Shown here in pieces: positions 1 to 64,000 of a stretch of 64,000 nucleotides of DNA. This DNA comes from Micromonospora sp. WMMD1082 (GTDB taxonomy: Bacteria > Actinomycetota > Actinomycetes > Mycobacteriales > Micromonosporaceae). The position numbers and the translations under genes are program-made. Numbering within the stretch: position 1 is the first letter of the stretch; the number at the start of each line of letters is the position of its first letter. The stretch lies in contig NZ_JARUBM010000002.1 of assembly GCF_029626175.1 (NCBI RefSeq), forward strand, positions 2,294,001 through 2,358,000. Reading direction: 5' to 3'. The notes beneath the pieces are model-generated. The model was not told the DNA's origin, searched no databases, and worked only from the letters and a program-made list of their open reading frames with translations.

Positions 1-2
1 TG

Positions 3-752
3 GTCGCGGTCCCGGCGCACGATCCCGCCACCACCGCGCCAGCCCAGGTGCACGAGGCGCTACGCCGGGCCGCCGAGCGGGGGGCGTACCTGTTCAGCGT
101 GTGTGCCGGCGCGTACCTGCTGGGCGAGGCGGGGCTGCTCGACGGGCGGGAGTGCACCACCCACTGGCGGCACGTCGACGAGTTGCAGCGTCGGCACCCC
201 GGCGCCCGGGTCCGCTGCAACTCGCTCTACGTGCAGGACGGGCGCCTGCTCACCAGCGCGGGCACCGCCGCCGGCATCGACGCCTGCCTGCATTTGGTAC
301 GCCAGGAACACGGCTCGGCGACCGCCACCCGGCTCGCCCGACGGATGGTGGTGCCACCGCACCGCGACGGCGGGCAGGCCCAGTACATCGAGGCGCCGAT
401 CCCCAAGGCGCCGGAGGCGCCCACCCTGGAGCCGGTGCTGGAGTGGTTGATGGGACGCCTGGACCGGCAGACCACCGTCGACGAGCTGGCCGCGCGGGCC
501 GGGATGGCCCCGCGTACGTTCGCCCGCCGGTTCCGCGCCGAGACCGGCACCACTCCGCACGACTGGCTGACCAACCAGCGGATCCTGCTGGCCCGCCGGC
601 TGCTGGAGGACACCGGCCTCTCGGTGGAGGCGGTGGCCGACCGGGCCGGCTTCGGCGACGCCGCCGCCCTGCGGCACCACTTCACCCGCCGGGTCGGCGC
701 CACCCCGCACGCGTACCGCACCACGTTCCGCGACCGCGTCCCCACCGGCTGA
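3..752 (+). CDS. GlxA-family transcriptional regulator (DJ-1/PfpI + AraC), 5' truncated by window edge
   Basis: The reading frame is open from base 3, so the N-terminus lies outside the window. Visible residues begin in the second half of a DJ-1/PfpI-like domain; the stretch SVCAGAYLLGEAGLLDG followed by TTHW is the family's nucleophile-elbow signature (Cys in VCAGA). A C-terminal AraC-type double helix-turn-helix follows (TVDELAARAGMAPRTFARRF, then VADRAGFGDAAALRHHFTRR). Proteins with this layout are regulators of about 310-330 residues whose PfpI domain senses a ligand rather than hydrolysing peptides. The GTG at 48 is internal to the conserved domain and is not the true start. The target is unknown; it may control something left of the window. 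Confidence 0.9.
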   Translation, partial: VAVPAHDPATTAPAQVHEALRRAAERGAYLFSVCAGAYLLGEAGLLDGRECTTHWRHVDELQRRHPGARVRCNSLYVQDGRLLTSAGTAAGIDACLHLVRQEHGSATATRLARRMVVPPHRDGGQAQYIEAPIPKAPEAPTLEPVLEWLMGRLDRQTTVDELAARAGMAPRTFARRFRAETGTTPHDWLTNQRILLARRLLEDTGLSVEAVADRAGFGDAAALRHHFTRRVGATPHAYRTTFRDRVPTG

Positions 753-768
753 CCGGCCAGGACGGCCG

Positions 769-2406
769 TCAGAAGCCCCCGGCGCCCCCGTCGACCCGGG
801 ACTCGGAGCCGACGACGTAGCCGCTCCCGGCACGGCGCCAGATCGCCTGGCCGTACCCGAAGACGGTGGGCTCGGGTGCGACGAGGACCTGGTGACCCCG
901 GGCGCGCAGGTCGGCGACGATCGCCGCCCCGCCGGGTCCCGCGATCAGCTGCTCCTCGACGAGCAGCGAGCGGCCCGCGTGCCAGTACCAGCGCGGCGCG
1001 TCCAGCGCCGCCTGCGGGTCGAGCCCCGCGTCCACGGTCGCCGAGATCAGCTGCACGTGGCCCTGGGGCTGCATGTGGCCGCCCATCACCCCGAACGGTC
1101 CCACCGGCGCTCCCTGCCGGGTCAGGAAGCCGGGGATGATGGTGTGGTACGGCCGCTTCGCCGGACCGACCACGTTCGGGTGGCCCGCGTCCAGCCGGAA
1201 GCCGAGACCGCGGTTCTGCAGCACGAAGCCGTACCCGGGTGGCACCACGTGCGAGCCGAAGGCCAGGTAGGTGGACTGGATCAGGCTGACCATCATGCCG
1301 CCCTCGTCGGCCGTGCAGAGGTATACCGTCCCGCCGCGCTCCGGTGTGCCGGCCACCGGGTCGGCGGCGGCGTCCGTGACGGCCTCCCGGCGCTGCGCGA
1401 GGTACCCGGGCGCGAGTAACTCCGCCACCGGTACCGGCGTCCGGTCGGGGTCCGCGACGTGGGCGTGGGCGTCGGCGAAGCCGAGCTTGACCGCCTCGAT
1501 CTGCCGGTGCAGCCACCGCGACCCCGCCGCCGGCGTGAACCCGTCGAGGATGCCCAGGGCGAGCAGGGCGGCCAGGCCCTGCCCGTTCGGCGGCAGCTCC
1601 CAGACCTCGTGGTTCCGGTAGCGCACCGACACCGGATCGACCCAGGTGCCGGCGTGTGCCGCCAGGTCGTCGGCGGTGAGCAGGCCGCCGGTGCGGGCGG
1701 CGTGGTCGGCCAGGGCGGCGGAGATCCGCCCCCGGTAGAACTCCTCCGCCCGGCTCTGCGCGATCAGCCGCAGGGTCCGCGCCGCGTCCGGGTTCCGCCA
1801 CCGTTCGCCCGCCCGGGGAGCCCGCCCGCCGGGCGCGAAGACCCGCCCGAACCCCGCGTACTCGGGGCCGCTCAGCCCGGCGTGCCCGGCGACCGCCCGG
1901 GACCAGGCCGCCGCCGTGGCGGTGGAGACGGGATGCCCGTGCTCGGCGTACCCGATGGCGTCGGCGAAGAGGTCGGCGAAGGGCAGCGAGCCGAACCGGT
2001 CGTGCAGGTCACGCCAGCCCGCCGGCACGCCCGGCACGGTCACCGGCAGCCAGCCCCGGGCCGGCATCGCCGGGCCGGCCGCCTGCGTGCCACCCAGCGC
2101 GTCGGCGGGTCCGGCGCCCCGCCCGCCGGTCGCGGCGAGCACCCGTTCGCGGGTCAGCCCGGCGGGCGACCGGCCGGAGGCGTTCAGGCCGTGCAGCCGC
2201 TTGCCGTCCCAGACGATGGCGAAGAGGTCGCCACCAATGTCGTTCGACGGCGGCTGCACGACGGTGAGGGTGATGGCGGTGGCCAGCGCGGCGTCGACGG
2301 CGTTGCCGCCCCGCCGCAGCACGGCCAGACCCGCGGCCATGGCCAGCGGCTGGCTGGTGGCCACCGCGGCCCGCGGGGCGAAGAGCGGTCGCCGGGGGAA
2401 GGTCAT
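769..2406 (-). CDS. ggt: gamma-glutamyltransferase family protein
   Basis: N-terminal nucleophile hydrolase that transfers or hydrolyses gamma-glutamyl groups of glutathione-like compounds. The N-terminal motif (ASQPLAMAAGLAVLRRGGNA-like, then NDIGGDLFAIVWDG) and the autoprocessing site are clear. The Thr of RGGTVYLCTADEGG (about residue 358) would become the nucleophile after self-cleavage. I chose the ATG at 2406, which overlaps the tilS stop as ATGA; a longer frame reaching 2514 lies inside tilS and is spurious. No obvious signal peptide precedes MTFPRRPLFAPRAAVATSQP, so it may be cytoplasmic, unlike many homologues. 545 residues is normal length. In mycobacteria tilS is followed by hpt, so ggt here is a change of neighbour. 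Confidence 0.9.
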   Translation of the reverse strand: MTFPRRPLFAPRAAVATSQPLAMAAGLAVLRRGGNAVDAALATAITLTVVQPPSNDIGGDLFAIVWDGKRLHGLNASGRSPAGLTRERVLAATGGRGAGPADALGGTQAAGPAMPARGWLPVTVPGVPAGWRDLHDRFGSLPFADLFADAIGYAEHGHPVSTATAAAWSRAVAGHAGLSGPEYAGFGRVFAPGGRAPRAGERWRNPDAARTLRLIAQSRAEEFYRGRISAALADHAARTGGLLTADDLAAHAGTWVDPVSVRYRNHEVWELPPNGQGLAALLALGILDGFTPAAGSRWLHRQIEAVKLGFADAHAHVADPDRTPVPVAELLAPGYLAQRREAVTDAAADPVAGTPERGGTVYLCTADEGGMMVSLIQSTYLAFGSHVVPPGYGFVLQNRGLGFRLDAGHPNVVGPAKRPYHTIIPGFLTRQGAPVGPFGVMGGHMQPQGHVQLISATVDAGLDPQAALDAPRWYWHAGRSLLVEEQLIAGPGGAAIVADLRARGHQVLVAPEPTVFGYGQAIWRRAGSGYVVGSESRVDGGAGGF

Positions 2407-3419
2407 TCGTCGATCTTGCCGTCCGGCACCGGCGGCGCCTCCGGCAGCAGCCGGTCGGCGTGCCGGCGCACCCGCAGCCCGCCCGGCAGGTACGTCACCC
2501 GCTGCCCGCGCCACGCCGTGACCAGCGTGTCCAGCGCGGCGACGTGCCGGTGCGACAGGGCGGCCGGCGGTGCGCCCAACTCGTGGGCCCAGGCACGCAG
2601 CACCCGGCCGCGCAGCGCGGGGGCCAGGTCGGCCAGCGCCTTGACGGCCAGTCCACCGTCGGGATGCCGCGCCCCGATCAGGGCCGCACCGGCAAGCTCG
2701 TCCAGGACCGCGTTGTCCGCCGCCACCAGCGTGGCGGTACGGGCGAGGTTGTCCAGCACCCCGGGCCCGAGCGTCCGGACCAGGAGCGGCAACACGTCGG
2801 CCCGGATCCGGGAGCGGGCGTACGCGGGGTCACTGTTGTGCGGGTCCTCCCACGGCGTCAGCCCGAGCACCGCGCACGCGGCACGGGTCTCGTCCCGCCC
2901 GATCTCCAACAGCGGTCGTACGAGAGGGATGCCGGCCAGATCCCGACGCGCCGGCATCCCGGCGAGCCCGCGCGGGCCGGCGCCCCGGGCCAGTGCGAGC
3001 AGCACCGTCTCCGCCTGGTCGTCCCGGGTGTGCCCGGTGAGCAGCGCCGCCGCGTCGTGCCGCCCGGCGACCTCGGTCAGCGCCTGGTAGCGGGCCTCGC
3101 GGGCGGCCGCCTCCGGGCCGCCCGGCCGGCCGGTGACCTCGACCCGGACCACCTCGACCGGCGCCAGTCCGGCCCCCTCCGCCCAGCGCGCCACCGCCGC
3201 CGCCCGCCGCGCCGACCCGTCCTGTAACCCGTGGTCGACGGTGACCAGCCCGGCGGTACGTCCCGTCCGGGGCGCCACGAACGCGGTGGCCGCCGCCAGG
3301 GCGAGCGAGTCGGCCCCACCGGAGCAGGCGACCAGCACCGGACCGTACGCCGGCAGGTCGGCCAGCGCGCGGCGGACCGCGACCCGGATCGCGGCGACCG
3401 ACGGGGCGAGCGGGGCCAC
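2403..3419 (-). CDS. tilS: tRNA(Ile)-lysidine synthetase
   Basis: ATP-dependent enzyme that converts the wobble cytidine of tRNA-Ile(CAU) to lysidine, which lets it read AUA. The PP-loop signature SGGADS sits near residue 31 (VLVACSGGADSLALAAA). Further family landmarks are TVDHGLQDGSARRA and LLTGHTRDDQAETVLLALARG. The 338-residue length fits the shorter actinobacterial form. It ends in an ATGA overlap with ggt and starts 3 bp after the stop of the upstream metalloprotease gene, so the leftward genes are probably co-transcribed. Confidence 0.95.
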   Translation of the reverse strand: MAPLAPSVAAIRVAVRRALADLPAYGPVLVACSGGADSLALAAATAFVAPRTGRTAGLVTVDHGLQDGSARRAAAVARWAEGAGLAPVEVVRVEVTGRPGGPEAAAREARYQALTEVAGRHDAAALLTGHTRDDQAETVLLALARGAGPRGLAGMPARRDLAGIPLVRPLLEIGRDETRAACAVLGLTPWEDPHNSDPAYARSRIRADVLPLLVRTLGPGVLDNLARTATLVAADNAVLDELAGAALIGARHPDGGLAVKALADLAPALRGRVLRAWAHELGAPPAALSHRHVAALDTLVTAWRGQRVTYLPGGLRVRRHADRLLPEAPPVPDGKIDE

Positions 3420-3422
3420 CGC

Positions 3423-4490
3423 TCAGCCGGCGGTCGGCACCGGGCCGACCGGCCCGTGCACCCGCGCCACCCAGGCGTCCGGCTCGCTCAGCTCGGCCAG
3501 CCGGGGCAGGGTCAGCGGCGACTCGAAGACCCGGTTGAAGCCCGCCATGCCCACCCGGTCCACCACCGCGTGCACGAACCTGCGGCCCTCCGCGTACTGC
3601 CGCATCTTCACGTCGATGCCGATCAGCCGCCGGATCGCCTTCTCCACCGGGTTCCCGGCCTCGCGGCGCCGGTTGAAGCCGGCCCGGATCCGTTCGACGC
3701 TCGGGATCACCTGCGGGCCGACGCCGTCCATCACGAACTCGGCGTGCCCCTCCAGCAGGGTCATCAGCGCGGTCAGCCGGTCCAGCACGGCCCGCTGCCC
3801 CGGCGTCTGGACGATGTCCAGCACGCTGGCCCGGCTCTGCGGGTCGCGGACCGCGTCGGCGAGGGTACTCACGCCGCGGCGCAGCCGCTCCAGCAGGTGC
3901 TCGCCACCCTGCGCGGCGTCGACGAAGGCCTGCACCTCACCGAGGAAGTACGCCCGCATCCACGGCACCGCGGTGAACTGCGTCCGATGGGTCACCTCGT
4001 GTAGGCAGACCCAGAGCCGGAAGTCACGCGGATCGGCGCCCAGCTTGCGCTCCACCTCGACGATGTTCGGCGCGACCAGCAGCAGTTGCCCCGGGTCGGC
4101 GGAGAAGACCTCGTACTGCCCGAGCACCCGGCCGGACAGGTAGGCCAGCACGGTGCCCGCCTGCACTCCCGTCACCCGGGACCCGACGGCCTCGGTGAAC
4201 GCGCCGGGCTGCTTGTCCTGCGAGAGCCGGCCGACCAGCGGGGTGATCACCTCACGCAGTCCGGCGACGTTGGTCGCGGCCCAGTCGCGCCGGTCGACCA
4301 CCCGCACCGGCGGGTGAGCGACCTGCGAGGTCAACCCGGTGTAGTCGGCGACGTGCCCGGCCGCCTCGTCGGTCAACCGGCGCAGCCCGGAGACCACCTC
4401 GGTGGCCTCGTCGTACGTCACCCGGGGGCCCGACTTACCCAGAGCCCCCGCGGTAGCGGTGGCCAGATCCCAGTCCACGAACTGCGCCAT
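3423..4490 (-). CDS. zinc-dependent metalloprotease of the F420-biosynthesis-associated (zincin_2) family
   Basis: The protein carries the zinc-binding HExxH motif in VCLHEVTHRTQF (about residue 164), with a Glu further on in LLEGHAEFVMDGVG. This matches a conserved actinobacterial family annotated as 'coenzyme F420 biosynthesis-associated' (homologue of M. tuberculosis Rv3626c, from memory); its physiological substrate is unknown. The start is taken as ATG 4490 (MAQFVDWDLA); a GTG three codons upstream (4499) is an alternative. It lies between dacB and tilS on the same strand, the same order as Rv3625c-Rv3627c. Confidence 0.88.
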   Translation of the reverse strand: MAQFVDWDLATATAGALGKSGPRVTYDEATEVVSGLRRLTDEAAGHVADYTGLTSQVAHPPVRVVDRRDWAATNVAGLREVITPLVGRLSQDKQPGAFTEAVGSRVTGVQAGTVLAYLSGRVLGQYEVFSADPGQLLLVAPNIVEVERKLGADPRDFRLWVCLHEVTHRTQFTAVPWMRAYFLGEVQAFVDAAQGGEHLLERLRRGVSTLADAVRDPQSRASVLDIVQTPGQRAVLDRLTALMTLLEGHAEFVMDGVGPQVIPSVERIRAGFNRRREAGNPVEKAIRRLIGIDVKMRQYAEGRRFVHAVVDRVGMAGFNRVFESPLTLPRLAELSEPDAWVARVHGPVGPVPTAG

Positions 4491-4581
4491 GCCACCCACC
4501 GTACCCGCGCCGCAAACTCCACCCGGCCGGGCGACGCAGCGCCGGCCCGCCGGCCGGACCCGCCGCGATCCGCCCAGCGGT

Positions 4582-6387
4582 TCAGCGGCAGCCGCAGGTG
4601 GCCAGGGCGGCGGCGATCCGGTCCAGGGCCGCCCGGGCCGGCTCCATCCCGGCCGGCGGCACCTCGTCGGTGAGCACGGCGAAGGTGAGCAGCCGCCCCT
4701 CGGCCGTGGTCACCACCCCCGCGATGGCATGCACCCGGGTCAACGTGCCGGTCTTGGCGCGGACCACGCCGGCACCGGCGGCCGTGCCGGGTGCGGCGCC
4801 GTAGCGGTCGCGCAGCGTGCCGGACCAGCCCCCGACGGGCAGTCCGCCGAAGATTGCGGCGAGTTCGGGCCGCTCCGGGCTGGCCGCGAGCGCCAGGAGT
4901 TCGGTCAGCAGCGCAGGGCTGATCAGATTCTTCCGGGACAGCCCGCTGCCGTCGGCGAGGGACAGCCCGCTCACCGGCAGAGCCAGCTCGGACACCACCT
5001 CGGCCATCGCCGTGGCGGCACCGGCGAACGAGGCGGGCTGGTCGCGGGCCAGCGCGACCTGGCGGGCCAGCGCCTCGGCCACGATGTTGTCACTCTCGCT
5101 GATCATGATGTCGACCAGGCGGATCAGCGGCGGCGAATGCACCACGCCCAGTTCGGCCCCGGGCGCGGTGTCGCCGGCCGGCCCACCGGTCGCCTCGGTC
5201 GCCGCCGGCGGGGCGGTGCCCTTCCGCACGGCGTCGGCCGGCACACCGAGCAGTTGGGCGAAGGCTCGGCCGGCGGCCAGGTCCGGCTGGGGAACCCGCT
5301 CGGCCCAACCCTGGCCGGCCTTCGGGTCCTTGCGCGCACCGTCGAGCATCAGCGCGGTGATCGCCCCGCCGTAGCCGCCGGTGGGGATGTCGTCGTCCCA
5401 GCCGGGTCCGTACACCGGGCCGGAGTAGCGCGAGGAGTCGACGACGATCCTGGTGGGGGTGGCTCCGCCCAGCGCCGTACGCACCTGGTCGGCGAGGTCG
5501 GCGAGGCTCGCGGCCCCCGGATAGAAGCCCTTGGCGCCGGCCGCCAGCGTCGGATCCCCGCCGCCGACGATCACCACCTCACCCGGCTGCGCGCCGGCCA
5601 CCGCCCGGGTCGGTATCCGGTGGCCGGGGCCGCGGGCGGTCAACACCGTCACGGCGGTCAACAGCTTGGTCACCGACGCCGGCACGGTCCCCTCGCCGCC
5701 GCCACGGTCGAAGAGCGGCTCCCCGGTCAGCGCGTCGGCCACCGCCACGTTGACCCGGCCGCCCAGGGCGGCGTCGCCGACCAGCGGTTCGAGCACGGCT
5801 CGGAGCCCTTCGACGCTGGGCAGCGGCGCGCCGATGTCGGCGGCCGCCAGCACCGCGACCGGCGTGGACTCCGCCGGCTCGCTGGCCGCCGGTGCGGTGG
5901 GAGCGTCGCCCAGCCACCGGCCCACCGGCCCGGGTCGGACCACGACCAGCCCCACCGCGACCAGTACGAGCACCAGCCCGACGGCGAGCACCAGCGGCCA
6001 CCGCCGGCGCGGGGACGGCGTGGCGGCCGGACCCGCCGGAGCGGGGGCCGACCCGGCTGCAACCGGGGCGGAGCCCGCCGGAACCGGGGCGGAGCCCGCA
6101 GCAGCGGGCGCCGGGCTAGTCGGGGCGGCGGCGCCCGGCACGACGGCGCGGCCCGAGGCGGCGCCCCTGGTCGGCGTCGCCGGGAAGGACTCGGTGGATG
6201 CCGGCCTCACGGGGGCCGGGTTCACGGGAGCCGGGGGTGCCGGCGAGATGGGCGGTGTCGGGGGTTGCGCCCGGAGTACCTGCGCGTCCGGCACCGGTAC
6301 CCGCCCGGCCGCCGGCTTCGCCGACGGTTGGCCGTTACCACCTTCGGCGGCACCGCCCGGACGGTAGTGTGAATCTTCCCTCCCCAC
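4582..6387 (-). CDS. dacB: D-alanyl-D-alanine carboxypeptidase/endopeptidase, PBP4 (DacB) family
   Basis: Penicillin-binding protein that trims peptidoglycan peptides outside the membrane. All three active-site motifs are visible: SVTK (about residue 239, PASVTKLLTAV), SDN (SESDNIVAEALARQ) and KTG (RAKTGTLTRVHAIAG). The N-terminal ~110 residues are a Pro/Ala-rich cytoplasmic tail, followed by one membrane anchor (LVLAVGLVLVLVAVGLVVV) that places the catalytic part outside. The start is GTG 6387, preceded by a GGAGGAGG ribosome-binding site; upstream in-frame codons lie in the ppa promoter region. It is divergent from ppa, as in M. tuberculosis Rv3627c/Rv3628. Confidence 0.93.
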   Translation of the reverse strand: MGREDSHYRPGGAAEGGNGQPSAKPAAGRVPVPDAQVLRAQPPTPPISPAPPAPVNPAPVRPASTESFPATPTRGAASGRAVVPGAAAPTSPAPAAAGSAPVPAGSAPVAAGSAPAPAGPAATPSPRRRWPLVLAVGLVLVLVAVGLVVVRPGPVGRWLGDAPTAPAASEPAESTPVAVLAAADIGAPLPSVEGLRAVLEPLVGDAALGGRVNVAVADALTGEPLFDRGGGEGTVPASVTKLLTAVTVLTARGPGHRIPTRAVAGAQPGEVVIVGGGDPTLAAGAKGFYPGAASLADLADQVRTALGGATPTRIVVDSSRYSGPVYGPGWDDDIPTGGYGGAITALMLDGARKDPKAGQGWAERVPQPDLAAGRAFAQLLGVPADAVRKGTAPPAATEATGGPAGDTAPGAELGVVHSPPLIRLVDIMISESDNIVAEALARQVALARDQPASFAGAATAMAEVVSELALPVSGLSLADGSGLSRKNLISPALLTELLALAASPERPELAAIFGGLPVGGWSGTLRDRYGAAPGTAAGAGVVRAKTGTLTRVHAIAGVVTTAEGRLLTFAVLTDEVPPAGMEPARAALDRIAAALATCGCR

Positions 6388-6533
6388 GACCCCCTCCTCC
6401 CGACCGGGAACCGGCCTGGGTGACACTACTTCGGTCCGAAGACTATGCGGCTGCCGGAGTCGGCGGGTGAGCATTCACCCGGCCCGGCCGCCGGTTCCGT
6501 CAAGCCAGCGTGGGCCAACGAGGGAGCGTGCAG

Positions 6534-7040
6534 ATGGATTTCGACGTCACGGTTGAGATCCCCAAGGGTCACCGCAACAAGTACGAGGTGGACCACGTCA
6601 CCGGCCGGATCCGGCTGGACCGCACGCTCTTCACCTCCACGCAGTACCCGGCCGACTACGGCTTCATCGAGGGCACCCTGGGTGCGGACGGCGATCCGCT
6701 GGACGCCCTGGTGCTGGTGCCCGAGCCGACCTTCCCGGGTTGCCTGATCCGGTGCCGCACCATCGGCATGTTCCGGATGACCGACGAGAAGGGCGGCGAC
6801 GACAAGGTCCTCTGCGTGCCGTACGAGGACCCGCGGCAGGAGCACCTGCGCGACATCCACCACCTCGGCGAGTTCGACCGGCTGGAGATCCAGCACTTCT
6901 TCGAGGTCTACAAGGACCTGGAGCCGGGCAAGTCGGTCGAGGGTGCGACCTGGGTGGGGCGCACCGAGGCCGAGGCCGAGATCCATGCGTCGTACCGCCG
7001 GGCCAGGGAGGCCGAGGAACGCGGCGAGCCCACGCACTGA
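6534..7040 (+). CDS. ppa: inorganic pyrophosphatase
   Basis: Soluble family I pyrophosphatase that hydrolyses PPi from biosynthesis. Landmarks: [20 protein letters not shown] at the N-terminus, [13 protein letters not shown], and the metal-binding signature [11 protein letters not shown]. 168 residues is typical. The start is ATG 6534 with AGGGAG about 9 nt upstream; upstream in-frame codons (6510) are unlikely because homologues begin exactly here. The gene is divergent from dacB and convergent with eccD, with only about 30 bp between the ppa and eccD stops. Confidence 0.97.
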
Positions 7041-7069
7041 CACACGTCCGTCCGGGCCCGGGGATCGAG

Positions 7070-8470
7070 CTAACCGAGCAGTTCCCGGGCCTGCTCGTAG
7101 AGGCCGAGCACGGCGCAGGTCACCGGCACCACCGAGACCACCAGGGCGGTGTCGGTGAGGTCGGCGAGCCGGCCGACATACGGGGAGACCGGCCGGCGGG
7201 CGTAGGTCGTGCCGGCGGCCACCACCAGCAGGGCGATCAGCAGCCCACCGGCCACCAGGGCGAGCCGACCCGGCTGCCCGGTGGCATTGGCGAGCACCCC
7301 GCCGAGGACCGCGAACCCGGCCAGCCCGGCGAGCACCGGCGGCACCCGGTGCCGCACCGCCACGAAGAGCCGGGCGCGTAACAGCAGCACCGCCGAGGTC
7401 ACCGCGACGAGCAGCCGACCGGCGGTGCCACCGGTGGCAACGACGACCAACGCGGCGCCCACGGCCAGCACGGCGTGCCCGATCAACATCCCGGTCAGCA
7501 TCTCCCCGCTGCGGGCCACCGCCGCGTACACCCGGCCCCGGTCCGGCAGGTCACGCGCCCGGTCCGGATCGTCCGGGGCACCGGTGGGCAGGGTGATGGG
7601 CGGCAGCGGTACCCGGCCCAGCCGGATGGCCAGCAGCGGGACCGCTCCGATCGCGAAGGCCAGCACGCAGAGCAGCACGGCGGCCGCACCGGCCGGACCG
7701 AGCAGCAGTCCGACGAGGGCGGCCGGCCCGCCGGCCGCGCCCACCACCACGCCGGCCACGAAGACGGGCCGCCGGGTGGCCACCCCGAGCAGCCCGAGCA
7801 CCGACACCAGCAGCAACGCCACCGAACCGGCGAGCAGCTCCGCCGCACCGATCCAGCGCAGCGGGCCGAACAGCCCGACCGGATCGCCCGAGGCGACGGC
7901 GAGGGCACCGGCCACTGCGGCGTACGGCAGCGCGCAGCCGCCGAGGGTGGCGCCGGCCGGTCCGTCGCCCTGGGCCCGGGAGAGCGCGGTGCCGGCCAGC
8001 AGGAGCAGCACCGCCACCAGGGTCGCGGCCAGCCAGCCGGCGGGGTCGCCCGGTCCGCCGAGGACCAGGGCGAGCAGGCCGACCGCGAGCGGGAAGCCGG
8101 CGCCGGCGAGCGCGGCGCACCGGGTGGCCCGGGGTGACCACGCCGCGCCCTGCCGGCGAGCACCGTCGGCGATGGCCTCCACCACGTCGTCGTACTCAAG
8201 CTCGGGCCACTCGGCGCGGGCCGGCACCAGGTGCAGCACCTCGCCGTCGCGTACGCCCTGGGCGAGCAGCGCCTGCCCGCCGGTCAGCACGCTGCCGTCG
8301 GCGCGGCGGAGCCGCCAACCGCCGTGCCGTTCGCCGTCGTCGGCGAGCCCCTCGCCGGCGTGGCGCAGCACCTCGGGCAGCAGCTCGGCGAGGGGAACCT
8401 GCTCCGGCAGCGCAACGTCGACCCGCCGTCGGGGTGCGTTGACGGTGACCCGGGCCAGCCCGACTGTCAT
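7070..8470 (-). CDS. eccD: type VII secretion integral membrane protein EccD
   Basis: Forms the membrane channel of ESX/type VII secretion. Residues 1-80 look like the cytosolic YukD/ubiquitin-like domain (VTVNAPRRRVDVALPEQVPLA..., then SVLTGGQALLAQGVRDGEVLHLVPA). From about residue 120 there is a series of about 11 hydrophobic helices (for example FPLAVGLLALVLGGPGD and LLVAVTSAVLLLRARLF). 466 residues is normal. It is divergent from eccC with about 105 bp of shared promoter space. Genes for EccB, EccE, and EsxA/EsxB-like WXG100 substrates are not visible nearby. Confidence 0.9.
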   Translation of the reverse strand: MTVGLARVTVNAPRRRVDVALPEQVPLAELLPEVLRHAGEGLADDGERHGGWRLRRADGSVLTGGQALLAQGVRDGEVLHLVPARAEWPELEYDDVVEAIADGARRQGAAWSPRATRCAALAGAGFPLAVGLLALVLGGPGDPAGWLAATLVAVLLLLAGTALSRAQGDGPAGATLGGCALPYAAVAGALAVASGDPVGLFGPLRWIGAAELLAGSVALLLVSVLGLLGVATRRPVFVAGVVVGAAGGPAALVGLLLGPAGAAAVLLCVLAFAIGAVPLLAIRLGRVPLPPITLPTGAPDDPDRARDLPDRGRVYAAVARSGEMLTGMLIGHAVLAVGAALVVVATGGTAGRLLVAVTSAVLLLRARLFVAVRHRVPPVLAGLAGFAVLGGVLANATGQPGRLALVAGGLLIALLVVAAGTTYARRPVSPYVGRLADLTDTALVVSVVPVTCAVLGLYEQARELLG

Positions 8471-8525
8471 CGGCCGATCTCCATCCCAAGCGGGGCGGCT
8501 GCTGTGCGGACGGAAAGACTTTACC

Positions 8526-8531
8526 TACCAT
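8526..8531 (+). promoter_or_regulatory. possible -10 element (TACCAT) for eccC
   Basis: TACCAT fits the actinobacterial TANNNT -10 pattern and would start transcription near 8538, giving a leader of about 38 nt before the GTG at 8576 with an AGGAGAG ribosome-binding site. No convincing -35 was found. Confidence 0.35.
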
Positions 8532-8575
8532 GAGCCAGGCTCGCGTCACCGTGCGTTGTCAGGAGAGCAGGTCGA

Positions 8576-11500
8576 GTGTCCAGTGTCGTGATCCGGCGTC
8601 CGGAGCGGCGCCCCGCGCCCGAGATTCCGGTCGGTGACCTGCCGGTGCAGGCGCCCCCGGAGATTCCGGCCGGCACCGGCGCCCGCTGGCAGCAGATGCT
8701 GATGGTGCTGCCGATGCTCGGTGGCACGGTCGCGATGGCGATGATGTTCGGCCGGGGTGGCGGCGCCTACGCGTACGTGGTCGGCGGCATGTTCGGCCTC
8801 TCCTCGCTGGCGATGCTGATGACCTCCTGGGGCAGCGCCGCGGGCACCCCGAAGAAGTCCGAGATGATGGCGGCCCGCCGGGAGTACCTGCGGCACCTCA
8901 CGACCCTGCGCCGCCAGGTCCGCCAGACCGCGGCGCGGCAGCGCGCCGGCCTCTGCTACCGGCACCCGGACCCGTCGGTGCTCTGGTCGACGGTGCAGAG
9001 CCACCGGGTCTGGGAGCGACGCCCCACCGATCCGGACTTCGCGGTGGTCCGGGTCGCCGTCGGGCCGCAGACCCTCGCCACCCCGCTGATCCCGCCGGTC
9101 ACCCGTCCGTTGGAGGAGCTGGAGCCGATGACCGCCGGCGCCCTGCGCCGCTTCCTGGACGCGTACTCCGTGGTGCCCGACCTGCCGGTGGCCGTGTCGC
9201 TGCGCAGCTTCGCCCGGATCTTCGTCCGGGCCACACCGGTCGGCCCGACCGGATCACCGGCCGCGCAGGCGCTGGCCCGGGCGATGCTCACCCAGCTCGC
9301 GGTCTTCCACGCTCCGGACGAACTGCTCGTCGCGGTCTGCGCCGGCCCGGAGCGACGCGGCGTCTGGGAGTGGGTCAAGTGGCTGCCGCACGCCCAGCAT
9401 CCGACCCGCCACGACGCCCTCGGCCCGGTGCGGCTGGTCACCAGTTCCGCGGTGGAGCTGGAGCGGCTGCTCGGCGAGGCGCTGGCCAGCCGCTCCCGGT
9501 TCAGCCCGGCCGGGCCGGCGACCGACGGGCCGCACCTGGTGGTCGTGCTCGACGGGGGCGACCTCACCGGCGCCACCGAGCTGGCCGGGGACGGTGGCAT
9601 CGACGCGGTCACCCTGATCGACCTGGACACCGCGCCGCCGCGCCTGCTCGACCGGTTCGCGTTACTGCTGGAGCTGCGGGGCGGTCGGCTGCACTCGCAC
9701 TCGGCGGACGGGCCGGCCGAGGTCGGCGCGGCCGACACGCTGGAGATCACCGAGGCCGAGGCGGTGGCCCGCCGACTCGCGCCGCTGCGCCTGGCCGCCG
9801 CCCGGGGTGCCGACGCGTCACCCGGCGCCGAGCCGGGCCTGCCGGAGTTGCTCGGCATCGGCGATCCAGAGGGTTTCACCGCGGAGCAGGGTTGGCTGCC
9901 GAGATCGGCGCGGGAACGGCTGCGGGTGCCGATCGGCGTCGGCGTGGACGGTGGCGCCGTGGAGTTGGACCTGAAGGAGTCGGCGCAGGACGGCATGGGT
10001 CCGCACGGGCTGCTGATCGGTGCCACCGGCTCCGGCAAGTCCGAACTGCTCCGTACGCTGGTGCTCGGGCTGGCCACCACCCACTCCTCGGAGCAGCTCA
10101 ACTTCGTGCTGGTGGACTTCAAGGGCGGGGCCACGTTCGCCTCGTTCGACCGGCTGCCGCACACCGCCGCCGTGATCACCAATCTGGCGGACGCGTTGCC
10201 GCTGGTCGACCGAATGGTCGACGCAATCAACGGCGAGCTGGTCCGCCGGCAGGAACTGCTGCGCCGGGCCGGCAACTACGCCAGCCTGCGCGACTACGAG
10301 CGCGCGCGGGCGGCCGGCGGTCCGCTGGCCCCGCTGCCGTCGCTGCTGCTGATCTGCGACGAGTTCTCCGAACTGCTGTCGGCCAAGCCCGACTTCATCG
10401 ACCTGTTCGTCCAGATCGGCCGGCTGGGCCGGTCGCTCGGCGTGCACCTGCTGCTGGCGAGCCAGCGCCTGGAGGAGGGGCGGCTGCGCGGGCTCGACAC
10501 CCACCTGTCGTACCGGATCGGTCTGCGCACCTTCTCCGCGCTGGAGTCCCGCACGGTGCTCGGGGCACCGGACGCGCACGAACTGCCCCGCTCGCCGGGG
10601 CACGGCTTCCTTCGGTACGGCACCGAGCCGCTGCTGCGGTTCAAGGCCGCGTACGTCTCCGGGGCGGTGCAGCCGCGCGGCCCGGCGGCCGGTGCATCCG
10701 GACCGGCCGGTCCCCGCCTGCTCTCCTTCTCCACCCACTTCACCCCCGCGCCGCAGCCGCCCACCCCGCCGACCGTCCAGGACGAGAAGCCCCGGGAGAC
10801 CCTGCTGGGTCTGCTGGTCGACCGGCTGGCCGGGCAGGGGGTGCCGGCGCACCAGGTGTGGCTGCCGCCGCTGGCCGACGCCCCGGTCATGGACGAACTC
10901 GGCGGCCCGCTGACGGTCGACGACGGCCGAGGGCTGACCTTCGGCAATCCCGAGTTGCACGGCGCCTTGCAGGTGCCGGTGGCCGTGGTCGACAAACCGT
11001 ACGAGCAGCGGCGCGACCTGCTCTGGCTGACGCTGGACGGCGCGGCCGGCCACGTCGCGGTGGTCGGCGGTACGCAGAGCGGCAAGTCCACCGCACTCCG
11101 TACGCTGATCTGCGCGCTGGCACTCACCCACACCCCGGCCGAGGTGCAGGTCTACTGCCTCGACTTCGGTGGCGGCGGGCTGGCCGCGGTGCGCGACCTG
11201 CCGCACGTCGGCGGGGTCACCGGGCGGGCCGACCCGACCGGCGTACGGCGCACCGTGGGCGAGATGTCGACCGTGCTCGCCGACCGGGAACGCACCTTCG
11301 CCGAACTCGGCGTGGAGTCGATGGCCGCCTGGCGGCAGCGACGCCGCCACCAGGACACGACCGGTGAACCCCGCACCGACCCCTTCGGCGACGTGTTTCT
11401 CGTTGTCGACGGGTGGTCGACCCTGCGCGGCGAGTACGACGACCTGGAGCCGCTGATCACCGACCTGGCCACCCGGGGGCTCTCCTACGGACTGCACGTG

Positions 11501-12517
11501 GTGGCCACGGCGGTGCGCTGGCTGGACTTCCGGCCGGCCATCCGGGACCTCTTCGGTTCCCGGCTCGAGCTGCGGCTCGGTGACCCGTCCGACTCGCTCG
11601 TCGCCCGGCGCGCCGCGCACCACGTGCCGGAACGGGCGCCGGGGCGGGGCGTCACCCCGGAGGGCCTGCACTTCCTCACCGCGCTACCGCAGGCGACCGG
11701 CACGGACACCGCCGGGCTGGTGAAGCAGGTCAGCGAGGGCTGGGCCGGGCCGGTCGCACCCCGGGTGCGGCTGCTCCCGGCCGTGCTGCCGTACGCCGAC
11801 CTCGACCTCGACGCCACCACCGGCCTGAGCATCCCGGTCGGGATCGCCGAGGCCGACCTGCACCCGGTGGTCCTCGACTTCACCACGGAGCCGCACTTCG
11901 TGGTCTACGGCGACGCGGAGTGCGGCAAGTCGTCGTTCCTGCGCGCCCTGGCCGCCACGATCGTCACCCGGTTCACCCCGGAGCAGGCCCGGGTGATCCT
12001 GGTGGACTACCGGCGGAGCCTGCTCGGTGCGATCTCCACGCCACACCTGATCGGGTACGGCACCGCCGCCGCGCACACCGCCGAACTGGTCGAGTCGGCC
12101 GCCGGCTACCTGCAGGGTCGGACGCCCGGCCCCGAGGTCGGCCCGGCGCAGTTGCGCGACCGGTCGTGGTGGTCCGGTCCGGAACTGTTCGTGCTGGTCG
12201 ACGACTACGACCTGGTCGCGAGCGGGCCGGCGAACCCGCTGCGGGCGCTGGAGGAGCACCTGCCGCACGCCCGCGATGTCGGGCTGCACCTGGTGCTGGT
12301 CCGACGCTCCGGTGGCGCGGCCCGCGCCCAGTACGAGCCGGTGGTGCAGCGGCTACGCGAACTGTCCACCTCGGGCCTGGTGATGTCGGGGAGCCCGGAG
12401 GAGGGCGCGCTGGTCGGCCCGGTCCGGCCCGGGCCGCTGCCGCCCGGGCGCGGCCGGTTGTTCACCCGACGCGAAGGCGTACGCCTGGTCCAACTGGCTC
12501 ACCTGCCGCCACAGTGA
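8576..12517 (+). CDS. eccC: type VII secretion FtsK/SpoIIIE-type ATPase EccC (fused EccCa/EccCb)
   Basis: Motor of type VII secretion, 1,313 residues. Two N-terminal transmembrane segments (about 40-85: MLMVLPMLGGTVAMAMMFG, GGMFGLSSLAMLMTSW) are followed by a DUF-type stalk and three FtsK-like ATPase modules. Walker A motifs are GATGSGKSE (about 481), GGTQSGKST (about 830) and GDAECGKSS (about 1110). Module 1 has a good Walker B (LLLICDEFSELL). Module 2 has VFLVVDGWS, where the catalytic acid is lost, and module 3 has VLVDDYD; degenerate downstream modules are known for EccC and bind substrate or regulate module 1. Start GTG 8576 follows AGGAGAG. mycP follows 73 bp downstream. Confidence 0.95.
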   Translation: MSSVVIRRPERRPAPEIPVGDLPVQAPPEIPAGTGARWQQMLMVLPMLGGTVAMAMMFGRGGGAYAYVVGGMFGLSSLAMLMTSWGSAAGTPKKSEMMAARREYLRHLTTLRRQVRQTAARQRAGLCYRHPDPSVLWSTVQSHRVWERRPTDPDFAVVRVAVGPQTLATPLIPPVTRPLEELEPMTAGALRRFLDAYSVVPDLPVAVSLRSFARIFVRATPVGPTGSPAAQALARAMLTQLAVFHAPDELLVAVCAGPERRGVWEWVKWLPHAQHPTRHDALGPVRLVTSSAVELERLLGEALASRSRFSPAGPATDGPHLVVVLDGGDLTGATELAGDGGIDAVTLIDLDTAPPRLLDRFALLLELRGGRLHSHSADGPAEVGAADTLEITEAEAVARRLAPLRLAAARGADASPGAEPGLPELLGIGDPEGFTAEQGWLPRSARERLRVPIGVGVDGGAVELDLKESAQDGMGPHGLLIGATGSGKSELLRTLVLGLATTHSSEQLNFVLVDFKGGATFASFDRLPHTAAVITNLADALPLVDRMVDAINGELVRRQELLRRAGNYASLRDYERARAAGGPLAPLPSLLLICDEFSELLSAKPDFIDLFVQIGRLGRSLGVHLLLASQRLEEGRLRGLDTHLSYRIGLRTFSALESRTVLGAPDAHELPRSPGHGFLRYGTEPLLRFKAAYVSGAVQPRGPAAGASGPAGPRLLSFSTHFTPAPQPPTPPTVQDEKPRETLLGLLVDRLAGQGVPAHQVWLPPLADAPVMDELGGPLTVDDGRGLTFGNPELHGALQVPVAVVDKPYEQRRDLLWLTLDGAAGHVAVVGGTQSGKSTALRTLICALALTHTPAEVQVYCLDFGGGGLAAVRDLPHVGGVTGRADPTGVRRTVGEMSTVLADRERTFAELGVESMAAWRQRRRHQDTTGEPRTDPFGDVFLVVDGWSTLRGEYDDLEPLITDLATRGLSYGLHVVATAVRWLDFRPAIRDLFGSRLELRLGDPSDSLVARRAAHHVPERAPGRGVTPEGLHFLTALPQATGTDTAGLVKQVSEGWAGPVAPRVRLLPAVLPYADLDLDATTGLSIPVGIAEADLHPVVLDFTTEPHFVVYGDAECGKSSFLRALAATIVTRFTPEQARVILVDYRRSLLGAISTPHLIGYGTAAAHTAELVESAAGYLQGRTPGPEVGPAQLRDRSWWSGPELFVLVDDYDLVASGPANPLRALEEHLPHARDVGLHLVLVRRSGGAARAQYEPVVQRLRELSTSGLVMSGSPEEGALVGPVRPGPLPPGRGRLFTRREGVRLVQLAHLPPQ

Positions 12518-12559
12518 TGCCGAGTCCACGGAACGTCCCTAGAGACGCGGCGGAACCGG

Positions 12560-12565
12560 TAATCT
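12560..12565 (+). promoter_or_regulatory. possible -10 element (TAATCT) for mycP
   Basis: TAATCT in the eccC-mycP gap is a good TANNNT match and predicts a start near 12572, giving mycP its own short-leader transcript in addition to read-through from eccC. No clear -35 was seen. Confidence 0.3.
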
Positions 12566-12590
12566 CCGATCGTCATGTGTCCCGCGACGA

Positions 12591-13913
12591 ATGGCTGAGG
12601 ATGTGACCAGGGTGCGGCACAGCGGCCTGCCAGGGGCCGGACGGTTGGCTCACCGGGCGCTGCTCGCGACGGCCGCCACCGTCCTGTCCGCCGCCGTCGC
12701 GGTGGTTCCCGCCGCGGCCGTGCCGCTCACGGTCCCCACCCTCGGCGTGCCGGTGGCCTACGCACCGGACCCGGCGGGACGCGCTGACCAGGTCCGCGAC
12801 GAGCAGTGGCAGCTCGACAAGTTGGGTGCGCAGATCGCGTGGCGCACGTCGACCGGGCGGGGCGTGGTCGTCGCGGTGATCGATTCCGGGGTGGACGGTT
12901 CCCACCCCGACCTGGCCGGCCAGGTGCTGCCCGGGCTCGACCTGGTCGCCACGGACGGTGCCGCCGAGCCGGATCCGGTCGGGCACGGCACGACGGTGGC
13001 CGGTCTGATCGCCGGGCGCAACGACGATCGCCAGGGCGTGGTGGGGCTGGCGCCGGACGCCCGGATCCTGCCCGTACGGGTCCTCGACGCGGAGAACCGT
13101 TACGACGACGCGCTGATCGTGGCCAAGGGCGTCCGGTGGGCGGTCGACAACGGCGCCAAGGTGATCAACCTGTCGCTCGGCGGCAACGGCGACAGCCCGG
13201 CGCTGGCCGCGGCGATCGACTACGCCTTCGCGAGGGACGTGGTGGTGATCGCCTGCACCGGCAACCTTGCCACCTCGCCCGAGGCGAAGGTGTGGTATCC
13301 GGCCCGGGAACCGGGCGTGATCGCGGTCTCCGGCCTGGAACGCAACAGCGACAACCTGTGGAGCGGTGCGATCACCGGCCGGGCCACCATCCTCACCGCC
13401 CCGGCCAGCGGGCTCGTCGGCGCTCGCCCGCCCGGCGGGTACTGGCGGGTGCAGGGCACCAGCTTCGCGGCGCCACTGGTCGCCGCCACCGCCGCCCTGG
13501 TGCGGGCCCGTTACCCGCAGATGTCCGCCGGCGACGTGGTGAACCGGCTGCTCGTCACCGCCAAGGACATCGGCCCCACCGGGCGGGACGAGCGGTTCGG
13601 TTACGGCCTGGTGGACCCGGTCGCGGCGCTGACCGCGGAGGTGCCGCTGGTGCACCAGAACCCGCTGGACGACAACGACCCGCCGGGGGTGACCGGGTTC
13701 GGCGCGGCACCCGGCTCGGTGACGACGGGCGACCCCGACGCCGAACAGCTCGGCCTGACCGGGGCGCGGCAGGAGACCCAGTGGCGGGCCCGCGCCGCCG
13801 GGGCGCAGGACGACGCCGGCGCGGAGCGGCTCTGGATCGGGTCGGCCATTCTCCTCGCCCTGCTCACCGGCGCCGCGCTCATGGTGCGCCGGTTCCGGCA
13901 GGCGCCCCGCTGA
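12591..13913 (+). CDS. mycP: type VII secretion-associated mycosin serine protease MycP
   Basis: Membrane-anchored subtilisin-type protease required for ESX function. Catalytic triad: Asp in VIDSGVDGSHPDL (about 96), His in GHGTTVAGLIAG (about 130) and Ser in GTSFAAPLVAATAALV (about 289). An N-terminal secretion signal (LLATAATVLSAAVAVVPAAA) and a C-terminal transmembrane helix (IGSAILLALLTGAALMVRR) give the usual anchored exoplasmic layout. Start ATG 12591 is used; GTG 12603 is an alternative. It is downstream of eccC in the same orientation. Confidence 0.93.
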   Translation: MAEDVTRVRHSGLPGAGRLAHRALLATAATVLSAAVAVVPAAAVPLTVPTLGVPVAYAPDPAGRADQVRDEQWQLDKLGAQIAWRTSTGRGVVVAVIDSGVDGSHPDLAGQVLPGLDLVATDGAAEPDPVGHGTTVAGLIAGRNDDRQGVVGLAPDARILPVRVLDAENRYDDALIVAKGVRWAVDNGAKVINLSLGGNGDSPALAAAIDYAFARDVVVIACTGNLATSPEAKVWYPAREPGVIAVSGLERNSDNLWSGAITGRATILTAPASGLVGARPPGGYWRVQGTSFAAPLVAATAALVRARYPQMSAGDVVNRLLVTAKDIGPTGRDERFGYGLVDPVAALTAEVPLVHQNPLDDNDPPGVTGFGAAPGSVTTGDPDAEQLGLTGARQETQWRARAAGAQDDAGAERLWIGSAILLALLTGAALMVRRFRQAPR

Positions 13914-13978
13914 CCGTCGCGGCACGAATCCGCCCGAACCCGGGTACCCGACCCGTCGACGCGGGTAGAACGGTCGTC

Positions 13979-14719
13979 GTGGGAATCGGTCGGCGCGGCG
14001 CGGCGCCACTCTCCGGGCGTGGTTCCCACCTGCCAGCGACCGGAGCGCGGGGGCCGAGGCGCGCCCCGGGTGCCTCCGGCGTGGTGATGCTCGTGCCATT
14101 CGCACTGCTCGCCACGCTGGTGCTGAGCGACTGGCCGCCGCTGCGCCGGCTCGACGTGGCGGTCACCGCGCACCTGCACGGGTACGCCCTGGACCACCCG
14201 GCCTGGGTCCGGACGATGAGCGTCTGGACCGACGCCTTCGCCCCGATGCCGCTGCGGGTGGCGGCACTGGCACTGGTGATCTGGCTGGCCAGCCGTGGCG
14301 CCCGGCGGCTCGCCGTCTGGGCCACCACGACCATGGTGCTCGGCGGCCTGCTCGCGCCGCTGCTCAAGCTGCTCGTCGGCCGTCCACGACCGGACCTGCC
14401 CGACCCGGTGGCGCAGGCGCCCGGCCTGGCCTTTCCCTCGGGGCACGCGCTGAACGCGGTACTCGCCGCCGGAGTTCTCCTGGTGGTGTTCCTGCCCCGC
14501 ACCGGGGCCCGGTCCACGGCCCGCGCGGCGGTCTGGCTCGGTGCCCTGCTGATCGCCGTGGTGACCGGGTTCAGCCGGGTCGCCCTCGGCGTGCACTGGA
14601 CCAGCGACGTGCTCGCCGGATGGCTGCTCGGTGCGGCGGTGGTCGCCGCCACCACCGCCGTCTTCACCGTCTGGCCCCGGCCTGCACCCGAGAACCGGCG
14701 CCCGCCACCTGGCAGGTGA
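13979..14719 (+). CDS. PAP2-family membrane phosphatase
   Basis: Integral-membrane lipid or undecaprenyl-pyrophosphate-type phosphatase. The tripartite signature is intact: KLLVGRPRPD, FPSGHALN and SRVALGVHWTSD, among about six hydrophobic helices. The protein starts somewhere between GTG 13979 and ATG 14087 (MLVPFALLATLVL); I report the longer form, whose first 35 residues are basic and not conserved-looking. Downstream of mycP in the same direction and convergent with marP (3 bp between stops). The substrate cannot be told from sequence. Confidence 0.85.
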   Translation: MGIGRRGAAPLSGRGSHLPATGARGPRRAPGASGVVMLVPFALLATLVLSDWPPLRRLDVAVTAHLHGYALDHPAWVRTMSVWTDAFAPMPLRVAALALVIWLASRGARRLAVWATTTMVLGGLLAPLLKLLVGRPRPDLPDPVAQAPGLAFPSGHALNAVLAAGVLLVVFLPRTGARSTARAAVWLGALLIAVVTGFSRVALGVHWTSDVLAGWLLGAAVVAATTAVFTVWPRPAPENRRPPPGR

Positions 14720-14722
14720 CCG

Positions 14723-15901
14723 TCAGGTGCACTCGCCGGTCTCGACGCCCCGGGTACGCTCCGCGCCGGCCAGGGCCACCGGCCGTGCCTCGGCGGCGGT
14801 GACCGCGAAGCCGGTGTTCGGGTCGTCGGCTGCCGCCGCGAAGATGACCCCCAGCACCAGGCCGTTGGAGGAGACCAGCGGCCCGCCGGAGTTGCCGCTG
14901 CGGACCAGCGCCCGGATCGTGTAGATCTCCCGGGTCACGTTCCCCGACGAGTAGATGTCCGGCCCGGTGATCCGGTCGACGTCACGGACCCGCGCCGACT
15001 GGGCGTTGTACGGCCCGTCGAGCGGGAACCCGAGCACGACGGCATCCGCGCCGGTGGAGGCGTTGCCGGCGGCGAACCGCATCGACGGGCCGGGCAGCCC
15101 GGGCACGTAGAGCACGGCCAGGTCCCGGTCCGGGTCGTAGACGACCACCTCGCCCTCGTACCGGTCCCCGCGCAACTCCACCGCCACCGAGCGGGTGCCG
15201 GCGACCACATGCGCGTTGGTCATCACCCGGTCGTCGGCGTACACGAAGCCGGAGCCCTCTATCCGCCGGGAACAGCTCGGCGCCGAACCGAGCACCTTGA
15301 CCACCGAGCGTTGACCGTTGCTCACCACCTCGGAGCCGGCGAGCGCCGGGTCGGGCGGCTCGACCTGCCGGGCCTGGGTACGCCGCAGCCCCTCGAAGAC
15401 GTCCGGGAACCCGTTGGTGTCGACGGTGTCGCGCAGCGCCGTGGAGAGCTGCTGAGCCTGGTCGGGCAGCACCCGGTCGACCACGTTGAGCAACGCGCTG
15501 CTGCGGACGGAGGCGGCCAACCACGGCAGCGAGGAGGAGCCGAGCGGCACGGCCACCAGCCAGGCGACCAGGAGCACCGCGAAGAGCGAGACGAAGGCGC
15601 CACCGACATCGTCGGCCCGCCGCCCCACGTCACTGGCGATGGTGCGACGCAGGTGGGAGCCGAGCCAGCCGGCCAGCGCCTGGCCCACCACGGCGAGGCC
15701 GAAGATGGCGACCAGCGAGATCAGCACCCGGGTGCCGCCGTCCACGAACTGCTGGGCGAACATCGGCCCGATCTGCAGTCCGATCAGGGCGCCGAGGAAA
15801 AAGCCGGAGAACGAGAGCACCCCGATGACGAACCCCTGTCGGTATCCGCTGATCGCGAACACGAGCATGAGCAACAGCAGTACGAGATCCACGGCCGACA
15901 C
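14723..15901 (-). CDS. marP: MarP-type membrane serine protease (CvpA domain + trypsin-like domain)
   Basis: The N-terminal half (about 1-160) is a CvpA/colicin V production-like four-helix membrane domain (MSAVDLVLLLLMLVFAISGY onward). The C-terminal half is a chymotrypsin-fold protease with His in MTNAHVVAGT (about 228), Asp in DPDRDLAVLY (about 259) and Ser in RSGNSGGPL (about 337). The layout matches M. tuberculosis Rv3671c (MarP), which protects against acid and oxidative stress by acting in the periplasm. It is the last gene of a leftward series NUDIX-TlpA-nth upstream of it, the same neighbourhood as Rv3671c-Rv3674c. Confidence 0.93.
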   Translation of the reverse strand: MSAVDLVLLLLMLVFAISGYRQGFVIGVLSFSGFFLGALIGLQIGPMFAQQFVDGGTRVLISLVAIFGLAVVGQALAGWLGSHLRRTIASDVGRRADDVGGAFVSLFAVLLVAWLVAVPLGSSSLPWLAASVRSSALLNVVDRVLPDQAQQLSTALRDTVDTNGFPDVFEGLRRTQARQVEPPDPALAGSEVVSNGQRSVVKVLGSAPSCSRRIEGSGFVYADDRVMTNAHVVAGTRSVAVELRGDRYEGEVVVYDPDRDLAVLYVPGLPGPSMRFAAGNASTGADAVVLGFPLDGPYNAQSARVRDVDRITGPDIYSSGNVTREIYTIRALVRSGNSGGPLVSSNGLVLGVIFAAAADDPNTGFAVTAAEARPVALAGAERTRGVETGECT

Positions 15902-15964
15902 GGCTCAAGCGTACGGGCCAGGGGCTCGCGCGATGACGATCGCTTGCGGAAGGTAGCGGTCCGA

Positions 15965-16675
15965 TCAGCGCAGGGCGCTCTCGTCGACGTCGTCGGTGCC
16001 GGCCGACGGGGCGGGGGACGCGCCGGTCGGCGGAAGATCGATCACCCGGCGCCGGGACCACGGCCGGCTCCAGCCACCCATCTCCAGCAACGCGGCGAGC
16101 ACCCCGGCGGTGAAGCCCCAGACGAGCATCCCGCGCACGGAGAAGGCCGGGCCGACCCAGCCGCTCGGATGGCGTACCCGCACCCGGTTGTCCGGGTCGA
16201 CCAGCTCGGCGATCGGCAGCCGGGCGACGTGGGCCACCTCGGCCGGCTCCCGGGAATGCACCGGGTGCGGCGCGTGCCACCAGGCGAGCACCGGCGTCAC
16301 CACGAAGTCGCTGACCGGAATCCACAGCCTCGGCAGTTGGGCCAGGACGGTGACGCTGACCGGGTCGAGACCGACCTCCTCGTTCGCCTCGCGCAGCGCC
16401 GTCGCGGCGGCGTCGGCATCCTCCGGGTCGGCCGCCCCGCCGGGAAACGCCGGCTGGCCGGCATGGTTGCGCAGGGTGGCGGCTCGCTGGAGGACCAGCA
16501 CATCCGGGCCGGTGGCGACATCCTCGCCGAGCAGCACCAGCACGGCGCTCTCCCGGCCGCCGCGATCCGGCGTACGCAGCTGAGTGAAATCCTCGGTACG
16601 CGCGGTGCCGAGCCGATCCAGCAGCGGCCCCATCCATTCCGGCGGCTGCGCACCCGCTCGCTCACGCTTGCTCAT
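15965..16675 (-). CDS. NUDIX hydrolase (CoA-pyrophosphatase-like)
   Basis: Nudix box visible as GGAADPEDADAAATALREAN then EEVGL (G-x5-E-x7-REUxEExGU), about residues 85-110. The flanking sequence (LQRAATLRNHAGQPAFPGG) is the signature typical of the CoA/acyl-CoA diphosphatase subgroup. Start ATG 16675 overlaps the TlpA stop as ATGA; a longer frame reaching back into the TlpA gene is spurious. 236 residues. Homologue by position of Rv3672c. Confidence 0.9.
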   Translation of the reverse strand: MSKRERAGAQPPEWMGPLLDRLGTARTEDFTQLRTPDRGGRESAVLVLLGEDVATGPDVLVLQRAATLRNHAGQPAFPGGAADPEDADAAATALREANEEVGLDPVSVTVLAQLPRLWIPVSDFVVTPVLAWWHAPHPVHSREPAEVAHVARLPIAELVDPDNRVRVRHPSGWVGPAFSVRGMLVWGFTAGVLAALLEMGGWSRPWSRRRVIDLPPTGASPAPSAGTDDVDESALR

Positions 16676-17310
16676 GTTGGCACCGTGAGGCCGAGGTGTT
16701 GGTGGACGAGTGCGGCGAGGCGGGCGTCGTCCAGCGCGCCCGAGCTGTCGATGTGCCGGATCCCGCCCTGCGCGTCCACGAAGATGGTCAGCGGGATCGC
16801 GGTGCGGCGCAGCGCTCGCTGCACCGCCTCGCCCTGGTCGACCAGCATCGGGAACCGTACGCCGAAATCCTCGCCGATCGACTGCGCCGCGGCGCGGCTG
16901 TCCCGGCTGTTCACTCCGACCACCCGCAACTGCCCCTCGGCACGCTCGCTGAGCCGCTGGAAGGCGGGCAGCTCCTTGCGGCAGGGCGGGCACCAGGAGG
17001 CCCAGATGTTGACCACCGCCGGCCCGCGCACGTCCCGCAGGGCGATCGGGGCACCGCCGGTGAAGCAGGTGAGGGTCAGCTCGGGCAGCAGATCGCCCGC
17101 CGCCCCGCCGGGACCGTCCGCCTTATCGGGGCCGGGCGCCTCACCACGGCCGGCGGGGTCGCCGGCGAGGCCGGCGCAGTCCTGGAACGGTGACGGGCGG
17201 GCGGCGGCCGCATCCTGGCGGGTCGGCCCGGGCGCCTCGGTGTCGGCGGTGCAGGCGGCCGTGCCCAGCAGCACCAGCGGCAGGGAGAGCAGGGCGAGCC
17301 GGCGGATCAC
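16672..17310 (-). CDS. TlpA/ResA-like thiol-disulfide oxidoreductase, predicted lipoprotein
   Basis: Exported thioredoxin-fold protein for disulfide exchange outside the membrane. It has a signal and lipobox ([19 protein letters not shown]) and the redox motif [13 protein letters not shown] (CPPC, about residue 108). Start GTG 17310 overlaps the nth stop as GTGA. 212 residues. Positional homologue of Rv3673c. It is probably translated coupled to nth and the NUDIX gene. Confidence 0.92.
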
Positions 17311-18086
17311 GGCGCCTCCGCCCGGACCGCCTGCACCGGCACCAGCTCGGGATCGATGCCGGCGGCGACCGCGAGGTCGCGGGCGCGGGGGCCCTTGAGC
17401 AGCTTCGCCGCGGCGGCCGGCTCGGTCGGCCCGGTGCCGTACGCAGGGCAGAGCTTCGCCAGCGTGCACGCCCCGCAGGCGGGCTTGCGGGCGTGGCAGA
17501 CCCGGCGGCCGTGGAAGATGATCCGGTGCGACAGCATGGTCCAGTCGCGCTTCGGGAACATCGCCCCGATCTCATGCTCGATCTTGACCGGGTCGGTCTC
17601 GGTGGTCAGCCCCCAGCGGTGCGCCAACCGTTGGAAGTGGGTGTCGACGGTGATGCCGGGCACGTCGAACGCGTTACCGAGGATGACGTTGGCGGTCTTG
17701 CGACCGATCCCGGGCAGGGTGACCAGGTCGGCCAGCCGGCCGGGGACCTGGCCGTCGTACCGCTCCACCAGGGCCTGACCGAGCTGGATCAGCGAGTTGG
17801 TCTTGTTGCGGTAGAAGCCGGTCGGCCGGATCATCTCCTCCATCTCGCCGCGATCCGCCCCGGCGTAGTCGGTGGCCGTCGGGTAGCGGGCGAAGAGCTT
17901 CGGAGTGACCTCGTTGACCTTCTTGTCGGTGCACTGGGCCGAGAGGATCGTGGCGACGGCCAGCTCCAGCGCGTTGCCGTGGTCGAGTTCGCAGTGCGCG
18001 TCGGGGTGCGTCTCGGTCAGCACGCGGCCGATCCGCCGCGCCCGACGCGTACGACCCAGGTCGGTCTCGGTGGCGCTTCTGGTCAC
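17307..18086 (-). CDS. nth: endonuclease III
   Basis: DNA glycosylase/AP lyase for oxidised pyrimidines. The helix-hairpin-helix [10 protein letters not shown] contains the catalytic Lys, and the catalytic Asp is in [14 protein letters not shown]. The iron-sulfur cluster loop C-x6-C-x2-C-x5-C is complete ([17 protein letters not shown]). 259 residues from ATG 18086. First gene of the overlapping nth-TlpA-NUDIX run. Confidence 0.97.
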
Positions 18087-18153
18087 GACGGCCAGCCTAC
18101 GTCGCCGGCCCGACTCTTCCGGACGCCCTCTGCCGACGGGCCGCAGATCGCCC

Positions 18154-19302
18154 CTAGGGTGCGTTGATCTTTCCGGAGTCGGTGAAGCGGGCGCCGGATT
18201 CCGGGAAGTCGAGCTTGGTGAGATCCCGGAGCAGCCCGAGGCCGCGATCGTCGGGATCGACCGTCGGCTTGCGGACCCCGTCCATGTAGGTGGAGGTGAA
18301 CGAGCCGCCGGCCCAGGTGCCGTCGGCTTCGAGCGACACCTTCAGCACCCCGCCCCAGCCGAGGCGGCCGGTGTTGCTCAACGAGTTGCCGCCGCCGGCG
18401 AAGTTGCCCAGGCTGTACGCGATCAGCCGGCCCTTGTAGAACTCCATGCCGCGCAGCACGTGCGGACCGTGGCCGACGACCAGGTCGGCGCCGGAGTCGA
18501 TCATCGCGCGGGAGAACTTGATCGGGTCGCCCCGGTTCTCACCGAGGAACATCTCGGTGCCCGGCCGCACCCGCGTCATCTCCGACCCCTCGGCACCCAT
18601 GTGCACCTGCACCACGACGATGTCGGCCTGCTCGGCGGCCTTCTCGATCACCTTCTTCGCGGCCGGGATGTCGACCAGGCTGTTCGACCAGCGGTACGAC
18701 GAGAACCCGGCGACGGCGACCTTGACGCCCTTGACCTCGACCACCGTGATCTGGTCGGGCGCACCGGTGTGCGCGAGGCCGTGCTCCTCCAGCGCCTTCT
18801 GGGTGTTCTCGTACCCCTTCGGCCCGAAGTCGTAGCCGTGGTTGTTTGCCTGGTTGAGCAGGTCGAACCCGGCGTCGGCGAGATGTGCGGCGTACTCCGG
18901 TGGGGCCCGGAACTGGAAGCAGCGGGTGGAGTTCGCCCCGCACTTGCCGGTGCCCGTGTCCACGGTCAACGGCTCTTCCAGGTTGCCCATCACCAGGTCG
19001 GCGGCGAGCGCCTTCTTGACCGAGTCGAAGAAGCCCTTGCCGTTGTTGGGCGGCAGCCGGTTCGGCGCCATGGCCATGACGATGTCGCCGGTGGCGGAGA
19101 GCGAGATCTTCTTGACGGCGGGGGCGCTCGACCCGACCGGCGCGCCCGTGTCACCGCCGCCCGTGCCGGGCTGCCAGATCGGACCCTCGTCGGTGGTGGC
19201 ACAGCCGGCGAGGAGGAGGGCAGCCAGCAGCCCTCCGAGCGCGGCCACGGCGTGACGACGCGGTCGGGGCGGTCGGGGCGCGAGGGGGGCGCGAGCGTAC
19301 AT
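18154..19302 (-). CDS. CapA/PgsA-family lipoprotein (poly-gamma-glutamate synthesis-type metallophosphatase fold)
   Basis: Signal peptide with lipobox ([14 protein letters not shown]) near residue 33, then a CapA-type domain: [39 protein letters not shown] and [20 protein letters not shown]. Such proteins are anchored outside the cell; in Bacillus the homologue takes part in capsule export. No polyglutamate synthetase genes (capB/capC) are nearby, so the substrate is unknown. Start ATG 19302; 382 residues. Confidence 0.88.
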
Positions 19303-19360
19303 CGTGAGCGACCCTACCGTCCGGGTAATGCGACGACGACGGCCGATCGGGTGGGGAGAT

Positions 19361-20020
19361 TCAGCCTGGGAGCCGATCCGACCATGGGACGGTCTCGGTC
19401 CCGACCGCCCGCACGGCGGCGTGCACCGCCCTGGCCAGGGGTGCTCCCCAGGTGGAGCGGGGGCCACCGTAGGCGCAGACCGGTCCGTCCGGCGGGCAGA
19501 GCACGGCGACGGCGTCCGTCGGGGTGCCGGTGCTGGGCAGCCCCAGCTCCATGATCGCCTGCGTCTTCGCCTCAGTGGCCGTGGCCACCGCGTTGACCAG
19601 CGCCGCGTCGCCGAGCCGGGCCGGGACGTACGCCACGATGTTGACCGTGCCGACCGGCTGCGCCGGTACCGCGGCCGGTGGCGCCGCGGCGGGGATCGGG
19701 GTGCCCAGCCCGACGGTGGCCCAGACCTGCACGCCGGTGTCGGTCCGCGCCACCACCTCGCCGACGTCGACGCCGGTCAGCAGGCCCGCCCCGGGCCCGT
19801 CGAGGCCGCACTCCCGGGCCATGGCGGCCAGGTGGTCGGCGGGATCGTCCCGGTCGTACGACATCGGCACCGTCGCGTTCAGCACCCACCGCCGTACGCC
19901 GATCCCACCGCCGAGAGGGGCGGAACTGATCGCCCGCAGCGGTCGCCCGGAACGCCATATGAGCAGGGGTATGTCCCGTTCGTCCTCGCGCCGGGCGGTC
20001 AGCAGGGGCTCGTTCAGCAC
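19361..20020 (-). CDS. cbiZ: adenosylcobinamide amidohydrolase
   Basis: CbiZ-type cobinamide-remodelling enzyme that releases adenosylcobyric acid so the correct nucleotide loop can be built. Diagnostic stretches: [49 protein letters not shown] and [20 protein letters not shown]. 219 residues, normal length. No cobalamin riboswitch-like element was recognised upstream, and no other cobamide genes are in view, so it appears to be a stand-alone salvage gene between capA and crp. Confidence 0.85.
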
Positions 20021-20238
20021 GCCGTGACCCTACGGCCGGGATTCGACCCGCCGATACCGGCCCGACCAGGCGCGGGATTCTAGAGGTCGATCACGACGGG
20101 CACGTTACGCCCAACGATCAAGATTCCAGGGGTGGACCTCTGATTCCTGCTCACGTGCGCCTAGACTGGTCGGCGCGCGAGGGATCAGCGGACGGCGGAC
20201 CCGGCCGAGCAAACGGCACGCGCAACCGGAGGTGCGCG

Positions 20239-20916
20239 ATGGACGAGGTACTGGCCCGCAGCGGGATCTTCCAGGGTGTCGACCCGGAGGCTGCCGAGGC
20301 GCTCGCCAAGGAGATGGAGACGATCGAGGTCCGCAAGGGCGAGGTCGTCTTCAACGAGGGCGAGCCCGGCGACAGCCTCTACATCCTGCTGTCCGGCAAG
20401 ATCAAGGTGGGCCGCCGGGCAGCGGACGGCCGACAGAACCTGATCGCCGTGATGGGTCCGTCAGACATGGTCGGCGAGCTGTCGCTCTTCGACCCGGGTC
20501 CGCGTACGGCGACCGCCACCGCGGTCACCGACAGCCGGCTCGCCCGGCTACGCAAGCAGGCGCTGCGGCCGTGGCTGAACAACCGGCCGGAGATCGCCGA
20601 GCAGCTGCTGCGGGTGCTCGCCCGCAGGCTGCGCCGGACGAACGACGCCCTGGCGGATCTGATCTTCACGGACGTGCCCGGCCGCGTCGCCAAGAACCTG
20701 CTCCAGATGGCCGGCCGCTTCGGCACCCGCGACGGCGGCGTGCTGCGGGTGACGCACGACCTGACCCAGGAGGAGATCGCCCAGTTGGTCGGCGCCTCCC
20801 GGGAGACGGTCAACAAGGCGCTGGCCGACTTCGCCTCGCGCGGCTGGCTCCGGCTGGACGGCAAGAGCATCATCATCCTCGACCCGGAGCGGCTGGCCCG
20901 TCGCGCACGGGTCTGA
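20239..20916 (+). CDS. crp: Crp/Fnr-family global regulator (cAMP receptor protein type)
   Basis: Cyclic-nucleotide-binding domain (about 20-120) with the phosphate-binding cassette [18 protein letters not shown], where Glu and Arg-Thr contact cAMP, then a winged helix ([20 protein letters not shown]). 225 residues, matching mycobacterial CRP (Rv3676) and corynebacterial GlxR. Start ATG 20239 with GGAGG 8 nt upstream; an upstream in-frame GTG (20155) is not supported by homologues. A large class III cyclase gene lies 15 kb downstream (36213-39836), a possible source of cAMP. Confidence 0.95.
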
Positions 20917-21070
20917 CCCGACCGCGCACGGGTCCGACCCGGCCTGCCCGGCACAGAATCGCTCGACCGGAACCCGGCGACCGGGAAGGCGTCGGTCGCC
21001 TTCGGGCCGCGCGACGATCGCTGACCCCTTGTCACGACAGGACGTGTTCCGAGCCCACGCCATAAAAAGT

Positions 21071-21104
21071 CAGTCTTGACTGTTTGTTTGGAGACGGGCA
21101 GGCT
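21071..21104 (+). promoter_or_regulatory. TetR-gene promoter with 12-bp palindromic operator over the -35
   Basis: CAGTCTTGACTG (21071-21082) is a perfect inverted repeat (CAGTC-TT-GACTG). It covers a -35 hexamer TTGACT (21076-21081) that is 17 bp from CAGGCT (21099-21104), which in turn is 6 nt before the GTG at 21111. This arrangement suggests a leaderless transcript repressed by the TetR protein it encodes. Operator identity is inferred. Confidence 0.5.
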
Positions 21105-21110
21105 GTGCGC

Positions 21111-21746
21111 GTGCCCACCGCATCGACCCGCGTCCCTCAACAGGAACGCAGCCGCGCCACCCGGGCCCGGCTGCTGGAGGCGACCGTCGAGTGCCTGGTC
21201 GAGCACGGCTGGTCCGGCACCACTACCACCGTCGTGGCGGCCCGGGCCGGCGTCTCCCGGGGCGCCCAGCTGCACCACTACCCGACCAGGACCGCCCTGG
21301 TCACCGCCGCCGTCGGTCATCTCACCGAACGCCGGGCGGCCGAGCTGCGTGCCGAGGCCGAGGCCCTGCCGGCCGGCCCGAGCCGGCTCGACCGGGTGGT
21401 CGACCTGCTCGCCGCCGCCTTCACCGGGCCGCTCTTCGTCGCCGCCCTCGAACTCTGGGTGGCCGCCCGCACCGACGCCGAGCTGCGCGCCGCACTGCTC
21501 CCGCTGGAGACCCGGGTCGGCCGCGAGATGCACCGGCTGACCGTCGAGCTGCTCGGCGTGGACGAGCGACGCCCTGGCGTACGCGAGGCGGTGCAGGCCA
21601 CCCTCGACCTGCTGCGCGGCCTCGGCGTGGCCAACCTGCTCAGCGACGACTCGGCCCGCCGGGCCGCCCTGCTGCACGCCTGGAAACACCAGTTCACCAC
21701 CCTGCTCGCCCCCGCCGACGACCCGCCCGGGAGCGATCGGCACTGA
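21111..21746 (+). CDS. TetR-family regulator of the adjacent acyl-CoA operon
   Basis: N-terminal TetR helix-turn-helix (RATRARLLEATVECLVEHGW, TTTVVAARAGVSRGAQLHHY) and a helical ligand domain. Start GTG 21111 is chosen because a promoter-like pair ends 6 nt before it; GTG 21084-based longer forms would start inside the promoter. 211 residues. It precedes a co-directional cluster whose members overlap by 4 bp, so it likely senses an acyl-CoA or terpenoid intermediate (inference). Confidence 0.88.
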   Translation: MPTASTRVPQQERSRATRARLLEATVECLVEHGWSGTTTTVVAARAGVSRGAQLHHYPTRTALVTAAVGHLTERRAAELRAEAEALPAGPSRLDRVVDLLAAAFTGPLFVAALELWVAARTDAELRAALLPLETRVGREMHRLTVELLGVDERRPGVREAVQATLDLLRGLGVANLLSDDSARRAALLHAWKHQFTTLLAPADDPPGSDRH

Positions 21747-21779
21747 CGTCCTGACCGGTCCACCCCGCCCGGAGGCACC

Positions 21780-22583
21780 ATGGTCGACCTGACCGCACTG
21801 CTCACGGATCTGGCCACCGAGTCCGATCAGCTCGACGCGCTCGTCGCCCCGCTGCCGCCGCCGGAGTGGGCCCGGCCGACCCCGGCGGCGGGCTGGACCA
21901 TCGCCCACCAGATCGCCCACCTGGCGTGGACCGACCACGTGGCGCGGCTCGCCGCCACCGACGCCGACGCGTTCTACGCCTCGGTCACCTCCGCGCCGGA
22001 CCCGGCCCGGCTGGTCGATGACGGCGCGGAGTCGTTCCTCGCCCCGCCCGCCACGCTGCTGGACCGCTGGCGGGACGGCCGCTCGGCACTCGCGGCGGCC
22101 CTCGCCGCCGTGCCGGCCGGGGAGAAGCTGCCCTGGTACGGCACCCGGATGTCGTCGGCCTCGATGGCGACCGCCCGGATCATGGAGACGTGGGCCCACG
22201 GCGAGGACGTGGCCGAGGCGCTCGGCGTCACCCGGCCCGCCACCGAACGGCTGCGGCACATCGCCTTCCTCGGCTTCCGTACCCTCGGGCACAGCTTCGC
22301 CGCCCACGGCCGGGCGGTGCCCACCACGCCGGTCCGGGTGGAGCTGGTGGCACCCACCGGCGAGACCTGGACCTTCGGCCCGGCGGACGCGGCCGACCGG
22401 GTCGTCGGTCCGGCAGTCGACTTCTGCCTGCTGGTGACCCAGCGCCGGCACCGTGCCGACCTCGCCCTGGTCGCCACCGGGCCGGTCGCCGACGGGTGGC
22501 TCGACGTGGCCCAGGCGTTCGCCGGCCCGCCCGGCACCGGCCGTCCCCCGCACGCGGACGGCACCGAGGTGTCGGCACGATGA
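21780..22583 (+). CDS. TIGR03084-type DinB/maleylpyruvate isomerase-like metal-binding protein
   Basis: DinB-fold four-helix protein with N-terminal LTDLATESDQLDALVAPLP, GWTIAHQIAHLAWTDHVAR and METWAHGEDVAEALG; the His residues in AHQIAHL and the WAHGED motif are the metal site used by mycothiol-dependent enzymes. Length 267 and the AtuA-like neighbour fit the actinobacterial TIGR03084 family, whose reaction is not established. Start ATG 21780 with GGAGG 5 nt upstream; ends in an ATGA overlap with the next gene. Confidence 0.82.
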   Translation: MVDLTALLTDLATESDQLDALVAPLPPPEWARPTPAAGWTIAHQIAHLAWTDHVARLAATDADAFYASVTSAPDPARLVDDGAESFLAPPATLLDRWRDGRSALAAALAAVPAGEKLPWYGTRMSSASMATARIMETWAHGEDVAEALGVTRPATERLRHIAFLGFRTLGHSFAAHGRAVPTTPVRVELVAPTGETWTFGPADAADRVVGPAVDFCLLVTQRRHRADLALVATGPVADGWLDVAQAFAGPPGTGRPPHADGTEVSAR

Positions 22584-24331
22584 GTAGCGAGCGTCCGCGA
22601 CCGGGTCATCCGAGCGAGGTGCTCCGGGTGGGTAACGCCTCCGGCTTCTACGGCGACCGGTTCTCCGCCTGGCGGGAGATGCTCGACGGCGGTGAGCTGG
22701 ACGTGCTGACCGGCGACTACCTGGCCGAGTTAACCATGCTCATCCTCGGCCGGGACCGGATGCGCGATCCCGACCTCGGCTACGCCAAGACATTCCTCCG
22801 GCAGCTCGAGGGCTGCCTCGGCACCGCGCTCGACCGCGGGGTCACGCTGGTCACCAACGCCGGCGGGCTCAACCCGGCCGGGTTGGCCACCGCCATCCGC
22901 GCGCTCGCCGACCGGCTCGGCCTCCCCGTCCGGATCGGGTACGTCGAGGGCGACGCCCTGGCTCGGCCGGACGCGCTCACCGCCAACGCGTACCTCGGGG
23001 CGTTCGGCATCGCCGCCTGCCTCGACGCCGGGGCGGACGTGGTGGTGACCGGTCGGGTCACCGACGCCTCGCTGGTCGTCGGCCCGGCCATCGCCCGCTT
23101 CGGCTGGGGACGCGCGGACCTCGACGCGCTGGCCGGGGCCACCGTCGCCGGGCACCTGATCGAGTGCGGAGCGCAGGTCACCGGCGGCAACTTCAGCTTC
23201 TTCACGGAGCTGCCCGACGGCGGGCACCGGCCGGGCTTCCCGGTCGCCGAGCTGCACCCGGACGGCTCGGCGGTGCTCACCAAGCATCCCGGCACCGGCG
23301 GCGCCGTCACCGTCGAGACGGTCACCGCGCAGCTGCTGTACGAGGTGGGTGGGCCGGCGTACCTCGGGCCGGACGTGGTGACCCGGCTGGACTCGGTGCG
23401 GTTGGACCAGGACGGGCCGGACCGGGTACGCGTCGCCGGGGTCCGGGGCACCCCGCCACCCGACACGCTCAAGGTCGGCGTCAACAACCTGGCCGGCTTC
23501 CGCAACTCGATGACGTTCGTGCTCTGCGGGCTGGACATACCGGCCAAGGCGGCCCTGGTCCGGGCGCAACTGGCGGAGGCGATCGGCCCGGACGGGCTGG
23601 AGTTCACGCTGGTCCGTACCGACCACCCGGACGCCGCCGACACCGAGACGGCGAGCGCACTGCTGCACGTACACCTGCGCGACGGTGACCGGAAGCGGGC
23701 CGGGCGGGCGTTCTCGGCAGCGGCGGTGGAGCTGGCCCTGGCCTCGTATCCGGGCTGCACGCTGACCACACTGCCCGGCGACGCCGTCCCGTACGGCGTC
23801 TTCACCGCCGACACCGTGCCGCAGGATGCGGTCGCCCACGTCGCCGTGCTGCCGGATGGCACCCGCCAGCCGATCGCCCCGCCGCCGGTGACCGCTGCGG
23901 CGAAAGCCCCTGCACCACAGGCAGCAGGCCCTTCCGCTCATCCCGAGCTGGGTGCGACGCGGCGGGCGCCGCTGGGCGAGGTGGTCGGTGCCCGCTCGGG
24001 TGACAAGGGCGGCGACGCGAACCTCGGTGTCTGGGCGCGTACGGACGCGACCTGGTCCTGGCTACGTGGCTGGCTCACGGTGGCGCGGCTGACGGAACTG
24101 TTGCCGGAGACTGCCCCGCTGACCGTCGCGCGGTACGAGCTGCCGAACCTGCGGGCGGTCAACTTCGTCATCGAGGGGTTGCTCGGGTCGGGGGTGGCCG
24201 CCTCCACCCGGTTCGACCCGCAGGCCAAGGCGCTCGGCGAGCTGCTCCGGGCCCGGCTCGTCGACCTCCCCGCCGACCTGCCCGTCGGGCTGCCCACCGC
24301 CGCGCCGGCGATCGGGGGTGGCCGACCATGA
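22580..24331 (+). CDS. AtuA-like acyclic terpene utilization family protein (DUF1446)
   Basis: 583 residues starting with the ATGA overlap at 22580. Two parts: a large DUF1446 domain (RVGNASGFYGDRFSAWREML, LVTNAGGLNPAGLATAIRAL, DVVVTGRVTDASLVVGPAIA, GNFSFFTELP) and a C-terminal domain (about 470-575: LGEVVGARSGDKGGDANLGV) resembling the AtuA C-terminal DUF. AtuA is needed for citronellol/geraniol degradation in Pseudomonas, but its reaction is unknown. Linkage here to acyl-CoA carboxylase and two dehydrogenases mirrors the atu/liu gene sets. The specific substrate is not determinable. Confidence 0.85.
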   Translation: MSSERPRPGHPSEVLRVGNASGFYGDRFSAWREMLDGGELDVLTGDYLAELTMLILGRDRMRDPDLGYAKTFLRQLEGCLGTALDRGVTLVTNAGGLNPAGLATAIRALADRLGLPVRIGYVEGDALARPDALTANAYLGAFGIAACLDAGADVVVTGRVTDASLVVGPAIARFGWGRADLDALAGATVAGHLIECGAQVTGGNFSFFTELPDGGHRPGFPVAELHPDGSAVLTKHPGTGGAVTVETVTAQLLYEVGGPAYLGPDVVTRLDSVRLDQDGPDRVRVAGVRGTPPPDTLKVGVNNLAGFRNSMTFVLCGLDIPAKAALVRAQLAEAIGPDGLEFTLVRTDHPDAADTETASALLHVHLRDGDRKRAGRAFSAAAVELALASYPGCTLTTLPGDAVPYGVFTADTVPQDAVAHVAVLPDGTRQPIAPPPVTAAAKAPAPQAAGPSAHPELGATRRAPLGEVVGARSGDKGGDANLGVWARTDATWSWLRGWLTVARLTELLPETAPLTVARYELPNLRAVNFVIEGLLGSGVAASTRFDPQAKALGELLRARLVDLPADLPVGLPTAAPAIGGGRP

Positions 24332-25551
24332 CCATCGTGGACACGCCGGAGCGGCGGCAGCTTCGCGAGCTGACCCGGGCCTTCGTCAGCCGGGAGGTGC
24401 TGCCGCACCTGGCCGACTGGGAGCGGGCCGGCGAGGTGCCCCGCGAGCTGCACGCCACCGCCGCGAAGCTCGGCCTGCTCGGCATCGGCTTTCCCGAGTC
24501 GGTCGGCGGCAGCGGCGGCGACCTGCTCGACTCGATCGTCGTCACCGAGGAGATCATCCGCTCCGGCGGCTCGTCGGGTCTGGTGGCCGCGCTCTTCACG
24601 CACGGCATCGCGCTGCCGCACATGGTCGCCGCGGCCGGCGGCCGGCTGGGCGGCCCGATCCCCCGGCGGCCCGCCGACAGTGCGGGCGCCGCCCACGGCA
24701 CCGCCGCCAACGACGGCACCGGGCACGACCTGATCGACCGGTACGTCCGGCCCACGCTGGCCGGCTCCATGATCGGCGCGTTGGCGATCACCGAGCCGGA
24801 CGGCGGCTCCGACGTGGCGAGCATCCGCACCCACGCCCGCCGGGACGGTGATCACTACGTGGTCAACGGGGCGAAGACGTACATCACCAGCGGCTCCCGG
24901 GCCGACTTCGTGACCACCGCGGTCTGCACCGGCATCCCAGGCGGCGGCGAGCTGAGCCTGCTGGTGATCGACAAGGGCACGCCCGGGTTCACCGTCGGCC
25001 GACGGCTGGAGAAGCTCGGCTGGCACTGCTCGGACACCGCCGAACTCTCCTTCGTCGACGTACGCGTGCCGGTGGCGAACCGGATCGGCGCGGAGGACAC
25101 CGGCTTCCTCGCGATCATGCAGCAATTCGCCGCCGAACGCCTCTCGCTGGCCACCCAGGCGTACGCCATCGCGCAGCGCTGCGTGGAGCTGACCGTGAGC
25201 TGGTGCCGGGACCGCTCCACCTTCGGCCGGCCGCTGGCCAGCCGGCAGCTGGTGCGGCACCGGTTGGCCGAGATGCACACCCGCGCCGAGGCCGCCCGGG
25301 CGTACGTGCACGTGGTGGCCGCCCGGGTGGCCGCCGGCGAGCCGGTGGTGACCGAGGTGGCGATGGCGAAGAACGTGGCGGTGGCCGCCGGCGACTGGGT
25401 CGTCGACCAGGCACTGCAACTGCACGGCGGCTTCGGCTACCTGCGCGACGCCGAGGTGGAGCGGCACTACCGCGACGCCCGGATCCTCGGCATCGGCGGC
25501 GGCACCACCGAGATCATGAACGAGATCGTCGCGAAGGGCATGGGCCTATGA
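24328..25551 (+). CDS. acyl-CoA dehydrogenase
   Basis: FAD-dependent acyl-CoA dehydrogenase, 407 residues. Signatures: ALAITEPDGGSDVASIRTHA (first ACAD motif) and LHGGFGYLRDAEVERHYRDA near the C-terminus, followed by ILGIGGGTTEIMNEIVAKGM. The gene overlaps both neighbours by ATGA (24328 and 25548). In the operon it could introduce the double bond before carboxylation, like AtuD or isovaleryl-CoA dehydrogenase; the assignment to a substrate is inference. Residues ~115-135 contain an Ala/Gly-rich insertion (GGPIPRRPADSAGAAHGTAA) unlike typical family members. Confidence 0.92.
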   Translation: MTIVDTPERRQLRELTRAFVSREVLPHLADWERAGEVPRELHATAAKLGLLGIGFPESVGGSGGDLLDSIVVTEEIIRSGGSSGLVAALFTHGIALPHMVAAAGGRLGGPIPRRPADSAGAAHGTAANDGTGHDLIDRYVRPTLAGSMIGALAITEPDGGSDVASIRTHARRDGDHYVVNGAKTYITSGSRADFVTTAVCTGIPGGGELSLLVIDKGTPGFTVGRRLEKLGWHCSDTAELSFVDVRVPVANRIGAEDTGFLAIMQQFAAERLSLATQAYAIAQRCVELTVSWCRDRSTFGRPLASRQLVRHRLAEMHTRAEAARAYVHVVAARVAAGEPVVTEVAMAKNVAVAAGDWVVDQALQLHGGFGYLRDAEVERHYRDARILGIGGGTTEIMNEIVAKGMGL

Positions 25552-27149
25552 CCACACTGGGCAGCACGGTCGACCCCGCCTCGCCGACCCACCTGGCCAA
25601 TCGGGAGGCGCTGCAAGAACGCCTCGCCGAGCTGGACGCCGCGCTCGACGCGGCGCGGGCGGGCGGCGGCGAGAAGTACGTGAGCCGGCACCACCGGCGC
25701 GGCAAGCTGCTCCCCCGGGAACGGATCGAGCTGCTGCTGGACGCCGACAGCCCGTTCCTGGAGCTGTCGCCGGTCGCCGCGTACGGCACCGATTTCCCCG
25801 TCGGCGCGAGCGTGGTGACCGGGATCGGCGTGGTCGAGGGCGTGGAGTGCCTGGTCGTCGCCAACGACCCGACGGTACGCGGCGGCGCGGTGAACCCGTG
25901 GTCGCTGGCGAAGACCCGGCGGGCCGGCGAGATCGCGCTGGCGAACCGGCTGCCGATGGTCAACCTGGTCGAGTCGGCCGGGGCCGACCTGCCCACCCAG
26001 GCGGAGATCTTCATTCCGGGCGGCCGGGTGTTCCGCGACCTGACCCGGCTCTCGGCCGAGAAGATCGCCACGGTCAGCGTGGTCTTCGGCAACGCCACCG
26101 CCGGTGGCGCGTACGTGCCCGGGATGTCGGACTTCACCATCATGATCCGGGAACGGTCGCAGGTCTACCTGGCCGGGCCGCCGCTGGTGAAGATGGCCAC
26201 CGGCGAGGACGCCGACGACGAGTCGCTGGGCGGCGCGGCCATGCACGCCACCAGGAGCGGGCTGGCCGACTTCCTCGCCGCCGACGAGCGCGACGGCATC
26301 CGGCTGGCCCGGCAGTGCGTACGCCGGTTGAACTGGCGCAAGCAGGGACCGCCGCCGCGCAACCCGGTGCCGCCACCGCCGAAGTACGACCCGGAGGAGC
26401 TGCTCGGCATCGTCAGCGCCGACCTGAAGGTGCCGTTCGACCCGCGCGAGATCCTGGCCCGGGTGCTCGACGGCAGCGAGTTCGACGAGTTCAAGCCGGC
26501 CTACGGCGGCGCGCTGGTCACCGGCTGGGGCGAACTGCACGGGTACCCGGTCGGCGTACTGGCCAACGCCCGGGGCGTGCTGTTCAGCGAGGAGGCGCAG
26601 AAGGCGACCCAGTTCATCCAGCTCGCGAACGCCGCCGACACCCCGCTGATCTTCCTCCAGAACACCACCGGCTACATGGTCGGCACCGAGTACGAGCAGC
26701 GCGGCATCATCAAGCACGGCGCACTGATGATCAACGCGGTGTCGAACTCGACGGTGCCGCATCTGACGGTCAACCTGGGTGCCTCCTACGGCGCGGGCAA
26801 CTACGGCATGTGCGGCCGGGCGTACGAGCCGAGGTTCCTGTTCACCTGGCCGAACGCGAAGTCTGCGGTGATGGGGCCGGCACAGCTGGCCGGGGTGCTC
26901 TCCATCGTGGCCCGGCAGGCCGCCGCCGCCCGGGGCCACGAGTTCGACGAGGACTCCGACGCGGCGATGCGGATGATGGTCGAGCAGCAGATCGAGTCCC
27001 AGTCCGGCGCACTCTTCCTCTCCGGCCGGCTCTACGACGACGGGGTTATCGACCCCCGGGACACCCGTACCGTCCTCGGGCTCTGTCTCTCGGCCATCCA
27101 CAACGCACCGGTGCAGGGCGCCGACGGCTTCGGCGTCTTCCGGGTCTAG
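25548..27149 (+). CDS. acyl-CoA carboxylase, carboxyltransferase (beta) subunit
   Basis: 533 residues of the biotin-dependent carboxyltransferase fold: N-terminal half with NPWSLAKTRRAGEIA and GNATAGGAYVPGMSD (acyl-CoA oxyanion site), C-terminal half with FLQNTTGYMVGTEYEQRGII and GASYGAGNYGMCGRAYEPRF. The last motif, with GNYGMCGRAY, is typical of methylcrotonyl-/geranyl-CoA carboxylases rather than propionyl-CoA carboxylases. That supports a branched enoyl-CoA substrate (leucine or acyclic terpenoid pathway). Start ATG 25548 in an ATGA overlap. Confidence 0.93.
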   Translation: MTTLGSTVDPASPTHLANREALQERLAELDAALDAARAGGGEKYVSRHHRRGKLLPRERIELLLDADSPFLELSPVAAYGTDFPVGASVVTGIGVVEGVECLVVANDPTVRGGAVNPWSLAKTRRAGEIALANRLPMVNLVESAGADLPTQAEIFIPGGRVFRDLTRLSAEKIATVSVVFGNATAGGAYVPGMSDFTIMIRERSQVYLAGPPLVKMATGEDADDESLGGAAMHATRSGLADFLAADERDGIRLARQCVRRLNWRKQGPPPRNPVPPPPKYDPEELLGIVSADLKVPFDPREILARVLDGSEFDEFKPAYGGALVTGWGELHGYPVGVLANARGVLFSEEAQKATQFIQLANAADTPLIFLQNTTGYMVGTEYEQRGIIKHGALMINAVSNSTVPHLTVNLGASYGAGNYGMCGRAYEPRFLFTWPNAKSAVMGPAQLAGVLSIVARQAAAARGHEFDEDSDAAMRMMVEQQIESQSGALFLSGRLYDDGVIDPRDTRTVLGLCLSAIHNAPVQGADGFGVFRV

Positions 27150-27161
27150 GGGAGATCGCTC

Positions 27162-29174
27162 ATGATCACGAGACTTCTGGTGGCGAACCGGGGGGAGATC
27201 GCCCGGCGGGTCTTCGCCACCTGCCGGGCGCTCGGCGTGGAGACGGTCGCCGTGCACTCCGACGCGGACACCGACGCGCCGTTCGTCGCCGAGGCCGACC
27301 AGGCGGTCCGCCTGCCCGGGAACACGCCCGTCGAGACGTACCTGCGGATCGAGGCGATCCTGGACGCGGCCCGCCGGTCCGGCGCGGACGCCGTCCATCC
27401 CGGCTACGGCTTCCTCGCCGAGAACGCCGACTTCGCCGAGGCGGTGACCGGCGCCGGCCTGACCTGGGTCGGCCCGCCCGCCAAGGCGATCGCCGCGATG
27501 GGCGACAAGCTGGCCGCCAAGGCGCTGCTCGCCGACGCGGGCGTGCCGATGCTGCCCAGTTGGACCGACACCGATCAGGTCACCGGCTTTCCGGTGCTGG
27601 TGAAGGCGGCGGCCGGGGGCGGTGGACGCGGCATGCGGATCGTCCGGGACACCGCCGGGCTCGCCGAGGCGGTCGCGGGCGCGCGCCGCGAGGCCGCTGC
27701 GGCATTCGGCGACGGCACGGTCTTCGTCGAGCGGTACGTCGAACGCGGGCGCCACGTCGAGGTGCAGATCGTCGGCGACCGGTACGGCACGGTCCTGGCG
27801 CTCGGCGAGCGGGACTGCTCGATCCAGCGCCGGCACCAGAAGATCGTCGAGGAGGCACCGGCGGTGCTCGCTCCGGAGCTGCGTGCGCGGCTGCACGCGG
27901 CGGCGGTGGCCGCCGGCCGGGCGGTCGGGTACGTCGGCGCGGGCACGGTCGAGTTCCTGCTCGCCCCGGAGGGTGACTTCCACTTCCTGGAGATGAACAC
28001 CCGGCTCCAGGTGGAACACCCGGTCACCGAGGCGGTCACCGGGCTGGACCTGGTCCGGCTGCAACTGCTGGTCGCCGAGGGCCAGCCGCTGCCGCTGTCC
28101 GCGACTCCGCCGGTCGAGGGCCACGCGATCGAGGTACGCCTCTGCGCCGAGGACCCCGCCCACGGGTACCGCCCGGCCACCGGCACCCTGCACCGGTTCA
28201 CGGTTCCCGGCGCGGCCGCCGAGTTCGCGCCCGTGCACGGCCTGCGGCTGGACTCCGGGGTGGTCGACGGTTCGGTGGTGGGCGTGCACTACGACTCGAT
28301 GCTCGCCAAGCTGGTCGCCTGGGCACCCACCCGGGCCGAGGCGGCCCGCGCGCTGGCCGGCGCGCTGGCCCGCGCCGAACTGCACGGCGTGACCACCAAC
28401 CGGGACCTGCTGGTCCGGGTGTTGCGCAGCCCGGAGTTCGGTGCGGCGCAGGTCGACACCGGATTCCTCGACCGGCACCCCGAGGTCTTCGCCCCGCTGC
28501 TGCCCGAGGCAGCGGTCCCCCTGGTCGCGCTGGCCGCCGCGCTCGCCTCGGCCGCCGCCCGCCGAGCAACCGCCCCGGTGCTGCGTGGCCTGCCGTCGGG
28601 CTGGCGCAACGTGCCCGCCTTCGGCCAGGTCACCCGGTTCGCCGGTGCCGACGGCGGCGAGATCGAGGTCAGCTACCGACTCGACCGCTCGGGCGCTCTC
28701 GCCGAGTGGTCGGCCTCGTCGACTGCCGCCCGCGTCACCTCGTCGACTGCCGCCCGTGCCGCCTCGCCGGCTGTCGCGCTGATCGAGGCCGGCCCGGAAC
28801 GGGTCGTGCTCGACGTGGACGGGGTCCGGCGGGCGTACCGCGTACACCGGGCGGGGTCGGAGGTCTTCGTGGACGGCCCGGACGGGGCGGCGAGCCTGGT
28901 GGAGCTGCCACGCTTCCCGCTGCCCACCGCGGAGCTGGCCGCCGGTTCGCTGCTGGCCCCGCTGCCCGGCGTGGTGGCCCGGGTGCACGTCGAGGTCGGT
29001 CAGCGGGTCGCCGCCGGTGACCTGCTGCTGGCCCTGGAGGCGATGAAGCTGGAACACCCCGTGCTCGCACCGACCGACGGCGTGGTCACCGAGCTGCCCG
29101 TGCCGGCCGGCGGGCAGGTCGACACGGGTGCCGTGCTGGCCGTGGTCAACCCCGCCGAGGAGGCACCGTCATGA
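27162..29174 (+). CDS. acyl-CoA carboxylase, biotin carboxylase + BCCP (alpha) subunit
   Basis: 670 residues. ATP-grasp biotin carboxylase (MITRLLVANRGEIARRVFAT; KAAAGGGGRGMRIV; VEVQIVGDRYG; ERDCSIQRRHQKIVEEAP; EMNTRLQVEHPVTE) followed by a linker and a biotinyl domain with EAMKLEHPV (Lys about 628). The linker contains a near-tandem repeat (SSTAARVTSSTAARAAS) around residues 520-540. Start ATG 27162 with GGGGAG 8 nt before. It pairs with the upstream beta subunit to carboxylate an acyl- or enoyl-CoA; it overlaps the next gene by ATGA. Confidence 0.94.
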   Translation: MITRLLVANRGEIARRVFATCRALGVETVAVHSDADTDAPFVAEADQAVRLPGNTPVETYLRIEAILDAARRSGADAVHPGYGFLAENADFAEAVTGAGLTWVGPPAKAIAAMGDKLAAKALLADAGVPMLPSWTDTDQVTGFPVLVKAAAGGGGRGMRIVRDTAGLAEAVAGARREAAAAFGDGTVFVERYVERGRHVEVQIVGDRYGTVLALGERDCSIQRRHQKIVEEAPAVLAPELRARLHAAAVAAGRAVGYVGAGTVEFLLAPEGDFHFLEMNTRLQVEHPVTEAVTGLDLVRLQLLVAEGQPLPLSATPPVEGHAIEVRLCAEDPAHGYRPATGTLHRFTVPGAAAEFAPVHGLRLDSGVVDGSVVGVHYDSMLAKLVAWAPTRAEAARALAGALARAELHGVTTNRDLLVRVLRSPEFGAAQVDTGFLDRHPEVFAPLLPEAAVPLVALAAALASAAARRATAPVLRGLPSGWRNVPAFGQVTRFAGADGGEIEVSYRLDRSGALAEWSASSTAARVTSSTAARAASPAVALIEAGPERVVLDVDGVRRAYRVHRAGSEVFVDGPDGAASLVELPRFPLPTAELAAGSLLAPLPGVVARVHVEVGQRVAAGDLLLALEAMKLEHPVLAPTDGVVTELPVPAGGQVDTGAVLAVVNPAEEAPS

Positions 29175-30334
29175 ACTTCGACCTCAGTGCAGAGCAGGAC
29201 CAGCTCCGCGCGGCCGTCCGGTCGCTGGGCAGGCGGTACGGCCACCGCTACTTCGTGGCGAAGGCCAAGGCCGGCGAGCACACCACCGAGCTGTGGCACG
29301 AGGCCGGCCGGCTCGGCTACCTGGGCGTCAACATCCCCACCGAGTACGGCGGCGGGGGCGGCGGCATCACCGACCTGGCCATCGTCTGCGAGGAACTGGC
29401 CGCCGCCGGCTGCCCGCTGCTGCTGCTCGTGGTCTCCCCCGCCATCGCCGCCACGGTCATCAACCGGCACGGCACCGAGGAGCAGCGCAAACGTCACCTG
29501 CCCGGCCTGGCCGACGGCTCCCAGAAGATCGTCTTCGCGATCACCGAGCCGGAGGCCGGCTCGAACTTCCACCGCCTGGGCACGATTGCCCGCCGCGATG
29601 GCGACGACTGGGTCCTGTCCGGCCGCAAGTGCTACATCTCCGGCGTGGACGAGGCGGGGCACGTGCTGGTGGTCGCCCGCACCGAGGACGCGGCGAGCGG
29701 AAAGCTCAAGCCGGCGCTGTTCATCGTGCCGACCGGCGCGCCCGGACTGACCTGGTCCAAGCTGGACATGGAGATCGTCTCCCCGGAGAACCAGTTCCTG
29801 CTCTACCTGGACGAGGTGCGGCTGCCCGCCGACGCACTCGTCGGCGAGTCGCTGGACGCCGGCCTGCCCGCGCTCTTCTCCGGGCTGAACCCGGAGCGCA
29901 TCACCGTCGCCGCCATGGGCGCCGGAACGGGGCGTTACGCCATCGAGCGAGCCACCGAGTACACCTCCACCCGGTCGGTGTGGGGCGGCCGCACCATCGG
30001 CTCCCACCAGGGCGTCTCACATCCCCTCGCCCACGCGGCCGTGCAGGTCGAACTGGCCCGGCTGATGATCCAGAAGGCGGCTGCCCTCTACGACACCGGC
30101 CGCGACCTGGAGGCGGGCGTCGCCGCCAACATGGCCAAGTACGCCTCAGGCGAGGCCGCCGCGCTCGCCGTGGACACCGCCGTCCAGGCGCTCGGCGGCG
30201 CCGGCATGACCACCGAATACGGGGTGGCCACCCTGCTCGGCGGGGTACGCGCGGGCCGGATCGCCCCGGTCAGCCGGGAGATGATCCTCAACTTCGTCGC
30301 CCAACACGTCCTCGGCCAGGACAAGTCGTACTGA
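29171..30334 (+). CDS. acyl-CoA dehydrogenase
   Basis: 387 residues, second acyl-CoA dehydrogenase of the operon: FAITEPEAGSNFHRLGTIAR, then LGGAGMTTEYGVATLLGGVRAGRIAPVS. It differs clearly from the first (407 residues) and lacks that protein's Ala/Gly insertion, so the two probably act on different intermediates. Starts in ATGA overlap with the biotin carboxylase gene and is the last gene of the operon. Confidence 0.92.
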   Translation: MNFDLSAEQDQLRAAVRSLGRRYGHRYFVAKAKAGEHTTELWHEAGRLGYLGVNIPTEYGGGGGGITDLAIVCEELAAAGCPLLLLVVSPAIAATVINRHGTEEQRKRHLPGLADGSQKIVFAITEPEAGSNFHRLGTIARRDGDDWVLSGRKCYISGVDEAGHVLVVARTEDAASGKLKPALFIVPTGAPGLTWSKLDMEIVSPENQFLLYLDEVRLPADALVGESLDAGLPALFSGLNPERITVAAMGAGTGRYAIERATEYTSTRSVWGGRTIGSHQGVSHPLAHAAVQVELARLMIQKAAALYDTGRDLEAGVAANMAKYASGEAAALAVDTAVQALGGAGMTTEYGVATLLGGVRAGRIAPVSREMILNFVAQHVLGQDKSY

Positions 30335-30385
30335 CCGGGCTCGAACCCACCTGACTTAAACCCTGCCACCCCCCTTGGCCGGCAG

Positions 30386-30550
30386 TCAGCCTCCGAAGGT
30401 CACCTCTTCCGCTCGTGTCCACTGATACATGCGTTCATCGCGGCGGAACTCCATGAAACTGAGCCGATCCAAGGTCAGGGTTACCCGGCCGGCGTCCACC
30501 TGGGCCAGCGCTGCGGCAATGGGGCGTGCCGGAGCAGGCGGGTGTCGCAC
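30386..30550 (-). CDS. possible 54-residue protein in the 306-bp gap
   Basis: The gap between the acyl-CoA operon and the Panacea gene contains one protein-like minus-strand frame: GTG 30550 to TGA 30386. Its C-terminal part reads AGRVTLTLDRLSFMEFRRDE then MYQWTRAEEVTFGG, with unbiased composition rather than the Ala/Arg/Pro pattern of shadow frames. No ribosome-binding site is obvious, and the first 15 residues are Ala/Pro-rich, so it may be the remnant C-terminus of a longer gene. I do not recognise the family. If it is not a gene, the gap holds nothing else I can identify apart from the promoter at 30627. Confidence 0.3.
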   Translation of the reverse strand: MRHPPAPARPIAAALAQVDAGRVTLTLDRLSFMEFRRDERMYQWTRAEEVTFGG

Positions 30551-30626
30551 CCTTCCGCTACTTTGCCCCTACTCGCCAACCACGACCTCCGACCGTGCCG
30601 CCATCACCGGAACCTCTCGACCGACC

Positions 30627-30632
30627 TAGCAT
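30627..30632 (+). promoter_or_regulatory. -10 element (TAGCAT) for a leaderless Panacea/SocA gene
   Basis: TAGCAT ends 7 nt before ATG 30640, the spacing expected if transcription starts at the A of the start codon. The GGGAGG just before that ATG lies too close (1 nt) to act as a normal ribosome-binding site. Confidence 0.4.
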
Positions 30633-30639
30633 GGGAGGC

Positions 30640-31191
30640 ATGACCGTGTCCGCGCATGACATCGCCGCCGAGCTTCGCGACCGGCTACCCGGACTTCCGG
30701 TCAAGAAGCTGCACAAACTGCTCTACTACTGCCAGGGCCACCACCTCGCCGCCTTCGACCGCCCGCTGTTCCCGGAGCGCATCGACGCCTGGGACATGGG
30801 CCCCGTTGTATCCGCGCTGTGGCGGGACGAGCGCAGGAGCCAAGCGGCCCCGCCGCGCCGCCAGCTCGGTGAGGCGGAGCTGAACACCATCGGTTACGTG
30901 ATCTCCCGTTACGGCAACCTGACGGGCACCGATCTGGAGCACCTCACGCACAGCGAGACTCCCTGGCAACTCGCCGACAGCAGCCGTCGTCCCGGCGAGT
31001 CCGTCACCATTCGGCAGGACTGGATCAAGGAGTTCTTCCGCACCACTGGCGCCCCTCGCCAGCAGGACGACGAAGCGGTCCTCGACACCGCCGACGTGCG
31101 GGCATGGCTGGCCGAGGCTGCCGTGGACGAGCGAGGGACGCACGAAGACAGCGTCGAAGCCCTCCGCGCGAGGCTTGTTACTGGTGTCTGA
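30640..31191 (+). CDS. Panacea (SocA/DUF4065) domain protein, putative antitoxin
   Basis: Residues 3-130 match the Panacea fold: AAELRDRLPGLPVKKLHKLL, YYCQGHHLAAFDRPLFPERI, DAWDMGPVVSALWRDERR. These proteins act as antitoxins (SocA-like) for diverse toxins. 183 residues from ATG 30640; ATG 30631 is an upstream alternative. The C-terminal 50 residues (TADVRAWLAEAAVDERGTHE) are a linker/tail. It overlaps the next gene by 8 bp, so the two are translationally coupled, as expected for a toxin-antitoxin pair. Confidence 0.85.
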   Translation: MTVSAHDIAAELRDRLPGLPVKKLHKLLYYCQGHHLAAFDRPLFPERIDAWDMGPVVSALWRDERRSQAAPPRRQLGEAELNTIGYVISRYGNLTGTDLEHLTHSETPWQLADSSRRPGESVTIRQDWIKEFFRTTGAPRQQDDEAVLDTADVRAWLAEAAVDERGTHEDSVEALRARLVTGV

Positions 31192-31477
31192 CGCCTCCCT
31201 GTGGTCACTGAAGGGTTTTACCGACCATCTCGACATCTGGATCAAGAGCGAGTCCCCCGACCAGGACCTCATCAACCTGGTGACGGCATGGATGCTTTCC
31301 CGCTTCGAGGATCCCTACCAGGGCGTGCGCCGCGAACCAGGCTTCGACAACCTGTGGTGGGGGCAGGTGCCTCTATCGATCCACGACGGCACCGTCGTGG
31401 TCTGCACCTACACGATCGAAGAAACGACGCGCACCGTGACATGCAGGAGCATCGCGGCCCTGTCCTGGCCGGTCTGA
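31184..31477 (+). CDS. uncharacterised partner of the Panacea gene, candidate toxin
   Basis: 97 residues from GTG 31184 (a TTG at 31175 is an alternative), beginning VSDASLWSLKGFTDHLDIWI, middle DLINLVTAWMLSRFEDPYQG, end TTRTVTCRSIAALSWPV. I recognise no named domain. It has no signal or membrane segment; the second half looks like alternating beta strands (LWWGQVPLSIHDGTVVVCTY). Position after a Panacea antitoxin with an 8-bp overlap, and small size, make it the obvious toxin candidate; that is inference from context only. Confidence 0.6.
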   Translation: MSDASLWSLKGFTDHLDIWIKSESPDQDLINLVTAWMLSRFEDPYQGVRREPGFDNLWWGQVPLSIHDGTVVVCTYTIEETTRTVTCRSIAALSWPV

Positions 31478-31578
31478 GCCGACCCACGTACAGGCGGGCG
31501 CGTCAGCGAGGAGGAGTACGGCGGGGCACAGCGGGCGACCCGAACGCCCGCCGTACCCCGGCGTCGTGGAGCGGGACC

Positions 31579-33381
31579 TCAGCGGACCGTGAGGGTGCCG
31601 ACGGCCGGCAGCGGTGCGACCACCGGCGGTAGCTGCTTGGGCTCGCCGGGACGCGGCATGCCCCGAGCGGCCAGGTCGCTCTTGGAGGTGTCCGCGCGCA
31701 CGGCCGCCTCCGGCTCCGGCAGTTCCTCGAACGGCTGGACGTCGCCGTGGCAGACCTTGCCCTTCTTCGGCAACGTCAGACGCAGCAGGTACGCGTCGAT
31801 GGTGCCGGTCGCGCAGGCCGACGTCCCGTACGCGGTGTGCCCCCAGTTGTCGCTGGCCAGCAGCCGGCTGTTCGGCAGCAGCCGGGCCGAGGCGACCGCT
31901 CCGTTGTAGTTGGTCGCCGGGTCCCAGTAGTTGCCGACCACCAGGACCGGGTGGTGCGTACGCCGGTTGAACGGTCCGGTGTAACGGTCCTCGTCGCGCA
32001 CCGTCCAGGTGTCGCGGGCACACGGCGAGGTGGCCCAGGCCCAGATCCGCCCGAAGTACGGGTCACGCCGGTCGGCGCGGGCCGCCCGGGCCGGCCAGGA
32101 ACCGGCGTCCTTGGGGTGGTTGGCGTCGGTGCAGTCCACGCCGAGGAAGGTCTCCAGGCCGTTGTCGTACGGGAAGTCGTAGGCACGCGCCTGCTCGCGG
32201 GCACCGGCCGCACGCTGTCGCACCGAGCCGCGGACCCGTTCGCGGGTCGCCTCGGCCGCCGCCGGATCGGTCAGCACCAGCAGTTCGTAGGTGATGTAGG
32301 CGACGTCGTAGTAGCCGTACGGGCCGTAGAGCCCGCTCAGGATCGCGCCGATGAAGTCGGCGTAGGTGATGGTGAACTCGCCGAAGTCCGGGTCCTCGAC
32401 GACCAGCGGGTTGGCCTTCAGCCGCTTCGCCACCAGTTCGAAGAGGGCGACCGGGTCACCGGCGGCCAGCGGACAGGCGGCGACACCCACCGCCTTGCAC
32501 CGCTTGAGGATCTCACGCAGCGCCTGGTAGGCACCCTGCGCGCTGCGCAACCGCCCCTCCTGGAGGACGTTGCCCGCTGCGCCGGTGCCGACCCACGCCG
32601 TCGGGTCGAGCACACCGTCGATCACCAGCGCGCGCACCCGGTCCGGAAAGATGTTCGCGTAGTACTGCCCGAGGATGCTGCCGTAGCTGAAGCCCAGGTA
32701 GGTCAGCTTTTTGTCGCCGACCGCCCGGCGCAGCACGTCCATGTCGCGGGCGACCTCGGCGGTCGACATCGCACCACTGAGCGGCCGCCCGGTGGTCGAG
32801 CAGGCCCGGCCCATCCTGATCGAAGCGGCGACGTACGCCTTCTCCTCGGCCTTCGTGTACGGGAACGCGAGGTTGGTCCCCTCGTACGCCCGGGTCTGCT
32901 CCTTCACCGATGTGAAGCACTTGACCTGGTCGCTGGCGTTGACGCCACGCGGGTCCACCCCGACGATGTCGAACCGGTCGAGCAGCTCGTCACCGAGGAA
33001 GTTCGGCGCGGCGAGCGCGATGCTGGTGCCCGAGCCGCCCGGACCACCCGGGTTGAGGAAGAGGCTCCCGATCTTGCGCTGCTGGTCCCGGGCCTTGACC
33101 CGCAGCACCGCGATCTCGGTCGTCGCACCCTTGGGGTTGTCGTAGTCCAGCGGCAGCCGGACGGTGGCGCACTCGGCGTACTCGTAGCACTCGTACCAGT
33201 CCAGTGTGGGCGTCGGCACCCGGTCGACGCGCAGCCGCTCGGCGAGGCTGGTGCGATGCGCGACGCTCGCGGTCCCTCCGCCGATCGTGGTGGGGGCAGC
33301 GGTGGCGGGTGCGACCGCCGTTGTGGCGAGGAGTACGCCTACGAGCCCTGCGGTGGCCAGGTTCCGGATCGGTCGTGGCAT
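31579..33381 (-). CDS. secreted alpha/beta-hydrolase, tripeptidyl aminopeptidase (TAP) family
   Basis: 600 residues from ATG 33381 with GGAAGG upstream. Sec signal peptide (MPRPIRNLATAGLVGVLLAT...ATAA). Alpha/beta-hydrolase features: oxyanion region LNPGGPGGSGTS, nucleophile elbow GFSYGSILG (Ser about 230) and catalytic His in SDNWGHTAYG (about 513). A TAP-like C-terminal lid is seen in LLVLTDPAAAEATRERVR and around. Streptomyces homologues (SlpD/SlpE/Tap) release N-terminal tripeptides from secreted proteins. Monocistronic; convergent with the Panacea pair. Confidence 0.9.
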   Translation of the reverse strand: MPRPIRNLATAGLVGVLLATTAVAPATAAPTTIGGGTASVAHRTSLAERLRVDRVPTPTLDWYECYEYAECATVRLPLDYDNPKGATTEIAVLRVKARDQQRKIGSLFLNPGGPGGSGTSIALAAPNFLGDELLDRFDIVGVDPRGVNASDQVKCFTSVKEQTRAYEGTNLAFPYTKAEEKAYVAASIRMGRACSTTGRPLSGAMSTAEVARDMDVLRRAVGDKKLTYLGFSYGSILGQYYANIFPDRVRALVIDGVLDPTAWVGTGAAGNVLQEGRLRSAQGAYQALREILKRCKAVGVAACPLAAGDPVALFELVAKRLKANPLVVEDPDFGEFTITYADFIGAILSGLYGPYGYYDVAYITYELLVLTDPAAAEATRERVRGSVRQRAAGAREQARAYDFPYDNGLETFLGVDCTDANHPKDAGSWPARAARADRRDPYFGRIWAWATSPCARDTWTVRDEDRYTGPFNRRTHHPVLVVGNYWDPATNYNGAVASARLLPNSRLLASDNWGHTAYGTSACATGTIDAYLLRLTLPKKGKVCHGDVQPFEELPEPEAAVRADTSKSDLAARGMPRPGEPKQLPPVVAPLPAVGTLTVR

Positions 33382-33613
33382 GTGGACGCCTTCCGGTGGG
33401 AAACGGGACACGCCGAGCCGAGGCTCGACCATCGCCACTCTAGAGATGCCCGGCAATGCCTGCCGGCGGAAGACACGCCGCCGACCAGGAGACACGCTCC
33501 CGACCAGGCCCCGAGCGGGAGACCCGCCTTCGGCCAGGTCACCGGGGCCACGGCCGCCTCATCCCGGCAAGCCGTTGTTTATCAGCTGTTCCGCGGCGCG
33601 AAGCCGACTGCTG

Positions 33614-33641
33614 TTGACAGAACGGCAATCTCCGACATTCT
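33614..33641 (+). promoter_or_regulatory. promoter with consensus TTGACA -35 for a leaderless gene
   Basis: TTGACA (33614-33619), a 16-bp spacer and CATTCT (33636-33641), the latter 6 nt before GTG 33648. The perfect -35 and the position of the start codon at the predicted transcription start argue for a leaderless mRNA. Confidence 0.5.
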
Positions 33642-33647
33642 GGACTG

Positions 33648-33977
33648 GTGAGACGGTTCCCCGGACTCGACGCACGGACCGTGGCGGTGGTCGCGGCCCT
33701 CGCGGCGTTCTGGCTGCTGGTCGCGCTGGTCATCGAGCGCCGGCAGGACCTGCTGGGCGTGGCGATGGCCCTGCTCTGCGTGCTGCTCGCCACCGTCGCC
33801 GGGGTGGCCGTGACCGCCGCCCGGCAACGCGACGCGGACGGTCGACCCGGGCAGGCGTCCGCGAGCCCGGAGATCGAACCGCCCGGCATCGACGCGGACA
33901 CCCTGGAGACGCTGGGCGACCGCGACGCGGTCCGAGCGATGCGGGACCGCGATCGCCGCAACCGAGGCGGGCGTTGA
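33648..33977 (+). CDS. small two-helix membrane protein of unknown function
   Basis: 109 residues from GTG 33648. Two transmembrane helices (TVAVVAALAAFWLLVALVI, and GVAMALLCVLLATVAGVAV) form a hairpin, then a hydrophilic, acidic-then-basic tail (GIDADTLETLGDRDAVRAMR, DRDRRNRGGR). No family recognised. No upstream ribosome-binding site; a promoter ends at the start codon. Confidence 0.7.
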   Translation: MRRFPGLDARTVAVVAALAAFWLLVALVIERRQDLLGVAMALLCVLLATVAGVAVTAARQRDADGRPGQASASPEIEPPGIDADTLETLGDRDAVRAMRDRDRRNRGGR

Positions 33978-34039
33978 CGACGACGACCAAGGCGGGCGAC
34001 AGCGGCCGGTGGTAATGATGATGATGTGCGTCGGGACGC

Positions 34040-35557
34040 TCAGTCGCTGGTGAGGGTGGGCGAGGCCAGCCCGTCCAGACCTCGCCCGGCGAGGCAGCGG
34101 TAGGTGCGGTCGTCGTTCGGGTCGGCCGGCGGCAGCACCTCGAGATTCCAGCCGGCCGTCTGGCGCAGGCCGCTGACCAACCGGAACGTCTCTTCGTTAC
34201 AGACCCGGCGGACGTCCCGATCCGCGACGATCTCGTCGTGGTCGGCGCCGGTCAGGGCGGCCGGCAGTTGCCCCTGGGCATAGCTCTCCCAGGTGTGCCG
34301 GGCGTCGCAGGACACCCGGCTGGCCTCGGCCCGCTGGCCGCGCACCTGCACCGGGCCGAAGCACTCCAACTCCGTCGCGCACTGGGCGCCGGCGGGAAGT
34401 GCCTCGGGCAGGGTGGCGCAGCCCGGACGGAGCACGCCGGTCGCCGCCGGACGGACCGGAACGCTCGGCTGCGGCGACGGGACACCACCGGCCGCCAGGG
34501 CCCCGACACCCGCCGAGGCGGCCAGCGCCACCACGCCAGCGGCGCCCAGGAACCAGCGTCGCCGACGGCGTCGGTCGGTGGAGCCGGGCGCGGCGGGTGG
34601 CACTGCCGGCACGGGCGGACCGGCAACGTGGCCACCGCCGAGCGGGGCCGGGGGGAAGTTCACCCCACCGGCCGGCGTTCCCGTGGTGCCCAGCGACAGA
34701 TTGGTGAGCATGGTGAGCAGTTCCGCGGCCGAGGGCCGGTCGCCGGGATCGTTGGCCATGCCGGCGCGCAGGACGTCGACCAGTTCCTCCGGGATGCCGG
34801 GCAGGCTGGGGATCGGCTGCTGGAACATCTCCAGCACGGTGACCAGGCTCGGATTGCGTTCGCTCTGCCAGCGGGGCGGTCGCCCGTGCATGACCGCGTA
34901 GAGCGTGGCGCAGAGCGCGTACACGTCGACGGCCGGCGACGGCGGGCTGTGGCTGAACATCTCCGGCGGCGCGTACGCCGGGGTGAGCACCTCCAGCGCG
35001 ACCGAAGCGTCCCGCATCTCGGCGACCACGGCCAGCCCGAAGTCGGCCAGCACGGCCGAGTTGAAGTGCGAGTAGAGGATGTTGGCCGGCTTCACGTCGC
35101 GGTGCAGCACGCCCGCGGCGTGCGAGTGCGCGATCGCATCCGCGATCTTGATGCCGAGGTCGCGGGCCTCGGCCGCACCCAGCGGCGAGTTGCGCATCCG
35201 CTCGGCGTACGAGCCGTCGCAGAGTTCCATGATCAGGTAGGGGTGCTGGTCGATGGTGACCCCGACATCGAACAGGTCGACCACGTGCGGATGCGACGAC
35301 ATCCGACCGGCGGCACGCGCCTCGCGCAGGAAGCGCGCCTGATCTCGATCGCTGGCCAGGGTCCGGTTCTCCACCTTGACCGCGACCTCGCGGCCCACGG
35401 AGATCTGCGTCGCCCGGTAGACGGTGGCGTACCCACCCCGGGCAAACACCTGCAAATCAGTCAGACCGGGCACGATGGGCGTCGGCAGGGCGCCGGGCGG
35501 GGTGTCGGTCACAACCTCGAAAATACCGAACTGCACCGGCGGCTCAGTGAACCGCAT
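34040..35557 (-). CDS. membrane-anchored Ser/Thr protein kinase with Cys-rich sensor domain
   Basis: 505 residues from ATG 35557. Hanks-type kinase (about 30-280): FARGGYATVYRA glycine loop, catalytic Lys in EVAVKVENR, HRDVKPANIL loop (about 152), DFGLAV, APPEM. Then a linker, one transmembrane helix (LGAAGVVALAASAGVGALAA, about 340) and a ~140-residue extracytoplasmic domain with seven Cys (including CATLPEALPAGAQCATELEC), reminiscent of septum-formation/DUF-type sensors. It overlaps the preceding membrane-protein gene by 14 bp, so the two may work together. Confidence 0.9.
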   Translation of the reverse strand: MRFTEPPVQFGIFEVVTDTPPGALPTPIVPGLTDLQVFARGGYATVYRATQISVGREVAVKVENRTLASDRDQARFLREARAAGRMSSHPHVVDLFDVGVTIDQHPYLIMELCDGSYAERMRNSPLGAAEARDLGIKIADAIAHSHAAGVLHRDVKPANILYSHFNSAVLADFGLAVVAEMRDASVALEVLTPAYAPPEMFSHSPPSPAVDVYALCATLYAVMHGRPPRWQSERNPSLVTVLEMFQQPIPSLPGIPEELVDVLRAGMANDPGDRPSAAELLTMLTNLSLGTTGTPAGGVNFPPAPLGGGHVAGPPVPAVPPAAPGSTDRRRRRRWFLGAAGVVALAASAGVGALAAGGVPSPQPSVPVRPAATGVLRPGCATLPEALPAGAQCATELECFGPVQVRGQRAEASRVSCDARHTWESYAQGQLPAALTGADHDEIVADRDVRRVCNEETFRLVSGLRQTAGWNLEVLPPADPNDDRTYRCLAGRGLDGLASPTLTSD

Positions 35558-36044
35558 CGGCGGCCGCCCCCGCGCCCGTTGCTCCGGCGCCGCGCCGGTC
35601 GCCCGGCACCGGTGCACCGACGGTCGATCCGTCATCGCTCGCCGCGGCGCGGCGGGCGTCCCACCAGAGCCCGGCGGCGGTGGCCAGCGCGCCCAGGCCC
35701 TCCCAGGCCGCCACCCCGAAGAACCGGCCCGGTGCGACGTCGCCCAGCACCGCGAGGGTGAAGACCGTGAACGTCACCAGCCGGAACACCACCGTGAAGC
35801 GGTAGAACGCGCGCCACTCGGTGGCGGTGGCGAGCAGGTAGTAGACCCCCATGTTGAACGAGGCCATCGAGGAGGCCGTCACGAACGTGCCCGTGTAGTC
35901 GCCGGGCGCGCGGGTCTCCGGTATCTCGAAGCCGAGCACCCGCAGCAGCGCCTCCGGCCAGAGCAGGCCGACGGCGCCCATCACCAGCGCCAGCACGCCG
36001 AACACCGCGATCGTCCACCCCGCGACCGAACGCGGCAGCCTCAT
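35544..36044 (-). CDS. four-helix membrane protein of unknown function
   Basis: 166 residues from ATG 36044, with four hydrophobic helices: TIAVFGVLALVMGAVGLLW, ASSMASFNMGVYYLLATATE, TVVFRLVTFTVFTLAVLGDV and FGVAAWEGLGALATAAGLWW. The tail is Ala/Gly-rich. No named domain recognised; general layout is like DUF4345-type proteins. Its 3' end overlaps the kinase start by 14 bp; a GGAGG motif precedes the start. Confidence 0.75.
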   Translation of the reverse strand: MRLPRSVAGWTIAVFGVLALVMGAVGLLWPEALLRVLGFEIPETRAPGDYTGTFVTASSMASFNMGVYYLLATATEWRAFYRFTVVFRLVTFTVFTLAVLGDVAPGRFFGVAAWEGLGALATAAGLWWDARRAAASDDGSTVGAPVPGDRRGAGATGAGAAADAVH

Positions 36045-36212
36045 CTGTGCCCTCCTCCTTGACGGCGCGACCGCCAGAACCGGCGGCCGCGTGCACCTGC
36101 CACGCTAGCGGCCACCCCCGACCGATCACATCCCCGAAACCGCCAGATCCGTACCCGCCCGTGCACCCGCCGGGCGGTCCGGCCCGCCCGCCGTCCCCGC
36201 GGGTGGGGAAGA

Positions 36213-39200
36213 TCAGGCGGTACGGAGGCGGGTGAGGAGCGCCTCGGCGGCGGCCCGTTCACTGCGCTGCTCGGTGGCGTACGCCAGGCGGACCGCATCC
36301 TCGGCGCTGGCCTTCGCCTCCGCCGGCCGACCGCAGGCGGCCAACGCCTCGGCCAACACGCTCGCCGCGATCACCTGGCTGCGGACGTCCTCGGCCGGCG
36401 CCGTCACCGCCCGGCGCGCCCAGTACAACGCCTGCTCCCGCTGCCCGTGCGCGAGCAGGGCCGACGCGTAGCGCGCCATCGACTGCCGGCGGGAGAAGAG
36501 CAGCGACGGTGTGGTGGCGGCAGCGGTGGCGACCGGGGCGAGCAGGCCGACCGCGGTGCCGGAGTCGCCGGCCGCCAGCCGGGCCGTCGCCAGCAGCACC
36601 CGGGGAGCCACCTGGGCCGGCGCCTGCGGGTTGTGCGGCTCCACGGTGGTGAGCACCGCCCGGGCGTCCCGCTCGGCGGCGGCCACGTCGCCCATGTCCA
36701 GGGCGACGAAGCCGCGCAGCGTGCCGGCCATCCCGGTGAGCAGCGGGTGTGCGGTCCGGTGGCCGTACGCGAGCGCGTCGGTGAGCAGGTCAGCGGCGTG
36801 CTCCGGCTCGCCCAGCCCTCGGGCGACCACCCCGCGCACGACCAGCGCGAAGCCCTGCCCCCAGTCATCGGAGGCGGCGGCGAACTCCCGGTACGCCCGG
36901 CGTGCCTCCCGGTCGGCGTCGGCCAGCTCGCCCAACTCGGCGTTGGCGTACGCGTCGACCGCCCGCAGGGTGCCGACCGCCCACGCCTCGCCGACCCGCT
37001 CGCCGAAGGGCAGGAAGATCCGGGCCAACCGCCGTGCCTCCCGCAACCGCCCGGCGAGCAGCCGGGCGAAGGCGGTGGTGCCGCGCAGCCAGGCCCGCCC
37101 GTAGGGATCCTTCAACTCGGCGAAGAGTCGGGCGGCCCGGCCGAGCACCGCGTCCGTGCCGCCGAAGTCGCCCCGGGTGGTGGTCACCCAGGCCAGGTTC
37201 TGCAACGACCACGCCTGCCCCCGCCGGTCCCGCACGGCCAGGCTGACCTGGTACGCGGCGGCCAGCCGGCTGCTCGCCTGCCCCAGCCGGCCGGCCAGGA
37301 AGTCCGCCATGCCCAGCCGGCGCATCGCCGATGCCCGCAGGGTCGGCAGGTCGGCGTCGCCGGCCACCTGCGACGCCTCCCGCCAGCAGGACTCCGCCCG
37401 CCGCAGGTCGCCCATCACCTGATGGGCCTGTCCGGCGAGCAGCAGGGCACTGGCCCGCGTCGCCGGATCCCCCGCGTTCGCGGAGATCTTCTCGGCGAAG
37501 GCCAGCGCGTCGGCGGCCCGACCGACCTGGAGCAGCGCGCGGGCGTGCACCACCCGGTCGGCCGCCGGTACGCCGTCGCGGGCCAGTTCGGCGGCGCGTT
37601 CGGCGTACTCCACGGCGAGCGCCGGCTCGCCCACCTCCAGCGCCCGGCGGGTGGCCCGGCCGAGCGCGGCGACGCCCAGCGGTGCGACCGCTCGGGCCGG
37701 CGCGTCCGGGCGCAGCGTGACCGCGTCGGCCAGCGCGGTGGCCCGCTCGACGTGCGCGGCCACGAAGTCGTCCCGGCTCGCCTCCGTGAAGCCCCCCGGA
37801 CCGGTCACGGTGCCCCCCGGGCCGGTCGCGGCGCCGCCGCTCACCTCGCCGACCGTGCCGCCGCCGTGACCAGCCACGTCGGCCGCCCAGCGGGCCAGCG
37901 CGGCGTGCCGCTCGGCCAGCTCCGCCTTGCTGATCCCGGAGTACGCGGCCTCCCGCATCAGCGGGGTGGCGAAGGCGTACCCGCTGCGGGTGCGGTGCAG
38001 CATCCGTCGCTGCAGCAGCTCCTCCACCGCGCGTTCCAGTTCGACCGCGGCGACCGCGGCCGGACGACCGTCGCGGCCGGCCCGCTGTTCCCGCAACGCC
38101 TCCAGCGCGCCGTCGGGCACCGTGTCGCCGACCACGGCGGCATCCCGCAGCACCGAGCGGGCCTCGACGGGCAGGGCGTCGATCCGGGCGGCGAGCACCG
38201 CCGCCAGGTCACGGGAGAGCAGCCGGCTACCCAGCGAGCCGGGCGCCAGCCGCCAGCTGTTGCGTGCCCCGGCGGTGAGCGCGCCGCGCTCCATCAGCAG
38301 GGTGACCAGTTCGGCCAGGTAGAACGCGTTGCCCTGGGCGGTGGCGAGCAGTCGGTCGGTGTCGGCCTGGGGCAGTCGCCCGCCGGCGAGATAGCTGGTC
38401 AGCAACCGGGCCGCGTCGGCGCCCCGCAGTGGCGGCAGCGGTTGCACCTCGGCGTCCGCGACCCGGGTCAGGGTGCCGGCGGCGCGCACCAGCTCGGGCC
38501 GGCCGAGCAGCAGCACCAGCACCGGCCCGGTGAGCCGGGACAGCGCCACCTCCAGCGCCCGGATGGTCTCCCCGGTGGCGTCGTGCAGGTCGTCCACCAC
38601 GACCACGAGCGGCGCCTCCGCGGCGAGCGCGCTGAGCAGATCGGCCACCGCGTTGGGCACCGCGTCGACGTCGGCCGGCGGCTGGGCGCTGCTCCACTCG
38701 CCCTGGTCGGCGTGGCCACCGGCGGGCAGTTCGGCGTATCCGAGCAGGGCCAGCAGCTGGTCCACCGCGACCGGGGCCGGCTCGGTCCGGACACGGCTGA
38801 GCCGCTGCCCGAGCCGCCGCAGGCGCTCCTCGACGGCCGCGCGGGTGACCGCCGTGGCCGCGTCGTTGGGCAGGCCCGTCGCGGCGCGCACCAGGTCCGC
38901 GAGGGGTGCCAGCCGGCGACGCTCACCGAACGCGGCGCAGCGCACCGAGAGCACCCGCGCCCCGGTGTGCGCGGCGTACCGCCCGGCGCCCACGTCGTAG
39001 CCGGCGGCGAGGCGTTCCACCTCGGCGGCGAACCGGGACTTGCCGATGCCCGCCTCGGCGGTCATCAGCAGCACCCGTGGCTCACCACGGTCGATCACCT
39101 CGGCCAGCCGACCGGCGACCCGGCCGATCTCGGTCTCCCGGCCGACGAAGGGCGCCTCGTCGCCGAGGCCGGAGCGGGTGCCGGGCGCGTCCAGCAGACC

Positions 39201-39836
39201 GAGCAGCTCGTACGCCTCGACCGGCTCGCGCTTGCCCTTGAGCCGCAGCGGGCGTAGCGCGCGCCAGCTCGCCACGTGGCGGGTCGCCGCGGCCGTGCGC
39301 CCGCCGGCGTAGACCGCGCCGACGGCGGCGGCGTCGGCCAGCCGGGCGGCGGTGTTGACGGTGTCGCCGATGACGGTGTACTCGATCGCGGCCTGGATGC
39401 CGGCGATCACGTCGCCCGTGTTCAGCCCGACCCGCAGGCCCAGCGGGGCGCCGCCACCCCGCTCGTCGTCGAGCACCCGGCGGACCGCCCGCTGCATGGA
39501 CAACGCGGCGCGGACCGCCCGCTCGGCGTCGTCCTCGTGCGCCACCGGGGCACCGAAGACCGCCATGATCCCGTCACCGGTCAGCTTGTCGACGTGCCCG
39601 CCGAAGGTCTTGACCGCCCCGGCGAGGGCGGCCAGCACCCGGTCGGTGACCGCACCGACGCGCTCCGGGTCGAGATCCTCCGACCAGGACGTGAAGTCGG
39701 ACAGGTCGCCGAAGAGCACGGTCACCACCCGACGCTCGGCGGCGGGCAGGGTCGCGGCGGCCGGCAGCGCGGCGCCGCAGTTGTGGCAGAACCGGGCGCC
39801 GGGCACGGCGACGGTTCCGCACACCGGGCAGGTCAC
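36213..39836 (-). CDS. class III adenylyl cyclase fused to AAA/STAND ATPase and TPR repeats
   Basis: 1,207 residues starting at GTG 39836, which overlaps the metallohydrolase stop as GTGA. Order: zinc ribbon (CPVCGTVAVPGARFCHNCG, 1-25); class III cyclase (about 40-215) with both metal Asp (LFGDLSDFTSWS; LTGDGIMAVFG), the adenine-selecting Lys (VDKLTGDG) and Asp (VIGDTVNTAAR), and transition-state Asn/Arg (VNTAARL); P-loop ATPase (LLMTAEAGIGKSRFA, about 262; VVVVDDLHDATGE); then a C-terminal superhelix of TPR-like repeats. All cyclase catalytic residues are present, so cAMP formation is likely. This STAND architecture is typical of ligand-gated cyclases. Confidence 0.9.
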   Translation of the reverse strand: MTCPVCGTVAVPGARFCHNCGAALPAAATLPAAERRVVTVLFGDLSDFTSWSEDLDPERVGAVTDRVLAALAGAVKTFGGHVDKLTGDGIMAVFGAPVAHEDDAERAVRAALSMQRAVRRVLDDERGGGAPLGLRVGLNTGDVIAGIQAAIEYTVIGDTVNTAARLADAAAVGAVYAGGRTAAATRHVASWRALRPLRLKGKREPVEAYELLGLLDAPGTRSGLGDEAPFVGRETEIGRVAGRLAEVIDRGEPRVLLMTAEAGIGKSRFAAEVERLAAGYDVGAGRYAAHTGARVLSVRCAAFGERRRLAPLADLVRAATGLPNDAATAVTRAAVEERLRRLGQRLSRVRTEPAPVAVDQLLALLGYAELPAGGHADQGEWSSAQPPADVDAVPNAVADLLSALAAEAPLVVVVDDLHDATGETIRALEVALSRLTGPVLVLLLGRPELVRAAGTLTRVADAEVQPLPPLRGADAARLLTSYLAGGRLPQADTDRLLATAQGNAFYLAELVTLLMERGALTAGARNSWRLAPGSLGSRLLSRDLAAVLAARIDALPVEARSVLRDAAVVGDTVPDGALEALREQRAGRDGRPAAVAAVELERAVEELLQRRMLHRTRSGYAFATPLMREAAYSGISKAELAERHAALARWAADVAGHGGGTVGEVSGGAATGPGGTVTGPGGFTEASRDDFVAAHVERATALADAVTLRPDAPARAVAPLGVAALGRATRRALEVGEPALAVEYAERAAELARDGVPAADRVVHARALLQVGRAADALAFAEKISANAGDPATRASALLLAGQAHQVMGDLRRAESCWREASQVAGDADLPTLRASAMRRLGMADFLAGRLGQASSRLAAAYQVSLAVRDRRGQAWSLQNLAWVTTTRGDFGGTDAVLGRAARLFAELKDPYGRAWLRGTTAFARLLAGRLREARRLARIFLPFGERVGEAWAVGTLRAVDAYANAELGELADADREARRAYREFAAASDDWGQGFALVVRGVVARGLGEPEHAADLLTDALAYGHRTAHPLLTGMAGTLRGFVALDMGDVAAAERDARAVLTTVEPHNPQAPAQVAPRVLLATARLAAGDSGTAVGLLAPVATAAATTPSLLFSRRQSMARYASALLAHGQREQALYWARRAVTAPAEDVRSQVIAASVLAEALAACGRPAEAKASAEDAVRLAYATEQRSERAAAEALLTRLRTA

Positions 39837-40684
39837 GGTCGGTCCAACCCCGCGCCACCGCCGTCGGATTCCCGGCCCAGGTATTCCAGCTGGGCGCGGA
39901 CGGACCACTCGGCCGCCCACCACAGCGACCGGTCCACGTCCGCGTAGACCGTCGCGACCACCTCGGCCGCGGTCCGCGCGCCACCGTCCAGCGCCACCCG
40001 GACCTGGTCGAGCCGGGCGCGACGGTGGGCGAGGTAGAAGTCCGCGGCGGCGCCGCAGTCGGCCAGTGCCGGGCCGTGTCCCGGCAACGCCGGGATCCCG
40101 CGGTACGCCGAGAGCAGTTCCAGGCTGGCGAGGTAGTCGCCGAGGTGGCCGTCCGGGTGGGCGACCACGGTGGTGCCCCGGCCCAGGATGGTGTCGCCGG
40201 TCAGCACCAACCGCCGGCCGTAGTGGCCGACCAGGAAGCAGACCGAGTCGGCGGTGTGCCCGGGCGTCGGCACGAGCCGGATGTCCAGGCCGTACCCGTC
40301 GAGGCGGTCACCCTCGCGGCTGCCACCGTCGGCCGGGGCGCTGCCCAGCGGCGGGCCGCCGATGCTGTGCGCGGGGTCGGCGGCGCGCACCGGCACGCCG
40401 TCGAGCAGCTCGTGCAGGCGCGGCGAGGCCTCGGTGTGATCCGGATGCCCGTGGGTGATCAGCACCAGACCGATCGGCCCCTGCGCGGTGATCGCCGCCA
40501 GATGCGCCTCGTCGGCCGGGCCCGGATCGACGAGCACGCCGTACGACGCACCGGGCGCCCGCAGCAGCCAGGTGTTGGTGCCGTCCAGCGTCATCGGACC
40601 CGGGTTCGGCGCACGCAGCAGCGTCACCCAATCCGGCAGTTCGCTGGCGAGGGCGGTCACCGCCCCCGTCACATGCCCTCCCAT
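39833..40684 (-). CDS. MBL-fold metallo-hydrolase (LACTB2-like)
   Basis: 283 residues. Metal site THGHPDHTEASP (HxHxDH, about 78), with later His/Asp in TPGHTADSVCFLVG, LVLTGDTILGRG and GHGPALAD; C-terminal winged region (YLAHRRARLDQVRVALDGGA) as in LACTB2/Rv3677c. Such proteins hydrolyse RNA or thioester-like substrates, but the bacterial substrate is unproven. The gene overlaps the cyclase by GTGA, and RidA lies 124 bp upstream across a strong inverted repeat. Confidence 0.9.
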   Translation of the reverse strand: MGGHVTGAVTALASELPDWVTLLRAPNPGPMTLDGTNTWLLRAPGASYGVLVDPGPADEAHLAAITAQGPIGLVLITHGHPDHTEASPRLHELLDGVPVRAADPAHSIGGPPLGSAPADGGSREGDRLDGYGLDIRLVPTPGHTADSVCFLVGHYGRRLVLTGDTILGRGTTVVAHPDGHLGDYLASLELLSAYRGIPALPGHGPALADCGAAADFYLAHRRARLDQVRVALDGGARTAAEVVATVYADVDRSLWWAAEWSVRAQLEYLGRESDGGGAGLDRP

Positions 40685-40717
40685 GGCTGCGATCGTACGA
40701 CCCCACCGGGGCGGCCC

Positions 40718-40791
40718 CGCGATCTTGCAGTTTCGGTCCCCGATTCGCCCTTCCGAGGGGCTTTCGTCCCGACCGAAACTGCAAGATCGCG
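40718..40791. repeat. 21-bp perfect inverted repeat between ridA and the MBL gene
   Basis: Left arm 40718-40738 (starts CGCGATCTTGCAG, ends TTTCGGTC) and right arm 40771-40791 are exact reverse complements separated by a 32-nt loop. Transcribed from either side it gives a very stable stem. No U-tract follows, so it is not a standard terminator. It may be a dispersed palindromic element, an attenuator or an mRNA-processing site. Confidence 0.75.
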
Positions 40792-40807
40792 TGGGGTGGC
40801 GTCGAGG

Positions 40808-41269
40808 TCAGGAGACCTCGACGATGAGTTCGACCTCGACCGGGGCGTCCAGCGGGAGTTCGGCGACGCCGACCGCGCTGCGGGCGTGCCGGCCGGCCTC
40901 GCCGAACACGGCACCGAACAGGTCCGAGGCGCCGTTGATGACGCCGGGCTGGCCGGTGAAGCCGGGTGCGCTCGCGACGAAGCCGGTCAGCTTGACGACC
41001 TTGACGACGTTCTCCAGGCCGACCAGCGAGTCGATCGCGGCGAGCGCGTTGAGGGCGCACCGCTGGGCGAGCTGTTTGGCCTGGTCGGCCGAGACGCCGG
41101 CGCCGACCTTGCCGGTGGCCAGCAGCTTGCCCTCGGCCATCGGCAGCTGCCCCGAGACGTACACGTGCTGCCCGGACTGCACCGCCGGCACGTAGCTCGC
41201 CACCGGCGGCACCACCTCCGGCAGTTCCAGCCCGAGTTCCGCCAGCTTCCCGTGCGGCCCGTTACTCAT
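40808..41269 (-). CDS. ridA: RidA-family protein
   Basis: 153 residues from ATG 41269. RidA/YjgF/endoribonuclease L-PSP fold: GLELPEVVPPVASYVPAVQS, HVYVSGQLPM, CALNALAAIDSLVGLENVVK and GVAELPLDAPVEVELIVEVS. It deaminates reactive enamine/imine intermediates, with an Arg in the pocket in canonical members; here the RidA-specific Arg region reads RSAVGVAELPL. Positional homologue of Rv3678c. Confidence 0.92.
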   Translation of the reverse strand: MSNGPHGKLAELGLELPEVVPPVASYVPAVQSGQHVYVSGQLPMAEGKLLATGKVGAGVSADQAKQLAQRCALNALAAIDSLVGLENVVKVVKLTGFVASAPGFTGQPGVINGASDLFGAVFGEAGRHARSAVGVAELPLDAPVEVELIVEVS

Positions 41270-41345
41270 GCCGGCACTCCGCTGCGCTCCGCGCCGTCAT
41301 GAGGCACCACCGCACTGCGCCTGACGATTCGCTCGCTCCGCTCAC

Positions 41346-41501
41346 TCATGCCTTCGGCCGCTTCAGGTAGGCGACGAGTTGCTCCGGGTTCGGCCCGGGC
41401 ACGACGGAGACGAGTTCCCAGCCGTCCTCACCCCAGTTGTCGAGGATCTGCTTGGTCGCGTGGACCAGCAGCGGGACCGTGGCGTATTCCCACTTCTGCA
41501 T
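41346..41501 (-). CDS. DUF4177 small protein
   Basis: 51 residues, encoded by ATG 41501 to TGA 41346: starts MQKWEYATVPLLVHATKQIL, continues DNWGEDGWELVSVVPGPNPE, ends QLVAYLKRPKA. The WEY...WGxxGWELVSV pattern is diagnostic of DUF4177, whose function is unknown. A GAGGGAG ribosome-binding site sits about 10 nt before the ATG. From memory it corresponds to Rv3678A, between ridA and the ArsA-type genes. Confidence 0.85.
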   Translation of the reverse strand: MQKWEYATVPLLVHATKQILDNWGEDGWELVSVVPGPNPEQLVAYLKRPKA

Positions 41502-41545
41502 CGGTGGAGGGCTCCCTCGGTGGCATGGACACTTCGGGGCACAGC

Positions 41546-42058
41546 CTACGGTCCGCCGGCCGGTCGGGGCGCGGGGCGCTGCTCAGACTCGGGACGCTGT
41601 GCAGACTCGGGACGCTGCTCCGGGGCGGGGCGCTGCTCGGGCGGGGTCGGCAGTTCCCCGCAGGGGCCGGAGTGGTCGTAGGGCTGGGGGCAGCGGGTGC
41701 GGTCGGGCAGCAGCAGGTCGCAGAAGACCCGGTGCCGGTTGTTCTGGTCGTCGGCGGTCGACACCTCGGTCTCACCGGCGTCCAGTTCGAGCAGGAAGTT
41801 CAGCGAGGTCGCCACCCGACCGGCCAGGGCGGTCGCGGCGGCCAGGTCGGTCACCCGGATGGGCAGGTGAATGACGTACCCGGGGCCTTCCTCCTCCCGC
41901 CCTCCGGCCGGCTCGACACCGGTGACCGGGTCCGCGGGGCGGCGGTACGAGCGCTCGTTCACCGGCAGCCGGCCGGTGGAGTCTCCGCCAGCCGTCCGAC
42001 CGCCCCGTTGTGGCCCGGCCGGGAACTGGGCTCGGCGGGTGTTCTCCGTGTCGCGCAT
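41546..42058 (-). CDS. hypothetical protein with Cys/His cluster
   Basis: 170 residues from ATG 42058, chosen because GGAGG lies 6 nt upstream; longer frames to 42328 run into Gly/Pro-rich non-homologous sequence. Middle region reads GYVIHLPIRVTDLAAATALA, LNFLLELDAGETE, then VFCDLLLPDRTRCPQPYDHS-GPCGE, where three Cys and a His could bind a metal. The C-terminus is a repetitive Pro/Glu/Arg tail (EQRPAPEQRPESAQRPESEQ). No family recognised. Confidence 0.65.
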   Translation of the reverse strand: MRDTENTRRAQFPAGPQRGGRTAGGDSTGRLPVNERSYRRPADPVTGVEPAGGREEEGPGYVIHLPIRVTDLAAATALAGRVATSLNFLLELDAGETEVSTADDQNNRHRVFCDLLLPDRTRCPQPYDHSGPCGELPTPPEQRPAPEQRPESAQRPESEQRPAPRPAGGP

Positions 42059-42380
42059 GCGCTGCCTCCGGGCGTCGTACCTGGTCACGGCGCCGCCCGT
42101 CGGTCCGGGCCCCTGCGCCCGGCCCGGGGCGGGCGTGCCGGAGCGACCGTAGGGCCGACCCACCGGTCCCATCAACAGGACGCGCACGCCCGATTGCATT
42201 GGGTCACATTTGCGACACCCGACCAGCGGAAAGCTGACCGCGACGCCCGTACGGGAGACACCGGGCCCTCCGCAGCCGGACCGGGGACCGCTACCCTTCC
42301 GGTCTGGACGGGCGCCCGGCCCGGCCACCCGATCCCACGCTCACCGCCACTGCGGTGCTGCGCCGCACCCCGGGGGACCG
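42059..42380. other. intergenic region between divergent genes, no gene seen
   Basis: The 322-bp gap holds divergent promoters. A TACCCT (42292-42297) could be the -10 for the rightward gene. A 14-bp inverted repeat with one mismatch (GTCACATTTGCGAC, 42203-42216) may be a regulator site; it does not match the CRP consensus. Reading frames across it have shadow-type composition. Confidence 0.4.
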
Positions 42381-42977
42381 ATGACCCAGCCACCCACCGG
42401 CCCGACCGGCCCCACCGACCTCCCACCAGCCGGTCCGCCCGGCCAGTCCTCCTCCCCGGCAACCGCCGGCAATGGTGCGTCGACCCCGCCACCGGCGTCC
42501 GGTTATCCGCCGCACCAGGCGCCGGCGGGTCCGCCCCGTAAGCGCGGGGCGCTGGTCGCCTCGATCGCGCTGGTCGTGGTGCTGCTGCTCTGCGCCGGCG
42601 GCGGCGTGGCCGCGTTCCTTGCCCTGCGCAACACCGAGTCCGGCGAGGGGGCGCAGGATCCGTCGGTGGCGGTCGACGACTTCCTCACCGCGGTCTACCA
42701 GGAGCGGGACGCCGCCAAGGCGGCCAAGCTGGTCTGCACCGCCGCCCGCGACCGGGACAAGATCAGGGCCAAGGTGGCCGAGGTCGAGAAGTACGTCTCG
42801 ACCTACCAGAACCCCCGGTTCCGCTGGGACACCCCGACGGTGGACAACGAGACCGGCGACCGGGCCACCGTCACCACCACGGTGACCGTGACCACCGCCG
42901 ACGAGAAGATCGCCGACCAGGACCTACGCTTCACCGTGATCCGCAAGACCGGCTGGTGGGTCTGCGAGGTCGCCTGA
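42381..42977 (+). CDS. Pro-rich membrane-anchored protein with lumazine/NTF2-like exterior domain
   Basis: 198 residues from ATG 42381 with GGGGGA upstream. A ~55-residue Pro/Gly/Thr-rich cytoplasmic stretch, one transmembrane helix (LVASIALVVVLLLCAGGGVAAF), then an exterior domain: VAVDDFLTAVYQERDAAKAA, LVCTAARDRDKIRAKVAEVE, VTTTVTVTTADEKIADQDLR, GWWVCEVA. This resembles DUF4878/Rv-type stalk proteins that carry an NTF2-like fold with a Cys pair. Function unknown. It is immediately upstream of the two ArsA-type genes. Confidence 0.7.
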   Translation: MTQPPTGPTGPTDLPPAGPPGQSSSPATAGNGASTPPPASGYPPHQAPAGPPRKRGALVASIALVVVLLLCAGGGVAAFLALRNTESGEGAQDPSVAVDDFLTAVYQERDAAKAAKLVCTAARDRDKIRAKVAEVEKYVSTYQNPRFRWDTPTVDNETGDRATVTTTVTVTTADEKIADQDLRFTVIRKTGWWVCEVA

Positions 42978-42991
42978 ACTCGCCGAATGGA

Positions 42992-42997
42992 TAGGCT
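42992..42997 (+). promoter_or_regulatory. -10 element (TAGGCT) for leaderless ArsA-type gene 1
   Basis: TAGGCT is exactly 6 nt before GTG 43004, and no ribosome-binding site precedes that GTG. This predicts transcription starting at the start codon. Confidence 0.45.
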
Positions 42998-43003
42998 CGA
43001 CGG

Positions 43004-43981
43004 GTGGGAGCAGCGCAGCGACCGACTGACCAGGCCGGCACCGATTGGCCCGCCCGCCTGCACGTGGTGACCGGCAAGGGGGGCACGGGCAAGACCAGCG
43101 TGGCCGCCGCCCTGGCCCTGGGCCTGGCCGCCGCCGGTCGACGCACGCTCCTGGTCGAGGTGGAGGGCCGGCAGGGCATCGCCCAACTCTTCGGCACCGA
43201 GCCGCTGCCGTACGCCGAACGGCACCTGGCCGACGCGCCCGGCGGCGGCGAGGTCCGCGCCCTCGCCGTGGACGCCGAGGAGGCGCTGCTCGAATACCTT
43301 GACATGTTCTACAAGCTCGGCGCGGCGGGCCGGGCACTGCGCAAGTTCGGCGCGATCGACTTCGCCACCACCATCGCTCCGGGCCTGCGCGACGTGCTAC
43401 TCACCGGCAAGCTCAAGGAGGCCACCACCCGCACCGTCGACCAGCGACGGGTGTACGACGCGGTGGTGCTGGACGCACCGCCCACCGGCCGGATCGGGCG
43501 TTTCCTGAACGTCACCGCCGAGACGGCCCGGCTGGCCAAGGTGGGGCCGATCAAGACCCAGAGCGAGGGGGTCTCGGCCCTGCTGCGCTCACCGATGACC
43601 GCGGTGCACGTGGTGACCCTGCTCGAGGAGATGCCGGTACAGGAGACCGTCGACGCGATCGCCGAGCTGACCTCGCTGGGATTCGGGGTGGGCCGGGTGA
43701 TCGTCAACGCGACCCGGGCGCCGCTGCCGGCGGGGCGGTTGGTCACCGAGGCCGAGCTGGAGCGGGGGCTTCGCGCCGCCGGGCTGCCGGCCGACCAGCG
43801 GACCGTCGCCGGGCTGCACCACGAGGCACGCGACCTGGCGATCCGCCGGGAGCTGGAGGATTCGCTCCGCGCCGATCTGGTGGAACTCGGCGTGCCCCTG
43901 GTGGAACTCCCGCTCCTGCCCGACGGGGTGGACCGTGCCGGCCTCGACGTGCTCACCACGGCGCTCGTGCACGGCGATTGA
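43004..43981 (+). CDS. ArsA/GET3-family ATPase, first of a pair
   Basis: 325 residues from GTG 43004. Deviant P-loop GKGGTGKTS (about 22; LHVVTGKGGTGKTSVAAALA), with later VVLDAPPTGRIGRFLN (switch II-type DAPPTG). Corresponds to M. tuberculosis Rv3679, described as forming a Get3-like heterodimer with Rv3680. Membership of the anion-pump/tail-anchored targeting superfamily is clear; the cargo is not. The partner gene lies 56 bp downstream in the same direction. Confidence 0.9.
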   Translation: MGAAQRPTDQAGTDWPARLHVVTGKGGTGKTSVAAALALGLAAAGRRTLLVEVEGRQGIAQLFGTEPLPYAERHLADAPGGGEVRALAVDAEEALLEYLDMFYKLGAAGRALRKFGAIDFATTIAPGLRDVLLTGKLKEATTRTVDQRRVYDAVVLDAPPTGRIGRFLNVTAETARLAKVGPIKTQSEGVSALLRSPMTAVHVVTLLEEMPVQETVDAIAELTSLGFGVGRVIVNATRAPLPAGRLVTEAELERGLRAAGLPADQRTVAGLHHEARDLAIRRELEDSLRADLVELGVPLVELPLLPDGVDRAGLDVLTTALVHGD

Positions 43982-44025
43982 CTCACACCTGACCTCGGCC
44001 TGACGCGCGGAGCGGGCCGGCCCGA

Positions 44026-44031
44026 TACGCT
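44026..44031 (+). promoter_or_regulatory. -10 element (TACGCT) for leaderless ArsA-type gene 2
   Basis: TACGCT is 6 nt before GTG 44038, the same geometry as at the first ArsA-type gene. The second gene can therefore be made independently of the first. Confidence 0.45.
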
Positions 44032-44037
44032 CGATTG

Positions 44038-45186
44038 GTGCCTTCCGACAACGCCGCCCCGCAGCTGGACGTCGACCGGATCCTGGCCGACCCGGGCGTA
44101 CGGATCGTGGTCTGCTGCGGGGCGGGCGGGGTGGGCAAGACGACCACGGCCGCCGCGCTCGCGCTGCGCGCGGCCGAGCAGCACGGCCGGCGTACGGTGG
44201 TGCTCACCATCGACCCGGCGCGGCGGCTGGCACAGTCGCTCGGCCTGACGGAGCTGGACAACACGCCTCGGCAGGTCAAGGGGATCGACGTCGAGGACAG
44301 CGGTGGCCAGTTGCACGCCATGATGCTCGACATGAAGCGCACCTTCGACGACGTGGTGCTCGCGCACACCGATCCGGCGAAGGCCACGGAGATCTTCGCG
44401 AACCCCTTCTACCAGGCGATGAGTTCCACCTTCGCCGGTACGCAGGAGTACATGGCGATGGAGAAGCTCGGCCAGCTGCACGCGCGGGGCGAGTGGGACC
44501 TGATCGTGGTGGACACCCCGCCGTCGCGCTCGGCGCTGGACTTTCTCGACGCGCCGGCGCGGCTGTCCCGGTTCCTCGACGGGCGGATGCTGCGGCTGCT
44601 GCTCGCCCCAGCGCGGACCGGCGGTCGCAGCATGTTCAGCCTGGTCACCGCCTCCTTCGGGATGTTCTCCCGGGTCGTGCAGAAGGTGATCGGCGCTCAG
44701 TTGCTGACTGACCTGTCCGGTTTCGTGGCCGCGCTCGACTCGATGTTCGGCGGGTTCCGGCAGCGCGCGGAGCAGACGTACCGCATCCTGCAGGCGCGGG
44801 AGACGGCGTTTCTGCTGGTCGCGGCGCCGGAGCCGGACGCGGTCCGGGAGGCCGCCTACTTCGCCGGCCGATTGCGCGAGGAGAAGATGCCGCTCGCCGG
44901 CCTGGTGCTCAACCGGGTGCACCGGCCGGCGGTGCCCGAGCTGGGCGGGCCGGAGAGCCGTGCCGCCGCCGACCAGCTGGCTGCGGCCGGCGGCCACGAG
45001 GGCACCGTCGAGGTCCTGCGGGCGCACGCGGCCCTGGCCGAGCAGGCGGTCCGCGAGCGGCAGGTGGCCGCGCGGTTCACCGAGGCGTTCCCGCAGGTGC
45101 CGGCCGTCTCGGTGACGGCACAGCCCGCCGACGTGCACGACGTCGACGGGCTGCGAACGATCGCGGCGGCGATGAGCCGCGACTGA
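44038..45186 (+). CDS. ArsA/GET3-family ATPase, second of a pair
   Basis: 382 residues from GTG 44038; a TTG three bases upstream is less likely. P-loop GAGGVGKTTT (VVCCGAGGVGKTTTAAALAL), followed by TIDPARRLAQSLGL, LHAMMLDMKRTFDDVV and LIVVDTPPSRSALDFLDAP. The signature motifs are closer to canonical ArsA than those of the upstream partner. Homologue of Rv3680. Convergent with whiB4 (9 bp between the coding ends). Confidence 0.92.
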   Translation: MPSDNAAPQLDVDRILADPGVRIVVCCGAGGVGKTTTAAALALRAAEQHGRRTVVLTIDPARRLAQSLGLTELDNTPRQVKGIDVEDSGGQLHAMMLDMKRTFDDVVLAHTDPAKATEIFANPFYQAMSSTFAGTQEYMAMEKLGQLHARGEWDLIVVDTPPSRSALDFLDAPARLSRFLDGRMLRLLLAPARTGGRSMFSLVTASFGMFSRVVQKVIGAQLLTDLSGFVAALDSMFGGFRQRAEQTYRILQARETAFLLVAAPEPDAVREAAYFAGRLREEKMPLAGLVLNRVHRPAVPELGGPESRAAADQLAAAGGHEGTVEVLRAHAALAEQAVRERQVAARFTEAFPQVPAVSVTAQPADVHDVDGLRTIAAAMSRD

Positions 45187-45195
45187 CCGTGCCGG

Positions 45196-45516
45196 TCAGT
45201 TGCCGGCGGTGGCCAGGATCTTGTCCTTCCCGGCCTTGTCCTTGGCGTTCTTCTTCATCGCCGCCTCGAACATCTTCCGCCAGCTGGTGACCTGCGGGTG
45301 GCGACGCAGCAGCGCGCGGCGTTCCCGTTCGGTCATGCCACCCCACACACCGAACTCGATCCGGTTGTCCAGCGCGTCGGCCAGGCATTCGTACCGGACT
45401 GGGCAGCTCCGGCAGATCCGCTTGGCCACGTTCTGTTCGGCGCCCTGTACGAACAACGCGTCCGGGTCTCCGTTCTGACACGCCGCCAACGACGGCCAGT
45501 CAGTGATCATGCCCAT
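45196..45516 (-). CDS. whiB4: WhiB-family iron-sulfur regulator, WhiB4 type
   Basis: 106 residues. Four cluster-binding Cys at 13, 35, 38 and 44 (C-x21-C-x2-C-x5-C; RICRSCPVRYEC), then the GVWGGMTERERRALLRR turn and basic tail. In mycobacteria WhiB4 is a redox-responsive regulator. Starts ATG 45516 or ATG 45510 (MITDW). The context ArsA-ArsA-whiB-ponA is that of Rv3679-Rv3682, which supports the WhiB4 assignment. Confidence 0.92.
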   Translation of the reverse strand: MGMITDWPSLAACQNGDPDALFVQGAEQNVAKRICRSCPVRYECLADALDNRIEFGVWGGMTERERRALLRRHPQVTSWRKMFEAAMKKNAKDKAGKDKILATAGN

Positions 45517-45897
45517 CTGTACACGTCCCCCCTTGCAGTACTACCGACGCCGTTCCTGGGCCAGCCGGCAATCCCCCCGGCCGTCCGGCACGCCTTACCC
45601 CAAGGCGGCGCGGACGACATGTGGCGCTGTCGCCGCCCCCATCATGCTCTGTAGTCACCCGATTACGCAACGTTGTCGGCTAAATCCATCATTCCGGACA
45701 CTCCCGGCTTCTCGGGCCAGGGACCGCCGCTTACCCCACCGGAGTCCGCGAAAACGCTGCGGGCCACCTCCGCGAGGAGGAAACTCGGCACGGATCCACG
45801 CAACCGGACGACCGGTGCCACGCGTCTAGCACAACGAGGACGGCGCGCGCAGGAAATGGGGAAAAGACGCCCCAGCGCCCCTCGTTACCTGTTCGCG

Positions 45898-45903
45898 TAC
45901 CCT
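45898..45903 (+). promoter_or_regulatory. -10 element (TACCCT) for leaderless ponA2
   Basis: TACCCT lies 6 nt before GTG 45910. This is used to place the ponA2 start there instead of at far upstream codons (45673), which would add about 79 residues with no conserved character. Confidence 0.45.
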
Positions 45904-45909
45904 GTCGAG

Positions 45910-48387
45910 GTGACCTGGATGCGGAAACGTGACCACAACGTCCTGACCAACGCCGCATCGCTGCTCATCTGTGGGCTGTTGGCTGGCGTGGTGGTCGCCG
46001 CTGCGGCCTTCCCCGCGGTGGCGATGTCGGGCCTGGCCGCGAAGGCCAGCGCGGAGACCTTCGGCGCACTGCCGAAGGAACTGACCATGGCCCGCGCACC
46101 CCAGATCAGCTACCTGCTCGCCTCGGACGCCAAGACACCGCTGGCCACCATGTACGACGAGAACCGGCGCGACGTGACGCTTGCCGACATCTCGCCCCAC
46201 ATGCAGCAGGCGATCATCGCCGCCGAGGATCACGACTTCTACAAGCACAACGGGGTCGACCTCAACGGCGTGGCCCGGGCCTTCGTCAACAACAGCTCCG
46301 CGGACAACGACCGGCAGGGCGCCTCGACGCTGACCATGCAGTACGTCCGGATGGGCATCGCCTACTCGGCGACCCACCCGGCCGACGTGATCGCCGCGAC
46401 CGAGGACACCAGCGCCCGCAAGCTGCGCGAGATGAACTACGCGCTACAGATCGAGAAGAAGCTCACCAAGGACGAGATCCTGGAGAGCTACCTCAACCTC
46501 GCCGCCTTCGGCAACGGCGCGTACGGCGTCTACGCCGCCAGCCAGGTCTACTTCAACAAGCCGCCGAAGGAGCTGAAGATCGAGGAGGCCGCCATGCTGG
46601 CCGGCCTGGTCAAGGCGCCGACCTCGTTCGACCCGACCACCAAGAGCGGCTACCCGCACGCGGTCGCCCGGCGCGACTACGTGATCGACCACATGGTCAC
46701 GACCGGCGCGATCACCAGGGAGGAGGCCGAGGCGGCCAAGGCCACCAAGCTGGTGGTCAAGGGCAAGCGCGCGCCGAACGGCTGCGTCGCCACCAACAAG
46801 AACGCCTGGGGCTTCTTCTGCGACTACTTCTACCGCTGGTGGATGTCGCAGGAGACGTTCGGCTCGACCACCTACGACCGGGAGCGGCGGCTCAAGAGCG
46901 GCGGCTACACGATCGTCACCACGCTGGACAAGCAGGCCCAGGACGGCGCCGACAAGGCCGTCCGCGCTGCGAAGTCGGTGAACTCCAAGGAAGCCGTGAT
47001 GGTCGCGGTGGTCGAGCCCGGCACCGGCCGGGTACGCGCCCTGTCGGTCAACCGGAACTTCAAGCTCGACAACCCGAAGAACCCGCAGAACAAGCCGCAC
47101 AGCGATCCGGCAAAGCGAGCCAAGGGCACGCTCGGCAACTACCCCAACACGGTGAACCCGCTGCTGACCGGCGGCGACGGGCTCACCGGCTACCAGGCCG
47201 GCTCGGTCTTCAAGATCTACACGATCGTGGCCGCGCTGGAGAAGGGCATCCCGCTCAGCTACACCATCAACGCGCCGCAGCAGTTCAAGTCCGAGTACAT
47301 CATTGACAGGAGCAGTGACGCGGCCTGCCCCGGCACACACTTCTACTGCCCGATGAACTCGAACCGGCAGCCGGGCGGCGTGAAGGACATGTGGAGCGCC
47401 TTCTCCGCGTCGACCAACACGTACTTCGTCCCGCTCCAGCAGCAGGTGGGCGCGGAGAACGTGGTCGACGCGGCCAAGCGGCTGGGCATCCAGTTCCGGG
47501 TCAGCAAGGAGAACGACTGGGCCAACGACAAGGCGGCCGCCCACCAGTGGGGCTCGTTCACGCTGGGCGTCACGGACACCACGCCACTGGAACTGGCCAA
47601 CTCGTACGCCACGCTGGCCGCCGACGGCAAGTACTGCGAGCCCATCCCGGTGCAGCAGATCCGCGACCTGGACGGAAACAAGCTGGACGTGGCCAACCCG
47701 CGCTGTGAGAAGCGGATCAGCACCGAGGTGGCCCGGGCGGCCGTGGACGCGGCCCGCTGCCCGGTCGGCGACAACTCCTCCACCAGCAAGTGCGGCGGCA
47801 GCCGCACCGCCGCCGAGGTGAAGTACCAGGTGGGCAAGCCGGTCGCCGGCAAGTCGGGCACCACCGACTCGGAGCGGACCGCCTCGCTGGTCGCGATGAC
47901 CAAGCAGTACGCGGTGGCCGGCATCCTGGCCGACCCGGACTGGCCGCAGACCAACGTCAAGATGAAGCACAAGCCGAGCGACGGCATCAACCCGCCGGTC
48001 TGGCAGACGTTGAAGGCCGCCATGGACGGCAAGAAGGCGATCAACTTCGATCCGCCCGGTCAGAAGATCTCCCTGGGTGACCAGCGCAGCATCCCGGGTG
48101 TCGGATGCCTGGACATCGAACGGGCCAAGTCGCGCATCTCCGGCGCCGGCTTCCAGCCCCTGGTCTCCAGCAGCCGGGTGACCTCCGACTGCCCCGCCGG
48201 CACCGCCGCCGGCACCAGCCCCAGCGGCCGCACCATCAAGGGCGGCATCGTGACGATCATGGTCAGCGCCGGCAATGGTGGTGGCGACAACGACAACGGC
48301 GGTGGCAACAACGGCCGGCCGAGTACCGGTCCGTCCAGTCCGCCCAGCAGTCCCAGCCGGCCGCCGGACGACCGACCCGGCGGCTGA
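45910..48387 (+). CDS. ponA2: bifunctional class A penicillin-binding protein with PASTA domain (PonA2-like)
   Basis: 825 residues from GTG 45910. Short cytoplasmic tail, one membrane anchor (AASLLICGLLAGVVVAAAAF), GT51 glycosyltransferase (IAAEDHDFYKHNGVD at about 105; GASTLTMQYVR; RKLREMNYALQIEKKLTKDE), transpeptidase with SVFK (about 431), STN (SASTNTYFVPL) and KSGT (AGKSGTTDSERT, about 646), one PASTA domain (about 730-795: VGCLDIERAKSRISGAGFQP) and a Gly/Asn/Pro-rich tail. It polymerises and crosslinks peptidoglycan outside the membrane. Divergent from whiB4, as Rv3682/Rv3681c. Confidence 0.94.
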   Translation: MTWMRKRDHNVLTNAASLLICGLLAGVVVAAAAFPAVAMSGLAAKASAETFGALPKELTMARAPQISYLLASDAKTPLATMYDENRRDVTLADISPHMQQAIIAAEDHDFYKHNGVDLNGVARAFVNNSSADNDRQGASTLTMQYVRMGIAYSATHPADVIAATEDTSARKLREMNYALQIEKKLTKDEILESYLNLAAFGNGAYGVYAASQVYFNKPPKELKIEEAAMLAGLVKAPTSFDPTTKSGYPHAVARRDYVIDHMVTTGAITREEAEAAKATKLVVKGKRAPNGCVATNKNAWGFFCDYFYRWWMSQETFGSTTYDRERRLKSGGYTIVTTLDKQAQDGADKAVRAAKSVNSKEAVMVAVVEPGTGRVRALSVNRNFKLDNPKNPQNKPHSDPAKRAKGTLGNYPNTVNPLLTGGDGLTGYQAGSVFKIYTIVAALEKGIPLSYTINAPQQFKSEYIIDRSSDAACPGTHFYCPMNSNRQPGGVKDMWSAFSASTNTYFVPLQQQVGAENVVDAAKRLGIQFRVSKENDWANDKAAAHQWGSFTLGVTDTTPLELANSYATLAADGKYCEPIPVQQIRDLDGNKLDVANPRCEKRISTEVARAAVDAARCPVGDNSSTSKCGGSRTAAEVKYQVGKPVAGKSGTTDSERTASLVAMTKQYAVAGILADPDWPQTNVKMKHKPSDGINPPVWQTLKAAMDGKKAINFDPPGQKISLGDQRSIPGVGCLDIERAKSRISGAGFQPLVSSSRVTSDCPAGTAAGTSPSGRTIKGGIVTIMVSAGNGGGDNDNGGGNNGRPSTGPSSPPSSPSRPPDDRPGG

Positions 48388-48403
48388 TCGCCGTTCCCAC
48401 GCC

Positions 48404-48441
48404 GGATGGGCGGGCATCCCAGGAAGGGTGCCCGCCCATCC
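48404..48441. terminator. bidirectional hairpin terminator between ponA2 and yqeY
   Basis: Arms 48404-48420 and 48426-48441 (GGATGGGCGGGCATCC / GGGTGCCCGCCCATCC) pair along 16 bp with one G-U-type position and a short loop. The position between convergent genes fits transcription termination on both strands. Confidence 0.7.
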
Positions 48442-48474
48442 GCGCATCGGTGGGCGGCTCGATCGGGGAAGGAT

Positions 48475-48930
48475 TCAGAGGCCGAGCTGGCGGCGTACCT
48501 CGGCGGCCACCCGGCCCCCCTCGGCCTGGCCCGCCACCGCGGCCTGGGCCGCCTTCATCGCCGGGCCCATCTGGGCCTTGCCGGTGAAGCCGCCGGCGAC
48601 GAGCGCCCCCGCGACCAGCTCGGTCAGCTCGGCGTCGGAGAGCTGCCTCGGCAGGTAGCGGTCCAGCACCTCACCCTCGGCGGTCTCCTTGGCGGCCTGC
48701 TCGGTGCGGCCCGCCTCGGCGAAGGCGGTGGCCGCCTCGCGGCGCTTCTTGGCCTCCTTGGTCAGCACCGCCAGCACCTCGTCGTCACTGAGCTCGCGCT
48801 TGGCCTTGCCGGCTACCTCGGCCGTGCCGACGGCGGCCAGGGCCATCCGCAGGGTGGACGTGGTCAGCTCGTCGCGGGCCTTCAGGGCGGCGCGCATGTC
48901 GGCGGTGAGACGGTCCTTCAGCGTGCTCAT
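48475..48930 (-). CDS. GatB/YqeY domain protein
   Basis: 151 residues from ATG 48930. YqeY fold: LKDRLTADMRAALKARDELT, TSTLRMALAAV, LSDDEVLAVLTKEAKKRREA and LPRQLSDAELTELVAGALVA. The tail resembles the tRNA-binding C-terminal domain of GatB, but the stand-alone protein's role is not established. Divergent from the metallophosphoesterase gene with 25 bp between starts. Confidence 0.9.
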   Translation of the reverse strand: MSTLKDRLTADMRAALKARDELTTSTLRMALAAVGTAEVAGKAKRELSDDEVLAVLTKEAKKRREAATAFAEAGRTEQAAKETAEGEVLDRYLPRQLSDAELTELVAGALVAGGFTGKAQMGPAMKAAQAAVAGQAEGGRVAAEVRRQLGL

Positions 48931-48942
48931 GGACGGTCAAAC

Positions 48943-48948
48943 TACCCT
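48943..48948 (+). promoter_or_regulatory. -10 element (TACCCT) for leaderless metallophosphoesterase
   Basis: TACCCT is 7 nt before ATG 48956, in only 25 bp between divergent start codons. No room remains for a ribosome-binding site on the rightward transcript. Confidence 0.45.
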
Positions 48949-48955
48949 GATCGGC

Positions 48956-49849
48956 ATGCGAAAGCGCACACTATTCCGGCTCGCGACCGCAACCGTCGCG
49001 ACGGGTGCCGCCGCCCTGGCGTACGCGTCGCTCGTCGAGCGCAACATGTTCACCCTCCGCCGCTTCGACGTCCCGGTGCTGCCGACCGGCACCGAGCCGC
49101 TGCGCGTACTGCACGTGTCGGACCTGCACATGACCCCCCACCAGGAGCGCAAGCAGCACTGGGTCGCCTCGCTGGCCGCCCTCGACCCCGACCTGGTCGT
49201 GGTGACCGGGGACAACATGGCGCACCCGGGGGCGGTGCCGGGCGTGCTGCGGGCGCTGCAACCCCTGCTCGACTACCCGGGCGCGTTCGTCTTCGGTTCG
49301 AACGACTACACCGGGCCGGTCTGGAAGAACCCGTTCAGCTACTTCCTGCCCGACCGGGAGTACGCCGAGGGGGTCGAGCTGCCCTTCGAGGAGCTGCGTG
49401 ACGTGTTCACCGGGGCCGGCTGGGCCGACTTGAACAACCGGCGGACCACGGTCAAGGCCGGCGGCCGGACGATCGACATGGCCGGCGTCGACGACCCGCA
49501 CGTCGAACGGGACGACTACGCCTCGGTCGCCGGCCCGATCCCTCCCGAGGCGGACCTCGCCATCGCGCTGACCCACTCCCCGGAACCGGCGCTGCTCGAC
49601 GAGATGGCCGCCGACGGCTTCGGGCTGCTGCTCGCCGGCCACACCCACGGCGGCCAGGTCTGCGTACCGGGGGTGGGGGCGCTGGTGACCAACTGCGGCC
49701 TGCCCCGGTCGATGGCGAAGGGCCTGCACAGCTGGCCGGGCTCGGACTCCTGGCTGCACGTCTCCGCCGGGCTCGGCACCCACCCGACCGCCCCGGTCCG
49801 CTTCGCCTGCCTACCGGAGGCCAGCCTGCTCACCCTGATCCCCCGCTGA
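48956..49849 (+). CDS. calcineurin-like metallophosphoesterase
   Basis: 297 residues from ATG 48956. N-terminal anchor ([19 protein letters not shown]), then metal motifs [31 protein letters not shown] (GNDY-type), [10 protein letters not shown] and [18 protein letters not shown]. Homologue by sequence and position of Rv3683. Substrate unknown; probably membrane-associated facing outward. Confidence 0.92.
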
Positions 49850-49916
49850 CCGCCCGCGCGCCGGGGTACCGAGTTTGAGCCTCGGAGCGGGTGGGCTACT
49901 ATTTGTCGGCACGCCT

Positions 49917-49994
<78 letters not shown>

Positions 49995-49997
49995 GTC

Positions 49998-50030
49998 AGA
50001 GGGCACATCCCATCAATGGGTGTGCCCTCT
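49998..50030. terminator. hairpin between tRNA-Pro and int
   Basis: AGAGGGCACATCC (49998-50010) pairs with GGGTGTGCCCTCT (50018-50030). It lies between the converging tRNA and int transcripts. A closely similar hairpin stands next to the third att-like site at 59689-59720. Confidence 0.7.
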
Positions 50031-50058
50031 ACTACGTCCTGAGTGACCAACTGAGTGA

Positions 50059-51222
50059 CTACGCCTCGGCAACAGGCGCGAAGATCCGATCCATGACGGC
50101 CGCGCCTTGGAGCAGCACGGGCCGGAGTTGGTGGCGGTAGACCAGCTCCGTCACGGTCGTTCCCGAGTGCCCGCACAGGTCTGCGATGTCTTCAAGGCTC
50201 ACCCCACTGTCGGAGAGCAGGGACACGAAGCTGTGCCGCAGCTCGCGGGGTGTCCAGGCGGCCGGGTCGAGGCCGGCGAGGGTGACGACTCGGCGGAAGG
50301 CCCGGCGGACGTTAGCCGCGTCGAGGGCGGTACCGACGGTGGAAGCGAAGACCAGGTCGAGCGCATGCCAGTCCTTGCCGGCAGTCTTGCGCTCCTGGTT
50401 CTGGCGCTGGCGGTGGCGGGTCAGCGCGGAGACGCACCGGGCAGGTAATGCGAGGGTGCGCCGTGACTTGCGGGTCTTGGTGTCGCCGCCTTCTCGGTCG
50501 GAACGCCAGACGTGTAGGGCGGGCGGTAGCGGCGGATCGAGGTCGGGCTGTCCGACAAGGTCAACGTGGTCCCAGCACAGGGCGCGTAGTTCCTCGGTCC
50601 GCGCGCCGGTCAGCAGCGAGAGCACGACGTAGGCGTGCAGGCGGGTTTCCTCGGAGGCGTTGAGGACGGCCTTCGCTTGATCCAGGGTGAGGGACTTGGA
50701 GGGGCGTCCTTCTTGGCCGCGCGGCACGGTGCAGAGCGCGACGACGTTGCGCTTCACCTTGTCTCGGGCCATGGCTCGGTTGATCGAGCGGTTGAGGCAC
50801 CCGTAGAGGTCACGAAGGGTGCGGGTGCTGAGGGTGGTGGCCTTGTCAGCTAGCCAGCGGTCGACGTCCTGGGCGCGAAGCTCGCGTAGCTTCCGGGCGC
50901 CCAACGCGGGGATGATGTGGGTGCGGCACAGGATCTCGCACTTGGCCTTGGTGCGGTCTGATCGGCCGTTGAGTCCGTAGGTCAGCCAGTCGGTGACGGC
51001 TTCGGTGACGGTGTAGTGGTGCTCGGCTATGGCGAGCCCGTCTTCGTAGTCGCGGATCTTCTCCCGCAGTTTGGTGCGGGCTTCGGTCTTGGTCTTGCCG
51101 CTGCCTTTGCGCACGATGCGCTTGCCGGCCGGGGTGTATCCGACGGTGACGGTGGCGATCCAGCGTTGCCGGGACTCGTCCCAGTGCAGGCCGCCTTCCC
51201 CTCGGGCACGGCGTGTGGTCAT
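50059..51222 (-). CDS. int: tyrosine recombinase / integrase of the element
   Basis: 387 residues from ATG 51222. N-terminal arm-binding domain ([20 protein letters not shown]), SAM-like core ([20 protein letters not shown]), catalytic domain with Arg in [13 protein letters not shown] (about 207), HxxR in [15 protein letters not shown] (about 327), [15 protein letters not shown] with the nucleophilic Tyr (about 362). The gene abuts the left att repeat, the normal position for tRNA-targeting integrases, and overlaps xis by ATGA. Confidence 0.95.
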
Positions 51223-51437
51223 CGGGTACCTCCCTTCTGGGTTTCCTGTTCGAGTAGGTCGACGTAAGCGGTGATCGCGGCGGCAGGGACGAGGCGGGCA
51301 CGTCCTTGCCGGACGGTGCGGAGTCGGCCGGCGCGGATCTGTTCGTAGATCACGGACCGGGAGAGACTGAGCAGTCGCATGACCTCGGGGATGCGGTAGA
51401 GCGCCCGTGTGGGGGCGGTGAGTGCGGGTGCGGTCAA
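51219..51437 (-). CDS. xis: excisionase-like MerR/HTH_17 DNA-binding protein
   Basis: 72 residues. The motif YRIPEVMRLLSLSRSVIYEQ then IRAGRLRTVRQGRARLVPAA is the helix-turn-helix of phage/AICE excisionases. Start is an unusual TTG at 51437, supported by a strong GGAAGGAG 7 nt upstream; no ATG/GTG fits. Stop overlaps int start (ATGA). Regulates direction of recombination. Confidence 0.85.
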   Translation of the reverse strand: MTAPALTAPTRALYRIPEVMRLLSLSRSVIYEQIRAGRLRTVRQGRARLVPAAAITAYVDLLEQETQKGGTR

Positions 51438-51505
51438 TCGGTGCTCCTTCCGTGCGGGGACAGGTTGACCGTCAAGGCTGTCTTGACGGTGGATCGGTGG
51501 CCGGC

Positions 51506-53047
51506 TCAGGCGGCGGCAAGCAGGGCGTCTCGGGCGGCTTCGTGTCGTTCGCGGGCCAGGGCGGCGGCGGTGTTGGCGAGTAGGGCGTCTCCGGTGGTGC
51601 GCCAGCCGGAGCCGGCGTAGCTGAGGAGGCCGACGATCAGGGTGGTGTCGTCGTTCTGCTGGTCGGCGTATTCGTGGCCGGTTTCGGTGCGTCGCCAGAT
51701 GGTGCGGGCGTCGCGGAGGATGCGGAAGGTGACGGAGTAGCGGCGGCTTTTGGTGAGGAAGTGGCCGCCGAAGCCGAGCATGTGCGCCCACCGTCGGAGT
51801 TGCTGCCAGTCGCGGTGTTGGCCGAGGGTCCAGCAGGCGTCTACGAGCCGTTCGGCGTGAGTGCCGTGCTCGTTGGCGTACAGGTCGATGGTGTCGCCGT
51901 TGAGGCGGCGGGAGACATGCCCGGTGGTTTCGGTGCTCTTGGTGGCGTACTTGGCGAGGTAGCCGGCCACCTTCCCGTCGGTGATGTCGCCGTCGGCGTT
52001 GACCGGCCGCACATCGAGGCCCTTACCGGGGTCGCCCCAGCAGATAGGCCAGCCGCCGGGCTGGACAGCATGGGGGCGGGTGGTGAAGCCGGTCGTGGTG
52101 GCGGCGTGGGTGACGGCGGCGACCAGGTCGCCATGATCGAAGCCTGCCGGGGGTGGGACGATCGCGGCAGGGTCGTACGGGTGGACACCGTCGAGGCGGA
52201 TGATCGCGTGGTAGTGCACGACGCCCCGGCGTTGCATCTCCGCGACCTTGCCGAACGACAGCTTGACCGGCGGCACCCGACGAACCTTCCCGCTGGCGGT
52301 GACCTGCTCGACCCAGGGCAGGCCGAGCTGCCGGACGCGGGCACGGACGTGGCGAGTGAGCGCGATCGTGGTCCGGCGCCACAGTTCCGGCGCGCAGTGG
52401 TTCCACACCACCTGTGCCGGGTGGTCGTAGCAGTCCAGGCACAGCGGGGTACCGAGAGTCGGATCGTCATCGGCGTGCCGCTGGTGGCAACGCACATCCA
52501 CACCATGCGGACACAGCTCGACGTCGCGGCGAGGCCGGCACGGGACCTGCCGACCAGCGCGGTCGGTGCGCTGCGTGTGGACCGGCCCGAACGACGGTGC
52601 CGTGAGCGTGGCGAACACCGCCGGATGCCCGGTAACGGTGGCGGGGATGCCTTTGCCGCCGGCGAGGCCGGCGCGGACGAGCTGGTAGGCATCGCGCTGG
52701 TAGGTACGCGCGCACGAGGGGCACACGGCGTGACGGCGGTTGCCGCACGGTTTGTAGATCTCCCCGTCCGGCAGCTCGGCGGTGGTGACGGAGTTGAGGA
52801 GACGGCCGGTGTCCCGGTCGATGGTGGCCACCTCGCCCGCGAGGCGGATGGGGTGGGAGCAGCCCGCAGCCGCCTTCACGTGCTCCAGCCAGCCGAAGTA
52901 GTCCGGGCCGGTGGCGCGGGTAAAGGCGGACTCATCGCGGCCGACGAACCCACCCGGTGAGCCGTCGGCGGGGCGAGCGTGGGGCCGGTGCCCCGGACCA
53001 GCGTTGGTGTGCTGGTCCGGGACAACGGCGATCAGGTCAGCGGCCAC
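51506..53047 (-). CDS. RepSA-type replication initiator (rolling-circle HUH)
   Basis: 513 residues from GTG 53047, which overlaps the upstream gene by 11 bp. Cys-rich N-terminal region (CGNRRHAVCPSCARTYQRDA; CHQRH; LCLDCYDHP) is a zinc module seen in AICE Rep proteins. The HUH motif is VVHYHAIIRLDG (H-Y-H), and a candidate catalytic Tyr is in KVAGYLAKYATKSTE. Replication initiators of this kind let integrated elements replicate as circular plasmids after excision. Length is typical for pSAM2 RepSA-like proteins. Confidence 0.9.
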   Translation of the reverse strand: MAADLIAVVPDQHTNAGPGHRPHARPADGSPGGFVGRDESAFTRATGPDYFGWLEHVKAAAGCSHPIRLAGEVATIDRDTGRLLNSVTTAELPDGEIYKPCGNRRHAVCPSCARTYQRDAYQLVRAGLAGGKGIPATVTGHPAVFATLTAPSFGPVHTQRTDRAGRQVPCRPRRDVELCPHGVDVRCHQRHADDDPTLGTPLCLDCYDHPAQVVWNHCAPELWRRTTIALTRHVRARVRQLGLPWVEQVTASGKVRRVPPVKLSFGKVAEMQRRGVVHYHAIIRLDGVHPYDPAAIVPPPAGFDHGDLVAAVTHAATTTGFTTRPHAVQPGGWPICWGDPGKGLDVRPVNADGDITDGKVAGYLAKYATKSTETTGHVSRRLNGDTIDLYANEHGTHAERLVDACWTLGQHRDWQQLRRWAHMLGFGGHFLTKSRRYSVTFRILRDARTIWRRTETGHEYADQQNDDTTLIVGLLSYAGSGWRTTGDALLANTAAALARERHEAARDALLAAA

Positions 53048-53324
53048 GGGTGCGGACCGCCCTGGTGGGTAGGTGGGTGGTGGGGCCGGTGCCGAACGGG
53101 TTCGGCGTGTCGAAGATCCGGCCGAGCAGGGACGCCACATAGGTGGGCAGGTCGGCCCGGTGGTGCTCCCACAGGTAGAGGTAGCGGATCAGGACGTAGG
53201 TCTTCGGCAACTCGATCCCGTCGCGGGCGGCGAGGATCTTCATACGGCCGATGAGTTGGACGGGTTCCCAGCCCCGAGCAAGGCGGGGTTGACGCCACCG
53301 GTAGGTGGCAGGGGTGGTGGTCAT
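53037..53324 (-). CDS. conserved small protein upstream of rep, function unknown
   Basis: 95 residues from ATG 53324 (ATGA overlap with the Cys-rich gene). Reads MTTTPATYRWRQPRLARGWE, VQLIGRMKILAARDGIELPK, TYVLIRYLYLWEHHRADLPT, YVASLLGRIF, then a Thr/Arg-rich tail. Soluble, mostly helical. The tight overlaps on both sides show it belongs to the replication operon. No family recognised. Confidence 0.7.
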   Translation of the reverse strand: MTTTPATYRWRQPRLARGWEPVQLIGRMKILAARDGIELPKTYVLIRYLYLWEHHRADLPTYVASLLGRIFDTPNPFGTGPTTHLPTRAVRTRGR

Positions 53325-53872
53325 CGGGCCACCGCCGGGGTTTCCTCGGCCTCTGTGGCGAGGCAGGAGGGGCAGTCGCACTGCGGGTTGCGTGGGTCGG
53401 GGCAGCGGTTGGCCGGGCACCACTGGCAGCCGGATCGGCCGCACCAGTAGCAGTTTTCGATGGGGTCGACCTGGGTCAGGCCGCCGAAGCAGGCGCACGG
53501 GATCGAGGACGCCGGGTCCGCTCCGTAGCCGTTGCACCCGTTGCAGACTGCCCACGCGGTCTGGGCGAAGGCGGCGATACACGCCGGGGCTTGGCAGCCC
53601 TGGTGGCCGCACATGATGCAGTAGCCGGCGAAGTTGCAGCGCGGCGGTCGCAGCGTGGAGTCCGGTGCGGGGACAGTGGTCGGGTTCGTGGTGAGCACGG
53701 ACAGGCAGGCCAGCAGAGCAGCCTCATCGAGGACTGCGGGCAGGTTCAGCGCCTTCCCAGGGGCCAGCGCGTCCCGAAGCGTCGCCAACGCAGACAGCAG
53801 GCGAGCATCAGACAGCGCCGGAGTGTGGCCCGAGGCGCACAGAGCAGGATGAACGGTAGGCTGGACAGGCAT
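53321..53872 (-). CDS. Cys-rich protein, first gene of the replication operon
   Basis: 183 residues from ATG 53872 (AAAGGA 8 nt upstream), with 19 Cys, 17 of them in the last ~105 residues. They form repeated pairs: CIMCGHQGC, CNGCNGY, CACFGG, CYWCGRSGC, CQWCPANRC, CDCPSC. This suggests several treble-clef or zinc-ribbon knuckles. The N-terminal 70 residues are helical (LLSALATLRDALAPGKALNL). No named domain recognised. Its position directly after the divergent control region is unusual for AICE Rep operons. Confidence 0.75.
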   Translation of the reverse strand: MPVQPTVHPALCASGHTPALSDARLLSALATLRDALAPGKALNLPAVLDEAALLACLSVLTTNPTTVPAPDSTLRPPRCNFAGYCIMCGHQGCQAPACIAAFAQTAWAVCNGCNGYGADPASSIPCACFGGLTQVDPIENCYWCGRSGCQWCPANRCPDPRNPQCDCPSCLATEAEETPAVAR

Positions 53873-53953
53873 CGTGTTGGTCCTTTCGACGAGGGAACCG
53901 ATGCACCGGCCTCAGCGGGTGGCCGCCCGCTGGGGCTTCTTTCGTTGCCTTGA

Positions 53954-53967
53954 CTGGCTTAAGCCAG
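53954..53967. promoter_or_regulatory. operator 1 (CTGGCTTAAGCCAG)
   Basis: Perfect 14-bp palindrome. It sits just downstream of the predicted start of the leftward replication operon, where bound repressor would block transcription. Identical except for one base to the site at 54011. Confidence 0.65.
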
Positions 53968-53977
53968 TGGCTCCGTC

Positions 53978-54007
53978 AGTATGTGAGCCATCACGCCGCG
54001 TTGTCAA
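53978..54007 (-). promoter_or_regulatory. strong predicted promoter of the leftward rep-xis-int operon
   Basis: On the minus strand TTGACA (54002-54007) is followed after 18 bp by CATACT (53978-53983). Near-consensus in an otherwise GC-rich genome. The predicted start is about 53971, upstream of operator 1 and 99 nt before ATG 53872. Confidence 0.6.
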
Positions 54008-54010
54008 TAG

Positions 54011-54024
54011 CTGGCTTGAGCCAG
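54011..54024. promoter_or_regulatory. operator 2 (CTGGCTTGAGCCAG)
   Basis: Near-perfect 14-bp palindrome 57 bp from operator 1, lying 6 bp upstream of a -10-like TAGACT (54031-54036) for the GntR gene. Two matching sites in one divergent region indicate that the GntR protein controls both directions. Confidence 0.65.
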
Positions 54025-54055
54025 TTGCGGTAGACTGAGGCGGGAGGGAGACAAG

Positions 54056-54829
54056 GTGACTGACCAGGAAGAACGACGGCCGCCAAGCCGTCGCATAGCC
54101 GATGAGCTACGCGCCGCAATCGTCAATGGCGAACTCGTAGACGGCGATCAACTACCTTCGGAGCGGGACCTGGCGTCGCGGTACGCCACCGCCCGGAACA
54201 CCGCTCGGGAAGCGTTGAGCATCTTGCAAGCCGAAGGACTTGCTGTAGCGCGTCACGGCAAGGGCGTGTTCGTGCGGCGGCGCAGGCCGTTGATGCGGAT
54301 GGGGCGTAACCGCTACTCGCGTTCGGCACGCAACGAGACGGGCCTTTCACCGTTCCGTATCGAGGTTGAACGCCAGGGACGTGTTCCGCACACCGAGTGC
54401 CGTTCCGTGACCCGAACCGTCGCTCCGGCTGAGGTTGCCGAGCGGCTGAACCTGGGCCATGAGGCCGAAGTGGTCCGACGCGAAAACTGGTACTTCGCCG
54501 ACGATGAGCCGGTGCAAGTTGGAGTGACCTACATTCCCACAGCGGTCGTCGCAGACTCACCGCTGGCAACGGAGAAGAAGCTAGGCCGGGGCAGCATCTA
54601 CGCTCGATTCGAGGACCTGGGCCACGCTATTACCCGCATAAGGGAGGAAGTCTCCGCTCGGATGCCGACACCGGAGGAAGTTGCTGGACTGGTCATGCCC
54701 CCTGGTGTACCGGTGATCGAGGTTCTGCACACCAGCGTGGACGACAAAGGACAACCGTTCGAGGTGACTCGGTTTGTGATGCGCGCTGACATCAATGGCC
54801 TGGACTACGAGATGCCCGTTGAAGACTGA
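54056..54829 (+). CDS. GntR-family (HutC/UTRA) regulator of the element
   Basis: 257 residues from GTG 54056 with GGAGGGAG upstream. Winged helix RRIADELRAAIVNGELVDGD, LPSERDLASRYATARNTARE, ALSILQAEGLAVARHGKGVF; then a UTRA ligand domain (about 90-250: PFRIEVERQGRVPHTECRSV ... GVPVIEVLHTSVDDKGQPFE). KorSA/TraR-type GntR proteins control replication and excision in AICEs. Its position between divergent operators supports the same role. Lower GC and less biased codons than neighbours, consistent with transfer. Confidence 0.88.
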   Translation: MTDQEERRPPSRRIADELRAAIVNGELVDGDQLPSERDLASRYATARNTAREALSILQAEGLAVARHGKGVFVRRRRPLMRMGRNRYSRSARNETGLSPFRIEVERQGRVPHTECRSVTRTVAPAEVAERLNLGHEAEVVRRENWYFADDEPVQVGVTYIPTAVVADSPLATEKKLGRGSIYARFEDLGHAITRIREEVSARMPTPEEVAGLVMPPGVPVIEVLHTSVDDKGQPFEVTRFVMRADINGLDYEMPVED

Positions 54830-55712
54830 CCGCCCGGTGGCGGGAGGCGCTGGGCTGGTACGGCTCGCCGTACTTGCTCTCCTGTGGGGGTCTAGCTTCC
54901 TATGGATCAAGTTGGGGCTGCGTGGATTTAGTCCGACGCAATTGACGTTTGCCCGGCTGCTACTAGGTGCTTTGGTGTTGATTCCTATCGTCGTGTTTCA
55001 GGGGCAGCGGATACCACGTCAGCGGTCGGTATGGGGACACATATTCGTTGCTGCGCTGGTGGCCAACGCGATCCCCTATCTGTTGTTTGCAGTTGCAGAG
55101 CAACAGATAGGCTCAAACATCGCCGGAGTCATCAACTCTACGACACCGCTATGGACGCTGTTGCTGGGCTTCCTGGTCGGTATAGATCGCCACGTCACCG
55201 CGCCAAAAGCCGCCGGATTCGGACTAGGTTTCCTCGGCGTGGTCGTGATGTTCGGGCCGTGGGATTCGGCTGGAGAGGTGGCGAGCTGGGGCGGGCTCGC
55301 CTGCCTGGCAGCAGCCCTCTCCTACGCCATCAGCTACCTGTACATGGGGCGATACCTAACGAACAGGGGCATAAGCCCGCTCATGCTCTCCGCCAGCCAA
55401 CTAACCGCAGCAACCCTCATCCTTACCTGCGTCATGACCGCCACGGGACGCGAACACGTCGCCTGGCGGGCCGACGCCCTGATCGGCGTGCTGGTCCTCG
55501 GAATCCTCGGCACCGGAGCGGCCTACGTCCTGAACTACCGCATCATCCAGGACGACGGACCCGCCATCGCCTCCACCGTCACCTACCTACTCCCCATCGT
55601 CGCCGTCATCCTCGGATGGGCAGTCCTGCAAGAGACCGTCACCATCGCCGTCATCCTTGGCGTCGCCCTGGTGCTCGTCGGCATCGCGCTCACCCGAAGG
55701 AAGCCCGCATAG
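54795..55712 (+). CDS. EamA/DMT-family transporter (element cargo)
   Basis: About 300 residues, ten hydrophobic helices with two EamA repeats (LRLAVLALLWGSSFLWIK; VINSTTPLWTLLLGFLVG in the first, LAAALSYAISYLYMGRYLTN and VTYLLPIVAVILGWAVLQET in the second). Drug/metabolite exporters of this type move amino acids or small metabolites. The start is uncertain: ATG 54795 overlaps the GntR gene by 35 bp, TTG 54819 and GTG 54837 are alternatives. Overlap with the regulator suggests co-expression. Substrate unknown. Confidence 0.85.
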   Translation: MAWTTRCPLKTDRPVAGGAGLVRLAVLALLWGSSFLWIKLGLRGFSPTQLTFARLLLGALVLIPIVVFQGQRIPRQRSVWGHIFVAALVANAIPYLLFAVAEQQIGSNIAGVINSTTPLWTLLLGFLVGIDRHVTAPKAAGFGLGFLGVVVMFGPWDSAGEVASWGGLACLAAALSYAISYLYMGRYLTNRGISPLMLSASQLTAATLILTCVMTATGREHVAWRADALIGVLVLGILGTGAAYVLNYRIIQDDGPAIASTVTYLLPIVAVILGWAVLQETVTIAVILGVALVLVGIALTRRKPA

Positions 55713-56287
55713 CCGCAGTTCAGGCCCGAAGCCTGGCCGACTGCCGGCGGGTGGTGAGAATTTTCTGTACGTCTTCAAGGCGGCCCTTGACGGGCCGCAC
55801 GCGCCGCCGCCTGGGCGCGCGTCCGTCGCTCCGCTGGCGCTCCGACTCCGGCCACGCAACACGCCCGGCGGCTGGCGCGGAGAGCGGAAAGCCCGGTGGG
55901 CCGCCGTAGCACGACAGCAGCGTTGACCGGGTTGTGGTGGGCCGGCAGCCGGCCGGGCCGCGCAGCCACGAGCCCGCGCGGCGCAGGGAAGCGGACGCCG
56001 GCTGCGTCCGGCGAGCTAGTGATGGTCGCGGGTTGCGGTTACTGCGCCTCCGGCGGGGGCGCTCCGGCTCCAGGATGGCCGGGGCTCCGTCGGCGGGTCG
56101 CGGTCCGTGGATGGTTGCGGTAGGCCGTCCCGCCTGCCATCGACCCGGGCAAGCCGAGCAGACCACCGCCCGACCCGCCAGCGTCCGAACCTGCGTCAAG
56201 GTCCGCTTGACGTGGCGGGCCGGGCGGCGGCCCGCTCCCCAGGAGGACGGGTCGACGGCAGACGGGATGGCAGGTGGCCTTAGAGCG
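55713..56287. other. noncoding GC-rich stretch within the element, possible cis-acting locus
   Basis: 575 bp with no convincing gene; all frames have shadow-type Ala/Arg/Pro composition. It contains an AT-rich spot (GAGAATTTTCTGTAC, 55756-55770) next to a 7-bp stem (GCGGCCC-TTGAC-GGGCCGC, 55780-55798), then dense GC repeats. Replication origins and transfer loci of actinobacterial elements are often found in such gaps, but nothing here identifies which. Confidence 0.35.
55780..55798. terminator. short hairpin after the EamA gene
   Basis: GCGGCCC (55780-55786) and GGGCCGC (55792-55798) around TTGAC, 68 bp after the transporter stop. Could end the rightward transcript; no U-tract. Confidence 0.4.
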
Positions 56288-56288
56288 C

Positions 56289-56322
56289 ACTGAAGCCCCG
56301 CACCTGCGCGCGGGGCTTCAGT
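56289..56322. terminator. hairpin downstream of the alarmone-synthetase pair
   Basis: ACTGAAGCCCCG (56289-56300) pairs exactly with CGGGGCTTCAGT (56311-56322), loop 10 nt. It lies 11 bp past the 3' end of the leftward partner gene and faces the rightward transporter gene, so it probably ends both transcripts. Confidence 0.7.
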
Positions 56323-56332
56323 AGGTCTTTGA

Positions 56333-56575
56333 TCAGACGCCAGCTAGGTACCGGGACTGGGCACCTTCCTTGAAGTAGTGCCCGTGGGTTCGGTGGATCG
56401 TGTTGATTGAGTCAGACCCAACCAGAACGATCTCAAGATCTTCTCGGCCGTGAAGATCCTTCTCTGCCTTGGAGTACGCGTCGGCGGCCTCTGTGGCGTC
56501 GAGGTACACGTCTTCCCGAAGGAGCTTCTCCTGCGCGTAGTCATAGACAAGCAAGAAGTGAATCATGGCGGGCAT
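56333..56575 (-). CDS. 80-residue partner of the alarmone synthetase, candidate antitoxin
   Basis: Start ATG 56575 is chosen because AGGGAGGT lies 7 nt upstream; GTG 56584 (overlapping the upstream stop) is an alternative. Reads MPAMIHFLLVYDYAQEKLLR, EDVYLDATEAADAYSKAEKD, LHGREDLEIVLVGSDSINTI, HRTHGHYFKEGAQSRYLAGV. Predicted fold alternates strands and helices (FLLVYDY; ADAYSKAEKDL; LEIVLVGSD). No family recognised. Tight spacing behind a RelA/SpoT-type gene suggests translation coupling and a joint function, such as neutralising the synthetase. Confidence 0.65.
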   Translation of the reverse strand: MPAMIHFLLVYDYAQEKLLREDVYLDATEAADAYSKAEKDLHGREDLEIVLVGSDSINTIHRTHGHYFKEGAQSRYLAGV

Positions 56576-56580
56576 CCTGG

Positions 56581-57324
56581 TCACCTCCCTTGGAAGTAGT
56601 GTTGCACGGCGGCCCGGGCAGTGGCGAACCTTGTAGCAAACTCCGCATCAGGTTGCAAGTACCCCTCATCCATAGCAATACCCTCGGCTGCGAGCCGGAA
56701 GTACTCGACCAACTCTGGGTGACCTTGGCCGTCTTTCAGGGGCAATCGCAGGCGACCAGCAGTCCGCTCGACCGCATCAGCCCATGCCTGCTGACCCGGC
56801 GTTCGAAGCTGCACCTCGATGCGCTGTCCGTCACGCTCCACCACAAGGTGTACACCCCGGTAGCCAGTAGGCTTGGGACAATCGATGTAGTCCCTTTCGC
56901 GTTTTACGTCCCAGTTTCGCTTGATCCGCTTCATCACGCCAAGGATCTCAGCCCGCCCGCCGGGGAGGATTGCACGACATCCGCCGATGTCCTCCATCCG
57001 CGCAAGCTTGGTGTCGGGGAAGCGCACGAGCTTGTTGATGATCTGAGGCATCCGCTTAAGACGTTGGGCAACGATCACCTCTGATGACTCGCGCCGAACG
57101 AACTGGCGCACGCCGACGGCAACCTTAGTCATGGGGTACTGGAAGCTGGAGCGAAACTCCTGGATCGCGTTCCAGGCCATCAGCGTCACATCGTTCGGCT
57201 CGTCGTCGCTCAGCCACCAGTCGCGCAGGTGATCGCCGCACCGGTTGATCTCGCCCTTGCTGACGCCCGGCGCCGTTCGAGGGGCAACCACTCTTGCTTG
57301 TTGCCCGCGCTGCTGAGTAACCAC
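56581..57324 (-). CDS. RelA/SpoT-domain small alarmone synthetase (toxSAS/CapRel-like)
   Basis: 247 residues from GTG 57324. The (p)ppGpp synthetase core is recognisable: RLKRMPQIINKL, ARMEDIGGCRAIL (Asp/Arg, about 113), KRERDYIDCPKPTGYRGVHL (about 145) and IEVQLRTPGQQAWADAVERT (catalytic Glu/Arg, about 169). All catalytic positions are present. There is no hydrolase or TGS/ACT domain. An N-terminal ~70-residue extension (MVTQQRGQQARVVAPRTAPG...) is specific. Single-domain synthetases coupled to a small downstream gene on mobile elements are typically toxins (toxSAS) or abortive-infection proteins that modify tRNA or nucleotides. Confidence 0.85.
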   Translation of the reverse strand: MVTQQRGQQARVVAPRTAPGVSKGEINRCGDHLRDWWLSDDEPNDVTLMAWNAIQEFRSSFQYPMTKVAVGVRQFVRRESSEVIVAQRLKRMPQIINKLVRFPDTKLARMEDIGGCRAILPGGRAEILGVMKRIKRNWDVKRERDYIDCPKPTGYRGVHLVVERDGQRIEVQLRTPGQQAWADAVERTAGRLRLPLKDGQGHPELVEYFRLAAEGIAMDEGYLQPDAEFATRFATARAAVQHYFQGR

Positions 57325-57350
57325 TATCCCCGCCTGTGTTGTTCCGCGAG

Positions 57351-57423
57351 AGACCCGCTGCTCACTAGGCTCCGTCGACAGAGGACGAGCATGGCTTGCC
57401 GGAGCCTAGTGAGCAGCGGGTCT
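57351..57423. repeat. 24-bp perfect inverted repeat upstream of the alarmone synthetase
   Basis: Arms 57351-57374 and 57400-57423 are exact reverse complements (first arm begins AGACCCGCTGCTCACTAGGC) around a 25-nt loop. The left arm ends 27 bp from the synthetase start codon. The structure covers the whole region where a promoter and leader for that gene would lie. Confidence 0.85.
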
Positions 57424-57536
57424 GGCAAGTTTCCGACACGCCGGAATCGCTCTGTGGAGTTGGGCACTTGGCAGAAGATCGTTAGACAGGCTTGTTAGGG
57501 GCACACTGGGGGCACAAGACACCGAGAGAATCCAGT

Positions 57537-57767
57537 GTGACCTTCTGCTGCAAGATGATGCGCGACCAAGTCGAGACAGACTGTGACGAGCACCCTGACC
57601 CATTCGGCTGCCCGGATAACCTGATCTACCACGACCCGGACCCGAGCGATGAGCGCTACGGCCTGATCATCCACGACGGCGGCAGCTCGTACATCGCCAT
57701 CGGCTACTGCCCCTGGTGCGGCACCGCCCTACCGGCCGCGAACGACGAGGATGAGCCGAGTGACTGA
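57537..57767 (+). CDS. small Cys-rich protein, DUF6980-like
   Basis: 76 residues from GTG 57537 (an upstream frame to 57492 lacks support). Starts VTFCCKMMRDQVETDCDEHP, then FGCPDNLIYHDPDPSDERYG, LIIHDGGSSYIAIGYCPWCG, TALPAANDEDEPSD. The CC...C...CPDNLI...YGLIIHDGGSS...CPWCG pattern matches a widespread small family that I recall as DUF6980, found in many bacteria and frequently on mobile DNA. Function unknown; Cys pairs suggest metal binding. Last gene before the right att repeat. Confidence 0.7.
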   Translation: MTFCCKMMRDQVETDCDEHPDPFGCPDNLIYHDPDPSDERYGLIIHDGGSSYIAIGYCPWCGTALPAANDEDEPSD

Positions 57768-57874
57768 CTGGGTGACGACCGGGGCGACCGACACCGGACG
57801 CCCACGGACGATGGTGGACTGTCTCGGCAGCTCAGCCCGACTACTCGCCCAGGTCATCGAAGGCTGATAATTCC

Positions 57875-57920
57875 TTCGGGACGAAGAGGTCGTCGGTTCG
57901 AATCCGGCCACCCCGACCAG
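57875..57920 (+). repeat. right att repeat (46 bp)
   Basis: Identical copy of 49949-49994. The 5' half of the tRNA is missing here, so it is not a functional tRNA gene. It marks the right end of the element. Confidence 0.95.
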
Positions 57921-57924
57921 AGGG

Positions 57925-57967
57925 AACGCCCTGACCAGCATCGATGCTGGTCAGGGCGTTGATTTTT
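57925..57967 (+). terminator. Rho-independent terminator after the right att
   Basis: Sixteen-bp perfect stem (AACGCCCTGACCAGCA / TGCTGGTCAGGGCGTT, 57925-57940 and 57945-57960), four-base loop TCGA, followed by GATTTTT. Likely the original terminator that followed the tRNA-Pro gene before insertion of the 8-kb element, or that of the second element. Confidence 0.85.
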
Positions 57968-57969
57968 GC

Positions 57970-58515
57970 CTATGGAAAGATGCCGCGCCGGGAGGCGAAG
58001 ATCGCATCGTGCGGGTTGTCGGCGGCGTTGAGTTTGCGGGCTATCAGCATCCCGACCGCGAACCGGGGCAGGACCACCGTGCGGAAACCGGCGTCGGACT
58101 TCGTCCACTCCTCGCGGAAGAATCCCTTGCCCTTGAGGTGGACGATCGTGCCGCGGATGGTCAGGGTCGGGTGTTCGGCAGCGAGGTCCAGGTTCCCACC
58201 GCAGTGCCAGGATCTCGCCGATGCGGGCGCCGGTGGCGACCATCAGGTCGACGATGTCGGCGAGGTCTCCGGAGTGCCGAGGTGCAGGCTTGCCGGGGAT
58301 GGTCGCTGCCAGGCACGGATCGCCGAGCGGAGGGCCTGAAGGTGCTCGTCGCCAAGAGCGACGACCTTGCGGCGCGGTTTGCGTGGCCGCCCTGTGTCGC
58401 GCACGGGGTTGGCCGTCAGCGCACCCCGGCGCACGGCTAGGGCGACCATCTGGCCGAGGACAACTCTCGCGCCCTTGGCCGCGGACGGGTGTTCCTTGGC
58501 GACAACGCCCTCCAC
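57970..58515 (-). pseudogene. decayed tyrosine recombinase (second integrase)
   Basis: Three integrase fragments lie in different minus-strand frames. First, 58515-58350: VLGQMVALAVRRGALTANPV with RDTGRPRKPRR. Second, near 58250: DIVDLMVATGARIGEILALR with the catalytic Arg. Third, 58170-57973: TIRGTIVHLKGKGFFREEWT, KSDAGFRTVVLPRFAVGMLI, ending at TAG 57970. At least two frameshifts separate them; the N-terminus is cut off by a stop directly upstream of 58515, and the C-terminal HxxR and Tyr are lost. Distinct in sequence from the intact Int at 50059. Confidence 0.85.
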
Positions 58516-58538
58516 GACTCATCGGACATCGGCAGTGA

Positions 58539-59243
58539 TCAAACGACTACGGCAATCAGCAGAGAGATGAGGAGGGCGATGGTTACCGTGTTGAAGACGA
58601 ACGCGACACAACTGTTTGCGGTTACCGTCGCACGCATGGCTCGACTTGTTATGCGAACGTCCGAGCCTGAGAATGTTGTGCCGACCTGGACCGCCAGGTA
58701 CAGAAAATCGGAGAAGTTCGGGACTTCGTCAGGGCCTTCAAATTCGATCCCTCCCAGGTTGGCGTTCTCCCTTGCGTAGTGCAGCGCATACACGACCACG
58801 ATGAGCAACCAGGAGCTTGCCACCACCAGCGCTGCCAGCACGATCACCACCAGCTCCTGACGCAGCTCGCGCACAGCGGCAACCGAGATCACGGCGGCGA
58901 TAGCGAAGGCGCAGAACGTGACCGCGCCGGCCGTGCCGCCGCTGGCGACCAGCCACTCGGTCCACTGCCTGCGTCGCCGGCGGAGGCTGCTCTCAAGCAA
59001 CAGGACCCGCAGCTCTTCGCCATCCAACCGGCGCAGTGAACTCCAGGTGAGCCCGCAGTACACCAAGCAGTAGACCAACCACGCCCCGAGGTAGACCGTC
59101 GCGATGAAGGGCAGGGTCACGACGCGACCGGAAGGAGTGATCCCTGCCACGATCCCGAACAGGCAGCCCGCCACCAGCGTGGCGCCGACACTGATCCACT
59201 TGCGTGTGGAGTCCAAGAGTAGGGCTTTTCGTAGCCGCGACAC
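58539..59243 (-). CDS. DUF1345 membrane protein
   Basis: 234 residues if started at GTG 59243, which has AGGAAG 7 nt upstream and gives the family's usual length; the frame stays open to 59676, so a longer form is possible. Helices: VGATLVAGCLFGIVAGITPS, ATVYLGAWLVYCLVYCGLTW, AVTFCAFAIAAVISVAAV, LVVIVLAALVVASSWLLIVV. The C-terminal family signature is clear: DFLYLAVQVGTTFSGSDVRI, then RAMRATVTANSCVAFVFNT. Function unknown. Confidence 0.8.
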   Translation of the reverse strand: MSRLRKALLLDSTRKWISVGATLVAGCLFGIVAGITPSGRVVTLPFIATVYLGAWLVYCLVYCGLTWSSLRRLDGEELRVLLLESSLRRRRRQWTEWLVASGGTAGAVTFCAFAIAAVISVAAVRELRQELVVIVLAALVVASSWLLIVVVYALHYARENANLGGIEFEGPDEVPNFSDFLYLAVQVGTTFSGSDVRITSRAMRATVTANSCVAFVFNTVTIALLISLLIAVVV

Positions 59244-59674
59244 GGACGTTCTTCCTATCTGCTCGCCGACGTAGAGGGCAGGGGTAGTGAAGCTTACGGC
59301 GTGATCCGGAGCCGGCGGCACCGCCTGTCGATGGCCCCAACGACGAGTAGGTACATGATCTTCGGTCGATATCATCTTCCGCTCCGGGCACAGCTGACCG
59401 GCTACCAAGTAGCCGGTCACGGCTATCGGTGCGTTCGTGACGCTGGAGCACACCACCGAGGAGCACTTCGACCAGACAGCACTGGCCAGCCATTCGCAAT
59501 GCTCGCTCGGCCAACCGTCCCGACGCTGCTCGGCCAAGTCGACCAAGTCCACGTACGCGGCCGGGATGTCGTCGGCCAGCACGGCATCCGTCACGGCTGC
59601 CAGCTCGCGCACGCCACGCGCAGCAAGCTCTTGATCATAGGTACGCGCGAACGTAACTCCCTGGCATCCCGCTT

Positions 59675-59686
59675 ACCCCGACCAGG
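59675..59686 (+). repeat. third, partial att match (12 bp)
   Basis: ACCCCGACCAGG matches the last part of the tRNA-Pro att region (49984-49995). It is followed by a hairpin almost identical to that after the left att, so the match is unlikely to be chance. Confidence 0.55.
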
Positions 59687-59688
59687 CT

Positions 59689-59720
59689 AGAGGGCACATC
59701 CGATCGAGGATGTGCCCTCT
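59689..59720. terminator. hairpin next to the third att match
   Basis: AGAGGGCACATCC (59689-59701) and GGATGTGCCCTCT (59708-59720) form a perfect 13-bp stem. Same stem sequence as the hairpin at 49998-50030. Confidence 0.75.
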
Positions 59721-59792
59721 GCTGCTTCCTGGGTCACCGACTGACCAACCACGCCTCCGGAGCGGCTGCCCCGGGGTTCAGCGGTTCGCCAC

Positions 59793-61019
59793 CTAGCTGC
59801 CGGCCGGCTGGACCCGCTCGAACCGCACCCGGCTCAGCCATCCCGGGAGGTCGCTGAGCGCGTACAGCTCGCCGTGCACGTCGGTGTCGATCGCGGTCGG
59901 CTGGATGGGGAAGTTGCCGATTATGGCGGACTCGTAGCCGCCCGTGAGCTTGGGGCGTACGGCGAAGGCGAGGGTCGAGCAGTAGTCGCTCGCGATGTAG
60001 GTCCCCCACGCCTCCGGGGTGGCGGTGCCTCGGTACACCACGCCGCCGGTCACCGAGCAGCTCTCCGTCATGTAGTGCTCGTACTCGAAGACCGGGTCGG
60101 TGTACCGCACGTCCGACCGGCACTGATCCGGGTCGAAGATCGGGGTGCCCTCCTTGCAGGACCAGCCGAGGTTCGCCCCGCCCTGCCAGGGACGGATATG
60201 GTTGATCTCCTCGACCAGGCCCTGGCCGACGTCACCGATCCACAGCGAGCCGTCGACCGGGTCGACGGAGAACCGCCACGGGTTACGCAGCCCGTAGACC
60301 CAGATCTCCGCTCGCGCGCCCGGCACGTGGACGAACGGGTTGTTGAAGGGCACGCAGTAGGGCTTCCCCCCGCAACTGCGGTTGACGTCGATCCGCACGA
60401 TCTTGCCGAGCAGGGTGCCGAGGTCCTGACCGGACTTGAACGGGTCGTTCGCGTGGCCACCGTCGCCGAGAGACCAGTAGAGGTAGCCGTCGCGGCCGAA
60501 CGCCACCTGTCCGCCGTTGTGGTTGTTGTACTCGGCGTGCTCCTGGGTGAGGATCACCTGGACCCGATCGGGTGCGCCGATTGGCACTCGCGCCAGGGTC
60601 AGTTCGCCGTCGGGCAGGCTCGTGTAGGCCACGTACAGGATCCCGGTTCTCGTGAAGTTCGGCGCAGGCGTGATGCCGAGGAGGCCGCGCTCGTTGCCCG
60701 ACGTGTCGACCCGGGCGGTCAGGTCGAGCACCGGCTCGGCCGCCAAGCCGGTGTCGGGGTGGTAGGAGCGGACGGTGCCGTTCTTCTCGGCGATCAGCAT
60801 CCGGCCGTCCGGCAGCCCGGTGAGCGCGATCGGGCGCTGCAGACCGAAGGCCACCTGTTCGGATACCACCATCAGCTCAGTGAGTGGCACCGGGCGGGCG
60901 TGGGATGTGCCGGCCGCGGCACTGCTGGCCGCTGACACCGGGGGCGAGAGGACCGCAAACAGGGTCAGAACAAGCAGGCCGGCCAGCATGGTGGCTGGTC
61001 TGCAACGCCGTCGCGACAT
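59793..61019 (-). CDS. secreted PQQ-dependent sugar dehydrogenase (GSDH family)
   Basis: 408 residues. Sec signal peptide (MLAGLLVLTLFAVLSPPVSA). Beta-propeller of the soluble aldose dehydrogenase family: FGLQRPIALTGLPDGRMLIA, GNERGLLGITPAPNFTRTGI, NNHNGGQVAFGRDGYLYWSL, GDGGHANDP, YGLRNPWRFSVDP, LWIGDVGQGLVEEINHI. It oxidises extracellular sugars. A palindromic site matching CebR/CelR-type operators lies 37 bp upstream of the start, which suggests control by cello-oligosaccharides or related sugars. Confidence 0.9.
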   Translation of the reverse strand: MSRRRCRPATMLAGLLVLTLFAVLSPPVSAASSAAAGTSHARPVPLTELMVVSEQVAFGLQRPIALTGLPDGRMLIAEKNGTVRSYHPDTGLAAEPVLDLTARVDTSGNERGLLGITPAPNFTRTGILYVAYTSLPDGELTLARVPIGAPDRVQVILTQEHAEYNNHNGGQVAFGRDGYLYWSLGDGGHANDPFKSGQDLGTLLGKIVRIDVNRSCGGKPYCVPFNNPFVHVPGARAEIWVYGLRNPWRFSVDPVDGSLWIGDVGQGLVEEINHIRPWQGGANLGWSCKEGTPIFDPDQCRSDVRYTDPVFEYEHYMTESCSVTGGVVYRGTATPEAWGTYIASDYCSTLAFAVRPKLTGGYESAIIGNFPIQPTAIDTDVHGELYALSDLPGWLSRVRFERVQPAGS

Positions 61020-61055
61020 GTTTCAGCTCCTTGGGGCAGAGTGGAGGACGCAATG

Positions 61056-61069
61056 TGGGAGCGCTCCCC
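61056..61069. promoter_or_regulatory. CebR-like LacI-family operator (TGGGAGCGCTCCCC)
   Basis: The core GGGAGCGCTCCC (61057-61068) is a perfect 12-bp palindrome and matches 13 of 14 bases of the TGGGAGCGCTCCCA site bound by CebR/CelR, the cellulose-utilisation repressors of Streptomyces and Thermobifida. It is immediately upstream of the sugar dehydrogenase. Confidence 0.7.
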
Positions 61070-61209
61070 GCCTACATCGACCTTTGCCAATATACAGCTC
61101 ATGTTGATGACAGGCGCGGGACAGCGTTGACCCTCACGCAACGCCGGGACACACGATGTTCATCGGCGGGCGGGCCCGGCCGTGCGCCGCGCCCGCCCGC
61201 GTCACGCCG

Positions 61210-62748
61210 TCATCGCTGCAGTGTCAGCAGACCCGGCCGGTACGGCAGGAGACCGTAGTCGCCGCCGGAGCTGGGGGAACGTCCCTGGTAGAGCAACTGG
61301 AGGTTGCAGGCATTGACGGTCATGGTCTGGTCGGGGTTGCTGCGAATCAGCTCCCCGTGACTGATGTCGTTGGTCCAGGTGGCGCCGCTGTTGGCCTTGC
61401 CGGCGAAGGGGTTGCTCTCGGTTGCCGCCTGCGGTGTCCACGAGCCGCCCAGGCTGGTGGCGGTGAAGGAGCGGAAGTAGCGCCCCTGCGAGCCGATCGC
61501 CTCGACGAGCATGAGGTATCGGTCCTGGCCCTGGAGCTTGTAGACCTGGACCCCTTCGAACAGGTTGTTCGTCGTGTCGGTCATGATGATCGTGTAGTTC
61601 GCGCCAAAGCTGCCGGGGAAGTTGCCGATCGGCATGCTGGCCCGGTAGATCCTGCCGTTGTCCCCGGCGAAGAAGAGATACATGTTCGTGTCGTCGCCGA
61701 TGAGCGCCTGGTCGATGGGTCCGGTGCCGGAGTCGGAGATGCTACCGGTAAAGAGCGTCTGGTGCGCCGACCAGCTGTTCACATTGGCGGGATCGGTCGA
61801 CGTCCGGTAGGAGAAGGCGGGCCCACCCCACTGGTAGGCAAGCACCCAGACGTTGCGCGGGGCGAAGTAGAAGAGCGAGGGGGCGACGGCGGAGAACGGC
61901 ATCCTGTTCTGGCTGGCGGAGGCCATGTCGGACCAGTTCGTGAAGAGGCCGAAGTTCATCGAACCCCACGTCGTTCCCGTGTCGTGCGTCGTCGCGTAGA
62001 CGAGATGCCTGCCGTTGTAGGGGGCGTGGGTGAAGTCCTTCAGCGAGACCCATCCCGATGCCGGGTTCGCCAGCGATCCCGTCGAGGTCCAGCGGTACGT
62101 CGACGGCAGGTTGCACGTGCCGGTTGGCGGCGGCGTGGTGGGTGGTGGCGTGGTGGGGCTGGCCCCGCCGTCGACTCGGACGAGTTGCCACTGCTGGTGG
62201 CTGCCGTTGAAGTCGTCGTACTGCACGATGTTCCCCGCGTCGGCGGTCGAGGCGTTCTGCACCTCCACCACCTTGTTGCTGTTCCGGTTGATCAGTCGGA
62301 CGTAGCCACCGGCCGAGTCCGCCAGGCGGAACTGCTGGTTGGCCCCGTTGCCGTCGGTCCACTGCACGATGCTGGCACCGTTGGCGGTCGACCAGTTGTA
62401 GACGTCCAGCACCTTGCCGGACAGCCGCGACCGCAACCGGTAGTAGCCGCCACCCGAGTCCACGAACTGCCACTGCTGCTGGGTGCCGTTGTTCCGCGGC
62501 CACTGCACGATCCGGGCACCGTCGTTCGTGGCCAGGTTGTACACGTCCAGGGCCTTGCCGCTGTTGCGGTTGATCAGCACGTACCACGCGCTCGTGTCGA
62601 CCGTCGCCGCCGCAGCGGGCGTCGACACCGCCACCGCGGCGGCACCACCGGCCATCACCGCCGCCACGCCGGCGGCGCCGACGCGCACCCACCACCCACG
62701 CCGCCGCGCCGGTGGCGAGATCAATGGAGACCTACCAGAGACAAACAT
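61210..62748 (-). CDS. secreted ricin-B-lectin + GH62 alpha-L-arabinofuranosidase
   Basis: 512 residues. Signal peptide ([20 protein letters not shown] ... AVSTPAAA). Ricin-type CBM13 with three QxW-like repeats (about 50-180; [60 protein letters not shown]), a Thr/Pro linker, then GH62 (about 200-510): [75 protein letters not shown] and [18 protein letters not shown]. It cleaves arabinose side chains from arabinoxylan. Divergent from the GH30 gene. Confidence 0.92.
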
Positions 62749-62854
62749 GATCCTCCTTCACTGACCAACAGCCGATCGGGCTACCCGAAGATCGGCACAC
62801 CTCGGTGCCCGACCGGCCACGCCTCGGCGTTAGCGGTGCGGAGCACTTGATAGC

Positions 62855-62862
62855 GTTAACAT
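62855..62862. promoter_or_regulatory. half-site GTTAACAT of the putative arabinoxylan operator
   Basis: GTTAACAT shares seven of eight bases with the half-site GATAACAT of the palindrome at 63034. One of three such sites in the GH62/GH30 divergent region. Confidence 0.35.
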
Positions 62863-62956
62863 AGACGCACGTGACATCCCGTGCCGTTCGAGGTCTGGCA
62901 TGATGCGGCCCGCCCGGTGAGCCGAAGACCTCGTCGCCCCGCCATCGACAGTGAGC

Positions 62957-62964
62957 GATAACAT
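62957..62964. promoter_or_regulatory. half-site GATAACAT of the putative arabinoxylan operator
   Basis: Identical to the reverse complement of the left half of the palindrome at 63034-63049. Lies midway between the two divergent genes. Confidence 0.35.
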
Positions 62965-63033
62965 GTCGTTCGTCAAGGCGTAACAACCGATCCAGCGTGG
63001 CTGGCCGGGTTGCGAGCACGTGGCGGCGGAGCT

Positions 63034-63049
63034 ATGTTATCGAGAACAT
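63034..63049. promoter_or_regulatory. 16-bp operator-like palindrome upstream of GH30
   Basis: ATGTTATC-GAGAACAT: seven of eight base pairs of the inverted repeat are complementary. LacI-family regulators bind such centrally CG-containing palindromes. It is 49 bp before the GH30 start. Confidence 0.5.
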
Positions 63050-63097
63050 TGACGTAGACCTATGCTCGATCGCCGTACCGCACCAGTGGAGTAGATC

Positions 63098-64000
63098 GTG
63101 AAGAAGGCCCAGATTCTGTTGGTGGCCGCGGCGACCGCATTGGTCACCGTGGCGGGAGCCGTGACCGCCCCGCCGCTGTCGGCTGCAACGCCTGACATCA
63201 CCGTCGACACCGCCTCGACGTACCAGACCATCGACGGGTTCGGGGCGGCAACCCCGATCTTCGACGGTTCCGGCAGCCCGTGGACGACCGGCGAAACTCA
63301 GACACTCGTCGGTCTGGGCCAAGGGCAACTCGGCCTGTCGATCGTGCGGACCGTGGTGTCGCCGGTATCGACCGAGTGGGGCCTGCACGCGAGCAGCCTG
63401 CAGACGGCCAAGTCCTACGGCTCCGATGTCAAGATTCTTGCCTCGCCCTGGACGGCTCCCGCCCACTTCAAGACGAACAACAGCAGGGTCGGCGGCGGCA
63501 AGCTCAGGACCGACTACTACGACGACTATGCCGAGCACCTCAACAGTTACGTGCAGTACATGAAGAACCAGGGCGTCACGATCGACGTGACCTCGGTTCA
63601 GAATGAGCCGGATTGGCACCCTGACTACGATTCGATGGACTGGACCGGCACCGAGTTGCGCAACTTCGTCCGCGACCATGGCGCCAAGGTCCGGGACACC
63701 CGGCTCATGGTCGCCGAGTCCCTGAGGTTCGCCCGCCAGTACTCCGACCCCACACTCCAGGACGCCACCGCGCGCAACAACATCGGCTACGTCGGCGGCC
63801 ACCTCTACGACGCCGAGAACAGTGGAAACCTGTCCCCCTACCCGCTCGCGGCGCAGTACGGCAAGAACCAGTGGATGACCGAGTGGAACCTGCACGCCGC
63901 CGACGGGAACGGTTCGAACATCTGGGGCAATCCCAGCAACGCGGCTGTCTGGAACGAGACCCTCGACGACATCATGCGGACCGTGCACAGGTCGATGGAG
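63098..64000 (+). CDS. GH30-family glycosidase (glucuronoxylanase-like), 3' truncated by window edge
   Basis: The frame from GTG 63098 (GGAG upstream) is open to the end of the window, 301 codons seen. Signal peptide (VKKAQILLVAAATALVTVAG...APPLSAAT). GH30 landmarks: STYQTIDGFGAATPIFDGSG, GLGQGQLGLSIVRTVVSP, KILASPWTAPAHFKTNN, VTSVQNEPDWHPDYDSMDW with the acid/base Glu (about 170), HLYDAENSGN, and NQWMTEWNLHAADGNG with the nucleophile Glu (about 260). Subfamily 8 cleaves glucuronoxylan. With GH62 it forms an arabinoxylan-degrading pair. Confidence 0.9.
   Translation, partial: MKKAQILLVAAATALVTVAGAVTAPPLSAATPDITVDTASTYQTIDGFGAATPIFDGSGSPWTTGETQTLVGLGQGQLGLSIVRTVVSPVSTEWGLHASSLQTAKSYGSDVKILASPWTAPAHFKTNNSRVGGGKLRTDYYDDYAEHLNSYVQYMKNQGVTIDVTSVQNEPDWHPDYDSMDWTGTELRNFVRDHGAKVRDTRLMVAESLRFARQYSDPTLQDATARNNIGYVGGHLYDAENSGNLSPYPLAAQYGKNQWMTEWNLHAADGNGSNIWGNPSNAAVWNETLDDIMRTVHRSME

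Follow-up and report, generated by a model that had tools for sequence, protein, structure and literature searches.

This locus raises the question of what a RelA/SpoT synthetase gene and the small gene directly behind it are doing together in Micromonospora sp. WMMD1082, and how they came to sit where they do. They lie in a 64,000-nt stretch of contig NZ_JARUBM010000002.1 that was analysed as a whole and is called the window here. A preliminary description had proposed a toxSAS toxin with a small antitoxin, a class for which Jimmy et al. 2020 is reportedly the founding paper. Our reading, held at a probability of roughly 0.8, is that the two genes form a CapRel-type toxSAS pair of the unfused kind, which an integrative element carries as cargo and in which the toxin would act on tRNA and the antitoxin would plug its ATP site. 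This is an ordinary kind of system: passages of PMC9712102 already describe unfused CapRel, also as the usual arrangement in Actinobacteria, the fused form being predominant except in that group. The earlier impression that the pair is unlike the described examples is therefore not supported.

Gene arrangement and homology

The two genes are on the minus strand and 5 nt apart, the close spacing that had been described (Table 1). They are not in one reading frame; the toxin frame ends at a TGA, and the antitoxin then has its own ATG and the strong ribosome-binding site previously attributed to it (GGGAGGTGA, overlapping the synthetase stop). The inverted repeat upstream of the toxin gives an RNA fold z of -5.7. 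Other copies of the 24-nt repeat were found neither in its own genome nor, with as many as 3 mismatches allowed, in 100 congeners, and exact copies were absent from the viral contigs. A conserved upstream hairpin was rejected because the other split loci tested reach inverted repeats of at most 11 nt, about what shuffled sequences give (the 15 longest being shown).

Table 1. Positions of the pair and of the element around it, numbered from the first letter of the window
Feature	Position	Strand	Remarks
tRNA-Pro(CGG), integration target	49917..49993	+	
Left att core, 3' part of tRNA-Pro	49945..49994		49/50 identical to right copy
Tyrosine integrase of element	50059..51222	-	PF00589, E 1.7e-18
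RepSA replication initiator of element	51506..53140	-	PF20199, E 1.3e-150
GntR/UTRA regulator, in stretch unmatched in sister element	54056..54829	+	
EamA-type transporter, in stretch unmatched in sister element	54795..55712	+	
Stretch holding the pair, no DNA match in sister element	56272..57752		Between matches 56168-56271 and 57753-57923
Predicted antitoxin, 80-aa protein homologous to CapRel C-terminal pseudo-zinc-finger	56333..56575	-	ATG 56575; THGHYF replaces AYPNYF
Ribosome-binding site of antitoxin, GGGAGGTGA	56581..56589	-	Overlaps toxin's stop codon; read from sequence
Predicted toxin, CapRel-type toxSAS, RelA/SpoT synthetase domain	56581..57324	-	247 aa; R88, R117, G-loop Y155
Perfect inverted repeat, 24-nt arms, 25-nt spacer, divergent region upstream of toxin	57351..57423		Arms 57351-57374 and 57400-57423
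DUF6980 gene, divergent from toxin, nearly all in the pair's unmatched stretch	57492..57767	+	PF22400, E 3.6e-24
Right att core	57871..57920		50-nt repeat

The synthetase matches PF04607 in Pfam with E 6.7e-15 and a score of 55.8, the cut-off being 27. Its 80-residue partner has no match in Pfam or NCBIfam and so resembled nothing known, and it had been described as belonging to no recognised family. That judgement did not last: the partner belongs to a known antitoxin family, as it aligns in sequence with the CapRel antitoxin domain and matches PADLOC model PDC-S33, which spans CapRel, at 266-330 of 349 (E 3.3e-6). The same model covers the synthetase at 5-217 of 349 (E 8e-51), and the proposal of a toxSAS toxin with a small antitoxin is upheld by this match of the two proteins to its different parts. 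Among solved structures the best match of the synthetase, by sequence and by fold, is CapRel-SJ46, and each of the three comparisons places CapRel ahead of the housekeeping synthetases. Given that both proteins match one model and that the toxin is nearest to CapRel-SJ46, the pair is taken to be of the unfused CapRel type. Homologues are well above chance expectation for both proteins, with 676 for the synthetase at E <= 0.001 and 169 for the partner at E <= 0.01, of which the best 120 were listed in each case.

The predicted synthetase model superposes from residue 18 onto CapRel residues 12-263, and the N-terminal extension of about 70 residues claimed at the outset does not exist. Residues 1-20 have low pLDDT and most displayed homologues start at about residue 20; the start codon is uncertain between GTG 57324 and GTG 57291 (codon 12). 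Residues R79, R116 and Y155 of SJ46 correspond to R88, R117 and Y155, so that the active site is intact, as had been stated, and these residues are fixed in relatives: where the position is present, split toxins keep R88 in 40/40, R117 in 41/41 and Y155 in 41/41, and fused toxins keep the ATP-clamp arginines and the G-loop tyrosine in 72/72. Sequence searches of the PDB with the antitoxin, as a single sequence and as a profile, returned no relative, and tblastn of the phage collection with it gave no match. In structural comparison ATfaRel2 heads the partner's VIA list, as a weak match of 15-16% identity.

The neutralising motif

In CapRel-SJ46 the YXXY helix inserts between R79 and R116, and the substitution Y352A renders the protein toxic (passages of PMC9712102); in FaRel2, R64 and R95 are stacked by two antitoxin tyrosines (a passage of PMC11782079). 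YXXY is not present in the window's antitoxin, which reads THGHYF. Residues V338, L339, A341, A351, Y352 and Y355 of SJ46, verified by residue number on its protein, align with V53, L54, G56, T66, H67 and Y70 of the partner, numbered in its 83-codon frame. Since Y352 aligns with H67, the first tyrosine of the motif is a histidine here, and the second, at Y355, is a tyrosine.

Among the 261 loci confirmed in a scan of genome contigs, the best 80 comprise 37 whose antitoxin is separate and resembles the window's in type (35 assigned by script; L053 and L041, whose antitoxin the stricter script did not link, placed by hand), 38 that are fused and five with a separate antitoxin bearing a YXXY-type motif (L057, L065, L067, L070 and L082), proportions that mean little because the loci were ranked by likeness to split toxins. 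L065, L067 and L070 resemble broken fused genes, and the toxin frame is apparently broken in L017, L021 and L029. THxxYF is found in 35 of the 37 window-type antitoxins among these best 80, the exceptions being TQANYF (L021) and THSSLF (L053), and in 119 of the best 120 partner homologues (169 in total), the remaining one having THGHYC. At the position of the first tyrosine the 38 fused genome loci have Tyr (35) or Phe (3), as do 48 fused viral and phage loci (44 and 4, some viral loci being near copies); histidine stands there in 0 of these 86 fused proteins.

The histidine is a small variation of the neutralising motif that runs through the clade, and appears to be a new detail. An HXXY motif was not found described in a term search or in passages of PMC9712102, PMC11782079, PMC11578894 and PMC13423816, although the motif could be visible in Extended Data Fig. 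2a of PMC9712102, where an ATcapRel is aligned. Two ideas were discarded. A zinc site formed by H9 and H67, paired in the first alignment, was dropped because H9 is not conserved across the larger set of sequences; and Q87, at the place of SJ46 R78, fails as a change on the toxin side coupled to the histidine, glutamine being present in 53/72 fused toxins as well.

Distribution and rate of change

A quick maximum-likelihood tree was built from 119 toxins and 235 columns after removal of identical rows and of toxins shorter than 150 aa; it includes SJ46 and neither a PhRel reference nor the distant locus L196 described below. The 41 toxins with a window-type antitoxin form one side of a branch with 98% SH-aLRT support. 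Six changes between the fused and split arrangements are needed on this tree, some of them probably broken frames, and repeated fusion or fission is also inferred in passages of PMC9712102. Beyond Actinomycetota the clade's rows come from metagenome-assembled genomes (of Chloroflexota, Dormibacterota and others), and window-type pairs are also present on five viral contigs (L128, L129, L179, L181 and L182). Another viral contig, L180, has the antitoxin and no toxin match of 60 bits. In Escherichia phage vB_EcoM-673R5 (L002, 39784-40883) a relative of fused CapRel occupies two ORFs, apparently through a broken frame.

Co-occurrence bears out the pairing. Ten of the 396 phylum genomes, the window's among them, have the antitoxin, and a RelA/SpoT gene directly adjoins it in seven (G000, G246, G287, G230, G265, G438 and the distant G132); a decayed fragment is left in G427, and G383 and G182 have none. 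Toxin matches occur in 18 genomes, of which the six with E < 1e-50 and G132 were classified and 11 weaker ones left out; all six at E < 1e-50 have the antitoxin. In G383, a THxxYF antitoxin without a RelA/SpoT gene (L191, G383:C2) lies behind what appears by eye to be a ParE/RelE-type toxin ORF. In G132, the RelA/SpoT gene is 25% identical to the window's and stands beside an 86-codon frame with THSRYF (L196, G132:C1:3593146-3594020), possibly as a PhRel-type pair.

Antitoxin identity exceeds toxin identity in 70% of 595 pairs among 35 split loci and in 5% of 2415 pairs among 70 fused loci. Partitioned likelihood, with eight loci that have short toxins or lack the motif and near-identical rows dropped, gave antitoxin-to-toxin rates of 0.68 for the split loci (0.45-1.37 over 20 column bootstraps; 35 rows) and 0.995 for the fused ones (0.69-1.27; 69 rows). 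Because these ranges overlap, though the direction is the same, the greater conservation of split antitoxins relative to their toxins, as compared with fused ones, is suggestive only. A changed mode of sensing in the split clade is possible.

The integrative element

As had been proposed, the pair is carried by an integrative element, which here lies at tRNA-Pro; its position as cargo is supported by the att repeat at that tRNA and by the matches to a sister element, which break on either side of the pair (at 56271 and 57753). The sister element occupies the same tRNA in congener G026, and its RepSA is 76% identical and contains one in-frame TGA. DNA matches between the two run over 49860-53336, 53466-53942, 55738-56016, 56168-56271 and 57753-57923, and two long stretches of the window's element are unmatched, 53943-55737 with the GntR and EamA genes and 56272-57752 with the pair. 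In the pair's place G026 has an ORF of at most 332 codons with a membrane-like N-terminus (L221, G026:C3:670400-682200, reverse-complement 10084-11079), which matches neither the toxin nor the antitoxin profile. The G+C content of the pair's stretch is 61%, against 69% in the left backbone and 72% in the window.

The toxin was found in 0/36 same-genus genomes at E <= 1e-10, and the left flank in 36/36, with at least 541 of 695 nt in one match. Synteny with congeners does not hold on the right flank, and the argument for an empty site therefore uses the displaced native tRNA tail only: the tail of tRNA-Pro and its terminator are now near 59675, and that sequence adjoins the tRNA in several congeners. 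The displacement indicates that a second island follows the right att site, and 57921-59674 was seen to hold a DUF1345 gene and, by eye, an integrase remnant.

With its tyrosine integrase, direct att repeats at a tRNA and RepSA-type initiator, the element appears AICE-like and shares these features with pSAM2-type actinomycete integrative and conjugative elements. It differs from them in the absence of a TraB/FtsK-type transfer protein among the genes examined (no Pfam match to such a translocase in the eight element genes scanned, and no further long non-overlapping ORF by eye), and is therefore probably non-conjugative or reduced.

Discussion

The closest published counterparts are the unfused CapRel:ATcapRel pairs of Actinobacteria, exemplified in Mycobacterium terramassiliense (PMC9712102) and M. 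tuberculosis (PMC11782079). They come from the same phylum as the window's pair and are likened to it by description only, and nothing in the passages of those papers puts them on an element of this kind. Fused CapRels (CapRel-SJ46, CapRel-Ebc) have in common with the pair the toxin fold, the active-site residues and the C-terminal pseudo-zinc-finger homology, but are one protein with AYPNYF whereas the pair is two proteins with THxxYF. FaRel2:ATfaRel2, a bicistronic toxSAS that modifies tRNA, likewise has a small pseudo-zinc-finger antitoxin that stands alone, although ATfaRel2 is circularly permuted and has YXXY (a passage of PMC11782079) where the window's antitoxin has THGHYF. PhRel:ATphRel (gp29:gp30 of mycobacteriophage Phrann) is also unfused, with an antitoxin related to the CapRel C-terminus; it is phage-borne and blocks superinfection (passages of PMC9712102 and PMC11559606). 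Among the matches listed for three tblastn queries against the phage collection there is no Phrann record.

CapRel, PhRel and FaRel2 toxSAS pyrophosphorylate the 3'-CCA ends of tRNA, and the trigger of fused CapRel is a phage protein that keeps the antitoxin domain away (passages of PMC9712102, PMC11578894 and PMC11559606). By kinship, the window's toxin would move pyrophosphate from ATP to the 3'-CCA ends of tRNA and so stop translation. Homology and position suggest that the antitoxin's C-terminal THGHYF would sit between R88 and R117 as a plug of the ATP pocket, formed by a His-Tyr pair in which histidine replaces the first tyrosine of YXXY. By analogy with PhRel and fused CapRel, the antitoxin may be removed by a signal from phage or host, which would free the toxin to abort the infection; as the antitoxin is free, the trigger would have to displace, bind or destroy it. 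Family membership makes an anti-phage role plausible.

Toxin-antitoxin pairs can stabilise mobile elements, and retention of the element by addiction, rather than phage defence, might be the main role of a CapRel-type pair such as this one. We regard this as possible but on the unlikely side. The pair is on an integrative element and the toxin is missing from all 36 sampled congeners, as would suit addiction, but the single sister element compared is present without the pair, pairs of the window's clade occur on five viral contigs, and both fused CapRels and PhRel defend against phage (passages of PMC9712102 and PMC11559606). Far harder to credit is a harmless (p)ppGpp alarmone synthetase with a small regulator, given the match of both genes to the CapRel-spanning model, the rank of CapRel above housekeeping synthetases and the alignment of the partner with the CapRel antitoxin domain.

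An assignment to PhRel:ATphRel would leave the mechanism nearly identical, with tRNA pyrophosphorylation and an antitoxin at the ATP site. PhRel is a closely related subfamily and most often unfused (passages of PMC9712102), and L196 (same order), with its distant toxin, also has a THxxYF partner, so that the motif may extend beyond CapRel. This assignment is nonetheless improbable, as the nearest solved relative of the toxin is CapRel and the L196 toxin scores 49 bits on the split-toxin profile against 117-345 for the 35 scripted split genome loci.

There is also a more speculative idea, which we consider doubtful, that the THxxY clade represents a distinct form of toxSAS control: a free antitoxin with a His-Tyr lock on the ATP pocket, unchanged arginines and conservation equal to or above that of the toxin, unlike the faster-changing fused sensor. 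Were this true, the trigger would be a conserved phage or host cue and not a variable phage protein, or sensing would take place elsewhere, and the histidine would perhaps permit a cue such as pH or metal.

The locus gives one example of such a pair whose place, in a sister element that shares the tRNA site, is taken by a different ORF. It would also tie to the CapRel mechanism a broad clade of RelA/SpoT genes paired with hypothetical proteins, in Actinomycetota and in metagenome-assembled genomes of Chloroflexota, Dormibacterota and others, and it poses the structural question of how a histidine may substitute for a tyrosine without which fused CapRel becomes toxic.
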